The translations under genes and the position numbers were made by a program. Source: Xylophilus rhododendri (GTDB lineage: Bacteria > Pseudomonadota > Gammaproteobacteria > Burkholderiales > Burkholderiaceae_C). From it: a stretch of DNA of 64,000 nt. The number at the start of each line of letters is the position of its first letter. Positions within the stretch are counted from its first letter, which is position 1. The stretch spans positions 2,294,001 through 2,358,000 of the forward strand of contig NZ_CP047650.1 in assembly GCF_009906855.1 (NCBI RefSeq), given 5' to 3'. The notes under the pieces are model-generated. The model searched no databases. It saw nothing but the letters and a program-made list of their open reading frames with translations, and was not told the DNA's origin. Below are positions 1 through 64,000 of the stretch, piece by piece.

Positions 1-194
1 AATTCCCCGGCCGCATCGAGAACATGTTCAGCGCCCTGCAGAACGTGGTGCCCTCCCATCTGCTGGATGGAACCCTGCATGACTTCAAGGGTCTCAAACC
101 CACCGGCGTGGCCAGCGAGCAGGGCGACAAGGCCTTCGATCCAGAAAGTTTTGTTGCACCCTCACCCGCAGGCCTCAATATCGTGGCGGTGTGA
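1..194 (+). CDS. C-terminal fragment of an unidentified protein
   Basis: An open frame runs from the window edge (frame of base 3) to a TGA at 192-194, giving about 63 residues and ending ...AGLNIVAV. The residues are mixed and protein-like ([16 protein letters not shown] near the start) with the high-GC codon use of the neighbours. A good ribosome-binding region for the next gene follows directly. I do not recognise the family. The start lies outside the window. Confidence 0.5.
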
Positions 195-219
195 CGCCAA
201 CCGCCGTCAGGAGACAGCC

Positions 220-849
220 ATGAAACGTATCGCAGCGCTTTTCCTCGTCGCCGCCGCAGCCGCGCTGGCCGGCTGCTCGACCACCCGCCTGGTCGACAGC
301 GATGTGCAATCCTTCTCCACCCTGCCCGCCATCCCGCCGGGCGCCAGCTACCGCTTCGAACGCACGCTCTCGCAGCAGACCGTGCCGGTGCAGCAGAACA
401 TGCTGGAGACCGTGGCCCAGCAGTCGCTGGAGCGGGTCGGCCTGAAGCACGACGAAACCAGCCCCACCTACAGCGTGCAGGTGGGCCTGCAGGCGCAGCG
501 CCGGGTGGAGTACGACCCCTTCGGCCCGGGCTTCGGTCCCGGCTGGGGCCCGTACGGCGGTTTCGGCCCGGGCTGGCGCCGGGGTTACTACGGCGGCGGC
601 TTCTACGGCTATCCCGGCGGCCGCTTTCCGGACCGCGTGATCTACGCCCAGCAGGTCGGCCTGACGGTGCGCGACATCGCCAGCGGCCGCATCGTCTACG
701 AGACCCATGCAGCGCACGACAGCCTCTATCCCGCCGACACCCAGGTGCTGACGGTGATGATGGATTCGGCCCTCTTCGGCTTCCCGCAGGCGCCGGTGGG
801 CGTGCGCCGGGTCAACGTCGAGATTCCCAAGGTCAGCAGCGCACGCTGA
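220..849 (+). CDS. DUF4136-type outer-membrane lipoprotein
   Basis: A 209-residue protein. The ATG at 220 is chosen because it follows GGAGACAGCC and opens directly into a lipoprotein signal peptide (MKRIAALFL..., lipobox LAGC with Cys about residue 19); an upstream in-frame ATG at 67 overlaps the previous gene and would bury the signal. The mature part has the strand-rich pattern of DUF4136 proteins (YRFERT, a conserved Q-rich stretch, YSVQVGLQAQ) and a Gly/Pro/Tyr/Phe-rich insert around residues 98-140. The family is of unknown function and is anchored in the envelope. The gene is followed by an intrinsic terminator, so it is probably the last gene of its transcript. Confidence 0.8.
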   Translation: MKRIAALFLVAAAAALAGCSTTRLVDSDVQSFSTLPAIPPGASYRFERTLSQQTVPVQQNMLETVAQQSLERVGLKHDETSPTYSVQVGLQAQRRVEYDPFGPGFGPGWGPYGGFGPGWRRGYYGGGFYGYPGGRFPDRVIYAQQVGLTVRDIASGRIVYETHAAHDSLYPADTQVLTVMMDSALFGFPQAPVGVRRVNVEIPKVSSAR

Positions 850-893
850 GCGCCTTTCACCGGCGCGACACCAGCGCTCACACCGCCCTGTGC

Positions 894-926
894 ACGGCCC
901 TGCTATTCTGCAGGGCCGTTTTTCTT
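894..926 (+). terminator. Intrinsic terminator after the DUF4136 gene
   Basis: A perfect 10-bp stem (894-903 with 910-919, arms ACGGCCCTGC and GCAGGGCCGT), a 6-base loop TATTCT and a T-rich tail (TTTTTCTT). It ends only about 13 bases before the next start codon at 939, so the following gene must be transcribed from a promoter inside or just before the hairpin, or by read-through. Confidence 0.85.
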
Positions 927-938
927 GCCCGATGGTCC

Positions 939-1580
939 ATGGACGCCACCCGCATCATTGCCATCCGCCACGGCGAAACCGCCTGGAACGTCGACACCCG
1001 CATCCAGGGCCAGCTCGACATCCCCCTCAACGAAACCGGCGAATGGCAGGCGCGCCAGCTCGGCCGCGCGCTGTCGGCCGAGCCGATCGCCGCCGTCTAC
1101 GCCAGCGACCTGCAGCGCGCCCACCGCACGGCCGAGCATGTGGCCGAGGCGGTCGGCGGCGTGGACGTGCAGCCGATCACCGGCCTGCGCGAGCGGCTCT
1201 TCGGCACCTTCGAGGGCCTGACCTTCCACGACATCGAATCCACCCTGCCCGAGCAGGCGCACCTCTGGCGCACCCGGGTGCCGGATTTCGCGCCGGAGGG
1301 CGGCGAATCGCTGCTGCAGTTCCGCGAACGGGTGCTCGACACCCTGCACCAGCTGGCCGCCCGCCATCCCGGCGAGCAGATCGTGCTGGTCGCCCACGGC
1401 GGCGTGATGGACGTGCTCTACCGCGCCGCCACCGGCCAGGAGCTGCAGGCGCCGCGCACCTGGAAGACCGGCAATGCGGTCATCAACCGCCTGCTGTGGA
1501 CACCCGAATCCGTCACCCTGATCGGCTGGGCCGACGATTCGCACCTGGACCCCGGCACGCTGGACGACACGACGACCTGA
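939..1580 (+). CDS. Histidine phosphatase family protein (phosphoglycerate mutase-like)
   Basis: A 213-residue single-domain enzyme of the histidine phosphatase superfamily (GpmB/CobC-like). The catalytic RHGE motif lies at residues 10-13 (IIAIRHGETAWN), the second phosphate-pocket region at ASDLQRAHRTAE, a conserved Glu in LRERLFGTFEG and the second His in VAHGGVMD near residue 153. Such proteins dephosphorylate small phosphometabolites through a phosphohistidine; the substrate cannot be read from the sequence. The ATG at 939 gives the expected short lead to the motif; no clear Shine-Dalgarno is seen, possibly because the upstream terminator sits so close. Confidence 0.9.
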   Translation: MDATRIIAIRHGETAWNVDTRIQGQLDIPLNETGEWQARQLGRALSAEPIAAVYASDLQRAHRTAEHVAEAVGGVDVQPITGLRERLFGTFEGLTFHDIESTLPEQAHLWRTRVPDFAPEGGESLLQFRERVLDTLHQLAARHPGEQIVLVAHGGVMDVLYRAATGQELQAPRTWKTGNAVINRLLWTPESVTLIGWADDSHLDPGTLDDTTT

Positions 1581-1618
1581 TCGGCGAAGCCGGGCCGGGC
1601 GCGAAAGCGCATGGAAGT

Positions 1619-1644
1619 TTCGCCTTGCGAATCCATCTTTTCGC
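1619..1644 (+). promoter_or_regulatory. TTCGC-N16-TTCGC direct repeat (PIP-box-like)
   Basis: TTCGC occurs at 1619-1623 and again at 1640-1644, 16 bases apart, about 60 bases upstream of the gene at 1704. The plant-inducible-promoter (PIP/hrpII) box of HrpX/HrpB-controlled type III secretion genes is TTCGB-N15-TTCGB. The spacing here is one base too long, so this is only a resemblance. A third TTCGC lies at 1656-1660. Confidence 0.2.
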
Positions 1645-1703
1645 AAGAATCTTCGTTCGCCATTAAAGATTGACGAGAGTGCGCTTCTTTCAGGAGCCTC
1701 TCG

Positions 1704-2765
1704 ATGTCACCGATCCCGACCCGGCACGCCTTGCTGGATCGTTTTGCGCCCCCCGTTCTTGGCGCGTTTCCCGCAACCCCGGGCGGAATCGCCGCCCCGC
1801 CCCGCGCGTCCAGCATTTCGGCATCGTCGTTCTGCGGCTTGCAGGAACCGGAAGGCCACGGCGCCGCGATCGCGCTGCCGGCAATCGCCGGCCAAGCCGG
1901 CTGCGGCGACTTCGCCGCCCCGCCCGACAACCCGCCACGCCCCAGCTTCGTCATCGCCGGCAAGCGCCAAACCCAGAGCCTGTACGGCATGGGCATACAG
2001 CAGCTCGCTCACTTTTTCGGCGACTGCAGCCTGCACGCCCTGGATCGCGGCACCCGGCGCATGCTCCAGAAGCGCCAATCGACGCAGCTGCGGCGCTTCG
2101 GCGAGATGCCTCCACGCACCCTCGGCGAAATGCGGCTGCTGCAGGCCATCCGCAAGCCGGTGGGCCTGGTCGATCTGGCGCGCCACCGGCGCGGCGCCGA
2201 ACCGCTGCTGGTGGTGCTGAGCGGGCATTCAGGTCCCGGCTCCCGCTGCCTGGGCACCACACCCATGAGGGACGTGGCCGCATCGCTCCAGGCCGCCGGC
2301 TTGCGGGACGGCGACGTCATCTACCTGTCGGCATGCTTCGGCGCCGACTCGCGCAATACCGACAGCACCGACCCGGCCGTGCTGGCGGATTCAGCGGCCG
2401 GCAGCCAGGGCCAGGGTACCCGGCTGCTGCCGGCCGGGCAGCACCTGGCCGATGCGCTGGGCGGCCTGGGCCTGGGGCGCTGCGCCGTGGTGGCCGTGCA
2501 CAACTATGTGGAGACCCCGGCGCACAAGGACCTGCGCACCCGCAAGATCCGCTATCACGCCCATGTCGGCCAGGAGTACTCCTCCACGCAGACACCCCGC
2601 CCACGCCAGGCCATCGCCAGGGCGGCGCGGGTGTTTCGCAGTGGCAGGCCGCCTTCGGCGCTGCTGGCGGATCTCGCTGCCGGCGATCGGCAGGCGCTTG
2701 CACCGGCACTGGGCTTTCTGGATACCGTCACCCCCAGGCAGCTCGCGGCGCCGGCGGCAGCTTGA
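1704..2765 (+). CDS. Putative clan-CD (caspase-like) cysteine protease, possible secreted effector
   Basis: A 353-residue protein that I do not recognise as a named family. The core has the clan-CD pattern: hydrophobic strand then His (LLVVLSGHSGPG, His175) and, about 36 residues later, hydrophobic strand then Cys (DVIYLSACFGAD, Cys211), the His-before-Cys order of caspases, gingipains, CHAT and C80 (RTX self-cleaving) peptidases. The first ~60 residues are Ser/Pro/Ala-rich with no hydrophobic signal peptide, as in type III effectors. AGGAG lies 7 bases before the ATG. It stands alone, convergent with ruvB, and has a PIP-like repeat upstream. Fold assignment is inference from two motifs; the effector role is speculative. 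Confidence 0.5.
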   Translation: MSPIPTRHALLDRFAPPVLGAFPATPGGIAAPPRASSISASSFCGLQEPEGHGAAIALPAIAGQAGCGDFAAPPDNPPRPSFVIAGKRQTQSLYGMGIQQLAHFFGDCSLHALDRGTRRMLQKRQSTQLRRFGEMPPRTLGEMRLLQAIRKPVGLVDLARHRRGAEPLLVVLSGHSGPGSRCLGTTPMRDVAASLQAAGLRDGDVIYLSACFGADSRNTDSTDPAVLADSAAGSQGQGTRLLPAGQHLADALGGLGLGRCAVVAVHNYVETPAHKDLRTRKIRYHAHVGQEYSSTQTPRPRQAIARAARVFRSGRPPSALLADLAAGDRQALAPALGFLDTVTPRQLAAPAAA

Positions 2766-2783
2766 GGCGGCCTGCCCTGGCTC

Positions 2784-3848
2784 CTAGGAGAACAGGTCGG
2801 CGCCCCGTGAAGGCGGCGTCACCTGCAAATGCCGGTAGGCCGCCAGGGTCGCGATGCGGCCACGCGGCGTGCGCTGCAGAAAGCCCTGCTGGATCAGATA
2901 GGGCTCGATCACGTCCTCGATGGTGCCGGCCTCCTCGCCGATGGAGGCGGCGATGTTGTCCAGCCCCACCGGCCCGCCGTCGAAGCGGTGGATCAGCGCT
3001 TCGAGCAGCTTGCGGTCCATCACGTCGAAGCCTTGCGGATCCACGTCCAGCATCTTCAGCGCCCGGTCGGCGATCGGCAGGGTGATGCGGCCGTCGCCCT
3101 TCACATCGGCGTAGTCGCGCACCCGGCGCAAGAGGCGGTTGGAGATGCGCGGCGTGCCGCGCGAGCGGCGGGCGATCTCGAAGGCGCCCTCCTCGTCGAT
3201 CGGCACGTTGAGCAGCCCGGCGCTGCGTTTGACGATGCGCGCCAGCTCCTCGGGCGTATAGAACTCCAGCCGCGCCACGATGCCGAAGCGGTCGCGCAGC
3301 GGGTTGGTCAGCATGCCGGCGCGGGTGGTGGCGCCGACGAGCGTGAAGGGCTGCAGGTCGAGCTTGATGCTGCGCGCGGCCGGGCCTTCGCCGATCATGA
3401 TGTCGATCTGGTAGTCCTCCAGCGCCGGATAGAGGATTTCCTCCACCACCGGGCTCAGGCGGTGGATCTCGTCGATGAAGAGCACGTCGTTCTTCTCGAG
3501 ATTGGTCAGCAGCGCGGCCAGGTCCTTGGGTTTTTCCAGCACCGGGCCGCTGGTCTGGCGCAGGTTCACGCCCAGCTCGGCGGCGATGATGTGGCTCAGC
3601 GTGGTCTTGCCCAGGCCGGGCGGGCCGAAGAGCAGCACATGGTCCAGCGCCTCGTCGCGTTTGCGCGCGGCGCCGATGAAGATCTCCAGCTGCTCGCGCG
3701 CCTTGGCCTGGCCGATGTATTCGTCGAGCAGCTTGGGGCGCAGCGCCCGCTCGATCGCCTCTTCCTGGGGCGATGCGGGCGAAGCCGATATCACCCGGGC
3801 GGGCGAGGGGCCGGGCGGCGGGGCGAAATCGTCGGTGTGGATGGTCAT
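2784..3848 (-). CDS. ruvB: Holliday junction branch migration ATPase RuvB
   Basis: 354 residues, normal family length. AAA+ motor that with RuvA drives branch migration at Holliday junctions in recombinational repair. Walker A GPPGLGKT at 75-82, Walker B FIDEIHR with D126/E127, sensor region GATTRAGML, arginine-finger region NPLRDRFG, and the C-terminal winged helix ending [16 protein letters not shown]. The start gives a ~25-residue acidic/Pro lead before the conserved core. ruvA lies about 4 kb away on the same strand rather than adjacent. Confidence 0.98.
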
Positions 3849-3921
3849 CTGGAGAGCGGTACGCGCAAAGGCGGATTGTGCCCAAGAGTGCAGTCACAAT
3901 CCGGCGGATGAAAGTGAGTAC

Positions 3922-4575
3922 GTGAGCCATCCCCTGAGCCGCTGGGCCGCGGGCGTCCTGCGCGACAGCCTGCTGCTGCTGACCCGGGCCTTCACCCGGG
4001 TGCGCGCCGTCCGCCCGCCCGGCGAGCCGCGCGCGGAGCAGACCCTCTACTTCGCCAACCACAACAGCCATGGCGACTTCATGCTGCTGTGGGCCACCCT
4101 GCCGCCGGCCCTGCGCCGCGACACCCGGCCGGTGGCCGGCCGCGACTACTGGCTGGCCTCCCGCCTGCGCCGCTTCGTCGGCGAGAAGGTGTTCTGCGCG
4201 CTGATGATCCGCCGCGACGCATCCCAGCCCGGCCCCTCGCCGGTGGACCAGATCGTCGAAGCGCTGCACGAAGGCAGCTCGCTGATCTTCTTTCCCGAGG
4301 GCACCCGCAACATCGGCGAAGAGATCCTGCAGCCCTTTCGCAGCGGTCTCTTCCACGTGGCCCTGGCCTGCCCGCAGGTGCGGCTGATGCCGGCCTGGAT
4401 CGAAGGCACACGTGAGCTGCTGCCCAAGGGCGCCTGGCTGCCGGTGCCCTGCCGCTGCACGGTGCACTACGGCACGCCGATCCAGCGCCTGCCCGGCGAG
4501 GAGAAGGACGCCTTCATCGCCCGCGCGCGGCAGGCCCTGCTGGCGCTGCGGCCGGCGCAAGCGGGCCGGACCTGA
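3922..4575 (+). CDS. 1-acyl-sn-glycerol-3-phosphate acyltransferase (PlsC family)
   Basis: 217 residues from a GTG at 3922; no ATG is in frame nearby and the longer open frame is antisense to ruvB. The HX4D acyltransferase motif is at H47-D52 (NHNSHGDF) and the phosphate-binding PEGTR motif at 125-129 (FFPEGTRN). The family transfers an acyl chain to lysophosphatidic acid or a related lysolipid at the inner membrane. It is divergent from ruvB with about 73 bases between starts. It is shorter and less hydrophobic at the N-terminus than housekeeping PlsC, so it may be an accessory acyltransferase. Confidence 0.85.
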   Translation: MSHPLSRWAAGVLRDSLLLLTRAFTRVRAVRPPGEPRAEQTLYFANHNSHGDFMLLWATLPPALRRDTRPVAGRDYWLASRLRRFVGEKVFCALMIRRDASQPGPSPVDQIVEALHEGSSLIFFPEGTRNIGEEILQPFRSGLFHVALACPQVRLMPAWIEGTRELLPKGAWLPVPCRCTVHYGTPIQRLPGEEKDAFIARARQALLALRPAQAGRT

Positions 4576-4671
4576 CTCGGCTGTCATGCCGACGTCACCG
4601 TCCTTTCACAGAATCCGCGGCTGATCCGCGCGGCCCGCGCCGCGTTCTTGCGACCCGCCACTGATTCACCG

Positions 4672-6821
4672 ATGCCCCTCATTCCCAGCCGCATGCCGGC
4701 CGCCCTGACCCTGCTCGCCTGCGCCGCCCTCACCGCCTGCGGCGGCGGCAACGATCCCGTCATCGTCGGCGGCGGCGGCAGCACCGTCCAGCCCGTGAGC
4801 ACCACCCTGGCCCCCTGGCCGGCGGCTCCAGCTATACCGGCACCATGAGCTTCGGCGACACCGTCTCCCTGACGGTGGACAGCACCGCCAAGACGGTCGT
4901 CCTGAAGTTCCTCGACTCGCACTTCGGCCTGGCCGGCGCCATCAGCAGCGCCTACACGGTGCAGGCCGACGGCTCCTGGCTGGCCCAGGGCTTCAGCGCC
5001 GTCGCCAACTCCGGCGCGCCCGCAACGCTCACCAGCACCCTGCTGAGCGCCATCCGCCTGCGCCTGCACAGCGAGACCAACCTGATCACCGGCACGCTGG
5101 AGAAGCTGCCCAACCTCAAGCGCGCCGACGGCAGCCTGCTGCAGGGCGAGATCGTCGCCTCCAACCTCGGCGCGGCCAGCCTGTCGGCCGTGGCCGGCAC
5201 CTACAGCTTCGTGCGCCAGTCCACCGGCTACAAGGCCGACGGCAGCGTGGCCGCACCCACCGCCGTGGCCTACGGCCAGCTCAAGGTCGCGGCCGACGGC
5301 AGCGTGCGCGTCTGCGACAGCACCGCCTACAGCGACAGCTGCAGCGGCGGCCAGACCGGCACCCTGGCGGCCGATGCCGACCAGGCCAACTACCCCGGCG
5401 CCCTGGTGCTGACCCTCGCCGGCAGCCGCGTCGGCCGCGTCGTCGTGGCCGCGCGCAGCGGCGCCACCACCCTGTCGGTGGACGCCTATGCCGGCGCATC
5501 CGACGGCAGCAGCACCACCGGCACCTGGCTGCTGCAGTCGGCCGCCACCGCGGCCGCATCCACCGCGCTCGACGGCGAATGGCTGTGCGCCGAGCCCGAA
5601 GTGCTGTCCACCGGCCTGCCCTCCGGCCGCACCCTGCGCCACTACGTGACCGTGGCCGGCGGCACGCTGCAGACCGACACGGTCGATACCGACATCAGCC
5701 TCAGCGCCAACACCGTGAACGGCCTGTTCACCGGCACCTGGGCCGACACCAAGGCCAATGCCCGCGCCTTCGTGCCGCTGTCCGCAGGCACCGTCTACTA
5801 CGTCGGCAACACCGGCAGCACCACCGCCACGGCCGGCGCCTTCTCGGGCGTCTGCCACGCCCTGCCCGCCCAGGCCACGGTCAGCACCTACCTGAGCGCG
5901 CCCACCACCGGCACCGCCGTGATGACCATCACCCTGGCCGATGCCCGCCCCACCCAGCCGGCCATCGGCTACGACCAGGTCTATTACAAGCAGGCGCGCT
6001 ACCGCAACACCGCCAACAGCTCGACGCAATACCGCAAGGAGTTCGACGACTGGTGCGAGGCCGCTGGCCTGACCGACGCCAAGAGCAAATCGGTGGTGCT
6101 GGGCACCTCCAAGATCAACGACTCCAGCACCTTCACCTGCTCCGGCTCCAGCACCGCCCTGGACACCGCCAGCATGAAGAGCGCCGTGGTCGGCCCCAAG
6201 GGCCTTCTGTACCTCACCGACGGCCACCACAGCTTCACCAGCTTCTGGCACGCACCGGACGGCGGCGGCTCCACCGTCAAGATCCCGCTCGTCATGAAGG
6301 GCAACTACAGCAGCTATACCAACGCCGCCTTCTGGCGCGCCATGCGCGCGGCCAAGACGGTCTGGCTGAAGAACCCCGACGGTACCGCCATCACCCCGGC
6401 CGACCTGCCGACCCAGCTGGGCATCGGCAACGGCCTGCAGGACGACCCCTACCGCTCGCTGATCTACTTCACCCGCGACGTCGGCTACAGCCAGCCGGCC
6501 AACAGCACCGAGTTCCTGGAGTTCTACTGGGCCGAGTGGCTCAAGGCCGCGCCGCAGAGCATCGACCTGTCCAAGTACACGCTGACCGACGCCACCAGCT
6601 ACCTGTCGGCCATCCGCGCCGCCGCCACCGACATGGTGGGCACGGCCGACACGACCATCATCGGCTCCTCGGGCAAGACCGCGCTGGAGATGGGCAAGCT
6701 CGCCGCCTTCAGCGAGACCGAGTTCGCCACCCTGAACACGGCCACCACCGAGGCCAAGCCCGGCAAGCTGGCCTATGCGCTGGCCTACCGCGCCAGCCTG
6801 GCGGCCGCCGCCACCAAGTAA
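4672..6821 (+). pseudogene. ParB-like-nuclease-domain lipoprotein, interrupted by a -1 type frameshift
   Basis: The N-terminus is read from the ATG at 4672 (MPLIPSRMPAALTLL, lipobox LTAC, then GGGN), but this frame stops at 4848. The rest, 658 residues ending at 6821, is open in another frame from before 4845. Joining them at the C-run near 4810-4820 gives a continuous lipoprotein (...STTLA / GGSSYTGTMSFG...). Residues after about 365 of the second part resemble the ParBc_2 (PF08857) putative ParB-like nuclease domain: IGYDQVYYKQARY, then GPKGLLYLTDGHHSFTSFW with the DGHH signature. The middle part looks beta-rich and repetitive. If the shift is a sequencing error, this is an intact ~715-residue envelope protein. 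Confidence 0.65.
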
Positions 6822-6840
6822 GCCGCGCATCCGCCACGCA

Positions 6841-6872
6841 AAAAGGGCAGCCCGCGGGCTGCCCTTTTTTTA
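6841..6872. terminator. Bidirectional intrinsic terminator
   Basis: A perfect palindrome AAAAGGGCAGCCCG / CGGGCTGCCCTTTT followed by more Ts on the + strand and preceded by As, so a U-tract follows it on the - strand too. It sits between the convergent lipoprotein gene (+) and ruvA (-) and should stop both. Confidence 0.9.
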
Positions 6873-6886
6873 TGCCGGCCGGGAAC

Positions 6887-7459
6887 TCAGCGCGCCAGCG
6901 ACTTCAGCGCCAGCTTGATCCCGTCGCTCACGCCCACGTCCGCCGGCAGCGCCTTCAGCGCCGCCGCGGCTTCCTTGTCGTTGTAGCCCAGGGCCAGCAG
7001 CGCCTGCAGGATGTCGGCCTGCGACTCGCTCGAAACACTGGCCCGCGCGCCCATGTCCGCGCCGAGCTTGCCCTTCAATTCCAGCAGAAGGCGCTCGGCC
7101 GTCTTCTTGCCGATGCCCGGCACCTTCACCAGCCGCCCCGCCTCCTGCAGCGTGACGGCCTGCGCCAGGTCCGCCACGCCCATGCCCGAAAGCACCGCCA
7201 GCGCGATGCGCGGCCCCACGCCCGAAATCTTCACCAGCTGGCGGAAGGTGTCGCGCTCCTCGTGCGTGCCGAAGCCGTAGAGCAGCTGCGCATCCTCGCG
7301 CACCACGAAATGGGTCAGCAGCGTGACCTTCTCGCCCAGGCCCGGCAGGTTGTAGAAGGTGCTCATGGGCACATCCACCTCGTAGCCCACGCCCTGGCAG
7401 TCCACCAGCACCTGGGGCGGGTTCTTTTCGGCCAAGAGGCCCTGGAGTCGTCCGATCAT
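6887..7459 (-). CDS. ruvA: Holliday junction branch migration protein RuvA
   Basis: 190 residues from the ATG at 7459, which gives the canonical MIGRLQGLL start; the much longer open frame upstream is antisense to phoH. N-terminal OB fold ([13 protein letters not shown]), central tandem helix-hairpin-helix motifs ([16 protein letters not shown] and [18 protein letters not shown]) and a C-terminal helical domain ([17 protein letters not shown]) that contacts RuvB. It tetramerises on Holliday junctions. It is divergent from phoH with about 72 bases between starts. Confidence 0.97.
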
Positions 7460-7531
7460 GGGCGCAGATGCTAACCGCACGGCAGCTGCGGCCTGAGGCG
7501 ACAATAGCCATCCGACCACCCGCCCACGCCA

Positions 7532-8494
7532 ATGATCGTCCGCCACACCTTCACCCCGCACAACAACACCCGGCTCTCCAACCTGTGCGGCCCGACGGAC
7601 GAAAACCTGCGCACCATCGAACAGGCGATGGAGGTCTCCATCGCCCACCGCCACGAGCAGTTCAAGGTCGACGGCCCCAAGGCCAAGGCGCTCAAGGCGA
7701 TGGAGCTGCTGCAGGCGCTCTACCAGATGGCCGAGCGGCCGATCCCGCAGGACACGCTGCAGCTCATGCTGGGCGGCGACACCGACCTGGGCGAGATCAG
7801 TGCCGAGTCGTCCCTGCTCACCCGCCGCAAGGGCCTGGCCGCGCGCTCGGCCATCCAGGAGCTGTACCTGGAGAACATCGCCAGCCACGACATCACCTTC
7901 GGCATCGGCCCCGCCGGCACCGGCAAGACCTACCTGGCGGTGGCCTCGGCCGTCGATGCGATCGAGCGCAACGCGGTGCAGCGCATCGTGCTGACCCGGC
8001 CGGCGGTGGAGGCCGGCGAGCGCCTGGGCTACCTGCCGGGCGACATGGCGCAAAAGATCGATCCCTACCTGCGGCCGCTCTACGACGCCCTCTACGAGCT
8101 GATGGGCCACGACAAGGTGCACAAGGCCTTCGAGCGCAACCAGCTGGAGGTCGCGCCGCTGGGCTTCATGCGCGGCCGCACGCTCAACAATGCCTTCGTG
8201 ATCCTGGACGAGGCGCAGAACACCACACCCGAGCAGATGAAGATGTTCCTCACCCGCCTGGGCTTCGGCAGCCGGGCGGTGATCACCGGCGACGTGAGCC
8301 AGATCGACCTGCCCAAGGGCTCGCCCAGCGGCCTGATCGATGCCGAACGGGTGCTGCGCCGGGTGCGCGGCATCGCGGTGACGCGCTTCAGCAGCGCCGA
8401 CGTGGTGCGCCATCCGCTGGTGGCGCGCATCGTGGATGCCTACGACGCCGCGCGCAGCGCGCCGCCGGCGGCCGCCGAGCCGGGAGAGGTCTGA
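7532..8494 (+). CDS. ybeZ: PhoH family ATPase (YbeZ)
   Basis: 320 residues. P-loop [10 protein letters not shown] with Walker A at 126-133, then [18 protein letters not shown], a Walker [10 protein letters not shown] (D226/E227) and GDVSQIDLP, all typical of PhoH/YbeZ. Proteins of this family are linked to rRNA maturation and ribosome quality control together with YbeY, whose gene follows one base after this stop codon, so the pair is translationally coupled. Confidence 0.95.
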
Positions 8495-8495
8495 G

Positions 8496-8954
8496 ATGGC
8501 GCTGCCCGAACTGACCCTGTCGCTGCAATTCGCGCGCTTTCCCGAAGCCGCCGAACACCGCGCCGCCCTGCCCCGCGCCAAGGTGGCGCGCTGGATCCGC
8601 CATGCGCTCGAAGTGCCGGCCGAGATCACCGTGCGTATCGTCGATGCCGAGGAAGGCCAGGCGCTCAACCGCGACTACCGCCAGCGCGACTACGCCACCA
8701 ATGTGTTGACCTTCGACTACACCCAGGAGCCGGTCTGCACCGCCGACCTGGTGCTGTGCGCGCCGGTGGTGGCGCGCGAGGCGGCCGAGCAGAACAAGCC
8801 GCTGGCCGAGCACTACGCCCATCTGCTGGTGCACGGCACCCTGCATGCGCAGGGCTGGGACCACGAGGACAGCGACGAGGACGCCGAGGCGATGGAGGCG
8901 CAGGAGATCGAGATCCTGGCGGGCCTGGGCCTGCCCAACCCCTACGAATCCTGA
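8496..8954 (+). CDS. ybeY: Endoribonuclease YbeY, rRNA maturation factor
   Basis: 152 residues. The zinc-binding motif H-x3-H-x5-H is present as H113, H117, H123 ([11 protein letters not shown]). The ATG at 8496 begins one base after the PhoH stop, and GGGAGAGG inside the end of phoH serves as ribosome-binding site. YbeY is a metal-dependent single-strand RNase for 16S rRNA 3'-end processing and ribosome quality control. The conserved [16 protein letters not shown] region is also present. Confidence 0.97.
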
Positions 8955-9008
8955 GGCCGCGCCCGGCCGCCAGCGCGACCGGGCATCCAATCTGCTTGCC
9001 TGCCCCAC

Positions 9009-10337
9009 ATGTCCGACCTCGACCTGCCCGAAGTACCCGCCGAAGCCCTGGAACCGGTCGACGACACCCACTACCGCCAGGCCTTCGGCGCGCTGTGCGA
9101 GGACAAGGTGGTCAGCGCCAGCACCACCATCTACGCGGCCAACGGCACCAAGCTGATCGAGAAGGGCTCGCGCATCGACCGCGAGTTGTACGCCCGGCTG
9201 GTGCAGCACAAACTGCGCGATCCGATCGACCAGCAGATCGGCGTGGAAGGCATGGTCAGCGCCGACAGCCTGCTGGCCCTGGCCGAGGAACTGATCGCCA
9301 CCCACCCGGTGCCGCGCCTGCTGGCCGCAGCCCTCGGCCAGCGTGAGCCGCTGCTGCAGCCGCTGCGCGAGGTGCCGCTGCCCGGCCCCATCGCTCTCAA
9401 GCTCACCCTGATGCGCGACCGCTATGCCGGCCTGCTGCAGCATGCGATGGCCGGCGCCCTGGTGGCGCTGTTCCTGGCCGACCGGCTGGGCCTGCCCGCC
9501 GCTGACCGCGCCCAACTGGCCACCGCCGCCCTGCTGCGCGACATCGGCATGCTGCACATGGACCCGTCCTGGCTGCTGCCGCAGCGGCGCCTGAGCGCGG
9601 CCGAGCGGCGCCACCTGCATGCGCATCCGATCACCTCGATGCTGCTGATCCGTACCCAGGGCGGCTATGCGCCCGAGGTCGCCACCGCCGTGTTCGAGCA
9701 CCACGAACGGCTGGACGGCAGCGGTTATCCGCGCGGCGCGCGCGGCGAGAAGATCTCGGCGCCGGGCCAGATCCTGCTGCTGGCCGAACTGGTCTCGGCG
9801 CTAGGGGAAAAGTTCGGCGATGCCTCGCCGCATCGCCTGGGCCTGGTGCTGCGGCTCAACCGCCGTGCGTTGCCGCTCGCCCTGGTGGCCCAGTTGCTGC
9901 CGGCCCTGCAGGGCGAGCCGCTGCCGACGGCCGCGCGGGTGGAGGCGGCGTCGCAGAAGTTCGCCGTCATCGCCAGCGCCTTCGAGCGCTGGACCGAACT
10001 GCAGGCCGGCGTGGAGCGCAGCCAGCTCACCGGCCCGGCCCATGCCCTGCTGAACGCCCGGCTGGCGGGCCTGCGCCAGTCGCTGATCGAGGCCGGCGGC
10101 GCGCCGGAGGAGCCGCACCTGCTGCTGGCCCATGCGGCCGGCGACGAACTGCACATCGCCGATGCGCTGGCCCTGGGCCGCGAGGCGCTGTGGCAGCTCG
10201 ACACCATCTGCGGCGACGTGCTGCAGCGCTGGCCCCGGCTGGCCGAGACGGATGGCGCGGAATCGCCGGCCGAATCGGCGGTGGCGCAGTGGTGCGACGC
10301 GACCGGCGGCATGCTGGCCGGCCTGGCCGAAGCCTAG
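9009..10337 (+). CDS. HD-GYP-like phosphohydrolase domain protein with an altered HD motif
   Basis: 442 residues. Residues ~140-260 match the HD-GYP family of c-di-GMP phosphodiesterases: H145, the HD-motif helix, H202/H206, HHE (231-233) and DGSGYP (236-241). In the HD signature (normally LLHDIG) the His is Arg: [10 protein letters not shown]177-D178. A metal ligand is therefore lost and activity is doubtful; it may be a sensor or scaffold. N-terminal ~100 residues precede the HD region without an obvious REC domain; the C-terminal ~170 residues are helical and unassigned. No membrane segment is seen. Ends convergently with dtd, their stop codons sharing bases. Confidence 0.8.
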
Positions 10338-10792
10338 GCGGCTGCTGCCGGAGGCCGCACGGTCAGCGGAATGGTCACCGGCCCGTCGTTGACCAGGTGC
10401 ACCTGCATGTCGGCGCCGAAGCGGCCGGTCTCCACCACCGGATGCGCGGCGCGGGCCAGCACCACCAGCTGGTCGTAGAGCCGGCGGCCGTCGTCCGGCG
10501 CGGCGGCGGCGCTGAAGCCCGGGCGGTTGCCGCTGCGGGTATCGGCCGCCAGGGTGAACTGGCTGACCAGCAGCAGGCCGCCGGCCACGTCCTGCAGGCT
10601 GAGGTTCATCTTGCCCTCGGCATCCGAGAAGATGCGCAGCTTGAGCAGCCGCGCCAGCAGGCGTTCGGCCTCCTTTTCCGTATCGCCCTTCTCGGCGCAG
10701 ACCAGCACCATCAGGCCCTGCCCGATCGCGCCCACCGTTTCGCCACCAATCTCCACGCGCGCCTGGCGCACCCGCTGCAGCACTGCCAGCAT
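10334..10792 (-). CDS. dtd: D-aminoacyl-tRNA deacylase
   Basis: 152 residues from the ATG at 10792 ([15 protein letters not shown]), the canonical start; the longer frame to 10843 adds an unrelated lead. Active-site motifs SQFTL (77-81) and NDGPVT (135-140, containing the Gly-cisPro motif) are both present. The enzyme removes D-amino acids (and Gly from tRNA-Ala) mischarged onto tRNA in the cytoplasm. Convergent with the HD-GYP-like gene, divergent from gor. Confidence 0.97.
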
Positions 10793-10890
10793 GTCCCTGT
10801 CCGATCCCGTTTGTTTACACGAGCGCGCATGGTAGCGGCGCACAGGCGCTACGCTTGCCGGCTCATCCGAAACCGACTTCCCAAAGCCCT

Positions 10891-12264
10891 ATGACCGATC
10901 GCCACGACTTCGACCTTCTTGTCATCGGCGGCGGCAGCGCCGGTGTGCGCTGCGCCCGCATGGCCGCGCAGCGCGGCGCCAAAGTGGCGCTGGTGGAGGC
11001 CGCGGCGCTGGGCGGCACCTGCGTCAATGTGGGCTGCATTCCCAAGAAGCTCTACAGCTACGCGGCCGGCTACGGCGAGGGTTTCGTCGAATCGGCCGGC
11101 TACGGCTGGGAAGGCCCACCACCCTCCTTCAACTGGGACAAGCTCAAGCAGGCGCGCGCTGCCGAGATCCGGCGCCTGAACGGCGTCTACGGCAACCTGC
11201 TCAAGGCCGCCGGCGTCACCGTCATCGAAGGCTGGGCCAAGCTCGACGGCCCGCACCATGTGGTGGTCGACAAGAAGCGCCACAGCGCCCGCCACATCGT
11301 GCTGGCCACCGGCGGCATGCCCCATGTGCCGGACGTGGCCGGGCGCGAACATGCGATCACCTCCGAACAGATGTTCGACCTGGCCCCCTTCCCCAAGCGC
11401 CTGGCCGTGGTGGGCGGCGGCTACATCGCCTGCGAAATGGCCTCCATCTTCCACGCCCTGGGCGCCGAGGTGACCCTGCTGCAGCGCGGCGGCGCGCTGC
11501 TGGCGGGCTTCGACGGCGAGGTGCGGCGCTTCATCGCCTCCGAGATGGGCAAGGCCGGCATCGAGATCAAGCTCAACTGGGCGGTCGAGGGCATCACCCG
11601 CCATGCCGACGGCAGCTTCTGCGTGACCAGCGACAGCCACGGCTCGATCTGCGAGGCCGATGTGGTGCTGTACGCCACCGGCCGCAAGCCGCTGACCGCC
11701 GGGCTGGGGCTGGAGGAGGTCGGCGTGAAGCTCGACGCGCAGGGCGCGGTGGTGGTCGATGGCGACTACCGCAGCAGCGTGCAATCGGTCTACGCCATCG
11801 GCGACATCTCGTCCTCCAAGCAGCTGACCCCGGTGGCGCTGGCCGAGGCCATGGCGCTGGTCGACACGCTCTTCGGCGACGGCAAACGCAAGGTCGACTA
11901 CGAATACATCCCGACCGCCGTCTTCACCCACCCCAACATCGGCACCGTGGGCCGCACCGAGGAGCAGGCGCGCAGCGACTTCGACCGCGAGGACATCGAG
12001 ATCTACCGCGCCGACTTCCGCTCGCTGCGCCACACGCTCTCGGGCAGCCAGGAACGCTGCTTCGTCAAGCTGGTGGTGCAGAAGTCCAGCGACCGGGTGC
12101 TGGGCCTGCACATGGTGGGGCCGGATGCCGGCGAGATCGTGCAGGGCTTCGCGGTGGCGATGCGGGCCGGCGCGACCAAGGCGCTGTTCGACACCACCAT
12201 CGGCGTGCACCCCACACTGGCCGAGGAGTTCGTCACCCTGCGCGAGCCCGCGGTGGACGACTGA
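10891..12264 (+). CDS. gor: Glutathione-disulfide reductase
   Basis: 457 residues. FAD-binding GGGSAGVRCA near the N-terminus, redox-active disulfide GGTCVNVGCIPKK (C44/C49), an NAD(P) Rossmann motif GGGYIACEMA in the middle, a second FAD contact YAIGDISS and the catalytic C-terminal GVHPTLAEE (H440, E445). It reduces glutathione disulfide with NADPH in the cytoplasm. The dimer-interface residues of GSSG reductases rather than of lipoamide dehydrogenases fit (GCIPKKLYSYAA). The 3' end overlaps the convergent LysR gene by about 32 bases. Confidence 0.95.
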   Translation: MTDRHDFDLLVIGGGSAGVRCARMAAQRGAKVALVEAAALGGTCVNVGCIPKKLYSYAAGYGEGFVESAGYGWEGPPPSFNWDKLKQARAAEIRRLNGVYGNLLKAAGVTVIEGWAKLDGPHHVVVDKKRHSARHIVLATGGMPHVPDVAGREHAITSEQMFDLAPFPKRLAVVGGGYIACEMASIFHALGAEVTLLQRGGALLAGFDGEVRRFIASEMGKAGIEIKLNWAVEGITRHADGSFCVTSDSHGSICEADVVLYATGRKPLTAGLGLEEVGVKLDAQGAVVVDGDYRSSVQSVYAIGDISSSKQLTPVALAEAMALVDTLFGDGKRKVDYEYIPTAVFTHPNIGTVGRTEEQARSDFDREDIEIYRADFRSLRHTLSGSQERCFVKLVVQKSSDRVLGLHMVGPDAGEIVQGFAVAMRAGATKALFDTTIGVHPTLAEEFVTLREPAVDD

Positions 12265-13156
12265 GGCCGGGCGGCGGCAACAGCAGCCAGTCCAGCAGGC
12301 GGCGCGCCGGCGGCGGCAGTTCGGGGGTATCGCGCACGCACAGCATCAGCGAGCGCCGGGCCCAGGCATCCGACAGGGGCACACGCTGCAATCCGCCCTG
12401 CCTAGCGCAGCGCACGGCCACCGCCTGCGGCACGATGGCCGGCGCCACGCCCTGCGCCACCATGCGGCAGACGGCATCGAAACCACGCAGGCGGATGCGG
12501 TAGCGCAGGCGCTGGCCCAGGCGGCGGGCGTGCAGGGCCAGGTGTTCGTCCAGCGCGCTGCCGGGCGACAGGCCGACCAGCTCCAGGGCCAGCACTTCGG
12601 AGAAAGCCACGCCCGTGCGGCCCGCCAGTTCGTGGCCGCGCGGCACGGCCAGCACCAGCGGATCGGCCCGCAAGGCATGGGCTTGCAGCCCTTCGATATC
12701 GACCGAGTCGGCCACCACGCCCATGTCGCACAGGCCGTGGCGCAGCGCATCGACGATTGCCGCGCTGCCGCGCTCTTCCAGCGCCACCGACATGGCCGGA
12801 TGCGCCACCAGGAAGCCGGCCAGCCGGTCGGGCAGCCAGTCGCTCATGGCCGCGCTGTTGCACAGCAGGCGCACATGGCCGCGCTGGCCCGAGGCGTGGT
12901 CGTCGAGTTCTCCCTGCAGCTGCTCGACCTGGCGCAGCAGCTGCAGGGCGTGGTGCAGCAGGGTGCGGCCGGCCGGGGTGGCGGCCACGCCGCGCGGCGT
13001 GCGTGTCAGCAGCGGTGTGCCCAGACGCGCCTCCATGCCGCGTATGCGTTCGCTGGCCGAGGCCAGGGTGATGCAGCTGGCCTCGGCACCGGCGGTGATG
13101 GTGCCGGCCTCCAGCACATGGACGAAGAGCCGCAGGTCGGTCAGGTCGAAACGCAT
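12233..13156 (-). CDS. LysR-family transcriptional regulator
   Basis: 307 residues. N-terminal winged HTH (DLRLFVHVLEAGTITAGAEASCITLASASERIRGMEARLG) followed by a substrate-binding domain with GMVA/GVAPAIVPQAVA near residue 240. It is divergent from the TauE/SafE exporter gene with about 97 bases between starts, the usual LysR arrangement, so it probably controls that exporter. Its last 10 codons overlap the end of gor on the opposite strand. Confidence 0.9.
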   Translation of the reverse strand: MRFDLTDLRLFVHVLEAGTITAGAEASCITLASASERIRGMEARLGTPLLTRTPRGVAATPAGRTLLHHALQLLRQVEQLQGELDDHASGQRGHVRLLCNSAAMSDWLPDRLAGFLVAHPAMSVALEERGSAAIVDALRHGLCDMGVVADSVDIEGLQAHALRADPLVLAVPRGHELAGRTGVAFSEVLALELVGLSPGSALDEHLALHARRLGQRLRYRIRLRGFDAVCRMVAQGVAPAIVPQAVAVRCARQGGLQRVPLSDAWARRSLMLCVRDTPELPPPARRLLDWLLLPPPGLSRPPRARAG

Positions 13157-13253
13157 GGCGGCAAGTTAGCACGGGTAGCCTCAGGCTGGGGCTGAGGCGG
13201 GCTGAGCCGAATCCCGATGGCGGCGGGCCGCTCGCGTCCGGACAATCGCCGGC

Positions 13254-14017
13254 ATGCTGCATTCGACGTTTTCCCCCTGGGGCTGGGCCTTCGCGGCCAC
13301 GGCGGTGTTCATCCTGGCGGGACTGGTCAAGGGCGTCGTCGGGCTCGGCCTGCCGACCGTGGCCATGGCCTTGCTGGCGCTGTTCATGTCGCCGGCCGAG
13401 GCGGCGGCGATGCTGGTGATTCCGAGCCTGGTGACCAACCTCTGGCAGCTCAGGCCGTGGAGCGCGTTGCCCGCCCTGTTGCGCAGGCTGCGGGGCATGC
13501 TGGTGGGGACCTGCGTGGGAACGGGGATCGGTGCCTGGCTGCTGGGCGCACCCTCCGGCCACTGGGCCGCGCTGGCGTTGGGTGTGATCCTGATGGCTTA
13601 TGCGGCCTGGGGCTGTCCGGCGCGCGGCTGTCGGTCCAGCCTTCACGCGAGGCGGCGCTGGGTCCGGCGGTGGGCTTGGTCACCGGCCTCATCACCAATG
13701 CCACCGGCGTCTTCATGCTGCCCGCCGTGCCCTATCTGCAGGCCCTGGGGCTGCAGCGGGACGAACTGGTGCAGGCGATGGGGATTTCGTTCACGGTATC
13801 GACCCTGGCATTGGCGCTGGGACTGGCGGCCAACGGGGCGTACACGGGTGCCGGCGTCGCATCGTCTGTGGCGATGCTTGTGCCCGCGCTGGCGGGCATG
13901 ACGCTGGGGCAATGGCTGCGGGGCCTGTTGTCTCCTGCCCTCTTCCGCAAAGTCTTCCTGATATCGGTGGCCGTGCTGGGCGCGCACATGACGGCGCACG
14001 CCCTGCAGCTCTATTGA
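13254..14017 (+). pseudogene. TauE/SafE-type anion exporter, frameshifted
   Basis: A multi-helix TauE/SafE permease (8 predicted helices, ~254 residues if repaired). The ATG at 13254 begins MLHSTFSPWGWAFAATAVFI and the frame is good to about residue 119 (LMAYAAWG), then goes into Arg-rich nonsense. The correct sequence continues in another frame (LSGARLSVQPSREAALGPAVG ... AHALQLY) to 14017. One extra G in the run at 13607-13610 would restore the reading frame. Members export sulfite or organosulfonates, or import/export small acids. The divergent LysR gene is its likely regulator. It is either a recent pseudogene or an assembly error. Confidence 0.8.
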
Positions 14018-14047
14018 GGCTGCTTCAAGGCGCGGCGTGCCTTGTGC

Positions 14048-14317
14048 TCAGCTGAACAGCTGGGGGATGAAGTTGGGATCGGTGCTGCTGATCAGGTCGC
14101 GCCACAGCGGGAAGTTGGCTTCGTCCATGTCCTTGTCGAAGGCGGCGGTGACGGCCTCCTTGCGGGTCGGCGGCATTTCGTCGAGCGGCTGGATGCGGCG
14201 CAGCTTGAGGTTGCGCAGCTCGTCTGAACGCTCCATCGCGGCCAGCACCGCTTCCGGATTCATCATCAGGGCGAAGGGATTGGCCACCTGAAGGGTGCCG
14301 TTGGTGTTGGTGCTCAT
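14048..14317 (-). CDS. Small conserved-looking hypothetical protein
   Basis: 89 residues, start MSTNTNGTLQVANPF, end NFIPQLFS. No signal peptide or membrane segment; charged and helical (LAAMERSDELRNLKLRRIQPLDE). A GAAGGTC sequence lies upstream of the ATG. The lysine/arginine spacing and high-GC codon positions support a real gene, and nothing competes on the other strand. The function is unknown to me. Confidence 0.65.
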   Translation of the reverse strand: MSTNTNGTLQVANPFALMMNPEAVLAAMERSDELRNLKLRRIQPLDEMPPTRKEAVTAAFDKDMDEANFPLWRDLISSTDPNFIPQLFS

Positions 14318-14513
14318 ATTGGTTGACCTTCTTATGGATGCGGTGTCGACCGCGGTTGGCTTCGGTGACGTAACGGTTGTACGCAGATGCGATGGATGGA
14401 CTTTAGACAGGGACTGGGCCCGGGCAAGTCAGGTCCCGGCGCCTGGACATGTAGGAATTTGTCTGCTGTGCCGGCGGTCCGGGGACTGCGGCGGCTGGCG
14501 GCACAATGAACGC

Positions 14514-15995
14514 ATGCCGTACACGCCAGACTCCATCGCCACCCGTTCGTTCACCGACCCCGACGCCGCCATGGCCCAGGTGCGGACCATCTACGACGCC
14601 AGCCTGGCGCATCTGCGCGGCGCCATGCAGCGCTTCGTCGCCGGGGAGGATCTGCCCGGCCATGTACGCGCTTGCTACCCCTTCGTGCGTATACATACGG
14701 AAACCGTCCTGCGGGCCGATTCGGCGCTGGCCTACGGCTTCGTGGAAGGCCCCGGCACCTACGAGACCACCATCACCCGGCCCGACCTGTTCAGCCGCTA
14801 CCTCACGGAGCAGTTCCGCCTGCTGCGCCGCAGCCATGGCGTGGAGATGGAAGTGGGCGTGAGCACCCAGCCGATCCCGGTGCACTTCTCCTTCGTGGAG
14901 AACGACCACATCGAAGGCAACCTCACCCCGGCGCGCCGCATGATGATGCGCGACGTGTTCGACCTGCCCGACCTGGCCGCGATGGACGACGGCATCGCCA
15001 ACGGCACCCAGCGGCCGCAGCCCGGCGCGGCCCTGCCGCTGTCGCTCTTCACCGCGCCGCGCATCGACTACTCGCTGCACCGGCTGCGCCACTACACCGG
15101 CACCGCGCCGGAGTGGTTCCAGAACTTCGTGCTGTTCACCAACTACCAGTTCTACATCGACGAGTTCGTGCGCCTGGGCCATGCCGAGATGGCGAACGAA
15201 GACAGCGAATACATCGCCTTCATCGAGCCCGGCAACGTGGTCACCCGCCGCCGCGGCCTGCCCGCCAAGGCCGGCGACGAGCTGGGCGCCGCGCCGCCGC
15301 GCCTGCCGCAGATGCCCGGCTACCACCTGGTGCGCGCCGACCATGGCGGCATCAGCATGGTCAACATCGGCGTGGGCCCGAGCAATGCCAAGACCATCAC
15401 CGACCACATCGCCGTGCTGCGCCCCCATGCCTGGCTGATGCTGGGCCACTGCGCCGGCCTGCGCAACAGCCAGCAGCTGGGCGACTACGTGCTGGCCCAC
15501 GGCTATGTGCGCGAGGACCATGTGCTGGACGAGGAACTGCCGCTGTGGGTGCCCATTCCCGCCCTGGCCGAGATTCAGCTCGCGCTGGAGAAGGCGGTGG
15601 CCGACGTCACCGGCCTGGAAGGCGCGGCCTTGAAGCGCGTGATGCGCACCGGCACCGTGGCCAGCACCGACAACCGCAACTGGGAGCTGCTGCCCGAGAA
15701 CGAACCCCAGCGCCGCTTCAGCCAGAGCCGGGCAGTCGCGCTGGACATGGAAAGCGCCACCATCGCCGCCAACGGCTTCCGTTTCCGGGTGCCTTACGGA
15801 ACGCTGCTGTGCGTGAGCGACAAGCCGCTGCACGGGGAGATCAAGCTGCCCGGCATGGCCAATCATTTCTACCGCGAGCGGGTGGACCAGCATCTGCGCA
15901 TCGGCATGCGGGCGATCGACATCCTGCGCGATGGCGGGATCGACCGGCTGCACAGCCGCAAGCTGCGGAGCTTCGCGGAAGTCGCCTTCCAGTAA
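14514..15995 (+). CDS. amn: AMP nucleosidase
   Basis: 493 residues, the usual length. N-terminal AMN domain (SLAHLRGAMQRFVAGE, the Arg-rich phosphate/arrangement region and ARRMMMRDVFDLPDLAAMDDGIANGT) and a C-terminal nucleoside phosphorylase fold with GHCAGLRNSQQLGDYVLAHGYVREDHVLDE and ALDMESATIAANGFRFRVPYGTLLCVSDKPLHGE. It hydrolyses AMP to adenine and ribose-5-phosphate, a purine-pool control step. The ATG at 14514 (MPYTPDSIATRSF) is chosen; the open frame extends upstream without a good start. Confidence 0.96.
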   Translation: MPYTPDSIATRSFTDPDAAMAQVRTIYDASLAHLRGAMQRFVAGEDLPGHVRACYPFVRIHTETVLRADSALAYGFVEGPGTYETTITRPDLFSRYLTEQFRLLRRSHGVEMEVGVSTQPIPVHFSFVENDHIEGNLTPARRMMMRDVFDLPDLAAMDDGIANGTQRPQPGAALPLSLFTAPRIDYSLHRLRHYTGTAPEWFQNFVLFTNYQFYIDEFVRLGHAEMANEDSEYIAFIEPGNVVTRRRGLPAKAGDELGAAPPRLPQMPGYHLVRADHGGISMVNIGVGPSNAKTITDHIAVLRPHAWLMLGHCAGLRNSQQLGDYVLAHGYVREDHVLDEELPLWVPIPALAEIQLALEKAVADVTGLEGAALKRVMRTGTVASTDNRNWELLPENEPQRRFSQSRAVALDMESATIAANGFRFRVPYGTLLCVSDKPLHGEIKLPGMANHFYRERVDQHLRIGMRAIDILRDGGIDRLHSRKLRSFAEVAFQ

Positions 15996-16066
15996 GCCTG
16001 GCCCGCTTCGCGGCGGGCCGGACGGGCCCGTCTGAAACTTCGGTTTTCTCCATCTCGAAAATCGAA

Positions 16067-16084
16067 GTGAACATTCACTATGAT
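16067..16084 (+). promoter_or_regulatory. GTGA-N4-TCAC palindrome abutting a TATGAT -10 box
   Basis: GTGAACATTCAC (16067-16078) is followed without a gap by TATGAT (16079-16084). The same arrangement, GTGAATGCTCAC then TATCAT, occurs at 19391-19408 before the paralogous gene. There is no good -35, so either an activator is needed, or a repressor covers the -10. The shared element implies co-regulation of the two secreted proteins. Confidence 0.6.
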
Positions 16085-16153
16085 CCCAGGCTTTGTTAGC
16101 CGGCCGGTTGCCCGCGTGTCGTGGCACCAGCCGTTCATCTGGACCTGGATCTC

Positions 16154-19100
16154 GTGACCGTACCCGCTCCCCATAGCCTTTCAAGGATTCCGCCACGCCA
16201 CTTGCCGGGCGTCTTTTTTCCCCGCCGGATCGCCGCCGCCCTCTTGCTGGCGGCATGCGGCAGTACCGGGGCCTGGGCCCAATCGCTCGTGTTCCGGTCC
16301 AACAGCATCTACACCGTTCCTCCGGGCGTGACCCAGCTGGCCGTCGACGTGGCGGGCGGCGGCGGGGGCGGTGGCGGCTCCGACCGGATGCCGGGCGGCT
16401 ATGGCGCAGCGGCGCCCCGGATCGCAGCCGTCCTGTACGTGACGCCCGGCGAGGTGCTCAGCATCGGCGTCGGCGGCGGCGGCGGCGCGGGCGGCAACAC
16501 CAAATGCGGCGGCGGCGGCCTGGGCGGAACAGGCTGGCGCTCGGGCGGCGATGGCGGCCGCTCGGGCTGCACGCTCAGCGCCACGTCGGGTGCTTCCGGC
16601 GGAGGCGGCGGAGGCGGCGGCTCCTCGGCCATCCTGCGCGGCGGCGTGCCGCTGATCCTCGGCGCTGGCGGCGGGGGTGGTGGTGGCGGCAGCTGGTCGT
16701 TCTCCGGCCTGGCCGCGGATTGGGGCGCGCCGGTCGCGCTCTACGCCGGCATCTCGGCCTTCGGCACACCGGGCGGCGCCCTGCCCGGCACCCAGGACGG
16801 CGGCGGCGGCGGCGGCGGCGGCGCGGGCTGCACGGCCGGCCCGGGCGGCGATGCCCATACCGACGGCTCAGCGCCCACACGCGCGGCAGGACCCGGCACA
16901 TCCTGCTACGCCGCCGGCGCGGTCGTGCCAGGCTCCGTGTCCTCAGGCACCGTGCCGGGCAGCTTCGGGGTCAGCGGCAACGTGGGGGCCTCCAGCGCAG
17001 GCGGGCCGGGCTACGTGGCGGTCCAGCCGATACAGCCGCCGGCGCAGCCCAGTGCCGCGCATTCCAGTCTCGCCGTCACGCTCGACCGCCAGCCGGCCGA
17101 TGGCAACACCGCCGACACGCTCCAGGCCACCATCCACGACGATCAGGACCAGCCGATGTCCGGCGTGAGAGTGGATTTCGCCGGCACGCCGGGCGTGCGC
17201 TTCGACGCAGGCGCAGCAGGTGCGCCGGGCGCCTGCATCAGTGGCGCCAACGGCCAGTGCACGGTGCGCGCCACCGCGACCGCGGCGGCCGGCCATGCCA
17301 CCCAGGCCGGCATCGGCGGCGCCGTCATCGGAACGCTCCACTACAGCTTCGTCGCCGGTCCGGCCAACGCCGGGCATTCGGGCCTGCGCATCCTCACCGA
17401 CAACGCCGTGGCCGACGGCGTGCAGGCCGACCAACTGGAGTTCCTGGTGCGCGACGCCTTCGACAACCCGGCGAACGGCGTCCTCGTCACCATCGCCTCA
17501 CCCGGCGCGGACGTGAGCTTCCAAGGCAGCGCCGCCGGCTCCTCCGGTAGCTGCACGACACAGGCGAACGGCATCTGCACGATCTCCGCCACGAGCGCCG
17601 GCGCGGCCGGCGGCAGCAAGAGCAGCGCGGTCACCGTGGCGGGCGCGGCGCTGTCCGGCAGCTTCAGCGCGGGTGGCTCCAGCTACGGACCGAGCCCGGC
17701 CGTCTTCCGCTTCGCGCCCTGGGTGCCGCGCCTGCAGATCGTCAAGCAGGTCTACAGCGCACGCTCCATCGGCGCGCAGACTTTCGTCTTCACCCTCGGC
17801 GGGCTGCAGTCGAACTCCGACAGCATCACCGTCAACGGCGCGGGCAGCGCCAGCGGGGCGCCCCTGCTCGGCCGGGTGGGCGGCGGGCCGATCACCATCA
17901 CCGAGCTGGGTTCCGCAGCATGGCCCGAGCCACCGGTCAGCGCCAGCTGCGTCGATCTGGCCAGCAGCAAGCCCGGCGAGACCTTCGGCAGTCTCTCAGG
18001 CAGCCAGCTCGTGATCCCCATCGAGCGCAGCCCTGCCGGCGCCGATCTGCGCTGCACGTTCGTCAATGCCCGCGGCGAGCAGATATCGGGACGGGTCTTC
18101 TCCGACATCGGCACCGGCGGCGGCACCGCCAACGACGGCATCCCCAACGGCGGCGAAGCGGGCCTGCCGGGCATGGCGGTCACCCTGAATGACTGCGGCA
18201 CCACCGTCTACGCCAGCACCGCCAGCGACGGCATCGGCAACTACCACCTGCCGGTCCCTCCACGACTGGCAGCCGGCGTCCGGGTGTGCGTGGACCTGTC
18301 GCGTCCCACGGCGGGCCGCGTCGGCACGGCGGGTTCCATCGGCGCAAGCCCCTTGCCCGCCGGCAGTGCGGTGCCGATGTTCGGCACCGCCTACCTCTAC
18401 AGCCGCGAGGCGGCGGCCGACCGCATCGGCTTCCAGTGGATGGGCAGCGGCACCGCCGGACTGAACTTCGGCAGCGTGCCGGCCAGCACCTTCGTGCAAT
18501 CCGCCAGCAAGACCGGCCGGCCGGGCGCGGCCGTGCAGTTCGCGCACCTCTTCACCGCCGGTACCTCCGGCAGCGTGAGTTTCTCGGTGGCCGGCTCCAC
18601 CGCCACGCCACCGCTGGACGGATGGATCGAAACCATCCTGGCCGATCCGGGCTGCAGCGGCCTCGCGCAGCCCGGCGCGGCGGTGCTCTACCCACCCTCG
18701 GTACCGCAGACGCTGGCGGCCGGGCAGACCCTGTGTGTGCTGCTGCGCGAGTCGATACCGGCACAGGCCGCTCCGGGCAGCCGGGACCAGGCCCGCGTCC
18801 ACGCCGACTTCCGCCTCACCGCCACCACGCCGCCGCTGACCACCAGCCATGAAGTGGAGGATGTGACCACCGTGGCGTCCGAAGGTGTGGAGCTGCAGAA
18901 GGAAGTGCGCAACGTGACCCAGGGCTCAGGCTTCGGTCTGAAGAACCAAGCCCGGCCCGGCGAAGTCCTGGAATACCGCATCACCTACGGCAACCACACG
19001 CCGGTGCCGGTCAAGCACCTGGTGGTCAGCGACAGCACGCCCGCCTACACCGGCTTCGTGAATGCGGTGGCCGACAGCACGCCCGCTGCCCTGGGGCATT

Positions 19101-19249
19101 GCCAGAAAGTGACGCCAGGCGAGGCCGGCCCGGTCGACTGCTCGCAGAACCAGCCCGCCGGCGGCAAGGGCTCCATCACCTGGACCTTCGACGGGCCGCT
19201 GGAACCCGGCGCCAGCGGCACCGTGCTGTTCCGCGTCCAGCTGGAGTGA
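16154..19249 (+). CDS. Secreted Gly-rich / Ig-like (Big_1) / DUF11 surface protein, copy 1
   Basis: About 1031 residues from a GTG at 16154; a GTG at 16121 is also possible. A Sec signal peptide ends near AWA-QS. Order of parts: VPPGVTQLAVDVAGGGGG glycine-rich domain (~55-290, with several poly-Gly runs); two bacterial Ig-like domains of invasin type (~300-400 and ~400-520, each with DGxxxDxLxxxVxD and Cys pairs); a Cys-containing beta domain (RLQIVKQVY...CVDLAS...RCTFVN); an SdrD-B/Cna-like domain with GTANDGIPNGGEAGLPGM; and a C-terminal DUF11-like repeat (VELQKEVRNVTQGSGFG ... YGNHTPVPVKHLVVSDSTP). There is no membrane anchor, autotransporter barrel or LPXTG. It is probably an exported adhesin-like or surface-layer protein; the secretion route is unknown. 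Confidence 0.7.
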   Translation: MTVPAPHSLSRIPPRHLPGVFFPRRIAAALLLAACGSTGAWAQSLVFRSNSIYTVPPGVTQLAVDVAGGGGGGGGSDRMPGGYGAAAPRIAAVLYVTPGEVLSIGVGGGGGAGGNTKCGGGGLGGTGWRSGGDGGRSGCTLSATSGASGGGGGGGGSSAILRGGVPLILGAGGGGGGGGSWSFSGLAADWGAPVALYAGISAFGTPGGALPGTQDGGGGGGGGAGCTAGPGGDAHTDGSAPTRAAGPGTSCYAAGAVVPGSVSSGTVPGSFGVSGNVGASSAGGPGYVAVQPIQPPAQPSAAHSSLAVTLDRQPADGNTADTLQATIHDDQDQPMSGVRVDFAGTPGVRFDAGAAGAPGACISGANGQCTVRATATAAAGHATQAGIGGAVIGTLHYSFVAGPANAGHSGLRILTDNAVADGVQADQLEFLVRDAFDNPANGVLVTIASPGADVSFQGSAAGSSGSCTTQANGICTISATSAGAAGGSKSSAVTVAGAALSGSFSAGGSSYGPSPAVFRFAPWVPRLQIVKQVYSARSIGAQTFVFTLGGLQSNSDSITVNGAGSASGAPLLGRVGGGPITITELGSAAWPEPPVSASCVDLASSKPGETFGSLSGSQLVIPIERSPAGADLRCTFVNARGEQISGRVFSDIGTGGGTANDGIPNGGEAGLPGMAVTLNDCGTTVYASTASDGIGNYHLPVPPRLAAGVRVCVDLSRPTAGRVGTAGSIGASPLPAGSAVPMFGTAYLYSREAAADRIGFQWMGSGTAGLNFGSVPASTFVQSASKTGRPGAAVQFAHLFTAGTSGSVSFSVAGSTATPPLDGWIETILADPGCSGLAQPGAAVLYPPSVPQTLAAGQTLCVLLRESIPAQAAPGSRDQARVHADFRLTATTPPLTTSHEVEDVTTVASEGVELQKEVRNVTQGSGFGLKNQARPGEVLEYRITYGNHTPVPVKHLVVSDSTPAYTGFVNAVADSTPAALGHCQKVTPGEAGPVDCSQNQPAGGKGSITWTFDGPLEPGASGTVLFRVQLE
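17342..19249 (+). repeat. Long direct repeat, copy 1 (3' part of paralog 1)
   Basis: From the Ig-like domain beginning SGLRILTDNAV to the stop, the DNA is nearly the same as 20513-22402, about 3.15-3.17 kb downstream. Long stretches are identical base for base. Identity falls in a patch around 17745-17930. It is a recombination target within the locus. Confidence 0.85.
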
Positions 19250-19263
19250 GGATATGCGCGTCG

Positions 19264-19301
19264 GGCTGAACCGCTTCCCTCCTGAAGAAGCCGTTTCAGC
19301 C
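19264..19301 (+). other. Hairpin between the two paralogs, no T-tract
   Basis: GGCTGAA (19264-19270) pairs with TTCAGCC (19295-19301) and GCTTC with GAAGC inside it. Without a T-run it is not a classical terminator; it may stabilise the 3' end of the first transcript. It lies 15 bases after the stop of copy 1. Confidence 0.35.
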
Positions 19302-19390
19302 AGAGCCGCGCCGTGACACCGAACCTGAAGAGCGCTGACGTGGCACTTTAATGAGCACCCACAAGACCATTCGGGCCCGCAAGAATTAAC

Positions 19391-19408
19391 GTGAATGCTC
19401 ACTATCAT
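19391..19408 (+). promoter_or_regulatory. GTGA-N4-TCAC palindrome abutting a TATCAT -10 box
   Basis: GTGAATGCTCAC (19391-19402) directly followed by TATCAT (19403-19408), the same layout as at 16067-16084. The first three bases could be read as a GTG start of a longer frame, but the repeated promoter-like context argues the coding start is further down. Confidence 0.6.
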
Positions 19409-19447
19409 GGGGTTCGTCCTCGATGTACTTCAAGACTCGACCTCACC

Positions 19448-22402
19448 GTGAACAAGCCACCCTTTCTTTTCAAATCATGCAGGCTTCACTCAAGGCTCCT
19501 ACGCTATTTCCTGGCCGTCGTCATGAGCGTGAGTTTGCTGCTGACGGCTCAGTCCGCAGGAGCCGCTGGCGGCCCGATCAAGATGCACTGGAACAGCCCG
19601 GTCGCGGCTGGTCAAACGGGCTGGATACAGGCCTTTGGCTTCGCTGGCTACGGCATGCCGGTCAATTTCACCGCTTCCGCAGGTCTTAAATTAAGCGCAT
19701 CTGCCTGCACCACGAATGCCGACAACGCAGGCTCGGACTGTTCGCCCGAAGGCGCGATTGCCGGCAACCTGCATGGCTCCTGCGCCCATGCCTGCGACGT
19801 ACAGTTCACCGCGGAAGTACCGGGCAACTACACGATCAGCGGACAGTCGCCCGGTCACGGCACCTATGTGGGAACTGTGCAGATCACGCTTGGCGCGCCC
19901 AGCCCTGGAAGGTCGACGGCAAGTGTCACGGTCAATAACCAACTGGCCAATGGCATAGCGACCGACGCGCTCCAGGCCACCATCAGGGACTCGGTCAACA
20001 ATCTGCTGCCCAACACGACCGTCAATTTTTCTGGCACCACGGGTGTGAGTTTCGGCTCTGGCTCCCCCGGTGCACCAGGCAGCTGCCTCACCAATGGCAA
20101 CGGACAATGTTCTGTCTACCCGACCGCGACAGTGGCTGCGAGCTACAGCACTCAAGCAAGCGTGAACGGCAACAACATCGGCTCGTTGTTGAACTACAGC
20201 TTCGCAGCGCCAGCACCGAGTGCCGCGAACTCCAACGTCAGCGTCATCACGGACAACCAGATCGCCAACGGCACGGCCGCGGACAAACTCCAGGCCACGG
20301 TCCGGGATGCCTCCAACAAGCCCGTGCGCAATATCTCCGTGTTCTTTGGGGCCACTGCCGAGGTGAAGTTCGGTTCCGGCGCGCCAGGCGCAGCAGGCAC
20401 CTGCCTGACCGACAGCAACGGGCAGTGCTCGCTGGAGGCTACGGCCAAGAGCGCTCGAACCTATGCCACCCAGGCCAGTATCGGAGGCATCAACATCGGA
20501 TCTCCGCTGCGCTACAGCTTTGTCGCCGGTCCGGCCAGTGCCGCGCATTCGGGCCTGCGCATCCTCACCGACAACGCCGTGGCCGACGGCGTGCAGGCCG
20601 ACCAGCTGGAATTCCTGGTGCGCGACGCCTTCGACAACCCGGCGAACGGCGTCCTCGTCACGATCGCCTCACCCGGCGCGGACGTGAGCTTCAACGCAGG
20701 CGCCGCAGGCTCCGCGGGCAGCTGCACGACGTTGGCGAACGGCATCTGCACCCTCTCCGCCACGAGCACCGGCGCGGCCGGCGGCAGCAAGAGCAGCGCG
20801 GTCACGGTGGCGGGCGCGGCGCTGTCCGGCAGCTTCAGCGCAGGCGGGTTCAACTACGGACCGAGCCCGGCCGTCTTCCGCTTCACGCCCTGGGTGCCGC
20901 GCCTGCAGATCGTCAAGCAGGTCAGCGCCGGCGGTGGACGACATACCTTTGTGTTCAATCTCACTGGAATGCAAGCCAGCTCGGACAGCATCACCCTGAC
21001 CGGGCCGGGCAGCGCCGACGGGGCTGCCCTGCTGGGCCGGCCAAGCGGGGCCCCGATCACCATCACCGAAGTCGCCTCGGCCGACTGGCCCGAGCCGCCG
21101 CTCAGCGCCAGCTGCGTCGATCTGGCCAGCAGCCGGCCCGGCGAGACCTTCGGCAGCCTGTCCGGCAGCCAGCTGGTGATCCCCGTGCAACGCAGCCCGG
21201 CCGGCGCCAACCTGCGCTGCACCTTCGTGAACGGTCGCGGCCAGTCCGTGGCCGGCAAGGTCTTCGCCGATACCGGTGCCGAGGGTGGCACCGCCAACGA
21301 CGCTGTCGCCAATGGGAGCGAGCCGGGCCTGCCCGGGCTGGCCGTGAGCCTGGGCAACTGCGCATCGACCGTCCACGCCAGCACCACCACCGACAACGCC
21401 GGCAATTACCGGCTGGCGGTGCCGCCCGGTGTGGCCGCCGGTTCTTCCCTGTGCGTGGATCTGCAGCGCCCGATCGCCAACCTGCTCGGCACCGGCGCTT
21501 CCATCCACGGCGGGCGCCTGCCCGTGGCCATGGCCGGCACCACCTTCGTCTACAGCCACCAGGCCGCGGCCGACCGGGTCACCTTCCAGTGGACGGGCAG
21601 CGGCATCGACGCCCTGAACTTCGGCAGCGTGCCGGCCAGCACCTTCGTGCAATCCGCCAGCAAGACCGGCCGGCCGGGGGTGTCCGTGCAGTACGGCCAC
21701 CTCTTCACGGCCGGCACCGCCGGCAGCGTGAGTTTCTCGGTGGCCGGCTCCACCGCCACGCCGCCGCTGGAGGGCTGGACCGAGACCATCCTGGCCGACC
21801 CCGGCTGCAGCGGCCTCGCGCAGCCGGGCGCGGCGGTGCTCTACCCACCCTCGGCACCGCAGACGCTCGCCGCCGGGCAGACCCTGTGTGTGCTGCTGCG
21901 CCAGTCGATACCGGCGCAGGCCGCCCCCGGCAGCCGAAACCAGGCCCGCGTGCATGCAGACTTCCGCCTGGCCGGCATCACACCGCCGTTGACCACCAGC
22001 CATGAGCTGGAGGACCTGACCACCGTGGCGTCCGAAGGCGTGGAGCTGCAGAAGGAGGTGCGCAACGTGACCCAGGGCTCAGGCTTCGGCCTGAAGAACC
22101 AGGCACGGCCCGGGGACGTTCTGGAATATCGGGTCACCTACGGCAACCACACGCCGGTGCCGGTCAACCACCTGGTGATCAGCGACAGCACGCCCGCCTA
22201 CACCGGCTTCGTGAGTGCAGCAGCCGACAGCACGCCCACGGCGCTCGGCCACTGCCAGAAGCTCACGCCGGCCGACACCAAGCCAGTCGACTGCGCGCAG
22301 AACCAGCCGGCCGGCGGCAAGGGCAGCATCACCTGGACCTTCGACGGCCCGCTGGAGCCCGGCGCCAGCGGAACCGTGCTGTTCCGCGTCCAGCTCGACT
22401 GA
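19448..22402 (+). CDS. Secreted Ig-like (Big_1) / DUF11 surface protein, copy 2
   Basis: About 984 residues from a GTG at 19448, placed like the start of the paralog and downstream of the promoter element. Signal peptide RLLRYFLAVVMSVSLLLT...AGAAG. The Gly-rich domain of copy 1 is replaced by a different N-terminal beta domain with four Cys (MHWNSPVAAGQTGWIQAFG). Then come three Ig-like domains instead of two: two diverged ones (ASVTVNNQLANGIATDALQ, SNVSVITDNQIANGTAADKLQ) and the one shared with copy 1. The Cys-containing beta domain, the SdrD-B/Cna-like domain (GTANDAVANGSEPGLPGL) and the DUF11-like C-terminus follow. The N-terminal third is less GC-rich than the rest. No anchor is visible. 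Confidence 0.7.
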   Translation: MNKPPFLFKSCRLHSRLLRYFLAVVMSVSLLLTAQSAGAAGGPIKMHWNSPVAAGQTGWIQAFGFAGYGMPVNFTASAGLKLSASACTTNADNAGSDCSPEGAIAGNLHGSCAHACDVQFTAEVPGNYTISGQSPGHGTYVGTVQITLGAPSPGRSTASVTVNNQLANGIATDALQATIRDSVNNLLPNTTVNFSGTTGVSFGSGSPGAPGSCLTNGNGQCSVYPTATVAASYSTQASVNGNNIGSLLNYSFAAPAPSAANSNVSVITDNQIANGTAADKLQATVRDASNKPVRNISVFFGATAEVKFGSGAPGAAGTCLTDSNGQCSLEATAKSARTYATQASIGGINIGSPLRYSFVAGPASAAHSGLRILTDNAVADGVQADQLEFLVRDAFDNPANGVLVTIASPGADVSFNAGAAGSAGSCTTLANGICTLSATSTGAAGGSKSSAVTVAGAALSGSFSAGGFNYGPSPAVFRFTPWVPRLQIVKQVSAGGGRHTFVFNLTGMQASSDSITLTGPGSADGAALLGRPSGAPITITEVASADWPEPPLSASCVDLASSRPGETFGSLSGSQLVIPVQRSPAGANLRCTFVNGRGQSVAGKVFADTGAEGGTANDAVANGSEPGLPGLAVSLGNCASTVHASTTTDNAGNYRLAVPPGVAAGSSLCVDLQRPIANLLGTGASIHGGRLPVAMAGTTFVYSHQAAADRVTFQWTGSGIDALNFGSVPASTFVQSASKTGRPGVSVQYGHLFTAGTAGSVSFSVAGSTATPPLEGWTETILADPGCSGLAQPGAAVLYPPSAPQTLAAGQTLCVLLRQSIPAQAAPGSRNQARVHADFRLAGITPPLTTSHELEDLTTVASEGVELQKEVRNVTQGSGFGLKNQARPGDVLEYRVTYGNHTPVPVNHLVISDSTPAYTGFVSAAADSTPTALGHCQKLTPADTKPVDCAQNQPAGGKGSITWTFDGPLEPGASGTVLFRVQLD
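20513..22402 (+). repeat. Long direct repeat, copy 2 (3' part of paralog 2)
   Basis: Counterpart of 17342-19249. Both end at the stop codon, so duplication or gene conversion has kept the 3' parts alike while the 5' parts (Gly-rich versus extra Ig-like domains) differ. Confidence 0.85.
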
Positions 22403-22411
22403 GCCAGCGCC

Positions 22412-23620
22412 TCAGGCCACGCGCGGCTTCACCGAAGCCGCCGCCTGCTTGGCCTTGGAGCGTGCGGCTTCCACATTGGCCGCATGCGCCAGGGCCACGC
22501 CCATGCGGCGCTTGACGAAACTCTCGGGCTTGCCGAACAGGCGGATGTCGGTACCGGGCACGGCCAGCGCCTCGGCCACGCCGTCGAAGACGATGCCGTG
22601 CGCATCCACCCCGCCGTAGATCACCGCGCTGGCGCCCGGGCTCTTCAGGCTGGTGTCCACCGGCAGGCCGAGGATGGCGCGGGCATGCAGCTCGAACTCG
22701 TTCTGCCACTGGGTCACCATGGTCACCATGCCGGTGTCGTGCGGACGCGGGCTGACCTCGCTGAACCAGACCTCCTCGCCCTTGACGAACAGCTCCACCC
22801 CGAACAGCCCCTGGCCGCCCAGGTTGCCGGTGACGGCCAGGGCGATGTCCTGCGCGCGCTGCAGGGCCTGGGTCGCCATCGGCTGGGGCTGCCAGCTCTC
22901 CACGTAATCGCCGCTGACCTGCACATGGCCGATCGGCTCGCAGAACTGGGTGCGGATCTCGCCGGCCGAATCGCGCGAACGCACGGTCAGCAGGGTGATC
23001 TCGTAGTCGAAGTCGATGAAGCCTTCGACGATCACCCGGCCGTGGCTGACCCGGCCTCCGGCCATGGCGTAGTCCCAGGCCTTCTGCACGTCGGCCGGGC
23101 CGTCGATCTTGCTCTGGCCCTTGCCGGAGCTGCTCATCACCGGCTTGACGATGCAGGGGTAGCCGATGCCGCCATCGATGGCGGCCTGCAGTTCGGCCAG
23201 CGAATCGCAGAACTTGTAGGGGCTGGTCGGCACCCGCAGGGTTTCGGCGGCCAGGCGGCGGATGCCTTCGCGGTCCATGGTCAGGCGGGCGGCGCGGGCG
23301 GTGGGGATGACCTGCACCACCCCGGCGTCCTCCAGCTCCTGCAGCATGGGCGTGGCGATGGCCTCGATCTCGGGCACCACCAGCGTCGGCCGCTCGGCCT
23401 CGATCAGCGCCTTCAGCTGCGCCGGATCGCTCATCACGATGGTGCGGGCATGGTGGGCCACCTGCTGGCCGGGCGCGTTCTCGTAGCGGTCCACGGCGAT
23501 CGTCTCGACCCCCAGGCGCTGCAGGGCGATCAACACTTCCTTGCCCAGTTCGCCCGAGCCCAGCAGCATGACGCGGGTGGCGGAGGGCGACAGCGGCGTG
23601 CCGAGGGTGGGAGAGCTCAT
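22412..23620 (-). CDS. purT: Formate-dependent phosphoribosylglycinamide formyltransferase
   Basis: 402 residues. An ATP-grasp enzyme that formylates GAR with formate and ATP in purine synthesis, the folate-independent alternative to PurN. N-terminal Rossmann-like [24 protein letters not shown]-binding [17 protein letters not shown] and ATP-grasp Mg site [28 protein letters not shown] are seen. Convergent with the adhesin-like gene, with only about 9 bases between stops. Confidence 0.97.
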
Positions 23621-23685
23621 GAATCGGATCCAGGTTGAAGACAGCCCGCAACTTTATTACACGCAGGCTAAGCCACAATCGACCG

Positions 23686-24615
<930 letters not shown>

Positions 24616-24616
24616 G

Positions 24617-25432
24617 ATGGCACAGCTGCGATCCAACTGGGCCGCCCCCCACCTTTCGATGCGCTGGTGGCCGGTGTTCCTGCGCAACTTCCTGGTCTGG
24701 CGCAAGCTGGCCTTGCCCAGCCTGATCGGCAATATCGCCGAGCCGCTGATCTGGCTGGTGGCCTTCGGCTACGGCATGGGGGCGCTGGTGGGCAAGATCT
24801 CGGTGGCCAGCTCGGGCGGCGCGGTGGAAGTGCCCTACATCCTGTTCCTGGCCAGCGGCTCGATCTGCATGAGCGCCATGCAGGCGGCGTCCTTCGAAGG
24901 CCTGTACTCGGCCTACTCCCGCATGGCGGTGCAGCGTACCTGGGACGGCATCCTGAACGCACCGGTGGGGCTGGACGACATCGTCTTCTCCGAGATGCTC
25001 TGGGCCGGCTTCAAGGCGCTCTTCACCGTCACCGCCATCATGCTGGTGATGCTGGCGCTGCAGATCACCCACAGCCCCAAGCTGCTGCTGGCCTGGCCGG
25101 TGCTGGCCCTCACCGGCATGGTGTTCGCGTCTATCGCGCTGGTCTTCAATGCCCTGGCCAAGGGCTATGACTTTTTCACCTACTACTTCACGCTCTTCGT
25201 CACACCGATGATGTTCCTGTCGGGCGTGTTCTTCCCGCTGGAGCAGCTGCCGCAGGTGGTGCAGCTGGTGTCGGCCTGGCTGCCGCTGAGCAATGCGGTG
25301 GCGCTGGTGCGGCCGCTCTTCATGGACCGCTGGCCCGACGACGTCCTGCGCCACCTGGCCGTGCTGCTGGTCTACGGCGTGCTGGCCTTCTGGACCGCGC
25401 TGGCCTTCACGCGGCGGCGCTTCAAGGCCTGA
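24617..25432 (+). CDS. ABC-2 type transporter permease (NodJ-like)
   Basis: 271 residues with six membrane helices (for example LIGNIAEPLIWLVAFGYGMG, LFVTPMMFLSGVFFPLEQLP, LAVLLVYGVLAFWTALAF). The motif before helix 6, FFPLEQLPQVVQLVSAWLPL, is typical of the ABC-2/NodJ family. Overlapping spacing with the ATPase gene indicates one operon and a two-component exporter in the inner membrane. Confidence 0.9.
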   Translation: MAQLRSNWAAPHLSMRWWPVFLRNFLVWRKLALPSLIGNIAEPLIWLVAFGYGMGALVGKISVASSGGAVEVPYILFLASGSICMSAMQAASFEGLYSAYSRMAVQRTWDGILNAPVGLDDIVFSEMLWAGFKALFTVTAIMLVMLALQITHSPKLLLAWPVLALTGMVFASIALVFNALAKGYDFFTYYFTLFVTPMMFLSGVFFPLEQLPQVVQLVSAWLPLSNAVALVRPLFMDRWPDDVLRHLAVLLVYGVLAFWTALAFTRRRFKA

Positions 25433-25486
25433 TCCCACTCCACGTTTTCCACCTTTTCCATCCTCAGATCCCGGGAGTTATTTCGC

Positions 25487-26335
25487 ATGGACATCCAGAC
25501 GGTAGGCATCATCGGTGCAGGCACCATGGGCAACGGCATCGCGCAGGCCTGCGCGGTGGTGGGCATTCCGGTGGTGATGGTCGACATCACCGAAGAGGCG
25601 CTGCAGAAGGGTCTGGCGACCATCGCCGGCAGCCTGGACCGCCTGATCAAGAAAGAGAAACTCACGCCCGCCGAGAAGGACAAGGCGCTGGCCCTGATCC
25701 GCACCTCGACTCGCTACGAGGACCTGGGCGTGGCCGAACTGGTGATCGAGGCCGCCACCGAGAACCTGCCGGTGAAGATCAAGATCCTGCAGCAGGCCGA
25801 TGCCCTGCTGCCGGCGGGGACCATCATCGCGTCCAACACCTCCTCGATCTCGATCACCAAGCTGGCCGCCGCCACCGGTCGGGCCGACCGCTTCATCGGC
25901 ATGCACTTCTTCAACCCTGTGCCGATGATGGCGCTGGTGGAAGTGATCAGCGGCCTGCAGACCAGCGCCGCCACCCACGACGCCGTCAAGGCCCTGGCCC
26001 AGCGCCTGGGCAAGACGCCGATCAGCGTGAAGAACGCGCCGGGCTTCGTGGTCAACCGCATCCTGATCCCGATGATCAACGAGGCCTTCTTCGTGCTGGC
26101 CGAAGGCACGGCCAGCGCCGAGGACATCGACGAAGGCATGAAACTCGGCTGCAACCAGCCGATCGGCCCGCTGGCGCTGGCCGACATGGTGGGCCTGGAT
26201 GTCTGCCTGGCGGTGATGGAGGTCTACCTGGCCGAGTTCGGCGACCCGAAATACCGCCCCTGCCCGCTGCTGCGCGAGATGGTGGCGGCAGGACGGCTGG
26301 GCCGCAAGACCAAGTCAGGCGTGTACAGCTACTGA
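25487..26335 (+). CDS. 3-hydroxybutyryl-CoA dehydrogenase
   Basis: 282 residues. NAD-binding GIIGAGTMGNGIAQACA at the N-terminus, catalytic His in MHFFNPVPMMALVEVI and C-terminal helical domain with GFVVNRILIPMINEAF and the substrate loop LGCNQPIGPLALADMVGLD. Oxidises (S)-3-hydroxyacyl-CoA to the 3-keto thioester, or the reverse for polyhydroxyalkanoate and butyrate metabolism (Hbd/PaaH type). GGGAG precedes the ATG. It appears monocistronic. Confidence 0.93.
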   Translation: MDIQTVGIIGAGTMGNGIAQACAVVGIPVVMVDITEEALQKGLATIAGSLDRLIKKEKLTPAEKDKALALIRTSTRYEDLGVAELVIEAATENLPVKIKILQQADALLPAGTIIASNTSSISITKLAAATGRADRFIGMHFFNPVPMMALVEVISGLQTSAATHDAVKALAQRLGKTPISVKNAPGFVVNRILIPMINEAFFVLAEGTASAEDIDEGMKLGCNQPIGPLALADMVGLDVCLAVMEVYLAEFGDPKYRPCPLLREMVAAGRLGRKTKSGVYSY

Positions 26336-26339
26336 GGCT

Positions 26340-27296
26340 TCAATCGACCGTCACGCCAGGAATGACACGGGCGCCCGGCCAGCGCCCGCTGGTGCAGAGG
26401 TCGCGGAACACATCGGCGATCAGCCGGCGGATCGCCTGCTTGGCATTGGTCATCGGCAGATGGCGCGAGACACACACGCCCAGGGTGCGATGCAGGTCCG
26501 GGGAGTCGATCTTGTGCGCGGTCAGGCGGCCATCCTCGACCTCGCGCTGGGCCAGGGCGTAGGGCATGATCGTCGAGCCGAGGCCGGCCTGGATCGCCGT
26601 CTTCAGGATGTGCACCGAGTTGATCTCGGCCGCCACCTTGGGCATGGATTTACCCGCGTCGATCAGCACCGTCTCCACGATGGTGCGGGTGCAATGGCCG
26701 TGGGCCCGGCCGGGCAGCACCAGCGGCCGGGCGATCGCCTCTTCCAGCGTGACGGTGGGGGCACCGGGCGCCTGCGGATCCTGGGCGGAGCACAGCAGCA
26801 CGAAGTCCTCCTCCACCAGCGGGATGAACTCCACGTCGTCCGGCGACATGGCCTTGGAGAAGATGCCCACATCGACCCGGCCGCGCAGCAGCTGGTCGGC
26901 CATGTTGCCGGTCAACTCCTCGTTGAGATGGAAGTTCACATCCGGAAAACGCGAGGCCGCGGCCCGCATCAAAGGCAGGGCCGTGGGCGCCGCCACGCTC
27001 TGCGGCAAGGCCGTCAGCACCGAACCCACCATGGCATTGGCCGAGCAATGCACCGCCGAGCGCGCATCGCCGATCTGCTTGGTGATGCCCTGGGCGTACT
27101 CGTAGAAGATCTGCCCCGCCTCGGTGGCGGTGACGCCGTTCCTGCTGCGCACCAGCAGCTGGGCGCCGAGCTCGGCTTCGAGGTCGGCCATCTGCTTGCT
27201 GAGCGCCGACTGCGCGACATAGAGGTGCTGCCCGGCACGCGAGAGGCTCCCGCTGTCGACGATGGCAAGAAAGTATTTGAACTGGCGTAATTCCAT
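26340..27296 (-). CDS. LysR-family transcriptional regulator
   Basis: 318 residues. HTH at the N-terminus (MELRQFKYFLAIVDSGSLSRAGQHLYVAQSALSKQM split over residues 1-36), then a LysR substrate domain with VDVGIFSK and GLGSTIMPYALA. It resembles the Nac/Cbl-like subgroup with an MELRQFKYF start. It lies 75 bases downstream of the FAD-oxidase gene on the same strand and is probably co-transcribed with it and the MFS transporter, whose promoter it may control. Confidence 0.9.
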   Translation of the reverse strand: MELRQFKYFLAIVDSGSLSRAGQHLYVAQSALSKQMADLEAELGAQLLVRSRNGVTATEAGQIFYEYAQGITKQIGDARSAVHCSANAMVGSVLTALPQSVAAPTALPLMRAAASRFPDVNFHLNEELTGNMADQLLRGRVDVGIFSKAMSPDDVEFIPLVEEDFVLLCSAQDPQAPGAPTVTLEEAIARPLVLPGRAHGHCTRTIVETVLIDAGKSMPKVAAEINSVHILKTAIQAGLGSTIMPYALAQREVEDGRLTAHKIDSPDLHRTLGVCVSRHLPMTNAKQAIRRLIADVFRDLCTSGRWPGARVIPGVTVD

Positions 27297-27371
27297 GGGG
27301 CGGGCGACGAGCGGAGAACGGGAAGCGGACCTGCGCGGCCAGGCCGCGAGGGGCGGTCTTGGGGGCGGTCT

Positions 27372-28805
27372 TTAGCGGTATCCGGCGAGCTTGCCGGGGT
27401 TGAAGATGTTGTGCGGATCGAGCGCCCGCTTGATGGTGCGCATCAGGGCGACGCCGGCTTCGCCATGCTCCGCCTGCAGGTACTGCATCTTGTGCAGGCC
27501 CACGCCGTGTTCGCCGGTGGAGGTGCCGCCATGCCGCAGCGCCCGGGCGATCAGGCGCCGGCTGAAGGCCTCGGCGGCTTCGGCCTCTTCGGGCCGGTGC
27601 GGATCCACCAGCACCAGGCAGTGGAAATTGCCATCGCCGACATGGCCGAGGATGGGCGCCGTCAGGCCGTGCTCGGCGATGTCGGCCTGCGTCTCCTCGA
27701 CACAGCTCGCCAGGCGCGACAGCGGCACGCAGGCATCGGTGGTCATGCTGCGGCAGCCGGGGCGCAGCTGCAGGCAGGCGAAGTAGGCGTGGTGGCGCGG
27801 CGTCCACAGGCGCGAGCGCTCTTCCGGCCGGTGGGCCCAGCAGAAGGCATCGCCGCCATGCCCGCCGGCGATCTCGCCCACCTGCGCCGCCTGCTCATCG
27901 ATATGGTTCTGGCTGCCGCCGAATTCCAGGAACAGGGTGGGCAGCTCGGCCAGCCCGGTGTGGCTGTGCGCATTGACGGCGCGGACGGTGAGCACGTCTA
28001 GCAGCTCGGCACGCGCCAGCGGCACGCCGAACTGGATGGATTCGATCACGCAGCCGATGGCCGCGCGCACCGAAGGAAAACGCACCACCGCCGCCGCCGT
28101 GCGCTCGCTGCGCGGATGCAGGCGCACCGTGGCTTCGGTGATCAGGCCCAGCGTGCCCTCGGAGCCGCAGAAGAGTTGGGTGAGGTTGTAGCCGGCCGCG
28201 CTCTTGCGGGCATGCGATGCGGTGCGCAGCTGCTGGCCGTCGGCCATGACGACGGAGAGATTGATCAGGTTGTCCCGCATCGTGCCGTAGCGGACCGAGT
28301 TGGTGCCGGAAGCCGCCGTGGCCACCATGCCGCCGACCGTGGCGTCGGCACCGGGATCGACGGAGAAGAACAGCCCCGTCTGCGCCAGCGCCAGGTTGAG
28401 CTGGCTGCGGGTCACGCCGGCCTCGACAGTGGCGCTGAGGTCGCCCGCGCTGATGCTCAAGATGCGGTTCATGCGGGAAAAGTCGATGCAGACCCCGCCT
28501 TCGACGGCCAGCAGATGCCCCTCCACCGAGGAGCCGCTGCCGAAGCCGATCAGCGGCACGCACTCCTGGGCGCAGGCCTGCACCACGAACACCACCTCTT
28601 CCACGTTCTGCACATAGACGACGGCATCCGGCGGCTCGGGCGCGAAGCTGGATTCGTCGCGGCCATGCTGCAGCAGCACGGCCTGCTGGGTGCACAGGCG
28701 ATCGGCGAAACGTGCGCGCAGGTCGGCGATGAGGCCGGCCGATGGCATGCGCCGCGCGCCGCGGATCGGCGTCGGCGACGACGGATTCGCCGCGATCACC
28801 GTCAT
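27372..28805 (-). CDS. FAD-binding oxidoreductase (GlcD / D-lactate dehydrogenase family)
   Basis: 477 residues from the ATG at 28805. N-terminal FAD_binding_4 (PCMH) domain with GFGSGSSVEGHLLA and PGADATVGGMVATAASGTNSVRYG, and C-terminal FAD-oxidase domain ending GEHGVGLHKMQYL...DPHNIFNPGKLAGY, including the conserved HxGDGN-type metal site (GHVGDGNFHCLVLVD). Oxidises a D-2-hydroxyacid such as D-lactate or glycolate. The start codon overlaps the stop of the MFS gene (ATGA), so transport and oxidation are coupled; the substrate is likely the hydroxyacid imported by that permease. Confidence 0.92.
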   Translation of the reverse strand: MTVIAANPSSPTPIRGARRMPSAGLIADLRARFADRLCTQQAVLLQHGRDESSFAPEPPDAVVYVQNVEEVVFVVQACAQECVPLIGFGSGSSVEGHLLAVEGGVCIDFSRMNRILSISAGDLSATVEAGVTRSQLNLALAQTGLFFSVDPGADATVGGMVATAASGTNSVRYGTMRDNLINLSVVMADGQQLRTASHARKSAAGYNLTQLFCGSEGTLGLITEATVRLHPRSERTAAAVVRFPSVRAAIGCVIESIQFGVPLARAELLDVLTVRAVNAHSHTGLAELPTLFLEFGGSQNHIDEQAAQVGEIAGGHGGDAFCWAHRPEERSRLWTPRHHAYFACLQLRPGCRSMTTDACVPLSRLASCVEETQADIAEHGLTAPILGHVGDGNFHCLVLVDPHRPEEAEAAEAFSRRLIARALRHGGTSTGEHGVGLHKMQYLQAEHGEAGVALMRTIKRALDPHNIFNPGKLAGYR

Positions 28806-30136
28806 GTCCGCGACACCTTCGCCACCTTTGCCGCATTCGCCACCGTCGGCGCGCGCAGCACGAGCAGGGCCCCCAGCAGCAGCACGAAGGCACAGCAGAT
28901 CACCCCCGGCGCCGAGGCCTGCGTGCGCTCCTTGATCAGCCCCACCAGCATGGGCGCACAAAAGCCCGAGAGATTGCCGAAGGAGTTGATCAAGGCGATG
29001 CCCGCCGCCGCCGCCTCCCCGCCCATCAGCGCCGTCGGCAGGCCCCAGAAGACCGGCAGGCTGGCCATGACACCCATGGTCGCCACCGTCAGGCCGACCA
29101 GCGCCCACACCGCGTGGTCGTCGAAAATCACGCTGAAGCCCAGGCCCGCCGCCCCGATGGCCGCCGCCAGGGCGCAATGCAGCGGCAGCCTGCCGCGCCG
29201 GTCGGCACTGCGGGCGGCCAGGAACATCGCCGGCAGCCCGGCCAGCCAGGGCACCGCGCTCAGCAGGCCGACCTGCAGCACATCCTTGACGCCCGCCGCC
29301 GCGATCAGGCTGGGCGACCAGAAGGACAGGCAGTACACCCCCGCCACCAGCGCGAAATAGATCAGCGCCAGCAGCCAGACACGCGGCATCAGCAGGATGC
29401 TTTTCAGGCCCGGGTGCAGCTTGCCTTTCGCATCGCGTGCGATGTCGGCCGCCACCACCCGCCGCTCTGCCTCGCTCAGCCAGCGCGCCTCCTCGACCCG
29501 GTCGTCCAGGCAGCGCCAGACGACCAGCCCCAGCACCACGCTGGGAAGCCCCTGCAGCAGGAACAGCCACTGCCAGCCCTGCCAGCCCCGGACGCCCTGC
29601 AGGTTGTGCAGGATCCAGCCGGCGGAGGGCCCACCGAGGATGCCGGCGAAGGCCAGGGCCGAGAGGAACAGCGAAGTCGCCCGGCTGCGCCGCTCGGCCG
29701 GATACCAGTAGGTGAGATAGAGGATCACGCCCGGAAAGAAACCCGCCTCCGCCGCGCCCAGCAGGAAACGCAGCACGTAAAAGCTCATGGGGCTGTTCAC
29801 GAACATGGTGCCGACGGACAGCAGTCCCCAGCTCACCATGATCCTGGCGATCCAGCGGCGCGCGCCGACGCGGTGCAGCCAGAGATTGCTCGGTACTTCG
29901 AAAAGAAAATATCCGATGAAGAATATGCCGGCGCCCAGGCCGTAGACCGAATCGCTGAAACCCAGCGAGGCCTGCATCTGCAGCTTGGCGAAACCGACAT
30001 TCACGCGGTCGAGATAGGCCGCGATATAACAGATGAAAAGCAGGGGCAGGAGCCGCAAGTGGACTCTTCGGTAAATGGCGTCAGGCCGCAGGGCCGACAA
30101 ACCGTCCGGCGCACCGGACAAGGCTTGCGTTTTCAT
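28802..30136 (-). CDS. MFS transporter, anion:cation symporter (ACS) family
   Basis: 444 residues from the ATG at 30136 (MKTQALSG); an ATG at 30175 would add 13 residues. Twelve membrane helices and the ACS family signature YLDRVNVGFAKLQM in the first helix-loop, then GYFLFEVPSNLWLHRVGARRWIARIM. The family imports organic anions (phthalate, tartrate, 4-hydroxyphenylacetate, glucarate). The order of transporter, FAD oxidase and LysR regulator on one strand suggests an uptake and oxidation operon for a hydroxy-carboxylate. Confidence 0.92.
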   Translation of the reverse strand: MKTQALSGAPDGLSALRPDAIYRRVHLRLLPLLFICYIAAYLDRVNVGFAKLQMQASLGFSDSVYGLGAGIFFIGYFLFEVPSNLWLHRVGARRWIARIMVSWGLLSVGTMFVNSPMSFYVLRFLLGAAEAGFFPGVILYLTYWYPAERRSRATSLFLSALAFAGILGGPSAGWILHNLQGVRGWQGWQWLFLLQGLPSVVLGLVVWRCLDDRVEEARWLSEAERRVVAADIARDAKGKLHPGLKSILLMPRVWLLALIYFALVAGVYCLSFWSPSLIAAAGVKDVLQVGLLSAVPWLAGLPAMFLAARSADRRGRLPLHCALAAAIGAAGLGFSVIFDDHAVWALVGLTVATMGVMASLPVFWGLPTALMGGEAAAAGIALINSFGNLSGFCAPMLVGLIKERTQASAPGVICCAFVLLLGALLVLRAPTVANAAKVAKVSRT

Positions 30137-30394
30137 GGTTTTTTGAGAAGGCGGGCTGAATGGACACTCTCGCATATTGGTCGGTCTGGCACCCCGCCAC
30201 TCAGAGGGTTAGTGCGGAATATCCATTCGGATTTCAGAGTTGACCATCTTCATTTCAGATTGCAAAGCCCGATTCTTATGTATTTGCGCTAGCACTTCGC
30301 CTCGGCACACGGATATTCGCAAAAGCTCCGTGAGTTTCAATTCAAGAAGTCACAAAATAATCCAACACATGCAAACTGAGACACAAATTCGCCC
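30137..30394. promoter_or_regulatory. AT-richer divergent intergenic region
   Basis: About 258 bases between the MFS gene (-) and the ketopantoate-reductase-like gene (+). It is visibly richer in A+T than its surroundings (for example around 30225-30300 and 30340-30390) and should hold both promoters and probably the LysR binding site. I see no clear palindrome or -35/-10 pair to assign. Confidence 0.4.
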
Positions 30395-31657
30395 ATGAAA
30401 ACCATTTTCCAGAGGGCCAGGGTCGCCGGTTCCACCGTGCAGTTCACGCCCGCGGCGAACTGCCTGCGACACAGCTGCTCCCTGCCGACCGGCGAAGCCG
30501 GTACCGGCACGGACCCGCCATCCGCCGGCGATGGGAGGGAGCCTTCCCGGGAAAGCGATTTCAGCCCGCCCCCGGTCGAGGAGCGGGCTTCACGCCCCCT
30601 CCACGGCACGGCCGGTTTTCCGGCCCTGAGCCGTCGGCCGTCCCAGGTCCTGGTGTTGGCGGCGAGCGGATCGCAGTCGAGCACCCTGGGCGCACAGGCA
30701 CTGGCCAACGCCGCGGGGAAATTCGAGGTGAGGCTGGTGACACGCCGGCCTGCGGCCTTCGTGCGCAACGCCACCGTCCGCTGCGGCGACCTGCACATGG
30801 ACATCGCGCAGCACCCCCGCGCCACGGTCGCGGACCACACCGATGGCCTGGACCCCGACGACCTCCTGGTGCTCGATGCCACCGCCGTGCCCGGCCTCGA
30901 CAGCACCATCGCACTCACCCCGCCCGGCAGCCGGGTGCTCTACACGCAGAACGGCGTGCCCACCCACGAGGCGCAAACCCGCCAGCGCGGGCTGGAGGTC
31001 CATCGGGGCGCCAGCATGATCACCAGTTCACGCCGGCCGCCGCAGGGCGGCGTCACCGTGGCGCCGGGCGGCAGGCTGCTGGTGGACCAGAACAGCAGCA
31101 TCGTCGACATCCTGGCCGAGGTGCTGCGCAACCGCGGTTTCTTCGAGTTGGTGGCCGTGCCCGACATCCGCGCCACCCAGTTCGAGAAGATCGCCCTCAA
31201 CTGCGCGCTCAATGTGGTGGCGACCTTGTCGGGCCGCACGCTGGGTGAGTTGCTGCAGCTGACGCATCAGGATGCGCGGGCCGAAAACCTGATCGGCGGC
31301 CTGGCCGCCGAGGTCTGCGCCATCGCCGTGGCGCAAGGCATCCGCATCAAGCCGACCGATCAGGTGATCGGCGACATCCAGCGGGCCATGGCCTGCTTTC
31401 CGCAGCATCCGACCTCGATGCGCATGGCTTTCGAGGCCGGGCATGCCAGCGAGATCGACGTCCTGAACGGCGCGATCTCGCGGCTCGGCCGCGAATGCGG
31501 CATCGCCACCCCGCTCAACGATCTGGTGACCGAGAAGCTGCGCATGTACCACGATGTGCGCGAAGCCGACGGCGTGGGAGACGGCTTCCACCAGCGCCAC
31601 CGGCCGCTGGTGGCGCTGGTTCTCGAAGAGCTGCTGCTGGCCGCGCGCCGGGCCTGA
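30395..31657 (+). CDS. Ketopantoate-reductase-like protein with degenerate NAD(P) motif
   Basis: 420 residues from the ATG at 30395. The C-terminal half is a good ApbA/PanE C-terminal domain: catalytic-type Lys in QFEKIALNCALN (K265), and SMRMAFEAGHASEIDVLNG with E353. The N-terminal Rossmann strand is present (QVLVLAASGSQSSTLGAQ, ~84-101), but the GxGxxG fingerprint is lost. About 80 residues of low-complexity, Ser/Pro-rich sequence precede it; they may be non-coding if a later start is used. Canonical members reduce 2-dehydropantoate with NADPH. Here cofactor binding is doubtful and another 2-keto acid is possible. Divergent from the MFS/FAD-oxidase operon. Confidence 0.6.
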   Translation: MKTIFQRARVAGSTVQFTPAANCLRHSCSLPTGEAGTGTDPPSAGDGREPSRESDFSPPPVEERASRPLHGTAGFPALSRRPSQVLVLAASGSQSSTLGAQALANAAGKFEVRLVTRRPAAFVRNATVRCGDLHMDIAQHPRATVADHTDGLDPDDLLVLDATAVPGLDSTIALTPPGSRVLYTQNGVPTHEAQTRQRGLEVHRGASMITSSRRPPQGGVTVAPGGRLLVDQNSSIVDILAEVLRNRGFFELVAVPDIRATQFEKIALNCALNVVATLSGRTLGELLQLTHQDARAENLIGGLAAEVCAIAVAQGIRIKPTDQVIGDIQRAMACFPQHPTSMRMAFEAGHASEIDVLNGAISRLGRECGIATPLNDLVTEKLRMYHDVREADGVGDGFHQRHRPLVALVLEELLLAARRA

Positions 31658-31669
31658 AAAACCAGGAAG

Positions 31670-31945
31670 CTAGGAAGCGCGCCGGATCTCGCGCAGCATG
31701 AAGAGATAGAGGCTCTCCACCTTCTCCCGCGCCCAGGGCGTCTTGCGCAGGAACTTCAGGCTCGATCCGATGCTGGGGTCGGAGGTGAAGCAGCGCAGCG
31801 GCACCTTCCGTCCCAGCTCGTCCCAGCCGTAGTGCTCGACCAGCGCGGTGACCACGGCCTCCAGGGTCAGCCCATGCAGCGGGTTGCGTGGCTGTTCCGC
31901 CGGCGCCGCGGGCGCCGGTTTCGTGTCGTCTATCGGTTCAGCCAC
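31670..31945 (-). CDS. VF530 family (DUF2132) DNA-binding-like protein
   Basis: 91 residues from a GTG at 31945, which lies 20 bases after the htpG stop. The conserved core [40 protein letters not shown] and [13 protein letters not shown] is that of the VF530 family, small helical proteins whose structure suggested double-stranded DNA binding. A Pro/Ala-rich lead of ~20 residues precedes it. It is probably co-transcribed with htpG. Confidence 0.9.
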
Positions 31946-31965
31946 GGCAGTGCCTCTTGCCGCGC

Positions 31966-33993
31966 TCAGACCAGCAGCGAATTGACGCGGCGCACATATG
32001 CGGCCGGGTCTTCCGGCAGGCCGCCTTCGGCCAGCAGCGCCTGGTCGAACAGGATGTTGGCCAGGTCCTCGAAATGCGCGCTGGTTTCCAGCTTCTTGAC
32101 CAGCGCGTGCTCGGGGTTCACCTCCAGCACCGGCTTCACGTCCGGCGCCTTCTGGCCGGCCTGCTTGAGCAGGCGCGCCAGCTGGGTGCTCATGCCGTGT
32201 TCGTCCACCACCAGGCAGGCGGGCGAATCGACCAGGCGGGTGGTCACCCGCACGTCCTCGGCCTTGTCCTTCAGGGCGTCCTTCAGGCGGGCCAGCAGGG
32301 GCTTGAAGCCTTCGGCGGCCTCTTCCGCGGCCTTCTTCTCGGCCTCGTCCTGCAGCTTGCCCAGATCGACCGCACCCTTGGCCACGGACTGCAGCGGCGT
32401 GCCGTCGAATTCGGTGAGGTAGTTCAGCGCCCACTCGTCCACCCGGTCGGTCATCAGCAGGACTTCGATGCCCTTCTTGCGGAAGACTTCCAGCTGCGGG
32501 CTGTTCTTGGCGGCCGACAGGCCGTCGGCGGTGATGTAGTAGATGGCTTCCTGGCCTTCCTTCATCCGGCTCTTGTAGTCGGCGAAGGAGACATCGACCG
32601 CGTCGGTGCTGGTGGAGGCGAAACGCAGCAGCTTGGCGATGCGTTCGCGGTTGCCGAAGTCCTCGCCCAGGCCTTCCTTGAGCACGCCGCCGAACTCGGC
32701 ATAGAACCTGGCGTACTTGCCGCTGTCGTCGGCGAACTGGGCGGCGGCGTCGGCGGCCGGCTGCACGGTGTTCTTGTCCTCGACATCGGTGACCTCGGTC
32801 GGATCGGGTGCGGGCGTGGCCTCGCCGGAGCCGACGTCGATCTTGCCCTCGCTGCTGTCGGGCACGGTCTTCTGCTTCTTGGCCAGGTCTTCCAGCATCG
32901 ACAGCACACGCTTGGTGCTGCCTTCGCGGATCGCCCGCACGTCGCGGCTTTCCTGCAGCAGCTCGCGGCTGACGTTGAGCGGCAGGTCGGCCGAGTCGAT
33001 CACGCCGCGCACGAAACGCAGGTAGGAGGGCAGCAGCGCCTCGGCGTCGTCCATGATGAAGACCCGCTTCACATAGAGCTTCACGCCGGCCTTGGCATCG
33101 CGGTTGTACAGGTCGAAGGGCGCCTTGGCGGGGATGTAGAGCAGCTGGGTGTATTCGGTGCTGCCTTCCACGCGGTTGTGGGCCCAGGCCAGGGGCGCCT
33201 CGGTGTCGTGGCTGATCTGCTTGTAGAACTCGGCGTACTGCTCGTCCGTGATCTCCTTGCGGGGGCGGGCCCACAGGGCGCTGGCCTTGTTGACGGTCTC
33301 CCATTCGCCGGTCTTGGCCATGTCGCCGGGCTGGTCGTTCTCGCCTTCCTTCCACTCTTCCTTCTCCATCAGGATGGGCAGGCTGATGTGGTCGGAGTAC
33401 TTGCCGATGATCTGCTTGAGTTTCCAGGCGTTGAGGTATTCGGCCGCGTCGTCGCGCACATGCAGGATCACGCTGGTGCCTCGGGCCGCGCGCTCGATCT
33501 GCTCGACCTCGAAATCACCGGCGCCGCCGCTGACCCAGCGCACGCCCTCGGTGCTCGGCAGGCCGGCACGGCGCGATTCGACGGTGATCCTGTCGGCCAC
33601 GATGAAGCCGGAATAGAAACCCACGCCGAACTGGCCGATGAGCTGGGCATTGGCCTTGTCGTCGGCGCCCAGCTTGCTCATGAAGTCCTTGGTGCCGCTC
33701 TTGGCGATGGTGCCCAGGTTGTCGATGGCTTCCTGCTGCGACAGGCCGATGCCGTTGTCGGCGATGGTCAGGGTCTTGGCCGCCTTGTCGAAGGAAACGC
33801 GCACTTCGAGGTTGGGTTTGTCCTCGTAGAGCGAGGGATGGTTGATCGCCTCGAAGCGCAGCTTGTCGCAGGCGTCCGATGCGTTGGAGATCAGCTCGCG
33901 CAGGAAGATTTCCTGGTTGGAGTACAGCGCATGGGTGACCAGGTGCAGCAGCTGGGCCACTTCGGCCTGGAAGGACAGGGTTTGTTTGCTCAT
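31966..33993 (-). CDS. htpG: Molecular chaperone HtpG (Hsp90)
   Basis: 675 residues, slightly longer than E. coli HtpG. GHKL ATPase N-domain with the motifs [35 protein letters not shown] and the conserved RGT ([11 protein letters not shown]); the middle domain has [20 protein letters not shown] and the [19 protein letters not shown] catalytic-loop region; the C-terminal domain dimerises. A Pro/Asp-rich insert lies near residues ~390-430. Cytoplasmic ATP-dependent chaperone for client folding under stress. No clear heat-shock promoter could be assigned upstream. Confidence 0.98.
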
Positions 33994-34103
33994 GGCGAGG
34001 TGTCTCGTCTTGGAAAGTTGGATGGGGTTCGACGCGATGCAGGCACCGCGATCCGGCGAGATAGGGACGTATTTTTACCGCTTCAAGGCCGGTGGAGCGG
34101 TAT

Positions 34104-34931
34104 TCAAAAGCTTTCGTGAGGACCGAGGTAGCGCCACTGCCCGACCGGCAGGTTGCCCAGCACCACCCGGCCGATGCGGATGCGCTTCAGGCCCACCACA
34201 TGCAGCCCGACCTGCTCGCACATGCGGCGGATCTGGCGCTTCTTGCCTTCGCGCAGCACGAAACGCAGCTGCTCGGGGTTCTGCCAGTCGACCTGCGCGG
34301 GCCGCAAGGCCTGGCCGTCGAGAAACAGGCCGTGGCGCAGCCGCGCCAGCCCTTCGCGCGGGAACACCGACTGCACGTCGCGGGTTTCGGGTCCGTAGCT
34401 CACCCGCACCAGGTATTCCTTCTCGACGCCGGAATCCTCGCCGATCAGCTGGCGGGCGACCCGGCCGTCCTGGGTCAGCACCAGCAGGCCGACCGAGTCG
34501 ATGTCGAGCCGGCCCGCCGGCGCCAGGCCGCGCAATTGCTGCGGCTGGAAGCGGTGCGGGGAGCGGTCCTCGCGCCAGCGGGCCTGGGGCTGCACCAGCA
34601 CCACGGCCGGCTCGTGGCCGTCCTCGGCCTGGCCGCTGACGAAGCCCATGGGCTTGTGCAGCAGGATGGTGACGCGCTGGTCCTGGGCTTCCTCGGCGCG
34701 GCGGTCCACCGTCACCTTGTCGGCGGGCAGCACCTTCTGGCCCATCAGCGCCGGCTGGCCGTTGACACGCACCCAGCCGCGTTCGATCCAGTCGTCGGCC
34801 TCGCGGCGCGAGCAGATGCCCTGCTCGGCCATGCGTTTGTTCAGGCGCACGGGCTCGTCGGATGCGGGTGCCGCCGGCGGCGCGGCGCGGCGGAATCGGG
34901 GAGGCGTGGAGGGAGGCGTTGGGGCGGACAT
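34104..34931 (-). CDS. Pseudouridine synthase of the RsuA/RluB/E/F family (RluF-like)
   Basis: 275 residues. N-terminal S4 RNA-binding domain (RLNKRMAEQGICSRREADDWIERGWVRVNG, ~29-58) and catalytic domain with GRLDIDSVGLLVLT, catalytic Asp143, then EKEYLVRV and REGKKRQIRRMCEQVGL. The RLDIDSVGLL form and the short C-terminus are closest to RluF (23S rRNA U2604), but RluB/RluE cannot be excluded. Ala/Pro-rich N-terminal tail of ~25 residues. Confidence 0.85.
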   Translation of the reverse strand: MSAPTPPSTPPRFRRAAPPAAPASDEPVRLNKRMAEQGICSRREADDWIERGWVRVNGQPALMGQKVLPADKVTVDRRAEEAQDQRVTILLHKPMGFVSGQAEDGHEPAVVLVQPQARWREDRSPHRFQPQQLRGLAPAGRLDIDSVGLLVLTQDGRVARQLIGEDSGVEKEYLVRVSYGPETRDVQSVFPREGLARLRHGLFLDGQALRPAQVDWQNPEQLRFVLREGKKRQIRRMCEQVGLHVVGLKRIRIGRVVLGNLPVGQWRYLGPHESF

Positions 34932-35060
34932 GCTGGTGGGGATTCTAGGTTTGCCGCGCGCTGCCGGCCGGACGCGGCTCGCAGAAGCCGCATAAGGACA
35001 TAGCCGCCAGGTGTTTCGCCCGCGCTAGCATCGGCCCCACGCATTCTCGGGCACCGCACC

Positions 35061-35918
35061 ATGACCTACGAAACCCTGATCTCCGCCGAAGACCTGGCCG
35101 CCGCGCTGAAGTCGCCGCAGCCGCCGCTGGTCTTCGATTGCAGCTTCGACCTGACCGACCCCGGCGCCGGCCAGCGTGCCTACGAGGCCGGCCACATTCC
35201 CGGCGCCCGCTACGTGCACCTGGATCAGGTGCTGAGCGCCGCGAAGACCGGCCTCAACGGCCGCCATCCCCTGCCCACGCTGGAGGTGTTCATCGAACGC
35301 ATGGCCGCGCTGGGCGTGGGCGACGGCACCCAGGTCGTCGCCTACGACAACGCCGGCAGCATGTATGCCGCGCGGCTGTGGTGGATGCTGCGCTGGGCCG
35401 GGCATGCGGCCGTGGCGGTGCTCGACGGCGGCATCGCCGGCTGGAAGGCCGCGGGCCTGCCGGCATCGACCGACGCGGCTGCGCCTCCTGCACGCGGCGG
35501 TCTGAGCCAGCGGCCTTCGCTGGTCAGGACCATGGGTTATGCGGACATCCAGGCCAATCTCGACAGCCAGGCCCGGCTGGTGCTGGATGCGCGGGCGCCG
35601 GACCGCTTCCGCGGCGAGAACGAAACGCTCGACAAGATCGGCGGCCATATCCCCGGCGCGAAGAACCGGCTGTTCAAGGACAACCTGGGTGCTGATGGCC
35701 GGTTCAAGCCTGCTGCCCAGCTGCGCCAGGAGTTCGATGCCATCACCGGCGGGAAGCCCGCGGGCGCGCTGGTCGCGCAGTGCGGCTCGGGGGTGACGGC
35801 TTGCCACAACCTGCTGGCGATGGAGGTGGCTGGGTTGCGCGGGGCTGCGCTCTATCCTGGGTCCTGGAGCGAGTACAGCGCTCAGCCTGGGGCCTTGATT
35901 GCCGTGGGGGAGGGCTGA
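35061..35918 (+). CDS. sseA: 3-mercaptopyruvate / thiosulfate sulfurtransferase
   Basis: 285 residues with two rhodanese domains; the second carries the catalytic Cys241 in QCGSGVTACHN. The loop CGSGVT is that of mercaptopyruvate sulfurtransferases (SseA) rather than the CRKGVT of thiosulfate-specific rhodaneses. N-terminal inactive rhodanese domain with VFDCSFDLTDPGAGQ and YEAGHIPGARYVHLD. Cytoplasmic sulfur transfer to thiol acceptors or cyanide. Single gene with short gaps on both sides. Confidence 0.9.
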   Translation: MTYETLISAEDLAAALKSPQPPLVFDCSFDLTDPGAGQRAYEAGHIPGARYVHLDQVLSAAKTGLNGRHPLPTLEVFIERMAALGVGDGTQVVAYDNAGSMYAARLWWMLRWAGHAAVAVLDGGIAGWKAAGLPASTDAAAPPARGGLSQRPSLVRTMGYADIQANLDSQARLVLDARAPDRFRGENETLDKIGGHIPGAKNRLFKDNLGADGRFKPAAQLRQEFDAITGGKPAGALVAQCGSGVTACHNLLAMEVAGLRGAALYPGSWSEYSAQPGALIAVGEG

Positions 35919-35966
35919 GGGGTTTTTCCCGCTGACCGTGCAGGCCGCCCTGCCCGCCGCAGCAAA

Positions 35967-37361
35967 CTAACGCGGCCGGCCGCGGGCGATCCAATCCTTC
36001 GTCCGCGCCGCCGGCAGACGGTATCTGGCGCAGTTGAACTCTCCCAGCAGGTCCAGTTCCGAATCGAGCATCTGCCGGAATGCGATCTCGTGCTCGGGCG
36101 CCACCTCGACCTGCGCAAGCGCCTGCGCCAGGTCCTGCCCGAAAAAGACGATCTGCTGCATGGCCGTAGCCAGTTGCGGTCGATACCGCACCCGCAGCGG
36201 ATCGGGGGCGGCTATCGACTGCACCACCGCCTGGTATTTGTCGATGGAACGCCGGTAGGTCCACTCGAAAAGCTCCGCGGCCAGGGTCACGTCGAGTCGT
36301 TCATAGACGCCCAGCATGGCCAGCGCATAGTCCTGAGCGCCCACCTCCAGAAAGGACAGCGGCGCGCAGTTGAACAGCATCAGCGGCATGTTCGCGGCGA
36401 GCCGGCTGGTGCGCTTGTTGCCGTCCACGAAGGGCTGCAGGTAGGCGATGTTGACCCACAAGAAGAACGCCGCTTCGATCGGGTTGCGTGTCTGGCGCAC
36501 TTTCTCGACGATCTGTTCGAGCATTTCCTCCAGCAGGCGGGGCACCTGGGCGGGCTGGTAGACGGTGTCCTGGATCTGCACCACCCGTTGCCGGATCGTG
36601 CCCAGGCTTGCGGTGTCGACCAGCAGATCGCTCATCAAGAGGCTCTGCAGGTTGCGGACCACGGCCGTGGTCATGCCTTGCGCCGGCACCGCCTCGATCA
36701 GGAATTCGATGGCTTCCTTGTGGTTGAGCAGCATGACGGCATCGAGGTCTTCCGCGCCGGTGCGGCCGCGTTCGAAGAGGTCGCGGGTGTCGAGCAGGCT
36801 CTTGCGGTTGCCTTCCAGGCGCGAGGAATACCAGGACAGGTCGATGAGCAACTGCTGCAGCATCTGCCGTGCATAGGTGGCCGCCGGCATCTGGCCGTGG
36901 GCGCGGCCGCGCTCGAACAAGGCCTCGGCCATCGTCGGCGGCAGCAGGCTGGTGATGTTCGGGCGGTAGTCATCGACGAACTCGCGCCGGTAGGAAACCG
37001 GCATGCGGGTGCCGAGCGGCTGCTGCAGCAGATCGAGCAGCGCCCGCGCCTTGGCGGACCAGGGCGGCGAAGCCGTGGCTGCGTTCGGCTTGGCGATTCC
37101 GGGTATTGCCGAGCTTGCTGTCGGCTGCTGTCGCCGCTGTGCGGGCACCGCGGATGCGCCGGCAGGCAGCCGATAGGTCGCGGCGCGGCCTTTTCCCTGG
37201 GGCTCGATGCGTTGCTGCGCTACCAGTGCCGCCAGGATGCGGCTCAGGCTCGACCGAGGGATCTTGAAATGTTCCTGGAGGGCGCGGGTGGGAACGCCCT
37301 CGGCTCCGTTGGCTAGGGCTGTCTGGAGGAAAGCGAGGATGGCGGTCGGGAGGTCGAGCAT
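35967..37361 (-). CDS. Fic family protein with winged HTH; catalytic His replaced by Gln
   Basis: 464 residues. N-terminal winged-helix-like region (~1-65: LDLPTAILAFLQTAL, then PTRALQEHFKIPRSSLSRILAALV), a Fic N domain with the class II inhibitory motif (S179-x3-E183-G184: SSRLEGN), and the Fic core. In the Fic motif, normally HPFxxGNxRxxR, the sequence is LQPFVDGNKRTSR: Gln309 stands where the catalytic His should be. The codon is CAG on the coding strand. Fic enzymes attach AMP (or other phosphate moieties) to target hydroxyls; without His this protein is probably inactive as an AMP-transferase or belongs to a divergent Fic subfamily. The HTH suggests DNA binding and autoregulation at the repeat-rich upstream region. 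Confidence 0.85.
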   Translation of the reverse strand: MLDLPTAILAFLQTALANGAEGVPTRALQEHFKIPRSSLSRILAALVAQQRIEPQGKGRAATYRLPAGASAVPAQRRQQPTASSAIPGIAKPNAATASPPWSAKARALLDLLQQPLGTRMPVSYRREFVDDYRPNITSLLPPTMAEALFERGRAHGQMPAATYARQMLQQLLIDLSWYSSRLEGNRKSLLDTRDLFERGRTGAEDLDAVMLLNHKEAIEFLIEAVPAQGMTTAVVRNLQSLLMSDLLVDTASLGTIRQRVVQIQDTVYQPAQVPRLLEEMLEQIVEKVRQTRNPIEAAFFLWVNIAYLQPFVDGNKRTSRLAANMPLMLFNCAPLSFLEVGAQDYALAMLGVYERLDVTLAAELFEWTYRRSIDKYQAVVQSIAAPDPLRVRYRPQLATAMQQIVFFGQDLAQALAQVEVAPEHEIAFRQMLDSELDLLGEFNCARYRLPAARTKDWIARGRPR

Positions 37362-37491
37362 GACGTTAATCGTCCAATCGAATCATCCCAAATCATACCA
37401 ATTTCACAAAAAATCATCTAAGCCATTGTCATAAAATATATTTAATCGTCTCAATCGTCTCAGATATTCGTTTCATACCACCGCCGGTGGC
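37362..37491. promoter_or_regulatory. AT-rich promoter region with repeated AATCRTC boxes
   Basis: The 130 bases upstream of the Fic gene are far richer in A+T than the surroundings. AATCRTC occurs at 37368, 37381, 37412, 37444 and 37453, plus AATCATA at 37391. From 37381 the starts are 10, 21, 32 and 9 bases apart, roughly multiples of a helical turn and all on one face. This looks like an array of binding sites for a regulator, possibly the Fic protein's own HTH. Confidence 0.55.
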
Positions 37492-38997
37492 CTACCGCGC
37501 CGAAGCCCCGAGCTTCTGGAAATCCACATCCAGCCGCGCCAGCGAAGACGAGATCTGCGCCCGCCGCGCCGCAATCCAGGCCTGCTGCTGCTCCACCCTT
37601 TGCCCGGTCTCCTTCAGCATCCGCGCCATCTCGGCCGGCTGCGGCCCGCCCAGCGTCTCGCGGTTCTTCACGATGGCGACCGGGTCCAGGGTGGAGCGGA
37701 ACTCGGCCTCGGACATCGGCAGCGAAGCCGCGAAGTCCGAGCCCTTGACCGTCTCGGCATAGATGCGCTGTGCCTCCACATACGGAAAGTCCAGCGGCTT
37801 GATGTCCTTGGCCTTGGCGTACTCCACCACCTCGGAGGCGAAATGGTGGCCCACCCGGAAGGGCAGCTTGTACTTGCGCATCAGCACGTCGGCCAGCTCC
37901 TGCGAGGCGGTCCAGTCGCTGTTGAGTTCTTCCAGCGCGCGGTCGGGGTCGAGCACCAGCGCGGTCAGGATGCGGTCCCAGTTGCGCAGCACGCCGGTGG
38001 CGCTGGCGACCAGGGCGGTGTTGGACTTGACCTCCTTGGCATCGCTCATGCCCGGCGGAATGTTGTGCGCCTGCATGACCACACCCATGGCCAGCCCGAT
38101 GGCGGTGGAAGCATCACGGCGGGTGGCGTTGAGCAGGCCGGGGTTGCGCTTCTGCGGCATGGCGCTGGACACATAGGTGTTGCCGCCGCCCTCCTGCAGC
38201 AGGATCCAGGGCCGCGCCTGGGCGTACTGCGTCATCACGTCCTCGATGAAGCTGCCGGCATGCAGGGCGATGGCGGTGACGATGGCGCCGGCCTCCACCG
38301 GCTCGTCCACCGAGGACAGCTGCGAGGCGTCGTAGGCGTTGTCCACCAGCGCGGAAAAGCCCAGGTAGCCGGCCATGCGCTGGCGGTTGAGCGGCCAGCT
38401 GGTGCCGTTGAGCACCGTCGTGCCCATGGAGGAACGGTCGATGCGGGCATAGGCCTCGCGGATGCGCTGGGCGTCGCGGTCCAGGCCGGCGGCGATGCCC
38501 AGCAGGTAGTGGCCGTAGCTGTTGGGCTGGGCGGCCACGCCGTTGGTGTAGTTGGGGACGATGGTGGCCTTGTAGCGGTCGGCCAGTTTTACCAGGGTGG
38601 CGGTCGTCTTGTTGAGCTGGTCGGCCAGGGCCAGCATGTCGTCGCGCAGGATGGCCGAGCGCAGGGTGGCCAGCATGTCCTGGCTGGAGCGGCCGGCGTG
38701 CAGCAGGGTGATCTGCGGGCCGGCGGCATCGATCAGCAGGGGCTCGAAGGTGATGACGTTGGTGGGACGCTTGCCGCCGGGCTTGTCGCCGTCGGCCAGC
38801 ACCTTGGTGATGCCGCTGTAGACCAGGGGCGTCATCGACTTGTCGAGCAGGCCTTCGTCGGTGTTGATGACGGCGGTGGCCTTGTTGATCTCGCCTAGCC
38901 AGAAGAATTCGTCGTGGCGGGGCTGGCTTTGCGCCCCGGCGGGGCCGGCAAGGGCCAGGGTGAGGGCGGCGGCCAGGGCCAGGGTGGCGCGTTTCAT
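37492..38997 (-). CDS. Exported argininosuccinate lyase-like protein (fumarase/aspartase superfamily)
   Basis: 501 residues with a clear Sec signal peptide (MKRATLALAAALTLALA, cleavage near AGAQS). The mature part is a fumarase/aspartase-superfamily lyase: signature SSAMPQKRNPGLLN (the superfamily GSSxMPxKxNP loop) and helical core VEAGAIVTAIALHAGSFIEDVM. Argininosuccinate lyases are normally cytoplasmic, so a periplasmic form is unusual. A substrate role such as cleavage of an amino-acid-linked fumarate adduct is inference only. No arg genes are adjacent. Conserved substrate residues could not be checked individually. Confidence 0.75.
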   Translation of the reverse strand: MKRATLALAAALTLALAGPAGAQSQPRHDEFFWLGEINKATAVINTDEGLLDKSMTPLVYSGITKVLADGDKPGGKRPTNVITFEPLLIDAAGPQITLLHAGRSSQDMLATLRSAILRDDMLALADQLNKTTATLVKLADRYKATIVPNYTNGVAAQPNSYGHYLLGIAAGLDRDAQRIREAYARIDRSSMGTTVLNGTSWPLNRQRMAGYLGFSALVDNAYDASQLSSVDEPVEAGAIVTAIALHAGSFIEDVMTQYAQARPWILLQEGGGNTYVSSAMPQKRNPGLLNATRRDASTAIGLAMGVVMQAHNIPPGMSDAKEVKSNTALVASATGVLRNWDRILTALVLDPDRALEELNSDWTASQELADVLMRKYKLPFRVGHHFASEVVEYAKAKDIKPLDFPYVEAQRIYAETVKGSDFAASLPMSEAEFRSTLDPVAIVKNRETLGGPQPAEMARMLKETGQRVEQQQAWIAARRAQISSSLARLDVDFQKLGASAR

Positions 38998-39122
38998 GGC
39001 GTCTTGTCCTTGTCTCGTTTTGCGAGCCAGGACGATAGAGGCGCGGCCGCCCCCGGGTCAAATTAAAAGATACGCCCGGTTCATATCGAAAAAGTATCGA
39101 GATGGCCGTGCGGCCCCGGATT

Positions 39123-39353
39123 TCAGTTGGTGCTGCCGGCCACTTGAACCTGGCGGCGGGCCACCGGGGTCGGCGGCACGTCGATGCCCCACTGGTGGCC
39201 GGCCTGGAGTTCGCCGCGTGCGCGGGCGGCTTCCATTTCGGCGACGACTTCGGCGCGGGTCTTGCCCGCTGGCTGGGCCGCGGCGGACTGGGCGAAGGAT
39301 GCCGTGGAAACAGCGGCGGACAGGGCGATGGCGAGGAGTGCGAAGCGGTTCAT
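39123..39353 (-). CDS. DUF4148 small exported protein
   Basis: 76 residues. Signal peptide MNRFALLAIALSAAVSTASFAQS followed by the DUF4148 pattern KTRAEVVAEMEAARARGELQAG. The family is common in Burkholderiales and of unknown function, thought to be periplasmic. The ATG at 39353 is preferred because the longer frame to 39467 has no signal-peptide start. Divergent from a LysR gene. Confidence 0.85.
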   Translation of the reverse strand: MNRFALLAIALSAAVSTASFAQSAAAQPAGKTRAEVVAEMEAARARGELQAGHQWGIDVPPTPVARRQVQVAGSTN

Positions 39354-39412
39354 GACAAGTCCTTTTTCAGTGGATCCCGCCAGGTGCTGCGGGGTGAAGT
39401 GACTGTAGGATT

Positions 39413-39424
39413 TGCGTATTCGCA
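39413..39424. promoter_or_regulatory. TGCG-N4-CGCA box 1
   Basis: TGCGTATTCGCA, a palindrome with a 4-base centre, in the intergenic region between DUF4148 (-) and LysR (+). Its centre is exactly 42 bases (four helical turns) from that of box 2. Confidence 0.5.
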
Positions 39425-39450
39425 GGTAAATTCTCTGTTTCTGCACATTT

Positions 39451-39470
39451 GATATGCGAAAACGCATATC
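39451..39470. promoter_or_regulatory. Perfect 8-4-8 palindrome containing TGCG-N4-CGCA box 2
   Basis: GATATGCG-AAAA-CGCATATC, an exact inverted repeat six bases before the LysR start codon. It contains the same TGCG-N4-CGCA core as box 1. Position and symmetry fit an autoregulatory LysR operator covering the ribosome-binding region of its own gene. Confidence 0.6.
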
Positions 39471-39476
39471 GCCGCC

Positions 39477-40382
39477 ATGAGCACGCCCCCACCCGACAGC
39501 CGCCGCCCCTTGTCATGGGACGAAGTCCACGCCTTCCTGGCCGTGGTGCAGGCCGGCTCCATCGCCGCCTCCACCCGGCGCCTGGGGGTGAACCATTCGA
39601 CGGTGCTGCGCCGCATCGGCAACCTGGAGCACACGCTCTCGACCCGGCTGTTCGACCGCCTGCCCGGCGGCTACGCCCTGACCGCCGCCGGCCACGAGTT
39701 CGCCGAACGCCTCTCGGGCATCCCGGAACAGATCGAGGAGGCCCACCGCCACCTGAGCAGCCGCGACGTGGAGATCCGCGGCACCATCCGCGTGGCCGCG
39801 CCGGAGCTGCTGGTGAAGACGGTGCTGATGCCCATCTTCGCCCGCTTCTCGCTGCGCTACCCCGCCGTGCAGCTGCAGCTGGTGATGGGCACCCAGCGGC
39901 TCAACCTCACCAGGCGCGAGGCGGACGTGGCGGTGCGGGTGTCCAACAGCCCGCCGGAGAACCTGGTGGCGCGCCGCGTCGGCCGGGTGCAGTCGGCGCT
40001 GTATGCCTCGCGGGACTACCTGGCCTCGCTGCCCCAAGGCGCGGGCCTGGCCGACTACCGCTGGGTGGCGCTGGACGATTCGCTGGCCCACCTCAACCAG
40101 GCCCAATGGATGGAGCGCAACGTCGATCCCGCGCGGGTGGCGATCCAGGTGGATGGCGTGGACGGCATGGTGGAGGCGGTGGCCTGCGGCGCCGGCGCCG
40201 GCCTGCTGCTGTGCCCGGTGGCCGACCTGCGGCCCGAACTCGTCAGGCTGAGCCCGCCCGATCCGGCGATGGACTGGTCGATCTGGATCCTCACCCATCC
40301 CGACCTGCGCCAGGTGGCGCGCATCCGCGCCTTCACCGAGTTCGTGTTCGACACGCTCGAAGCGGAAGGCACGCTGAAGTAG
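39477..40382 (+). CDS. LysR-family transcriptional regulator
   Basis: 301 residues. HTH (WDEVHAFLAVVQAGSIAASTRRLGVNHSTVLRRIGNLE region, ~14-48) followed by a LysR substrate domain (EADVAVRVSNSPPENLVARRVG). The subgroup with VNHSTVLRRI resembles regulators linked to small-molecule catabolism; the ligand is unknown. Its two upstream palindromes and the divergent DUF4148 gene suggest it regulates itself and that gene. Convergent with mntH, with about 6 bases between stops. Confidence 0.9.
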   Translation: MSTPPPDSRRPLSWDEVHAFLAVVQAGSIAASTRRLGVNHSTVLRRIGNLEHTLSTRLFDRLPGGYALTAAGHEFAERLSGIPEQIEEAHRHLSSRDVEIRGTIRVAAPELLVKTVLMPIFARFSLRYPAVQLQLVMGTQRLNLTRREADVAVRVSNSPPENLVARRVGRVQSALYASRDYLASLPQGAGLADYRWVALDDSLAHLNQAQWMERNVDPARVAIQVDGVDGMVEAVACGAGAGLLLCPVADLRPELVRLSPPDPAMDWSIWILTHPDLRQVARIRAFTEFVFDTLEAEGTLK

Positions 40383-40388
40383 CCGGCC

Positions 40389-41726
40389 TCAGTCGCCCAG
40401 CACGATGGAGCCGATCAGCCAGACATTGGCCGCGGCGATCACGCCGAACAGCAGCCAGGCCGAAACCTGCATCGCCCGGCCGCTGGCGAAGCGGCCCATC
40501 ACGGCCCGGTCGCCGGTGAAGCGGATCAGCGGCCACATGGCGAAGGGCAGCTGGAAACTCAGCACCACCTGGCTGAGCACCAGCATGCGGCCCACGCTGT
40601 CTTCGCCCAGCAGCCAGACGCCGACGAAGGCCGGGATCAGCGCCAGCCCGCGGGTGATGAGGCGGCGCTGCCAGCAGGGGATCTTCATGTCGAGGAAACC
40701 CTCCATGACGATCTGCCCGGCGATGGTGCCGGTGAAGGTGGAACTCTGCCCCGAGGCCAGCAGCGCGATGCCGAAGAGCATGGCGGCCAGGCCGCTGCCG
40801 ACCAGGGGTTCGATCAGGTGGTAGGCATCGCCGATGTCGCTCACCTCGCGATGGCCGTGGGCATGGAAGGCGCTGGCGGCCAGCACCATGATGGCGGCGT
40901 TGATCAGCAGGGCCAGCGAGAGGGACACGATGGCGTCCGCGGTGCAGAAGCGGATCGCTTCGCGCCGGCCGGCATCGCTGTCCTCGGCCAGGCGGGTCTG
41001 CACGATGGAGGAATGCAGGTAGAGGTTGTGCGGCATCACCGTGGCGCCGACCACGCCGATCGCCAGATAGAGCGCGCCGGGCTGGTGCAGGCGTTCCAGG
41101 CTGGGCACGAAGCCGATCGCCACGGATGACCAGATCGGCTGCGCGAAGGCCAGCTCCACGATGAAGCAGGCACCGATGGTGCCCACCAGCCCGAGCACGA
41201 TGGCCTCCACCCGCCGCACGCCGGCGCCCTGCAGGCCCAGCACCAGCAGGGTGTCGAAGGCGGTGATGCCGATGCCCACGGGAATCGACACACCCAGCAG
41301 CAGATGCAGCGCCAGCGCGCTGCCCAGCACCTCGGCCAGGTCGCAGGCCACGATGGCCAGCTCCGCGCCCAGCCACAGGAAGCGGTTGGCGCCCTTGCCG
41401 TAGCGCGCCCGGCAGATCTGCGCCAGGTCCATCTGGGCGACTAGTCCCAGCCTGACGCACAGGGTCTGCAGCAGCATGGCCGCCAGGCTGGCCAGCAGCA
41501 CCACGAAGAGCAGGCCGTAGCCGAAACGCGAGCCGGCCTCGATGTCGGTCGCCCAGTTGCCCGGGTCCATGTAGCCGACCGAGACCAGCAGGCCGGGGCC
41601 GGCATAACGCAGCAGCTTCTTGTGAAAGGGCAGGCCCGGCAGGACCTTGACGCTGCCCTTGACTTCGGACGGGCAGAACGGGGCGGTGGCGGTGCGCGGG
41701 AGCGGGCGGAACATCGGCTGGATCAT
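40389..41726 (-). CDS. mntH: Nramp-family divalent metal transporter (MntH)
   Basis: 445 residues from the ATG at 41726 (an in-frame ATG 12 bases later is possible). Eleven or so membrane helices. The Nramp metal-binding DPGN motif in helix 1 (GYMDPGNWATDIEAG) and the helix 6 motif VVGATVMPHNLYLHS are both intact, as is the GQSSTFTGTIAGQIVMEGF transport signature. Proton-coupled import of Mn(II)/Fe(II) at the inner membrane. No MntR or Fur box was recognised upstream. Confidence 0.95.
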   Translation of the reverse strand: MIQPMFRPLPRTATAPFCPSEVKGSVKVLPGLPFHKKLLRYAGPGLLVSVGYMDPGNWATDIEAGSRFGYGLLFVVLLASLAAMLLQTLCVRLGLVAQMDLAQICRARYGKGANRFLWLGAELAIVACDLAEVLGSALALHLLLGVSIPVGIGITAFDTLLVLGLQGAGVRRVEAIVLGLVGTIGACFIVELAFAQPIWSSVAIGFVPSLERLHQPGALYLAIGVVGATVMPHNLYLHSSIVQTRLAEDSDAGRREAIRFCTADAIVSLSLALLINAAIMVLAASAFHAHGHREVSDIGDAYHLIEPLVGSGLAAMLFGIALLASGQSSTFTGTIAGQIVMEGFLDMKIPCWQRRLITRGLALIPAFVGVWLLGEDSVGRMLVLSQVVLSFQLPFAMWPLIRFTGDRAVMGRFASGRAMQVSAWLLFGVIAAANVWLIGSIVLGD

Positions 41727-41795
41727 AAGGAAGGCGATGGCTGCGGCGAACCCGCTTCGCCCTATGGCGGCGATAGGCGCCACGCGCCGCACATG

Positions 41796-41818
41796 AAAAA
41801 GCGGCCCGTGGGCCGCTT
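41796..41818 (-). terminator. Intrinsic terminator of the gamma-glutamyltransferase gene
   Basis: Stem AAGCGGCCC (41799-41807) with GGGCCGCTT (41810-41818). On the minus strand it is followed by a run of five Ts, so it stops transcription from the gene ending at 41846. Confidence 0.85.
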
Positions 41819-41845
41819 CAGGTTCATGTCGCTGGATCAGCCGGC

Positions 41846-44035
41846 TCAGTAGCCGTACCCGGCGCCGTTGCGACGGTAGTCCGCCGCACCGTGGTAGACC
41901 GGGAAGCCATTGGTGTCGTAGGTCACGGCGATGCCGCTCAGGCCGCTGGTCAGGCCGGTGGCCGCCGCGCTGCTGCCGGCGCCGTAGGTGCTGATGAGGC
42001 TGGCGACCGATCCGGCGATGGAAGAACCCGCCTCCAGCTCGGCGATGCCGTTCTGGCCGCTGAAGTTGCCCGCGTTGATCGCCGCCTGGATGTCCATGCC
42101 GTAGACCACATTGCCCAGGAAGGTCTTGACGATGTAGTCGGGGATCGGGCCGCCGCCGGCCGAGCCCCACACCAGGCGCAGCTTGCCGTCGGCATCGAAG
42201 GCGATGGCCGGCGAGATGGAACTGCGCGGACGCTTGTAGGCGGCGTAGCCGTTGACGTCCATGCCCGGCGTGCTGGCCGAGAAGTTGGACATGACGTCGT
42301 TGATCATCAGCCCCGCCGCCTCGATGTGGGCGCCCCAGTGGGTGTTGATCGTCGTCGTCATCGACAGCGCATTGCCGTACCCGTCCACGATGGCGACGTT
42401 GCTGGTGGTGTTCCAGTCCTCGCCGTGTTTCGTGTCGGCGCGGGCGATCTGCAGCGGGCGCGCCTGCTGGGCGAAGAACACCGGCGCGCTCTCGTCGGCC
42501 AGGGCCAGCGGGTTGTAGAGCGTCGGGTCGGTGGCGCTGAAGGCGGGGATGCCGTCGGCGGTGCCGCCCGCGGCCACGGTGCCGATGGCGGTGCTGCCGA
42601 TGAGGGCGGCGCGGCTGTCCAGGTAGGACGAACTCAGCAGCACCGAGATGCGGTCGTTGCTGTTGGAGTAGGCCGGGTCGCCCACGATGTTGCGGCGGTC
42701 GGCATTGGCCAGGCGGCTGCCTTCGGTGACCAGGTGCAGGTAGTCCACGCCGTTGAAGGCGTTGGAGCCGATCGCCTTGCGCTCCATCAGGCCCAGGTTG
42801 TAGAGCGTGACCACGCCGCCGAAGGACGGTGCCGGCTGGGTGTAGATGGTCATGCCGAAACGGGTGCCGACCAGGGGCTTGCGCTCCACCGCCTTGTAGC
42901 TGGCGAAGTCGGCGGTGGTCATCAGGCTGGGGATCTTGGCGATGGTGCTGGCCACCGAGGGCGCGCTGGCCGTGCCCGCCGTCGGCAGGATGGAGGCGCA
43001 GGGCAGCTGGCCGGTGGTGATCTTGGCGACGATGGCGGTGGCGATGCTGCCGGCCGGGTCGTAGAAGGCGGCTGCGCCGCCGTCGCGCACCGTGGCCAGG
43101 GTGGCGGCCAGGTCGGTGTTGGTGATGACGGTGCCGACCGGCAGCGGCTTCTGTTTCGTCGTGTCGGAGGCCAGGCAGTAGCGGGCATTGATGTCCGGGT
43201 ACTTGCAGCGGGCCGCGCCCTTGGCGGTGCCGGCGGAATTGACCCAGGCCGCCACGCCGCTGCCGGCGGCCACGGGGTTGCCGTCGTCGTCGAACTCGCC
43301 CGCGTCGGAGTAGAGCGTGGAGTACATGTACTGGGTCATCGGGAAGCCATTGGTGGCGGCGGCGATGCTGTCGTCCCAGAGCTTGTTCCAGGCCAGCTTG
43401 CCGTAGCTCTTGTGCACCAGGTCCAGCACCGCGACGGTGCCCGGCACGCCCACGGCGCGGCCGGAGATGTTGGTGTTGCCCTGCTGCGAGGAGATGGAGG
43501 CGCCGGCCGTCAGGCCGGTCTTGCAGAGGTTGTAGGGCGCGGTGGTGGAGACGTCCTGCGCGACCGCCTTGTAGACGGTGTCCACGCCGCCGGTGGCGGC
43601 CGGCGCGGCCGACATGCCGTCATAGGCGTGCACCGACTTGCTGGCCGCGTCGTAGTAGGTGATGACGCTGCCGCCGGCCAGGCCCGAGGCGAAGGGCTCG
43701 GTCACGTTGAGCATGCCCTGCACGGCGATGGCCGCGTCGATGGCGCTGCCGCCGCCGGCCAGGATCTTGCAGCCGGCGGCCGAGGCGCTGATGTCGGCCG
43801 AGGTGACCATCATGTTGGTGCCGGTGATGCCCACCGTCTGGCCGTAGGGCGCACCGGTCTGGGCCACGCAGAGCGAGGGGTCGAACTTCACGGTGCGCAC
43901 GGGGGTGACGTCGACGGGCACGACCGGGGTCACGGGGTCGGCGGTGGCGGCCACCTGGGTGTTGCCGCCGCCGCAGCCGACGGCCACGAGCGAGGCCGCG
44001 ACGGCTGCTGCGGTCGCGCGGAAATAGCTTTTCAT
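41846..44035 (-). CDS. Gamma-glutamyltransferase, lipoprotein type
   Basis: 729 residues from the ATG at 44035 (MKSYFRATAAAVAASLVA), with a lipobox ending VGC (Cys21), unlike the soluble periplasmic enzyme of E. coli. GGT features: GTNMMVTSADISAS, GGGSAIDAAIAVQGMLNVTEP with GLAGGSVITYYD, the DYLHLVTEGSRLANADR segment, the autoprocessing Thr in the TTSNVAIVD stretch that starts the small subunit, and SAGGGPIPDYIVKTFL near the end. It transfers or hydrolyses the gamma-glutamyl group of glutathione. It is larger than usual owing to inserts. Its terminator is present. Confidence 0.88.
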   Translation of the reverse strand: MKSYFRATAAAVAASLVAVGCGGGNTQVAATADPVTPVVPVDVTPVRTVKFDPSLCVAQTGAPYGQTVGITGTNMMVTSADISASAAGCKILAGGGSAIDAAIAVQGMLNVTEPFASGLAGGSVITYYDAASKSVHAYDGMSAAPAATGGVDTVYKAVAQDVSTTAPYNLCKTGLTAGASISSQQGNTNISGRAVGVPGTVAVLDLVHKSYGKLAWNKLWDDSIAAATNGFPMTQYMYSTLYSDAGEFDDDGNPVAAGSGVAAWVNSAGTAKGAARCKYPDINARYCLASDTTKQKPLPVGTVITNTDLAATLATVRDGGAAAFYDPAGSIATAIVAKITTGQLPCASILPTAGTASAPSVASTIAKIPSLMTTADFASYKAVERKPLVGTRFGMTIYTQPAPSFGGVVTLYNLGLMERKAIGSNAFNGVDYLHLVTEGSRLANADRRNIVGDPAYSNSNDRISVLLSSSYLDSRAALIGSTAIGTVAAGGTADGIPAFSATDPTLYNPLALADESAPVFFAQQARPLQIARADTKHGEDWNTTSNVAIVDGYGNALSMTTTINTHWGAHIEAAGLMINDVMSNFSASTPGMDVNGYAAYKRPRSSISPAIAFDADGKLRLVWGSAGGGPIPDYIVKTFLGNVVYGMDIQAAINAGNFSGQNGIAELEAGSSIAGSVASLISTYGAGSSAAATGLTSGLSGIAVTYDTNGFPVYHGAADYRRNGAGYGY

Positions 44036-44280
44036 GGAAATCCTGTTGGTATCGATTTTCTGCTTGCCGGCGGGCTGCACACCCGCGAGGACGGGCGAGG
44101 GAAGCAAATGGCGTTCCATAAGCATGGGAAACCGCAGGGCTTTACCGGACGGCTACGCAGACGCGGGGCCAGGCCTTGCGCAAAAGCCGCCTGGAAAGCG
44201 GGTACAACCGGATGCCCAGCGCCGAAGGCGCGAAGCGTTTCGACACCTCCCGCCGCACCGGCCGGCATCACCATCGTTCT

Positions 44281-44592
44281 ATGACTTCCATCGCTCTGTG
44301 CCGCACGACCACCGCCCTCGCCTGCACGGCTGGCGCGCTGCTGCTCGCCGGCTGCAACACCGTGCTGGCCCCGGCGCCCGCCGGCAGCGCCGCCGCGCCC
44401 GCGGCCGGCAGTTCGGAAAATATCACCATCGAACACACCAGCCTGCGCAGCCGCACGGCCGTCTACGAAAGCGCGCTGCGGGCCTGCAAGCAGCGCGGCT
44501 ACGAACAGGCGATCTTCCAGTCCCAGGCCAACCAGGATGCGACACGCCCGCCCGCCACCGGGCCGCAGCTCAGCATCTTCACCTGCCGCTAG
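44281..44592 (+). CDS. Small lipoprotein, hypothetical
   Basis: 103 residues from the ATG at 44281. Lipoprotein signal MTSIALCRTTTALACTAGALLLAGC, then an Ala/Pro linker (~26-45) and a ~55-residue domain with two Cys (ACKQRGYEQAIFQSQANQD ... FTCR). The family is not recognised. It is divergent from the GGT gene and followed 18 bases later by a tiny gene in the same direction. Confidence 0.7.
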   Translation: MTSIALCRTTTALACTAGALLLAGCNTVLAPAPAGSAAAPAAGSSENITIEHTSLRSRTAVYESALRACKQRGYEQAIFQSQANQDATRPPATGPQLSIFTCR

Positions 44593-44609
44593 GCGCACCA
44601 GGAGATCCC

Positions 44610-44759
44610 ATGCACCAGCCCAAGCACACGCACGAAACCCCGGCCGAACACCTGGCCGACCTGCCGGTCGAGCCCGAGATGCCGCAGGGCGACATCCCGC
44701 CGGAGCAGCCGGAAGACGTCGCCACCGGCGTGCCGGCAGCGCCGGCCGCGCCCAAGTAA
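44610..44759 (+). CDS. Very small Pro/Glu-rich hypothetical protein
   Basis: 49 residues (MHQPKHTHETPAEHLADLP...). AGGAG lies 6 bases before the ATG and the gene follows the lipoprotein gene closely, which supports translation. The composition is acidic and proline-rich with no signal or helix. Function unknown. Confidence 0.5.
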   Translation: MHQPKHTHETPAEHLADLPVEPEMPQGDIPPEQPEDVATGVPAAPAAPK

Positions 44760-44779
44760 GGGCGCCAGGGGCAGCGCCC

Positions 44780-45121
44780 TCAGCCGCAGCTGATCGAGGT
44801 GATGCGGCCCGAAGCGTCGGTCTGCAGGTTCAGCCGCTGCGAGCTGAATTCCTGCGTCACCGCCTCGCCCGGGCGGATCACCCGCAGGGTCTTGGCCAGG
44901 GTCTTGGTGATGAGTTCGGATTGCAGGGCCGGCGTGGCCCGCTGGCCGATGGCGTACTGGCCGGCCTGCACGTTGCAGGTGCCGCTCATGATCATGGCGC
45001 CAGACGGAACGCCGCCTTCGGCCGTGCCGGTGGCACCGCCGCCGAGCGGGCCGCCGGCGCATCCGGCCAGGGTGGCCGCCAGGGCCGAAGTCGTCAGAAG
45101 CAAGGCAAATCGGAACCGCAT
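44780..45121 (-). CDS. I78-family peptidase inhibitor lipoprotein
   Basis: 113 residues. Lipobox LAGC (Cys21) after a short signal peptide. The C-terminal part fits the potato-inhibitor-like I78 family: CNVQAGQYAIGQ, then RVIRPGEAVTQEF, RLNLQTDASGRITSISCG with the terminal Cys pairing with the first. I78 proteins inhibit elastase/subtilisin-type proteases. It is anchored in the envelope, presumably protecting it. Confidence 0.85.
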   Translation of the reverse strand: MRFRFALLLTTSALAATLAGCAGGPLGGGATGTAEGGVPSGAMIMSGTCNVQAGQYAIGQRATPALQSELITKTLAKTLRVIRPGEAVTQEFSSQRLNLQTDASGRITSISCG

Positions 45122-45194
45122 GTCGGCCTCCCTTTGGAGTGTTGTCGTTGCGGTCCACGGTAGGCCGGCCGCGTGGCCGGGCCGTGACGAGGCG

Positions 45195-45476
45195 TTACAT
45201 GCGCGTCCGGCGCCGTGCTGGTGCGGGCGCTGCCACGACCGTCTTGCCGCGCAGTTCCTCGCACTGCTCGTCGCTGCGGCCGAAGACCATCACCGAGGCG
45301 CCGGGGAAGCTGTCATAGAGCGTGGCGCTGATCGGCCGCGACATGTCCACCGGCGCCTTGCGCGACTGGTGCAGCACCTTGCCGCCCTTGTCCAGCACGG
45401 TGAAACAGACATCGGCCCGCGCCGCGCCCGCGCACAGGACCAGGAGCAGACCGGCAGAAAGGGATGCAAGACGCAT
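45195..45476 (-). CDS. Small exported hypothetical protein
   Basis: 93 residues. Signal peptide MRLASLSAGLLLVLCAGAARA, mature start DVCFTVLDKGGKVLHQSRKAPVDMS, with two Cys (VCF and EQC), so a disulfide is possible. The sequence ends in a basic Arg-rich tail. Family unknown. It probably forms a short envelope-protein run with the I78 gene, which lies 73 bases downstream. Confidence 0.65.
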   Translation of the reverse strand: MRLASLSAGLLLVLCAGAARADVCFTVLDKGGKVLHQSRKAPVDMSRPISATLYDSFPGASVMVFGRSDEQCEELRGKTVVAAPAPARRRTRM

Positions 45477-45753
45477 GGCGATGCCCGTAAGACCGTGAAA
45501 GCCGCGATCTTACGTGGCGATACGAGGACAGGGCTGTAGTCCGACCACCGACAGAGGTGGCGCCTTCGTCCTGCACCCGCATCCCCGTCGCCGCGTTGGA
45601 ATGACTTCACAGCACACAACTAGGAATGATGCGACGGAGAGCTCGTCTCCTCTTGGGCCCGCTTCGGCGGGCCATTTTTTTGGCCGCGCCGAAATGGCGT
45701 GCCGGCATCCGACGACAATCGTCGCCCGACCAGCCCGCCAGAAAGCCTTTGCC
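45477..45753 (+). other. 277-base gene-free leader upstream of gcvH
   Basis: It holds the terminator at 45656-45681, a near-palindromic GGAGAGCTCGTCTCC just before it, and no open frame with coding-like composition. A glycine riboswitch is common at this position, but I could not match its conserved core here. Confidence 0.4.
45656..45681 (+). terminator. Intrinsic terminator (TTCG tetraloop) upstream of gcvH
   Basis: GGCCCGC (45656-45662), loop TTCG, GCGGGCC (45667-45673), then ATTTTTTT. It is a textbook rho-independent hairpin on the + strand, but no + gene ends just upstream: the neighbours to the left are on the - strand. It could end a small RNA from the 45540-45655 region or act as a leader attenuator for gcvH. 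Confidence 0.8.
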
Positions 45754-46128
45754 ATGACCGTCAAGTTCTCCCGCGAACACCAGTGGATCGACAGCAGCGA
45801 CACCAGCGCCGCGCGGGTCGGCATCACGCCCTTCGCGCAGGACACGCTGGGCGACATCGTCTTCGTGGACCTGCCCGCCGTCGGCAAGCGTTTCGCCCAG
45901 GGCGAGGTGGCCGCGGTGGTGGAGTCGGTGAAGACCGCGGCCGATGTGTTCATGCCCGCCGCGGGCGAGATCGTGGCGATCAACGAAGCCCTGCGCGACG
46001 ACCCCGCCCTGGCCAACACCGACCCGCTGGGCGCGGCCTGGTTCTTCACCGTGAAGCTGTCCGACCCGGCCGAACTCGACGGCCTGCTGGACGCCGCCGC
46101 CTACGAGGCGTTCTCCAAGGACGCCTGA
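45754..46128 (+). CDS. gcvH: Glycine cleavage system H protein
   Basis: 124 residues from the ATG at 45754. The lipoyl domain has the modified Lys60 in the motif ESVKTAADVFMP and the flanking GDIVFVDLPAVGKRF. Carries the aminomethyl arm between GcvP and GcvT/L. gcvT and gcvP are not next to it in this window, which is unusual since they commonly form gcvTHP; it may be an orphan or have another lipoyl-relay role. The class II aldolase gene follows 20 bases later. Confidence 0.93.
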   Translation: MTVKFSREHQWIDSSDTSAARVGITPFAQDTLGDIVFVDLPAVGKRFAQGEVAAVVESVKTAADVFMPAAGEIVAINEALRDDPALANTDPLGAAWFFTVKLSDPAELDGLLDAAAYEAFSKDA

Positions 46129-46148
46129 AGCGCCTCACTGGAGCCTCC

Positions 46149-46922
46149 ATGGACCTCACCGACATCCCCCTGAACCAACCCGGCGACGGCAGCGCCCTGC
46201 CCTCCCCCGTGCCGGGCGAAGCCGAGATGCGCCGCGACCTCGCGGCCCTCTACCGGCTGGTGGCGCACTTCCGCATGACGGACCTGATCGACACCCACAT
46301 CAGCGCGCGGGTGCCCGGCCCCGAGAACCATTTCCTGATCAACCGCTACGGCGTGCTCTTCCACGAGATGCGGCCGCAGGACCTGGTCAAGATCGACACC
46401 GACGGCCGGCCGGTGGACCCGGGCGATCCGGAGACCACCAACCGCGTCAACGCCGCCGGCTTCACCATCCACTCGGCCATCCACATGGCGCGCCACGACC
46501 TGGCCTGCGTGATCCACACCCACACGGCCGACGGCATGGCGATCTCCTGCCGCAAGAGCGGGCTGCTGCCCATCACCCAGCATGCGCTGCGCTTCTACAA
46601 CCGGCTGGGCTACCACGCTTACGAGGGCATCGCGCTGGACCTGGAGGAACGCGACCGGCTGGTGGCCGACCTGGGCCCGCACAAGGCCATGGTGCTGCGC
46701 AACCACGGCCTGCTGGCCGCGGGCGCGACGGTGGCCGAGGCCTTCGTCAACCTGTACTACCTGGAACGCGCCTGCCAGGCGCAGGTGAAGGCGACGATGG
46801 GCGGCGAGGAGCTGGTCTACCCCTCGCCCGAGGTCTGCGAACGCACGGCCCGCCAGTACGAGCGGCCGACCGCGCCGGCCTATTGCCAGCGGGTGTGGAA
46901 CGCGGCGCTGCGGCTGATCTAG
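46149..46922 (+). CDS. Class II aldolase/adducin family protein
   Basis: 257 residues. Zinc-binding His residues in VIHTHTADGMAIS and a third in LRNHGLLAAGATVAEAF, with THISARVPGPENHFLINRYGVLFHEM near the N-terminus. The family contains fuculose/rhamnulose-phosphate aldolases, L-ribulose-phosphate epimerase and aldolase-fold decarboxylases; this subgroup is annotated broadly and the substrate cannot be told. The gene is preceded by GGAG (46140-46143) 5 bases before the ATG and converges with the RidA-like gene, sharing four bases at the stops. Confidence 0.88.
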   Translation: MDLTDIPLNQPGDGSALPSPVPGEAEMRRDLAALYRLVAHFRMTDLIDTHISARVPGPENHFLINRYGVLFHEMRPQDLVKIDTDGRPVDPGDPETTNRVNAAGFTIHSAIHMARHDLACVIHTHTADGMAISCRKSGLLPITQHALRFYNRLGYHAYEGIALDLEERDRLVADLGPHKAMVLRNHGLLAAGATVAEAFVNLYYLERACQAQVKATMGGEELVYPSPEVCERTARQYERPTAPAYCQRVWNAALRLI

Positions 46923-47401
46923 GGAAGCAGCGCGTCGAGCTCCAGCTCGATGAAGGCGCCGTCGGGCAGGCCGGGCACGCCGACCGCCGTGCGGGCGGGG
47001 CGGGGGGCGTCGGGCCAGGCGGTGCTCAGCACTTGCGAAGCGGCATCGAGCACCGCCGTGTGGGCCGTGAAATCGTCGGAGCAACGCACGAAGCCGCGCA
47101 AGCGGTTCACCGATAGCTCCGCTGGCAGGGCGCCGCCGCAAGCGCTCTGCACGGCCGCCAGCACATTGAGCATGGCGACCCGCGCCGCCGCCCGCGCGGG
47201 CTCCAGGCTATCGCCCGGCATGCAGCGGCCCACGATGGCCATGCCGTCGATGCGGCAGGTCTGGCCGCTGATGGTGAGCTGCCGTCCACCACCCGGCAGG
47301 GGCTGGAGGTGGAAAGGCGCGTAGTCCCCGCGCGGCCGGGGCGGCGCGGGCAGGCGATGGCCGGCCGCCGCCAGCCGCTGTTCCGGCGTCGAAGGGCTCA
47401 C
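46919..47401 (-). CDS. RidA (YjgF/YER057c/UK114) family protein
   Basis: 160 residues from a GTG at 47401, overlapping the PhzF stop by 4 bases (GTGA). Features are ISGQTCRIDG, the trimer-interface region, ALDAASQVLSTAWPD and the Arg-containing RPARTAVGVPGLPDGAFIELELDAL. This longer subgroup resembles the YjgH-like/RutC-type relatives rather than the ~130-residue housekeeping RidA. Members hydrolyse reactive enamine/imine intermediates. Its genes sit with PhzF and a binding protein, suggesting amino-acid-derived substrates. Confidence 0.85.
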   Translation of the reverse strand: MSPSTPEQRLAAAGHRLPAPPRPRGDYAPFHLQPLPGGGRQLTISGQTCRIDGMAIVGRCMPGDSLEPARAAARVAMLNVLAAVQSACGGALPAELSVNRLRGFVRCSDDFTAHTAVLDAASQVLSTAWPDAPRPARTAVGVPGLPDGAFIELELDALLP

Positions 47402-48321
47402 GCCCTGCCGCCCCAGGCGACCCGGCCGCTGAGCCAGCAGCCGGCCGAAGCACCGTCCGCCGCGAACCGGGCCCGCACCTCGATGGCCGAGGGCCGGCCC
47501 ATGGCATCGCCCTGGCGCACGGTGCACACCACCGGCGCCTGCGCCGAGCCCACGGCGATCGCACCGGTGCCGGCCAGGTGGCCCCACAAGGCGGCGGCGG
47601 CGATGCCGGTGGCGGCGTCCTCGGGGTAGCCGGAGGACTTGGGGAACTGGCGTGCCGCCACCACCGGCTCGCCGGTGGCGCTGCTGTCGGCCAGGGCGTA
47701 GGGATAGAGGCCGGTCGAATCGATGGACGCGCACAACGCCTCCATGGCCGCGAAGTCGGGTTGCAGCGCATCCAGCGCGGCCACGTCGGGCATCCGCACC
47801 AGGGTCTTGACGCGGCTGGTGCAGGCATTGGTCATCTCGGGCAGCGACCCGTCCGGCAGGCCCAGCACCCGGGCGATGCGGCGGCGCGCCTCGTCCGGCA
47901 GCGGCTCGGTGCGCACGGCGGGCTGCGAGATCCACACCCGCTCCGCGGCCGCATCCCACTCGATATCGACCAGGCCGCTCAGCGTCTCGACCCGGGCGGT
48001 GCGGGTTCGCCAGCGGCCCCACTGGCGCAGCGCCCACAACGTGCCCACGGTGGCATGGCCGCACATCTCCATCTCGTGCTGCGGCACGAAGAAACGCAGG
48101 CGCCAGTCCGCATCGGCGCTGGCGGGCGCCAGCACGAAGGCCGATTCGTGGCCGGTGGCATGGGCGATGGCCTGCATGTCCTGCGAACTGAGCGCCGCGG
48201 CATCGGCCACCAGGGGCACCGGATTGCCGCCGCCGGGGCCGCCCAGGAAGACATCGACCGTGCGCAGTTCGCCGGCCGCGGGCGCCACGGCCGGATTGGT
48301 GATGACGAGCGGCTCAGTCAA
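47398..48321 (-). CDS. PhzF family isomerase/epimerase
   Basis: 307 residues using a TTG at 48321; a GTG at 48288 is an alternative. Catalytic Glu in GHESAFVL (E59), ligand region MEMCGHATVGTLWAL and the C-terminal VGSAQAPVVCTVRQGDAMGRPSAIEV. PhzF proteins are diaminopimelate epimerase-fold enzymes; only a few make phenazines, and no other phz genes are here. The gene overlaps both neighbours, so SBP, PhzF and RidA are one operon. Confidence 0.88.
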   Translation of the reverse strand: MTEPLVITNPAVAPAAGELRTVDVFLGGPGGGNPVPLVADAAALSSQDMQAIAHATGHESAFVLAPASADADWRLRFFVPQHEMEMCGHATVGTLWALRQWGRWRTRTARVETLSGLVDIEWDAAAERVWISQPAVRTEPLPDEARRRIARVLGLPDGSLPEMTNACTSRVKTLVRMPDVAALDALQPDFAAMEALCASIDSTGLYPYALADSSATGEPVVAARQFPKSSGYPEDAATGIAAAALWGHLAGTGAIAVGSAQAPVVCTVRQGDAMGRPSAIEVRARFAADGASAGCWLSGRVAWGGRA

Positions 48322-49336
48322 TCGTGGCTCCCACGGCCTTGGCGATGCGGCCCCAGTACGGAATATCGGCCGCGACGGCCGCCTTCAGCTCGGCCGGCGT
48401 GCCGGGCCGGGCATTGATGCCCTTGGCCGCGAAATCCGCCGCCACGGCGCGGTCGCCCAGCACCTTGTTGAGGGCCAGGTTGAAGCGCTCCACCACCGGC
48501 GCCGGCGTGCCCTTGGGAAAGGCCACGCCGTACCAGAGCGATTGCGTGAAGTTGGGGATGCCCTGCTGCTGGAAGGTCGGCACCCCGGCCAGCAGCGCGT
48601 TGGGCGCGGTGGTGGCCACCGCCGTCAGCTTGCCGCTGCGGATATAGGGCACCAGGCCGGCCGGGTTGTCGAACATCAGCTGCACCTGGCCGCCCATCAG
48701 GTCGGTGTAGGCCGGCGCCGCGCCGCGGTAAGGCACATGCACCAGCGGCAGGCCTGCGTAGGACTTGAACTGCTCGCCCAGCAGGTGCGACACCGTGCCC
48801 GCGCCGACCGAGGCGAAGCTGTACTGCTGCGGGTTCTGCCGCAGCGTGGCGATCAGCGATTTCACATCCGTGCCCGCCACCGCCGGGTTGGTCGCCAGCA
48901 CATAAGGCGAGGTGCCGATGAAACCCGCATAGACGAAATCGCGCAGCGGGTCGTAGGGCAGGCGCGGATAGACACTCACGCTGACCGCATGGGTGCTGGT
49001 GGTGGCCAGCACCGCCGTGTAGCCGTCCGGCGCCGCCTTGGCCACGAAGGCCGAGCCGATGGTGCCGCCGGCACCGCCCCGGTTGTCGATCACGATGGGC
49101 TGGCCCAGCTCCTTCTGCAGCTGAGGCTGGATCCCGCGGATGGCCATGTCGGTGCCGCCGCCGGCCGGAAAGGGCACGACGATGGTGATGGGCCGGCTGG
49201 GCCAGACCTCAGCGGCCGAAACGATGGCCGGCGCGAACGCGGCCAGCAGGCCCAGGGCGGCTGTCGCCCGGACGGCGGCGCGTCGCCGGGGATGCGGCAG
49301 GGGGATGGAAAGGGTCACGGGAACCTCGGCAGGCAT
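48314..49336 (-). CDS. Bug-type tripartite tricarboxylate transporter substrate-binding protein
   Basis: 340 residues from the ATG at 49336. Signal peptide with RRRAAVRATAALGLLAAFAPAIVSA, then mature WPSRPITIVVPFPAGGGTDMAIRGIQ (the Bug family PFxPGGxxD loop), DNRGGAGGTIGSAFVAKAAPDGYT and the C-terminal NFTQSLWYGVAFPKGTPAPVVERF. Bug proteins bind small carboxylates in the periplasm; Burkholderiales carry dozens. No TctA/TctB genes are next to it, so it may act as an orphan sensor or share a transporter. First gene of the SBP-PhzF-RidA operon. Confidence 0.92.
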   Translation of the reverse strand: MPAEVPVTLSIPLPHPRRRAAVRATAALGLLAAFAPAIVSAAEVWPSRPITIVVPFPAGGGTDMAIRGIQPQLQKELGQPIVIDNRGGAGGTIGSAFVAKAAPDGYTAVLATTSTHAVSVSVYPRLPYDPLRDFVYAGFIGTSPYVLATNPAVAGTDVKSLIATLRQNPQQYSFASVGAGTVSHLLGEQFKSYAGLPLVHVPYRGAAPAYTDLMGGQVQLMFDNPAGLVPYIRSGKLTAVATTAPNALLAGVPTFQQQGIPNFTQSLWYGVAFPKGTPAPVVERFNLALNKVLGDRAVAADFAAKGINARPGTPAELKAAVAADIPYWGRIAKAVGATID

Positions 49337-49428
49337 GAAGATGGCCCATGCTAGGAGCCGCCCCCCGCAGCCGCGAACCGGAACGCGACGGCGCGCCAAC
49401 CGATTTGCGACGCTGCCGGCGGCCCGCC

Positions 49429-50202
49429 TCAGGCCGGCACTTCGCGCAGCAGCCGGGTCAGGTGCCCGCTGTGGGTGAAACAGAGCTGCTGGCTGACCAA
49501 CGAAGGCGGCACACCGCGCGCCAGCAGCTCGCGCGCCCGGGCGGCGAGCAGCCGGCGGCGGATCGCCACCGGGCTGGTCCCCAGCTCGATGGCGCAGGCG
49601 CGCTGCAGCTGGCGCGCCGACACGCCCAGCACCTCGGCCACGGCCTCCACGGTGGGCATGCCGGTCTCCTCGTCCAGCGCGTCGGCGTAGCGGTCGAGCA
49701 TGCGCTGCGACAGCAGGCCGTCCTGCGCGCGCGTCGAAACTTCCTGCCCGGGCAGTTCGCCTCGTGCCGTCAACTGGGCCACCAGGGCATGCACCAGCGG
49801 CTCGCCCACACGCGGCGCCAGGGTGGGCGACGCCAGGGCTTCGAGCATGGCGAAGGCCGCGCCGTCGAGCCGCACCACACCGAAGCGGGTGGCGCGCCCC
49901 AATAGCTCGGGCCGCAGGTACAGCTCGCCATGGCGCTGCCGCAGCGCCCGCGAACGCGTGCTGTGGGCGGCCGAAGCCGGCAGCAGCAAGGCGGTATGGC
50001 GCACCAGCTGCAGGGCCTGCGGCGCGGCACCGGGCTCGGCCACCCAGCGGCTGTCGAGCGCACCCAGCTGCGGCCACAGCAGCATGGCGCAGTCGTGCAT
50101 GTGCCAGTCGAAGCGGTAATGCGGCTGGCGGCTCTGCCGCAGGGCGAAGCCCTGCTCGGCCGTCACCGCGAGCTTGGATGAGAGGGGAACGGTTCGGTCC
50201 AT
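49429..50202 (-). CDS. AraC-family transcriptional regulator
   Basis: 257 residues from the ATG at 50202 (MDRTVPLSSKLAV). N-terminal cupin-like sensing part with HYRFDWHMHDCAML, C-terminal AraC HTH: first helix PTVEAVAEVLGVSARQLQRAC, second LVSQQLCFTHSGHLTRLLREV. It sits upstream of the Bug-PhzF-RidA operon on the same strand and may control it. Confidence 0.85.
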   Translation of the reverse strand: MDRTVPLSSKLAVTAEQGFALRQSRQPHYRFDWHMHDCAMLLWPQLGALDSRWVAEPGAAPQALQLVRHTALLLPASAAHSTRSRALRQRHGELYLRPELLGRATRFGVVRLDGAAFAMLEALASPTLAPRVGEPLVHALVAQLTARGELPGQEVSTRAQDGLLSQRMLDRYADALDEETGMPTVEAVAEVLGVSARQLQRACAIELGTSPVAIRRRLLAARARELLARGVPPSLVSQQLCFTHSGHLTRLLREVPA

Positions 50203-50264
50203 GGCAATCCTGTGGCTGCGTGGACCGGGCAAGCGAATTTCAGGCCATGCCGCCCTTGCGGGGG

Positions 50265-51356
50265 CTAGACGTTGAACAGGAAGTTCATCACGTCGCCATC
50301 CTTGACGACGTATTCCTTGCCTTCGCTGCGCATCTTGCCCGCGTCCTTGGCGCCCTGCTCGCCCTTGTAGGCGATGAAGTCGTCGAAGGCGATCGTCTGG
50401 GCGCGGATGTAGCCGCGCTCGAAGTCGCCGTGGATCACGCCGGCGGCCTGCGGACCGGTATCGCCGATGCGGATGGTCCAGGCGCGCACTTCCTTCACGC
50501 CGGCGGTGAAGTAGGTCTGCAGGCCCAGCAGCTTGAAGGCGGCGCGCACCAGGCGGTTCAGGCCCGGCTCCTCCTGGCCGATCTCGGCCAGGAACATCTT
50601 CTTGTCCTCGTCGTCCATGTCGGCGAGTTCGGCTTCGATCTTGGCGCAGATCGCCACCACCGGCGCGTTCTGCTTGGCCGCGTACTCGCGCAGGCGGTCG
50701 AGGTAGGGGTTGTTCTCGAAACCGTCCTCGGCCACGTTGCCGACGAACATCGCCGGCTTGGCGGTGATCAGGGTGAAGGACTTCACCAGCGGCAGCTCTT
50801 CCTTGGTGAACTCCAGCGCGCGCACCGGGATGTTCTCGTTGAGCGCGGCCTGGCAGCGCTCGAGCAGGCCGACGAGCTTCTGCGCGTCCTTGTCGCCGGA
50901 GCGGGCCACCTTGGTGTGGCGGTGCAGGGCCTTGTCCACGGTGGACAGGTCGGCCAGGCACAGCTCGGTCTGGATGACCTCGATGTCCGAGATCGGATCG
51001 ACCCGGCCGGCCACGTGGATCACGTTGTCGTCGTCGAAGCAGCGCACCACGTTGACGGTGGCGTCGGTCTCGCGGATGTGGGCCAGGAACTTGTTGCCCA
51101 GGCCTTCGCCGGTACTGGCACCGGCCACCAGGCCAGCGATGTCCACGAACTCCACGATGGCCGGCACGATGCGCTCGGGCTCGACGATGGCCGAGAGCTG
51201 CGCCAGGCGCGGATCGGGCACTTCCACCACGCCCACATTGGGCTCGATGGTGCAGAAGGGATAGTTCTCGGCGGCGATGCCGGCCTTGGTCAGGGCGTTG
51301 AACAGGGTGGACTTGCCGACGTTGGGCAGGCCCACGATGCCGCATTGGAGGCTCAT
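50265..51356 (-). CDS. ychF: Redox-regulated ATPase YchF (Obg-like)
   Basis: 363 residues, the normal length. OBG-type G domain with P-loop [16 protein letters not shown]3 [17 protein letters not shown] and a TGS C-terminal domain ([36 protein letters not shown]). YchF is a universally conserved ATPase that binds the ribosome and is linked to oxidative-stress response. ATG at 51356 gives [12 protein letters not shown]. Confidence 0.97.
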
Positions 51357-51644
51357 GGAAATTCCTTGTTGATCGACTCCCCGCACACGCCCGGGCCCGG
51401 GCATGCAGACCGCGGCGCCTGGTCCGCGGTTCATGCGCCGGATTGGCTGGCAATAAAAAGCGCGGAAGGGGATCGGCGCGATGAGGTGTTGGCCCTCGAT
51501 CCGCCGGAAATCGTTGGGGCCGATTGTATTGAGGTCGATCCCGGGCGCCGAACCTACCCTTTTTTACCTCGACGCCGAACGACATCCAGCGGGAAATGCA
51601 CCTACGCTCAACGCCCGACAAATGCTTGCCCGAGGCAGCAGCCG
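51357..51644. promoter_or_regulatory. Divergent intergenic region between ychF and the glycosyltransferase
   Basis: 288 bases. It contains AATAAAAAG near 51452 and a TTGTATTGAG near 51524 that could be part of a promoter reading right. The stretch of T (51555-51562, CCCTTTTTTACC) is not preceded by a clear hairpin. No gene is evident. Confidence 0.3.
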
Positions 51645-52874
51645 ATGTTTTCAAAGATCCGCACCTCGCCGCCGATCGCGCCCCGCTCACGACCCGCCGA
51701 CCCGCCCGGCATCCCCCATCGAGCCCTTGCGGCCGATGGCGCCGCGGCCCGCAAAAGCGCCCGCGGCGGATTCATCTACCTGGCCTGCCCGTGGACCGAC
51801 AAGGGCGGCGGCATGTTCAAGGTCGCCGATTACCTGATCCAGGCCCAGGCACCTCGGCAAGCGACGGGCGCGGCGCAACTGCGGCCGCTGGATACCCGCG
51901 GTTCGCGCGGCGCGGTGTTCTCGATCTGGGTATGCATGGGCGCGCTGGTCCGGCTGGTGCGCGGGCGCGGCCAGGGCCTTCGCGGGGTTCACGTCAACAT
52001 GGCCGAGCGCCTGAGCCTGCTGCGCAAGAGCCTGGTCCTGATCGTCTGCCGGATGCTGGGCATTCCCTCGGTGCTGCACCTGCATGCGGCACAGCTGCAC
52101 CACTTCTACCGGCGCCTGCCCACGGCGCTGCAGGCGCCGTTGCGCTGGGTGTTTTCGCTGCCGGCCTGCGTGGTGGTGCTCGGCGAGAGCGCGCGCGGCT
52201 TCGTGGTGGATGAGTTGAAGGTGGCGCCGGACAAGGTCGAGATCGTCATCAACGGCGTGCCGCGGCCGACGGCGGCCCGGCGGGAGCCCGGGCCCGGCCG
52301 CAGGCAGCAGCTGCTGTTCCTGGGCAGCGACTGGCAACGCAAGGGCCTGTTCGACCTGCTGCCGGCGCTGGCCCGCGCGGGGCTGGGCCCCGCACAGGTC
52401 GAACTGGTCATCGCCGGCCACGGCGATATCGAAGCCTGCCGGCGCAAGGCGCGCGCCTGCGGTGTCGAGGCGCTGCTGCGCTTCGAGGGATGGGCCGACC
52501 AGGCCAAGGCCGCCGCCCTGCTCGCGCAGGCCGACGCGCTGGTGCTGCCCTCCCACGACGAAGGCCTGCCCCTGGTCATCCTGGAGGCCCTGGCCAATGG
52601 CGTGGCGGTGGTGTGCACGCCGGTCGGCGAGATCGCCTCGGTGCTGACCGACGGCGTGGATGCCTGCTTTGTGACACCGGGCGACATCGGCAGCATTGCC
52701 GACGGCCTCTGCCGGGTCTTGCGCGATGAAGCCTTCCGGCTGCGCCTGGAACGGCGGGGCCGGCAGCTCCACGAACAGCAGTTCTCCATTGGCCGCTTCT
52801 TCGCGCGCATCGCCCAGATCCATCGCCGGCATTTCGGCGTGTCCGCGGCGCCCGGAAAAGGATCGCGGCCATGA
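51645..52874 (+). CDS. GT4-family glycosyltransferase
   Basis: 409 residues from the ATG at 51645. N-terminal ~40 residues are Pro/Arg-rich; the fold starts at GGFIYLACPWTDKGGGMFKVA. The C-terminal Rossmann domain has LLFLGSDWQRKGLFDLLPALA, FEGWADQAKAAALLAQADALVLPSHDEGLPLVILEALANGVAVVCTPVGE split as the family's EX7E region (the two Glu of EGLPLVILE). GT-B, probably retaining, uses a nucleotide sugar on a lipid-linked or glycan acceptor at the cytoplasmic face. Stop overlaps the next ATG (ATGA), so three genes form one operon. Confidence 0.88.
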   Translation: MFSKIRTSPPIAPRSRPADPPGIPHRALAADGAAARKSARGGFIYLACPWTDKGGGMFKVADYLIQAQAPRQATGAAQLRPLDTRGSRGAVFSIWVCMGALVRLVRGRGQGLRGVHVNMAERLSLLRKSLVLIVCRMLGIPSVLHLHAAQLHHFYRRLPTALQAPLRWVFSLPACVVVLGESARGFVVDELKVAPDKVEIVINGVPRPTAARREPGPGRRQQLLFLGSDWQRKGLFDLLPALARAGLGPAQVELVIAGHGDIEACRRKARACGVEALLRFEGWADQAKAAALLAQADALVLPSHDEGLPLVILEALANGVAVVCTPVGEIASVLTDGVDACFVTPGDIGSIADGLCRVLRDEAFRLRLERRGRQLHEQQFSIGRFFARIAQIHRRHFGVSAAPGKGSRP

Positions 52875-54571
52875 TCATCGAGGCCAGCTCCGTGGCGGAC
52901 GGCACGCAGCTCGAAACCGATATCTGCATCGTGGGCGCCGGCATCGCCGGCATCTCGATGGCCTTGCGGCTGGCCGCCAGAGGCCGGCGCATCCTGCTGC
53001 TGGAATCGGGTCATCTCGGCTACGACGAAGCCACCCAGGCGCTCTACCGGGGCAGCGTGGCCGACGAGAACCTGCACAGCCCGCCCGACAAATACCGCCA
53101 GCGCCGCTTCGGCGGTGCATCGGCCATCTGGGGCGGGCGCTGCATGCCCTTCGATCCGCTCGATTTCGATGCGCGCCCCCATGTGCCGCACAGCGGCTGG
53201 CCGATCGGCTACGAGACGCTGGAGCCCTACTACCGCGACGCCAACCGCCTGGCCGAGGCCGGCACCTTCGAATACGACGCGGAGCGCGCTTTCGGCCCCG
53301 AGGCCGCGCCGATGATCCGCGGCTTTGGCAGCGAAGTGCTGCGCACCGATGGCATCGAGCGGTTCTCCTGCCCCACGAACTTCGCCGCGCGCTACCGGCA
53401 GCGGCTGGAGCTGGCCGACGACATCCAGGTTCTGCTGGGAGCCAACTGCACCGGCATCGGCCTGGATGCGGCCGGCACCAGGGTGCGCGGCGTCGAGGTC
53501 GCCACCCTGGCGGGCCGGCGCTTTTGCGTGACGCCGCGCCAGACGGTGCTGGCCATGGGCGGGCTGGAAACCGCGCGGCTGCTGCTGGCCTCGCGCGACG
53601 TGGTCCCGGCGGGCATCGGCAACCAGCACGACGTCGTGGGCCGCTACTACATGTGCCATATCGCGGGCAACGTGGGCACGCTGGCCGTGCAGGGCGAACC
53701 CGACCGGGTGCGCCACGGCTACGAACGCTCGCCCGAGGGCATCTACTGCCGCCGCCGCCTGAGCCTGACGGCGGCCGAGCAGTCCCGTCTGGGCGTGGCC
53801 AACATGGTGGCGCGCCTGCATTTCCCGCGCATCACCGATCCGGCGCACGGCAGCGCGGTGCTGTCGGGCCTGTTCATGGCCCGCCAGCTGATCAGCTACG
53901 AATACGGCAAACGCCTCAAGGACAGCGCGCCGCAGAGTCTGTCCAGCCGTGCCCGCCACCTGTGGAACATCGTGAGCGGCCCGCTCGATACCAGCGGCTT
54001 CCTGTGGCACTGGCTCACCCGGCGCAGCCTGGCGGTACGCAAGTTCCCCTCGGTGATCCTGCGCAACCGGCACAACCGCTTCAGCCTGGAAGTGCACGGC
54101 GAGCAGATGCCCCACCCCGACAGCCGGGTCACGCTGGGTGACGAAGTCGATGCGCTCGGCATGCCCCGGATCCGGATCGACTGGCGCTACAGCCCCGCCG
54201 ATATCGAGAGCGTGCGCAACACCCTGAAGGCATTCCAGCGCGAGTTCGCCCGCAGCGGCATCGCCAGCTTCGACTACGACGACCGCCAGCTCGAACAGGA
54301 CCTGACCCGGTTCGGCGCCTACGGCGGCCATCACATCGGCACCGCACGCATGGGGCTGGACCCGCGCAGCAGCGTGGTGGATGCCAACTGCAAGGTGCAT
54401 TCGGTGGGCAATCTGTTCATTGCCGGCAGCGCGGTCTTCCCCACATCGAGCCAGGCCAACCCCACGCTGACGCTGCTCGCGCTTTCGCTGCGGTTGGCCG
54501 ATCACCTGGCACCGCCGGCCCGGGCCGATGCAGGCATCCGCGGGGCAAGGGCCCGGGCGGTGGCGACATGA
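52871..54571 (+). CDS. GMC-family FAD oxidoreductase
   Basis: 566 residues. FAD Rossmann motif DICIVGAGIAGISMALRLAARG at the N-terminus and the glucose-methanol-choline C-terminal signature: GGHHIGTARMG, DANCKVHSVGNLFIAGSAVFPTSSQANPTLT with the conserved His/Asn catalytic region. The start overlaps the glycosyltransferase stop and its stop overlaps the epimerase start. GMC enzymes oxidise alcohols or sugars; within this operon it probably oxidises the glycan or the sugar-linked product. No signal peptide, so cytoplasmic. Confidence 0.88.
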   Translation: MIIEASSVADGTQLETDICIVGAGIAGISMALRLAARGRRILLLESGHLGYDEATQALYRGSVADENLHSPPDKYRQRRFGGASAIWGGRCMPFDPLDFDARPHVPHSGWPIGYETLEPYYRDANRLAEAGTFEYDAERAFGPEAAPMIRGFGSEVLRTDGIERFSCPTNFAARYRQRLELADDIQVLLGANCTGIGLDAAGTRVRGVEVATLAGRRFCVTPRQTVLAMGGLETARLLLASRDVVPAGIGNQHDVVGRYYMCHIAGNVGTLAVQGEPDRVRHGYERSPEGIYCRRRLSLTAAEQSRLGVANMVARLHFPRITDPAHGSAVLSGLFMARQLISYEYGKRLKDSAPQSLSSRARHLWNIVSGPLDTSGFLWHWLTRRSLAVRKFPSVILRNRHNRFSLEVHGEQMPHPDSRVTLGDEVDALGMPRIRIDWRYSPADIESVRNTLKAFQREFARSGIASFDYDDRQLEQDLTRFGAYGGHHIGTARMGLDPRSSVVDANCKVHSVGNLFIAGSAVFPTSSQANPTLTLLALSLRLADHLAPPARADAGIRGARARAVAT

Positions 54572-55539
54572 AGGTGCTGATCCTGGGCGGATCCGGCCAT
54601 GTCGGCGGCCGGCTGTTCGAAGTGCTCGACCGCTTCGACGGCCTGCAGGCCTGGCGCGCGTCCCGCCAGCGCGGGGATGCGGCAAGGCGGTCGCTGCAGC
54701 TCGACACCCTCGATGCCGCCGGCCTGCGCCGCGTGCTGCCGGACTTCGACGGCGTCGTCAATTGCGTGGCCGGCAGCCCCGGCGCGATCGCCGAAGGCGC
54801 CCGCCTGCTGACGCAGGAGGCAGGGCGCAGCGCTTGCCGGGTGGTGCATCTGAGCAGCATGGCCGTCTACGGACATGCGGAAGGTGTGGTGCGCGAGGAC
54901 AGCCCGCTCGATCCAACACTCGGCTGGTATGCCGCCGCCAAGGTACAGGCCGAGGGCTTCGTCGCGGAGCTGGTGGCCCGGGGAGGCCAGGCGGTGATCC
55001 TGCGCCCGGGCTGCATCGCCGGCCCCGGCAGCCAGCTGTGGGTGGGCCGCATCGGCCGCTGGCTGCGCGCGGGACGCCTGGGCGACATCGGAGCGGCCGG
55101 CGACGGCTGGACCAATCTGGTCCATGTGGACGACGTCTGCCGCGCCATCGCCACATCGCTGCGGATGCCGCTCGCGCCCGCCAGTCCTGCGGTCTTCAAC
55201 CTGGCCTCGCCGGACAGCCCGCGCTGGGATGAATACTTCGTCGACCTGGGCGTGGCCATCGGCGCGACGCCGGTCCGGTGGCTCTCGGCACGCCGGGTGC
55301 GCCTGGATGCGATGTGCCTGGGTCCGCCGCTGAAGATCGCCGGCGAGCTGGCCGGCAAGCTCGGCATCGCCCCCGGCCGGCTGCCGGACGCGATCCCGCC
55401 TTCCCTGGTGCGCCACTGGGGACAGCAGATCCGCCTGGATGCCACGGCGGCGCGGGCGGCGCTGGGAATGCAATGGACGCCCTACCGGTCCATCCTGGAA
55501 GACAGCGCGGCCTGGGTTCGATCGAACCGGGAATGCTGA
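54568..55539 (+). CDS. NAD-dependent epimerase/dehydratase (extended SDR)
   Basis: 323 residues. NAD-binding GGSGHVGGRLFEV at the N-terminus, the catalytic YxxxK as YAAAKVQAEGF, Ser in LSSMAVYGHAEG, and ILRPGCIAGPGSQLW after it. The SDR family is typical of nucleotide-sugar epimerases, dehydratases and reductases. The ATGA overlap with the GMC gene makes GT, GMC oxidase and SDR a coupled three-gene unit. Confidence 0.88.
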   Translation: MKVLILGGSGHVGGRLFEVLDRFDGLQAWRASRQRGDAARRSLQLDTLDAAGLRRVLPDFDGVVNCVAGSPGAIAEGARLLTQEAGRSACRVVHLSSMAVYGHAEGVVREDSPLDPTLGWYAAAKVQAEGFVAELVARGGQAVILRPGCIAGPGSQLWVGRIGRWLRAGRLGDIGAAGDGWTNLVHVDDVCRAIATSLRMPLAPASPAVFNLASPDSPRWDEYFVDLGVAIGATPVRWLSARRVRLDAMCLGPPLKIAGELAGKLGIAPGRLPDAIPPSLVRHWGQQIRLDATAARAALGMQWTPYRSILEDSAAWVRSNREC

Positions 55540-55600
55540 GCGGGCGGATATCCGCGAGCCGCCACCAGGGCGGGACCGCAGACCTTCCTACAATGCAACG

Positions 55601-56749
55601 ATGGTGCAAAACCCCGATGTCTGTATCCGTGGCGCCGGCGTGGTCGGCAGCACGCTGGCCCTGCTGCTCGCTCGCGAACGCCTGCGTGTGGCGCTGGTCT
55701 CGCAAGCCCCCGCTGCCGCGGCGGCCCCGCCCAGCGGCGATGTCAGCGATGTGCGCGCCTACGCGCTGAATGCCGCCTCGCGCGAGCTGCTGCTGTCGCT
55801 GCGGGCCTGGCCCGAACCCGAGTTCGCCACCCCCGTCGCGGCCATGGAGATCCATGGCGACGGCGACGGCGTGGTCCGCTTCAGCGCCGAGGCGCAGGGC
55901 GTGCCGGCGCTGGCCTGGATCGTCGACCTGCCCGCCCTGCAGGCGCGGCTGGCCGATGCGCTGCGTTTCCAGCCCCTGGTCGAGCCGGTCGATGCGCCGC
56001 TCGCCGCCCCGCTGACCGCCGTCTGCGAAGGCCGCGCCAGCGCCACCCGCGCCACCTTCGGCGTCGAATTCGAGACCACGCCCTATCCCCAGCGCGCCAT
56101 CGCCGCCCGCCTGCGCTGCCAGAAACCCCATGGCGGCGTGGCCCGCCAGTGGTTCCTGCCCGACGGCATCCTGGCCCTGCTGCCGCTGGGCGGCCCCTCG
56201 GGCGATACCGTGGCCATGGTCTGGTCGGCCGAGACCGCCCGCGCTGGCGAACTGCTGGCGCTGGACGACGCCGCCTTCGCCGCCGAAGCCCTGGCCGCGA
56301 CCGTCGGCGCCGTGGGCACCCTCAGCCTGACCAGCCCGCGCGCCGACTGGCCCCTGCAGTTCGCCCGCGCCAACCGCTGGTGCGGCCCCATGCCCGAGGC
56401 CGGCCCCAAGACCGCCAGCTGGGTGCTGGCCGGCGACGCCGCCCACAACGTGCATCCGCTGGCCGGCCAGGGCCTGAACCTGGGCCTGGCCGATGTCGCC
56501 GAACTGGCCGAGGTGCTGCACCAGCGCGACTACTGGCGCAGCCCCGGCGACCTGCGCCTGCTGCGCCGCTACGAACGCGCCCGCAAGGCCGGCCTCTGGC
56601 CCATGGGCCTGGCCACCGACAGCCTGCAGCAACTCTTCTCCCTGCCCGGCAAGCCGGTGCAGGCCCTGCGCAACTGGGGGCTGAACGGCTTCGATGCCAG
56701 CGGCCCGGTCAAGTCCTGGCTGGCGCGCCAGGCCATGGGCACGCGTTGA
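55601..56749 (+). CDS. UbiH/UbiF/VisC-type FAD monooxygenase
   Basis: 382 residues from the ATG at 55601 (MVQNPDVCIRGAGVVGSTLALLLARE). The FAD dinucleotide fold and the family signature GDAAHNVHPLAGQGLNLGLADVAELAEVL are clear. Such enzymes hydroxylate the ubiquinone precursor ring; which position is not decidable. The N-terminal GxGxxG has CIRGAGVVGS, with Arg for the usual Gly-preceding residue. dsbC follows 60 bases later in the same direction. Confidence 0.88.
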   Translation: MVQNPDVCIRGAGVVGSTLALLLARERLRVALVSQAPAAAAAPPSGDVSDVRAYALNAASRELLLSLRAWPEPEFATPVAAMEIHGDGDGVVRFSAEAQGVPALAWIVDLPALQARLADALRFQPLVEPVDAPLAAPLTAVCEGRASATRATFGVEFETTPYPQRAIAARLRCQKPHGGVARQWFLPDGILALLPLGGPSGDTVAMVWSAETARAGELLALDDAAFAAEALAATVGAVGTLSLTSPRADWPLQFARANRWCGPMPEAGPKTASWVLAGDAAHNVHPLAGQGLNLGLADVAELAEVLHQRDYWRSPGDLRLLRRYERARKAGLWPMGLATDSLQQLFSLPGKPVQALRNWGLNGFDASGPVKSWLARQAMGTR

Positions 56750-56809
56750 ACCTTCCGCCGCACGGCCGTTCCAACCTGCCTCTTTCCTGAAAGCTCCCTG
56801 AAAGCCCCC

Positions 56810-57535
56810 ATGAGCCCCAGACGCCTTCTCCTGCCCCTGCTGACCGGCGCCGCCCTCGCTGCCGCCGCCCTGTCCGCCCAGGCCCAGGACACCGCCGCCA
56901 TCCGCAAGGCCCTGGCCGAGCGCCTGCAGATGCCGCAGCAGGTCGACGAGATCACCCGCACCCCCATCCCCGGCCTGTACGAAGTGCGCGTGGGCACCGA
57001 TGTGCTCTACAGCGACGCCAAGGGCGACTTCCTGATCCAGGGCGAGCTGCTCGACACCAAGGGCAAACGCAACCTGACCAGCGAGCGCATCAACAAACTC
57101 ACCGCCATCGACTTCGCCGCCCTGCCCGCGCAGGACGCCTTCACCATCGTGCGCGGCAACGGCAAACGCCAGGTCGCCGTCTTCGAGGACCCGAACTGCG
57201 GCTACTGCCGCCGTTTCGAGAACGACCTGAAGACCATCGACAACGTGACGGTGCATGTGTACCTGTACCCCATCCTGGGCCCCGACTCCATCGCGAAATC
57301 CAAGAACCTCTGGTGCGCCAAGGACAAGGGCCGCGCCTGGCAGGAGTGGATGCTGGAGAGCAAGGCCATCCCCCCCGCCAGCTGCGACACCGCCGCACTC
57401 GACCGCAACGTGGCCTTCGGCCGCAAGCACAAGATCAACGGCACCCCCACGCTGATCTTTGCCGACGGCAGCCGCGTGCCCGGCGCCATCAGCGCCGCCG
57501 ATATCGAAAAGCAGCTGAACGTCGCCACCCGCTGA
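56810..57535 (+). CDS. dsbC: Thiol:disulfide interchange protein DsbC
   Basis: 241 residues. Signal peptide RRLLLPLLTGAALAAAALSAQAQ, N-terminal dimerisation domain (~27-80), thioredoxin-fold domain with the redox pair C130-x-x-C133 in EDPNCGYCRRFEN and the second disulfide Cys in NLWCAKDKG and PPASCDTAAL. Cis-Pro in NGTPTLIFADG. Periplasmic disulfide isomerase, kept reduced by DsbD. Confidence 0.93.
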   Translation: MSPRRLLLPLLTGAALAAAALSAQAQDTAAIRKALAERLQMPQQVDEITRTPIPGLYEVRVGTDVLYSDAKGDFLIQGELLDTKGKRNLTSERINKLTAIDFAALPAQDAFTIVRGNGKRQVAVFEDPNCGYCRRFENDLKTIDNVTVHVYLYPILGPDSIAKSKNLWCAKDKGRAWQEWMLESKAIPPASCDTAALDRNVAFGRKHKINGTPTLIFADGSRVPGAISAADIEKQLNVATR

Positions 57536-57569
57536 ACCTCGCCAGCCCCAAAAAAACCGATCCCGCTTC

Positions 57570-59414
57570 ATGCCAGCAGCACCGCGCCCGTCACGCAACT
57601 CCCCCGTCGCGGCGCCCGCCGCTGTCCATTACCTGGTAGAAGCCGCCGACCCGCAGGCGCACCTGTTCAGCGTGACGCTGACCATCGCCGAGCCGCAGGC
57701 CGAGCAGACCGTCTCGCTGCCGGTGTGGATCCCCGGCAGCTACCTGGTGCGCGAATTCGCCCGCCACCTGCAGGGCCTGCGCGCCCAGCAGGGCCGCCGC
57801 AAGGCCGTGGTGGAACAGCAGGACAAATGCAGCTGGACCATCCGCGCCACCCCCGGCAAACCGCTGGTGCTGAGCTACCAGGTCTATGCCTTCGACAACT
57901 CGGTGCGCGCCTGCTGGCTCGACAGCCAGCGCGGCTTTTTCAACGGCACCGGCCTCTGCCTGCGCGTGCACGGCCAGGAAGACGCCCCGCACGAACTGGA
58001 ACTGCCCGCCCCCGCCGCCCTGCCCGCCTGGAAAGCCGCCACCGCCCTGCGCCCGCAGAAGACCGACAAACGCGGCTTCGGCCTGTACCGGGCCGAGGAC
58101 TACGACACCCTGGCCGACAGCCCCGTCGAACTGGGCGACTTTTGGAGCGGCGAATTCACCGCCGACGGCGTGCCCCACCGCTTCGTGGTGGCCGGCGCCG
58201 CCAAGGCCAGCTTCGACGGCGCCCGCCTGATCGAGGACAGCCGCCGCATCTGCGAGGAACAGATCCGCTTCTGGCATGCCGACGGCAGCAAACCGCCGCA
58301 CGACCGCTATGTGTTCATGCTCAACGCCGTGGACGACGGCTACGGCGGCCTGGAGCACCGCCACAGCACCGCCCTGATCTGCACCCGCCGCGACCTGCCG
58401 CGGCTGGACGACAAACGCACATCCGAGGGCTACACCACCCTGCTGGGCCTGATCAGCCACGAGTATTTCCACACCTGGAACGTGAAACGCCTGCGCCCCG
58501 CCGAACTGGCGCGCTACGACTACACGCAGGAGAACTACACCCGGCTGCTGTGGTTCTTCGAGGGTTTCACCAGCTACTACGACGACATCCTGCTGCGCCG
58601 CGCCGGCCTGCTGGACGACGCCGGCTACCTGCGCCTGCTCAACAAGACCGTCAATCAGGTGGCGCAGGCGCCGGGCCGCAAGGTGCAGTCGGTGGCGCAA
58701 TCGAGCTTCGACGCCTGGGTGAAGTACTACCGCCAGGACGAGAACACCGCCAACGCCACCATCAGCTACTACACCAAGGGCGCGCTGGTGGCCCTGTGCT
58801 TCGACCTGAGCCTGCGCCGCGAAGGCAAGGGCAGCCTGGACGACACCATGCGCAGCCTGTGGCAGCGCTGCGCCGCCGGCCCGATGACCGAGGCGGATTT
58901 TGCAGAAGTGCTGGCCGCGCAGGCCGGCCGCCCCTACGCCGCCGAGATCGCCGCCTGGGTGCACGGCACCGGCGAGCTGCCCCTGGCCGAACTGCTGGCC
59001 GCGCACGGCGTGGAAACCGCGGCCGACCCATCCCAGCCCGCGCAGCGCCTGGGCCTGCGCGCCACCGAAACCAACGGCTCGGTACAGATCAAGGTGGTGC
59101 TGCGCGGCGGCGCGGCCGAACGCGCCGGTTTTGCGGCCGGCGACGAGTGGCTGGGACTGGAAACCCCCGACGGCGCCGCCTGGCGCCTGGCCAAGCTGGA
59201 AGACCTGGCCCTGTACCTGGGCAAGGGCCGCAAGTCGACCGCCCTGGTGGCGCGGGACCGGCGGCTGCTGAGGCTGGCGCTGGAACTGCCGGCGGTGGAC
59301 ACCACGGCGCGGCTGGTGCTGAAGGATGCGGCGGCGGTGTCGGCCTGGCTGGCGGGGCGCGCGGCTGCTGCTGGTGCTGCTTCCGGTTCTGCTGCGGGCA
59401 AACGCCAGAAATAG
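57570..59414 (+). CDS. M61-family metallopeptidase (glycyl aminopeptidase type)
   Basis: 614 residues. Zinc motif HEYFH at H297-H301 with the third ligand Glu331 in FFEGFTSYY; substrate-N-terminus region GGLEHRHSTAL (~259-269). A PDZ domain lies in the C-terminal part (RLGLRATETNGSVQIKVVLRGGAAERAGFAAGDEWLGL). Cytoplasmic or periplasmic aminopeptidase that prefers N-terminal Gly/Ala; no clear signal peptide is seen. The last ~25 residues are Ala-rich. tRNA-Met starts 46 bases after the stop. Confidence 0.92.
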   Translation: MPAAPRPSRNSPVAAPAAVHYLVEAADPQAHLFSVTLTIAEPQAEQTVSLPVWIPGSYLVREFARHLQGLRAQQGRRKAVVEQQDKCSWTIRATPGKPLVLSYQVYAFDNSVRACWLDSQRGFFNGTGLCLRVHGQEDAPHELELPAPAALPAWKAATALRPQKTDKRGFGLYRAEDYDTLADSPVELGDFWSGEFTADGVPHRFVVAGAAKASFDGARLIEDSRRICEEQIRFWHADGSKPPHDRYVFMLNAVDDGYGGLEHRHSTALICTRRDLPRLDDKRTSEGYTTLLGLISHEYFHTWNVKRLRPAELARYDYTQENYTRLLWFFEGFTSYYDDILLRRAGLLDDAGYLRLLNKTVNQVAQAPGRKVQSVAQSSFDAWVKYYRQDENTANATISYYTKGALVALCFDLSLRREGKGSLDDTMRSLWQRCAAGPMTEADFAEVLAAQAGRPYAAEIAAWVHGTGELPLAELLAAHGVETAADPSQPAQRLGLRATETNGSVQIKVVLRGGAAERAGFAAGDEWLGLETPDGAAWRLAKLEDLALYLGKGRKSTALVARDRRLLRLALELPAVDTTARLVLKDAAAVSAWLAGRAAAAGAASGSAAGKRQK

Positions 59415-59420
59415 GCCCGC

Positions 59421-59450
59421 TTGCGGAGCCCGAAAAAGCCGGGCTATAAT
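59421..59450 (+). promoter_or_regulatory. tRNA-Met promoter
   Basis: -10 TATAAT at 59445-59450, an exact consensus, with TTGCGG at 59421-59426, 18 bases upstream, as the -35. Transcription would start about 6-7 bases before the tRNA. Confidence 0.8.
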
Positions 59451-59459
59451 CTGCGGCTC

Positions 59460-59536
59460 GGCGCTTTAGCTCAGTCGGTTAGAGCGATGGAATCATAATC
59501 CACAGGTCCGCGGTTCGAATCCGTGAAGCGCCACCA
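59460..59536 (+). tRNA. tRNA-Met (anticodon CAT)
   Basis: A 77-base cloverleaf with encoded CCA. Acceptor stem GGCGCTT (59460-59466) pairs with AAGCGCC (59526-59532), discriminator A, CCA at 59534-59536. D arm GCTC/GAGC, anticodon loop ATCATAA with CAT, T arm with GGTTCGAAT. The first anticodon-stem pair is A-C. Elongator Met is the likeliest; an Ile(k2CAT) role cannot be excluded from sequence alone. Its 3' end is a typical integrase target. Confidence 0.93.
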
Positions 59537-59545
59537 AATTTGAAC

Positions 59546-59580
59546 AAGCCTCTCAGGTCATCGACTTGAGAGGCTTTTTC
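59546..59580 (+). terminator. Intrinsic terminator of the tRNA
   Basis: Perfect 10-bp stem AAGCCTCTCA (59546-59555) with TGAGAGGCTT (59567-59576), 11-base loop, then TTTTTC. It directly follows the tRNA. The opposite-strand gene at 59558-59965 ends inside this hairpin. Confidence 0.9.
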
Positions 59581-59965
59581 TTTGGTCGATCAGTGCTCGC
59601 CGCCCCAGTTCGAAAAGCAGTTCCTGAGGGTCGGGCCGCACCCAGGGCCCACCGTCCAGAGGTACGAACTCGCATCCCAGGTGCGCCACTATCTGTGCAA
59701 TCCGGGCGATGCGGCCCGGCTCCAGGATTTCGGTCGAAAGGGTCGCGTAGGCCGATCCCGCGATGGACTGTGGCAGTTCGATCCAGTTGGAGCCGTCACC
59801 GTAGAGGCAAGCACCGTCCGCCAAGTCGGACCGACACATCGAGGCCTGAGCCATGCAATGAGCTTCGTCGAGCCGGGTGGCGGACAAACCATCCAAGCCG
59901 TCGCACAAGCTGCACTCGCCCGCGTTCCAGACAAGCCGGACGAGCTTAAAACCTAGCTGATTCAT
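59558..59965 (-). CDS. Hypothetical protein, orphan
   Basis: 135 residues, start MNQLGFKLVRLVWNAGECS. It has several Cys in the first half (ECSLCDG, HCMAQASMC), no signal peptide, and an ordinary composition ending PQELLFELGRRALIDQRK. Its stop lies within the tRNA terminator. An overlapping + frame is less protein-like. I do not recognise the family. It is the first gene beyond the tRNA and is likely island cargo. Confidence 0.5.
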   Translation of the reverse strand: MNQLGFKLVRLVWNAGECSLCDGLDGLSATRLDEAHCMAQASMCRSDLADGACLYGDGSNWIELPQSIAGSAYATLSTEILEPGRIARIAQIVAHLGCEFVPLDGGPWVRPDPQELLFELGRRALIDQRKSLSSR

Positions 59966-60126
59966 GTTCGTTTCCGTTCCACGCGATGCTCACGCCAAGA
60001 TGAGCGGCCACTGGTCAATCCAGCATTAATGGTACTTATAGGCCGCGTACTTTTCAACCGTGTTTACATAGGCGGTGAACTCATAAGCCGTGGCACCTTT
60101 GTCGTCATCTAGCGAGCATCGCGCCC

Positions 60127-60393
60127 ATGCCCATGTCCCCAGATGAAAAGAAGCAGAAGCCCGCAGTCCTCGTCGCCTTCGGCGTGGCCGTCAGGCGCTA
60201 CCGCAAAGAAAAGGGCTTGTCCCAAGAGGCGTTCGCCGATCAGTGCGGCATTGATCGCAGCTACATGGGCGGGATCGAACGAGGTGAGCGGAATGTGGCT
60301 TTGCTCAACATCGCCCGGATCGCGCAGACGCTTGGGATGGAACTGTCTGTGTTTTTTGTTGCGCTGGACGCTTACGGCGAGGCAGTAGATTAA
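60127..60393 (+). CDS. XRE-family helix-turn-helix regulator
   Basis: 88 residues. HTH_3 core [51 protein letters not shown] split over ~20-75, a typical phage-repressor-type domain. ATG at 60127, or 60133. It stands just inside the tRNA-flanking island and may be an island or control protein of the neighbouring module. Confidence 0.9.
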
Positions 60394-60454
60394 GGCGAGG
60401 CTGGCAGACGCGCCTATTGGCATTTATGCTCCATGAAGCCATTGCCTTTAGCAG

Positions 60455-60834
60455 TGAATCGCCCCGGGTCTTGAGGAGGCTTCAACTCCAAAAAAAAGGT
60501 GAAGCCATGAAAAAGTCGAATAAGTTGTCGTCTGGGGACGTGAGCGTGCGGAGAGGATGGCGTTGGAGCACCGGGGGGAGAACCCCGCCGCGGTGGGCGG
60601 CAATCGAATCCATAGCGCTAAAGATTGACTGCGTGCCACAGCCGCTCTACGAATAGGCAAAGCGAGCCAAGGTAGATGCTTGCTTGTGCGAGGATGTGAC
60701 GACCAGTGAGGCTCAGCGGGTCTAACACCTAGAGCGCGAAGTCAAGGAACTGCGCGGGGCCAACGAGATATTGAATATGGCCGGTGCGCTTCACCCGCAG
60801 CCGAAGCTCGATATAGCAGATCAAACACGGGCGA
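60455..60834 (+). mobile_element. Decayed IS3-family element remnant
   Basis: Left end TGAATCGCCCCGGG (60455 on) resembles the IS3-type terminal inverted repeat with the GAGG-rich leader, followed by a degenerate orfA at 60507. Only the start of the element is left; no orfB or right end is seen before the GAP1 gene. Confidence 0.75.
60507..60834 (+). pseudogene. IS3-family transposase OrfA, with two internal stops
   Basis: Begins MKKSNKLSSGDVSVRRGWRW and keeps the family landmarks WAAIESIALKIDCVPQPLYE, then TAG, then VTTSEAQRV, TAA, LEREVKELRGANEILNMAG. All these lie in one frame, so the stops are point mutations. OrfA is the DNA-binding part of the IS3 transposase. It is non-functional. Confidence 0.85.
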
Positions 60835-62802
60835 TCAAGGCCGTAAAGCTTGCGCCAAAATTTCTGCACCGACGATTTCCTCAGCAGATTTTTTCAACAT
60901 TTTTAAGCTCTTATCCCCCGTGACCAAACCGGCAAAGGAATCACACGAATATTCATTCTTGAGGTAAGAAAATATTGCAGCAAGTCGCAAACGATGAGAG
61001 ACATCCCAATTCCCTAACCATCCTAGGTCAGGAAGCCAAGGCGAGATAATATCTAAAGCACGCCATGGCAGCCGTCCTTTTAAAGAGAGGCGGTGCACAT
61101 TATCGAAAAACTGCTCAAGCAACAAGCGGCCACCCGTATCACCGCAGGCAAACGCCAAGCCAACCAAGAAAACTTCAAGCGTTTCCCGTTTGTCCTCAGA
61201 AACATCGATTGCCAAGGGCTGTAAGACACGCATCCATGGATCTGTACCAATTGCAATCACGCTCTCGTCCAACCAGTGCATGGCTTCTGCCAAGTCATAC
61301 ATCAGGCTGACACGATTCACGCGGGCCATTACATCGGAATTTAGTAGGTTCTGCGGCGATCTAATTAGCGAGCTAACCCATGCAGCGCCAATGGGCGCAG
61401 AACCACCGTCCAAAGCGGTAACGACCTCCAAAGCCGACTCTGACGGGAAATCATCGACGATATAGTCTGCCAATTGCCAGTCATCGCGAAAAATCAAGCT
61501 CGGTATCAATGATCGAACAACGCCGTGGCCTTTCGGCACCAGTTTCAAAATTGAAAGTAGTGTTGTATTGTCAAGTACAGATATATCACAAGAATCAAGC
61601 AATTCTGGCCGACTAGAAATCATGCGGCCCCGAAGTGCAGGGTATTTCGTTGTTTGACGCCAAAAATCGTCTTGTGGCATTGAAGCGGTAATTACTTTGA
61701 AAACTTTCCCTTCGAATTCGGTAGAGGGCTGCGCAGTTTTTTCTGCAAGGTGCAACAGATCTTGAGGTCTGCTAGACCAAAGATGAGTGAGCCGCTCGAG
61801 GCCAATACTAGAGGGTTCCGGGAATGTTTCACTTCCACCCTGAGCCAAGAAAAACCAAAGTACGTCTAGCTGGGTGGCTGTCACAAGCGTGCCGTCAATG
61901 AGGTCTTGTTTTAGACTGATAGCGTCTTCGCGTTCAGGAAACGCGTCCAAGACAAGACCAAGCACTTCCGATGCGCCATCAAACTCGCCAGAAACTTGTG
62001 CCATTCCAAGTTTTACCAATGGACGGAACGAACCTTTTTGGCGGCGAACGTCCTGACCATATTTCCAGAGAAAAGGGCGCAATAAGCCACTTTCGCCTGC
62101 CAAGGCATCCGCCATAGCAGCATCGATCCAAACTGGCCGATCAAATTGGTCACCCTGTGATTCGACCAAATCGAGCTGCAAATTGAAATCAAATTTAACT
62201 GCTCCAGCTGTCCGCGTATCACGAGAAACAGCCGTCGAAAAGCGGAAATTCCTTCTTAGCGTGGGCCATTGTTGTGCCCATATGTCAAAAACTGCTGAGT
62301 CGATTTCTCCGGCTCTAGCTACCTTTATGCCCGTCGACCCACCGTCGTACAATGCGGCATAGATTTTCAACAAAGCATCATAAGAAAAATCGAAAGACCG
62401 CACGCCACGGGAAACACCGTTTGGGGGCAAAACAATAGTACTTTTATAACTGTGATACTGAGAATTGATTTCAGGCCGTCGAAAAACGGAGGCAAGCAGA
62501 GAAAGGTCTCCAAGCACTTCGAAAACTTGTAAATCAAGTAAAAGCACGTGCGTCCATACGCAGCCTGGGCGCGGCATTTCAGGCGCGAGCCAAGTCTTCA
62601 TCAGCGCATAACGACCGATGTTCGGCATGGGCACGCCCGTGTAATACCCATCGGCGCCAGGGAAAACTACCCCAGGAGCAAGGTCACTCAACTCAGCCAG
62701 ATCCGACAACTCAGCGCCAAGGTGCATCGACGACGCGAGTAATCTATGACCATCGTCGTAGCCGAAAACACACTGGTCTAATTTCATTGGAAACTTATTC
62801 AT
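60835..62802 (-). CDS. GTPase-associated protein 1 (GAP1)-like protein
   Basis: 655 residues from the ATG at 62802, whose ATGA overlaps the stop of the GTPase gene. The N-terminus has the GAP1-N landmarks: FGYDDGHRLLASS (13-25), LSDLAPG, YALMKTWLAPEMPRPG with CVWTHVLLL (~65-89), then FRRPEI. The rest is a long helical, Leu/Asp-rich region without further motifs I can name, fitting GAP1-M/GAP1-C. In the work of Aravind and colleagues such proteins accompany double-GTPase (DO-GTPase) proteins in predicted biological conflict systems. The DNA is clearly AT-richer than the core genome. The 3' end abuts the IS remnant, so the C-terminus may be truncated. Confidence 0.75.
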   Translation of the reverse strand: MNKFPMKLDQCVFGYDDGHRLLASSMHLGAELSDLAELSDLAPGVVFPGADGYYTGVPMPNIGRYALMKTWLAPEMPRPGCVWTHVLLLDLQVFEVLGDLSLLASVFRRPEINSQYHSYKSTIVLPPNGVSRGVRSFDFSYDALLKIYAALYDGGSTGIKVARAGEIDSAVFDIWAQQWPTLRRNFRFSTAVSRDTRTAGAVKFDFNLQLDLVESQGDQFDRPVWIDAAMADALAGESGLLRPFLWKYGQDVRRQKGSFRPLVKLGMAQVSGEFDGASEVLGLVLDAFPEREDAISLKQDLIDGTLVTATQLDVLWFFLAQGGSETFPEPSSIGLERLTHLWSSRPQDLLHLAEKTAQPSTEFEGKVFKVITASMPQDDFWRQTTKYPALRGRMISSRPELLDSCDISVLDNTTLLSILKLVPKGHGVVRSLIPSLIFRDDWQLADYIVDDFPSESALEVVTALDGGSAPIGAAWVSSLIRSPQNLLNSDVMARVNRVSLMYDLAEAMHWLDESVIAIGTDPWMRVLQPLAIDVSEDKRETLEVFLVGLAFACGDTGGRLLLEQFFDNVHRLSLKGRLPWRALDIISPWLPDLGWLGNWDVSHRLRLAAIFSYLKNEYSCDSFAGLVTGDKSLKMLKKSAEEIVGAEILAQALRP

Positions 62803-63692
62803 TCTTCCGACAGCAACCACACAAGCGGAGCTGTCAGATCATGGTCCGTTTCCGCCGGGCCAACCACACGAATTCGGCGACTCGCACTAGGCTGCTGTGC
62901 GATTAATTTGATTGCATCAGCATCCTGTAGATCAGCGCCTTGGGCCGAAACACCATAAATTCTTGTACGAAATGTTTCCTCGTTAGATCTTAAAAACTGA
63001 CTGACTAGAGGCATGCATTCGGTAAGCCATTCGACAGGCGAAATTTTTCTGGCTTCTACTAAATCCCACGCGGAGATAATGATCACTAGACGTCGGCGGC
63101 GCGGCGCAAAGGGAAGACACAAGAGATCGCTCAGAATTTGTACGATGCGAACCTGGGCTGGAATAGCCTTAGGTGACCACTCTTCGGCTTCTTGGGCAAT
63201 TCCTACCCGGTCGGATTCTGGCTGGTCACCGCTAATCTCTGACACAGAATCACTAGCGCCCGCCGGTACCGAAGCATTGAGCTCGAGGATCGACATAGTG
63301 TCACCCTTAAGATCCGCGCCGATGAAAAACAATATTCCATCATCTTCGGAGACTGCCTCAACAAAATCAGGCTTGCTTTGTCGGGCTTCAACTTGTATGT
63401 CAAACGCCTCGCCAGCCAAATCAGGAAAATAGGCGACGCCTTTACTTCCAGTATGAGTATCCAGAAGCTTGATCTTCACATTTACATCACCGCCGTACTG
63501 TGATGTACGGGGAATCTTTTGAAAAGTCCTCCAAGCCTGCGCGATAAGATTTAAATATTTCAGATCACCATCATAGTCATCTAGCAAGAGTCTCGATTTC
63601 ACTTCGCCGGCACTAACCAAATGCCAAAGCGCAGCCAGAAAGGTGCTTTTTCCGGACGCAGGGAGGCCCATGATCACAAAATTCGACTCCAC
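62799..63692 (-). CDS. P-loop GTPase of the GAP1 module (DO-GTPase1-like)
   Basis: 297 residues from a GTG at 63692, 2 bases after the previous stop. P-loop GLPASGKST (9-17), switch-II-type YFPDLAGEAFD (D91, G94), a hydrophobic strand VIIISAWD where the NKxD motif would be (W209-D210, degenerate). It resembles the first GTPase of the double-GTPase pairs that travel with GAP1. Predicted cytoplasmic switch that senses an invasion signal and passes it to effector components. Low GC and coupling to both neighbours mark the operon. Confidence 0.75.
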   Translation of the reverse strand: MESNFVIMGLPASGKSTFLAALWHLVSAGEVKSRLLLDDYDGDLKYLNLIAQAWRTFQKIPRTSQYGGDVNVKIKLLDTHTGSKGVAYFPDLAGEAFDIQVEARQSKPDFVEAVSEDDGILFFIGADLKGDTMSILELNASVPAGASDSVSEISGDQPESDRVGIAQEAEEWSPKAIPAQVRIVQILSDLLCLPFAPRRRRLVIIISAWDLVEARKISPVEWLTECMPLVSQFLRSNEETFRTRIYGVSAQGADLQDADAIKLIAQQPSASRRIRVVGPAETDHDLTAPLVWLLSEE

Positions 63693-63694
63693 GG

Positions 63695-64000
63695 TCAGCC
63701 CCTCATAAGCAAACGATCAAATTCATTGACAAGTTGCGGCATTTCGGGGCCCGGCGATTTGGCTTTAGGCCTAACGGCTAGCCAGCTCTTAAACAACGGC
63801 TCCATTCCGTAACCTGCAGCAACGGTACCGGTGGGGTCGCGTGCAGCAACATGAAAAACAGATATCTCCCCGAATTTTCCCATGTATGTCTCGATAAACC
63901 GGCGCTCAAAATCTTCCAACACTCCCTTGGCCACCGCTGCATCCGGACCAATCAACAAGTCCCATTTAGTAGTAACAATCTGAATTTCGCAGTCAATTGA
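63695..64000 (-). CDS. C-terminal part of a second GTPase (DO-GTPase2-like), cut by the window edge
   Basis: The frame is open from the window end. The first residues SIDCEIQIVTTKWDLLIG contain a G4-type TKxD motif (T-K-W-D), and the rest (AAVAKGVLEDFERRF, FHVAARDPTGTVAAGYGMEPLFKSWL) is the end of a GTPase domain, about 101 residues in the window. Its stop is 2 bases before the next start. The N-terminus with P-loop lies beyond 64000. It is the upstream gene of the operon. Confidence 0.7.
   Translation of the reverse strand, partial: SIDCEIQIVTTKWDLLIGPDAAVAKGVLEDFERRFIETYMGKFGEISVFHVAARDPTGTVAAGYGMEPLFKSWLAVRPKAKSPGPEMPQLVNEFDRLLMRG

Follow-up and report, generated by a model that had tools for sequence, protein, structure and literature searches.

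A complete, horizontally acquired five-gene operon of the predicted GAP1-N1 anti-invader kind in Xylophilus rhododendri

At the right end of the window, a 64,000-nucleotide stretch of the 5.87-Mb genome of Xylophilus rhododendri (G000:C1:2294001-2358000), three tightly packed minus-strand genes raise the question of whether they belong to a complete GTPase-centred conflict system and, if so, how its switch would work. The paper describing such systems, PMC7159879 (eLife, 2020), is presumably that of Kaur et al. There, GAP1-N1 'GTPase-centric' conflict systems were predicted in 2020 from gene neighbourhoods, and their anti-phage role is likewise a prediction by Kaur et al. (PMC7159879). As described in that source, one DO-GTPase of a GAP1-N1 system bears an N-terminal zinc ribbon, a feature of 60% of DO-GTPases overall, and the effector is coupled by fusion, EAD1 or GAAD (PMC7159879). 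No experiment on DO-GTPase/GAP1 systems was found in our literature search.

The operon was read past the window end on locus L002, where the L002 position plus 58000 gives the window position. Five intact open frames were found on the minus strand, in the transcription order phosphoesterase+GAAD, GASH, DO-GTPase2, DO-GTPase1, and GAP1. The genes for the phosphoesterase+GAAD protein (L002:7751-9016, 421 aa; PF00149, Metallophos, 45.3 bits; PF19976, GAAD, 64.7 bits) and GASH (L002:6657-7739, 360 aa; PF19994, 105.4 bits) lie beyond the window. The gene for DO-GTPase2 (L002:5695-6660, 321 aa; PF19993) extends past it; the C-terminal 101 codons inside the window (63695-64000) scored 20.6 bits, below the cut-off, and the identification is not due to chance because the whole gene scored 147.3 bits. 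DO-GTPase1 (62799-63692, 297 aa; PF19975, 214.8 bits) and GAP1 (60835-62802, 655 aa from an ATG; PF20012, GAP1-N1, 90 bits against a cut-off of 27) are encoded within the window, and an alternative GTG start at 62820 would extend GAP1 to 661 aa. All whole-gene Pfam scores of the five genes exceeded the cut-off. The sequence-only reading had described a GTPase with a TKWD motif cut by the window, a P-loop GTPase with a degenerate NKxD, and a 655-residue protein with a GAP1-type N-terminus; all three genes are present where it had placed them, they matched the DO-GTPase2, DO-GTPase1, and GAP1-N1 models, respectively, and the sequence motifs quoted for the last are present. Its suggestion that an effector gene might lie beyond position 64000 was borne out by reading rightward, which recovered the DO-GTPase2 N-terminus, GASH, and phosphoesterase+GAAD.

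DO-GTPase1 and GAP1 overlap by 4 bp, the DO-GTPase2 stop lies 2 bp ahead of the DO-GTPase1 start, and throughout the operon adjacent genes are joined by 4-bp overlaps or 2-11 bp gaps. Because of this layout, the five genes probably form a single transcription unit. A genome search found one copy each of GAAD and DO-GTPase1. All five genes match the predicted GAP1-N1 system, in agreement with the fit to GTPase-centred conflict systems proposed earlier: as in the systems described in PMC7159879, two paralogous DO-GTPase genes lie upstream of GAP1, the N-terminus of GAP1 is of the N1 type, GASH is present, and a calcineurin-type phosphoesterase effector is joined to GAAD in one protein. The locus is a complete five-gene bacterial operon, horizontally acquired, of a predicted anti-invader kind.

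The two GTPases differ in their motifs. DO-GTPase1 contains Walker A GLPASGKS, G3 PDLAGE, and SAWD replacing G4, which accounts for the degenerate NKxD, and [ST]xWD occupied this position in 5/5 aligned sequences, including its own. DO-GTPase2 contains Walker A GERNGGKT, G3 SERAGE, and G4 TKWD. It has no cysteine ahead of Walker A and lacks the N-terminal zinc ribbon, in which it differs, together with its clade, from the GAP1-N1 systems as described in PMC7159879. In a quick tree of 81 rows, for which the program warned of long branches (L086, L088, and any row whose DO-GTPase1 fell outside 250-420 aa are not included), the zinc-ribbon pattern was absent in all 12 rows of this clade (SH-aLRT 100), eleven of which have a full-length N-terminus with 0 or 1 cysteine; the N-terminus of the remaining row, L062, is shortened. 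A loss peculiar to the X. rhododendri genome was ruled out by these 12 rows. G3 was (S/T/A)ERAGE in 12/12 rows (11 by script, the own row from the alignment). The closest DO-GTPase1 row was that of Camelimonas (57% identity), and the 12-row clade also includes Bradyrhizobium, Pseudomonas, Lelliottia, Xenorhabdus, and Parachitinimonas. The pattern was absent in 29 of the 80 labelled rows, among them L138, which is cut by a contig end, and over the whole tree the zinc-ribbon state required a minimum of 7 changes, some resting on cut or misread N-termini. Since its DO-GTPase2 clade lacks the zinc ribbon, the operon is filed, on its sequence, as a zinc-ribbon-less variant of the predicted GAP1-N1 conflict system.

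The phosphoesterase gene starts with TTG and has GAGG upstream (by eye). The metal-binding motifs D-x-H, GD, GNHD, H, and GHxH were all present in the predicted protein, and an alignment of 59 rows from relatives showed them at least 90% conserved. The family profile was nearest in sequence to the phosphohydrolase 2dxl/2zo9, which we take to be GpdQ, and to Rv0805, presumably a cyclic-nucleotide phosphodiesterase. Our best guess at the substrate is a nucleotide or cyclic nucleotide, and in PMC7159879 the effector was predicted by Kaur et al. to be a nucleotidyl phosphodiesterase. GASH is an all-helical protein; a model of the Pseudomonas entomophila relative (L064) yielded no clear structure match, and the X. 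rhododendri GASH had a weak T6SS_FHA_C match (E 0.15).

To what extent the five genes belong together was seen in a DO-GTPase1 alignment scan, which gave 104 related places, the best 80 of which were kept. In this sample, drawn by DO-GTPase1 likeness with four of the five query rows from phosphoesterase systems, all five components were detected with profiles built here in 70 of 80 loci (68 in the plain order phosphoesterase-GASH-DO2-DO1-GAP1 and 2 with one split gene), and the phosphoesterase in 71; L141 lacks GAP1 at a cut end. For six of the nine loci without a phosphoesterase (L073, L090, L101, L103, L132, and L138), a contig end is reached immediately or within about 1.4 kb; another two, L121 and L139, carry other candidate effectors, and L108 is the remaining case. 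In L121 (Mucilaginibacter), a SEFIR-domain protein (7107-7940, +) occupies the phosphoesterase slot upstream of GASH, and no GAAD was found in it. In L139 (a Parachlamydiaceae genome bin; 7186-10318, +), GAP1 is followed by serine-protease-like and EndoG-like nuclease genes. The effector slot can thus change, as these two loci show; a freely shuffled phosphoesterase was ruled out in the sample, where it is nearly fixed. The L139 pairing recalls the nuclease-protease pairs described in PMC12799240, but its nuclease fold is different. A further locus, L061:3025-15620, carries GASH-DO2-DO1-GAP1 without a phosphoesterase beside four genes resembling Tn7-type tnsA/tnsB/tnsC/tniQ, with a nucleosidase-like gene downstream of GAP1 (both by eye).

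The five gene trees, compared over 56 loci where each of the five genes fell within a set length range, with four near-duplicates removed, agreed with Spearman coefficients of 0.61-0.84 against a shuffled maximum of 0.26. This agreement, far above that of shuffled labels, indicates that the cassette largely travels whole. In these quick trees, GAP1 distances were nearest to those of DO-GTPase2 (0.84) and least near to those of the phosphoesterase (0.61), a hint that DO-GTPase2 may be the partner of GAP1.

How GAP1 would act on the GTPases was approached through its predicted structure. The AlphaFold2 model (pLDDT 93.1, pTM 0.83; compared with VIA-align) consists of an N-terminal GAP1-N1 domain with a longin-like predicted fold, followed from about residue 224 by a solenoid of helical repeats. 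Arg78, encoded at 62569-62571 on the minus strand (reading frame checked), lies in the loop that joins the fourth strand of the model (64-72) to the fifth (82-90), and this position was an arginine in 86/86 GAP1 rows. The conserved arginine of the longin-domain GAPs GATOR1 (NPRL2), FLCN-FNIP2, C9orf72-SMCR8 (ARF1), and Avl9/DENND6A occupies the same β4-β5 loop of a longin-like domain. The model suggests that the invariant arginine of GAP1 sits like that of eukaryotic longin-domain proteins that switch GTPases off. Unlike these proteins, GAP1 carries a helical solenoid where they have DENN; no second longin domain was seen in the models built (GAP1 and the L064 GASH), and the GAP activity of GAP1 is putative. 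Because no sequence relationship between GAP1 and longin-domain GAPs of the NPRL2, FLCN, SMCR8, and Avl9 kind was detectable, GAP1 is said only to work like them and is not filed as a member. A search of the model against a viral structure library gave no match at E<=0.001, and many of the top rows were repeat proteins. A bacterial parallel is MglA-MglB, in which a Ras-like GTPase is regulated by a GAP of the related roadblock fold; MglB has roadblock rather than longin topology. The main text of PMC7159879 makes no mention of longin, roadblock, or a GTPase-activating function for GAP1. We tentatively propose, at somewhat less than even odds, that Arg78 is an arginine finger with which the GAP1 of these bacterial systems, as a longin-domain GTPase-activating protein, acts on a two-GTPase switch; the module would then correspond, in bacterial immunity, to Rag-GATOR1/FLCN.

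According to PMC8534245 and PMC10933270, longin domains are used by exchange factors and not only by GAPs, so that GAP1-N1 might be longin-like and yet act as an adaptor, or as a GTPase-binding platform or exchange factor comparable to the longin pairs of Mon1-Ccz1 and TRAPP, with Arg78 shaping the loop. The near-invariance of its neighbours, G80 (85/86), V82 (84/86), and T84 (79/86, S in the remaining 7), resembles that of a structural loop and favours such a role. We consider it rather unlikely, since no other arginine is equally conserved, since Arg78 is retained even in the eleven proteins of more than 760 aa among the 86 rows, in several of which the rest of the loop differs, and since it sits in the finger loop. 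It is improbable that the operon is an ordinary published GAP1-N1 member with an unremarkable GAP1, whose longin matches, of modest Z and without sequence support, reflect chance likeness among small alpha-beta folds, as all six of the 50 listed matches that fall on the GAP1-N1 region are regulators of GTPases, and as the predicted fold agrees with longins in strand order and in the loop where the invariant arginine lies.

The setting of the operon bears on its origin. It lies in a low-GC block (L002 approximately 2000-9500; GC about 48-54% versus mostly 64-73% around it), between a tRNA-Met(CAT) gene on the plus strand (59460-59536, found by ARAGORN and Rfam RF00005) at its left edge and an integrase remnant (L002:9251-9439, minus strand). 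A site-specific integrase from a plasmid shared 60% identity with this 63-aa piece (E 2e-14), which had no Pfam integrase match. The AT-rich DNA and the adjoining tRNA noted from the letters alone were thus recovered, and the term 'tRNA-Met island' holds only as a position. Integration into the tRNA was not supported: the tRNA end region had no exact direct repeat of at least 12 bases elsewhere in the 38 kb read, and integration via the tRNA 3′ end was rejected for lack of evidence, the longest common word being 11. An IS remnant, also claimed, was not substantiated; two pieces had no Pfam family, and the single piece compared with plasmids matched nothing. The tRNA side is conserved, with matches extending 42-52 bases beyond the tRNA in five of six congeners (the query ended 64 bases beyond), as is the peptidase-like gene (by eye) to its left. 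On the right, a dehydrogenase and an amidohydrolase (Pfam) follow, and relatives matched only in pieces, of which the best reached 67% across approximately 710 bases. The stretch from the tRNA to GAP1 contains an 88-aa HTH_3 regulator (60127-60393, +), for which the nearest PADLOC model is named control protein (E 1.9e-21). A 135-aa frame directly past the tRNA (59558-59965, -) matched none of the Pfam, PADLOC, or NCBIfam families, even with E values up to 1 allowed.

The operon is rare among close relatives and is not part of their core. GAP1-N1 exceeded the cut-off in 2 of 199 relatives, the own genome included (the other, G140, belongs to the same taxonomic order), in none of the six congeners, and in no other member of the same family; with the own genome counted in each, the class draw contained 3/369 and the phylum draw 4/398. 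DO-GTPase1 relatives were found on 20 plasmid records, 14 of them predicted to be conjugative, and in none of 50,697 phage records. Two plasmid records that were opened contained a metallophosphoesterase gene, a GASH gene, and three genes labelled 'hypothetical', matching expectation in size and order. The horizontal origin of the operon is well supported. L143, a conjugative plasmid (Aeromonas salmonicida pAsa9-like), has a matching cassette layout, annotated as metallophosphoesterase, GASH, and hypothetical proteins, beside a recombinase gene. In IMG/VR, a DO-GTPase1 relative occurred on one contig, L142, which retains GAP1 and Arg78.

Such mobility would also suit an addiction or plasmid-maintenance module, or a general stress switch, in place of invader defence, as would the low GC and the adjoining integrase remnant at the X. 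rhododendri locus and the integrases, resolvases, and conjugation genes among the flanking genes of relatives. Of the flanking frames, 120 of the 225 near ones and 120 of the 223 far ones were compared with PADLOC and Pfam for signs of a defence island; integrases and restriction/methylase genes occurred in both sets, with no gradient among the families viewed (of the PADLOC families, the first 25 of 79 in the near set and of 67 in the far set; of the Pfam families, the first 25 of 96 and of 95). We regard an addiction, maintenance, or stress role as unlikely, because a triggered response is a better fit than a toxin-antitoxin pair for five genes that include a two-GTPase switch and have an exchangeable slot for the effector, and the core followed by protease-like and nuclease-like genes in L139 also argues against it.

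Our main reading, to which we give a probability of roughly 45%, is that of an intact, horizontally acquired, zinc-ribbon-less five-gene operon of the GAP1-N1 kind, a GTPase-switched conflict system probably directed against phages or other invading elements, that works as follows. DO-GTPase1 and DO-GTPase2 would form the switch pair, as two paralogous GTPases do in the Rag pair. GAP1 would bind this pair via its longin-like N-terminal domain, and Arg78 on the β4-β5 loop, acting as an arginine finger, would hold it GDP-bound. Scaffold and sensor functions may fall to the GAP1 solenoid and GASH, and the phosphoesterase would dock via GAAD; the idea of GAAD-GAP1 coupling, like the concept of the system, is derived from PMC7159879. 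A signal from an invader would lift the finger or load GTP, the assembly would change, and the phosphoesterase would be freed. The freed enzyme would then break down a nucleotide or cyclic nucleotide, and the growth of the infected cell would stop.

Should GAP1 prove to be a longin GAP, a single point mutant, R78A, would give access to the switch chemistry. If true, the module would mirror the Rag-GATOR1/FLCN switch of TOR signalling, the name GAP1 would be literally correct, and the two-GTPase and longin-GAP design of eukaryotic nutrient signalling would be placed in bacterial immunity.
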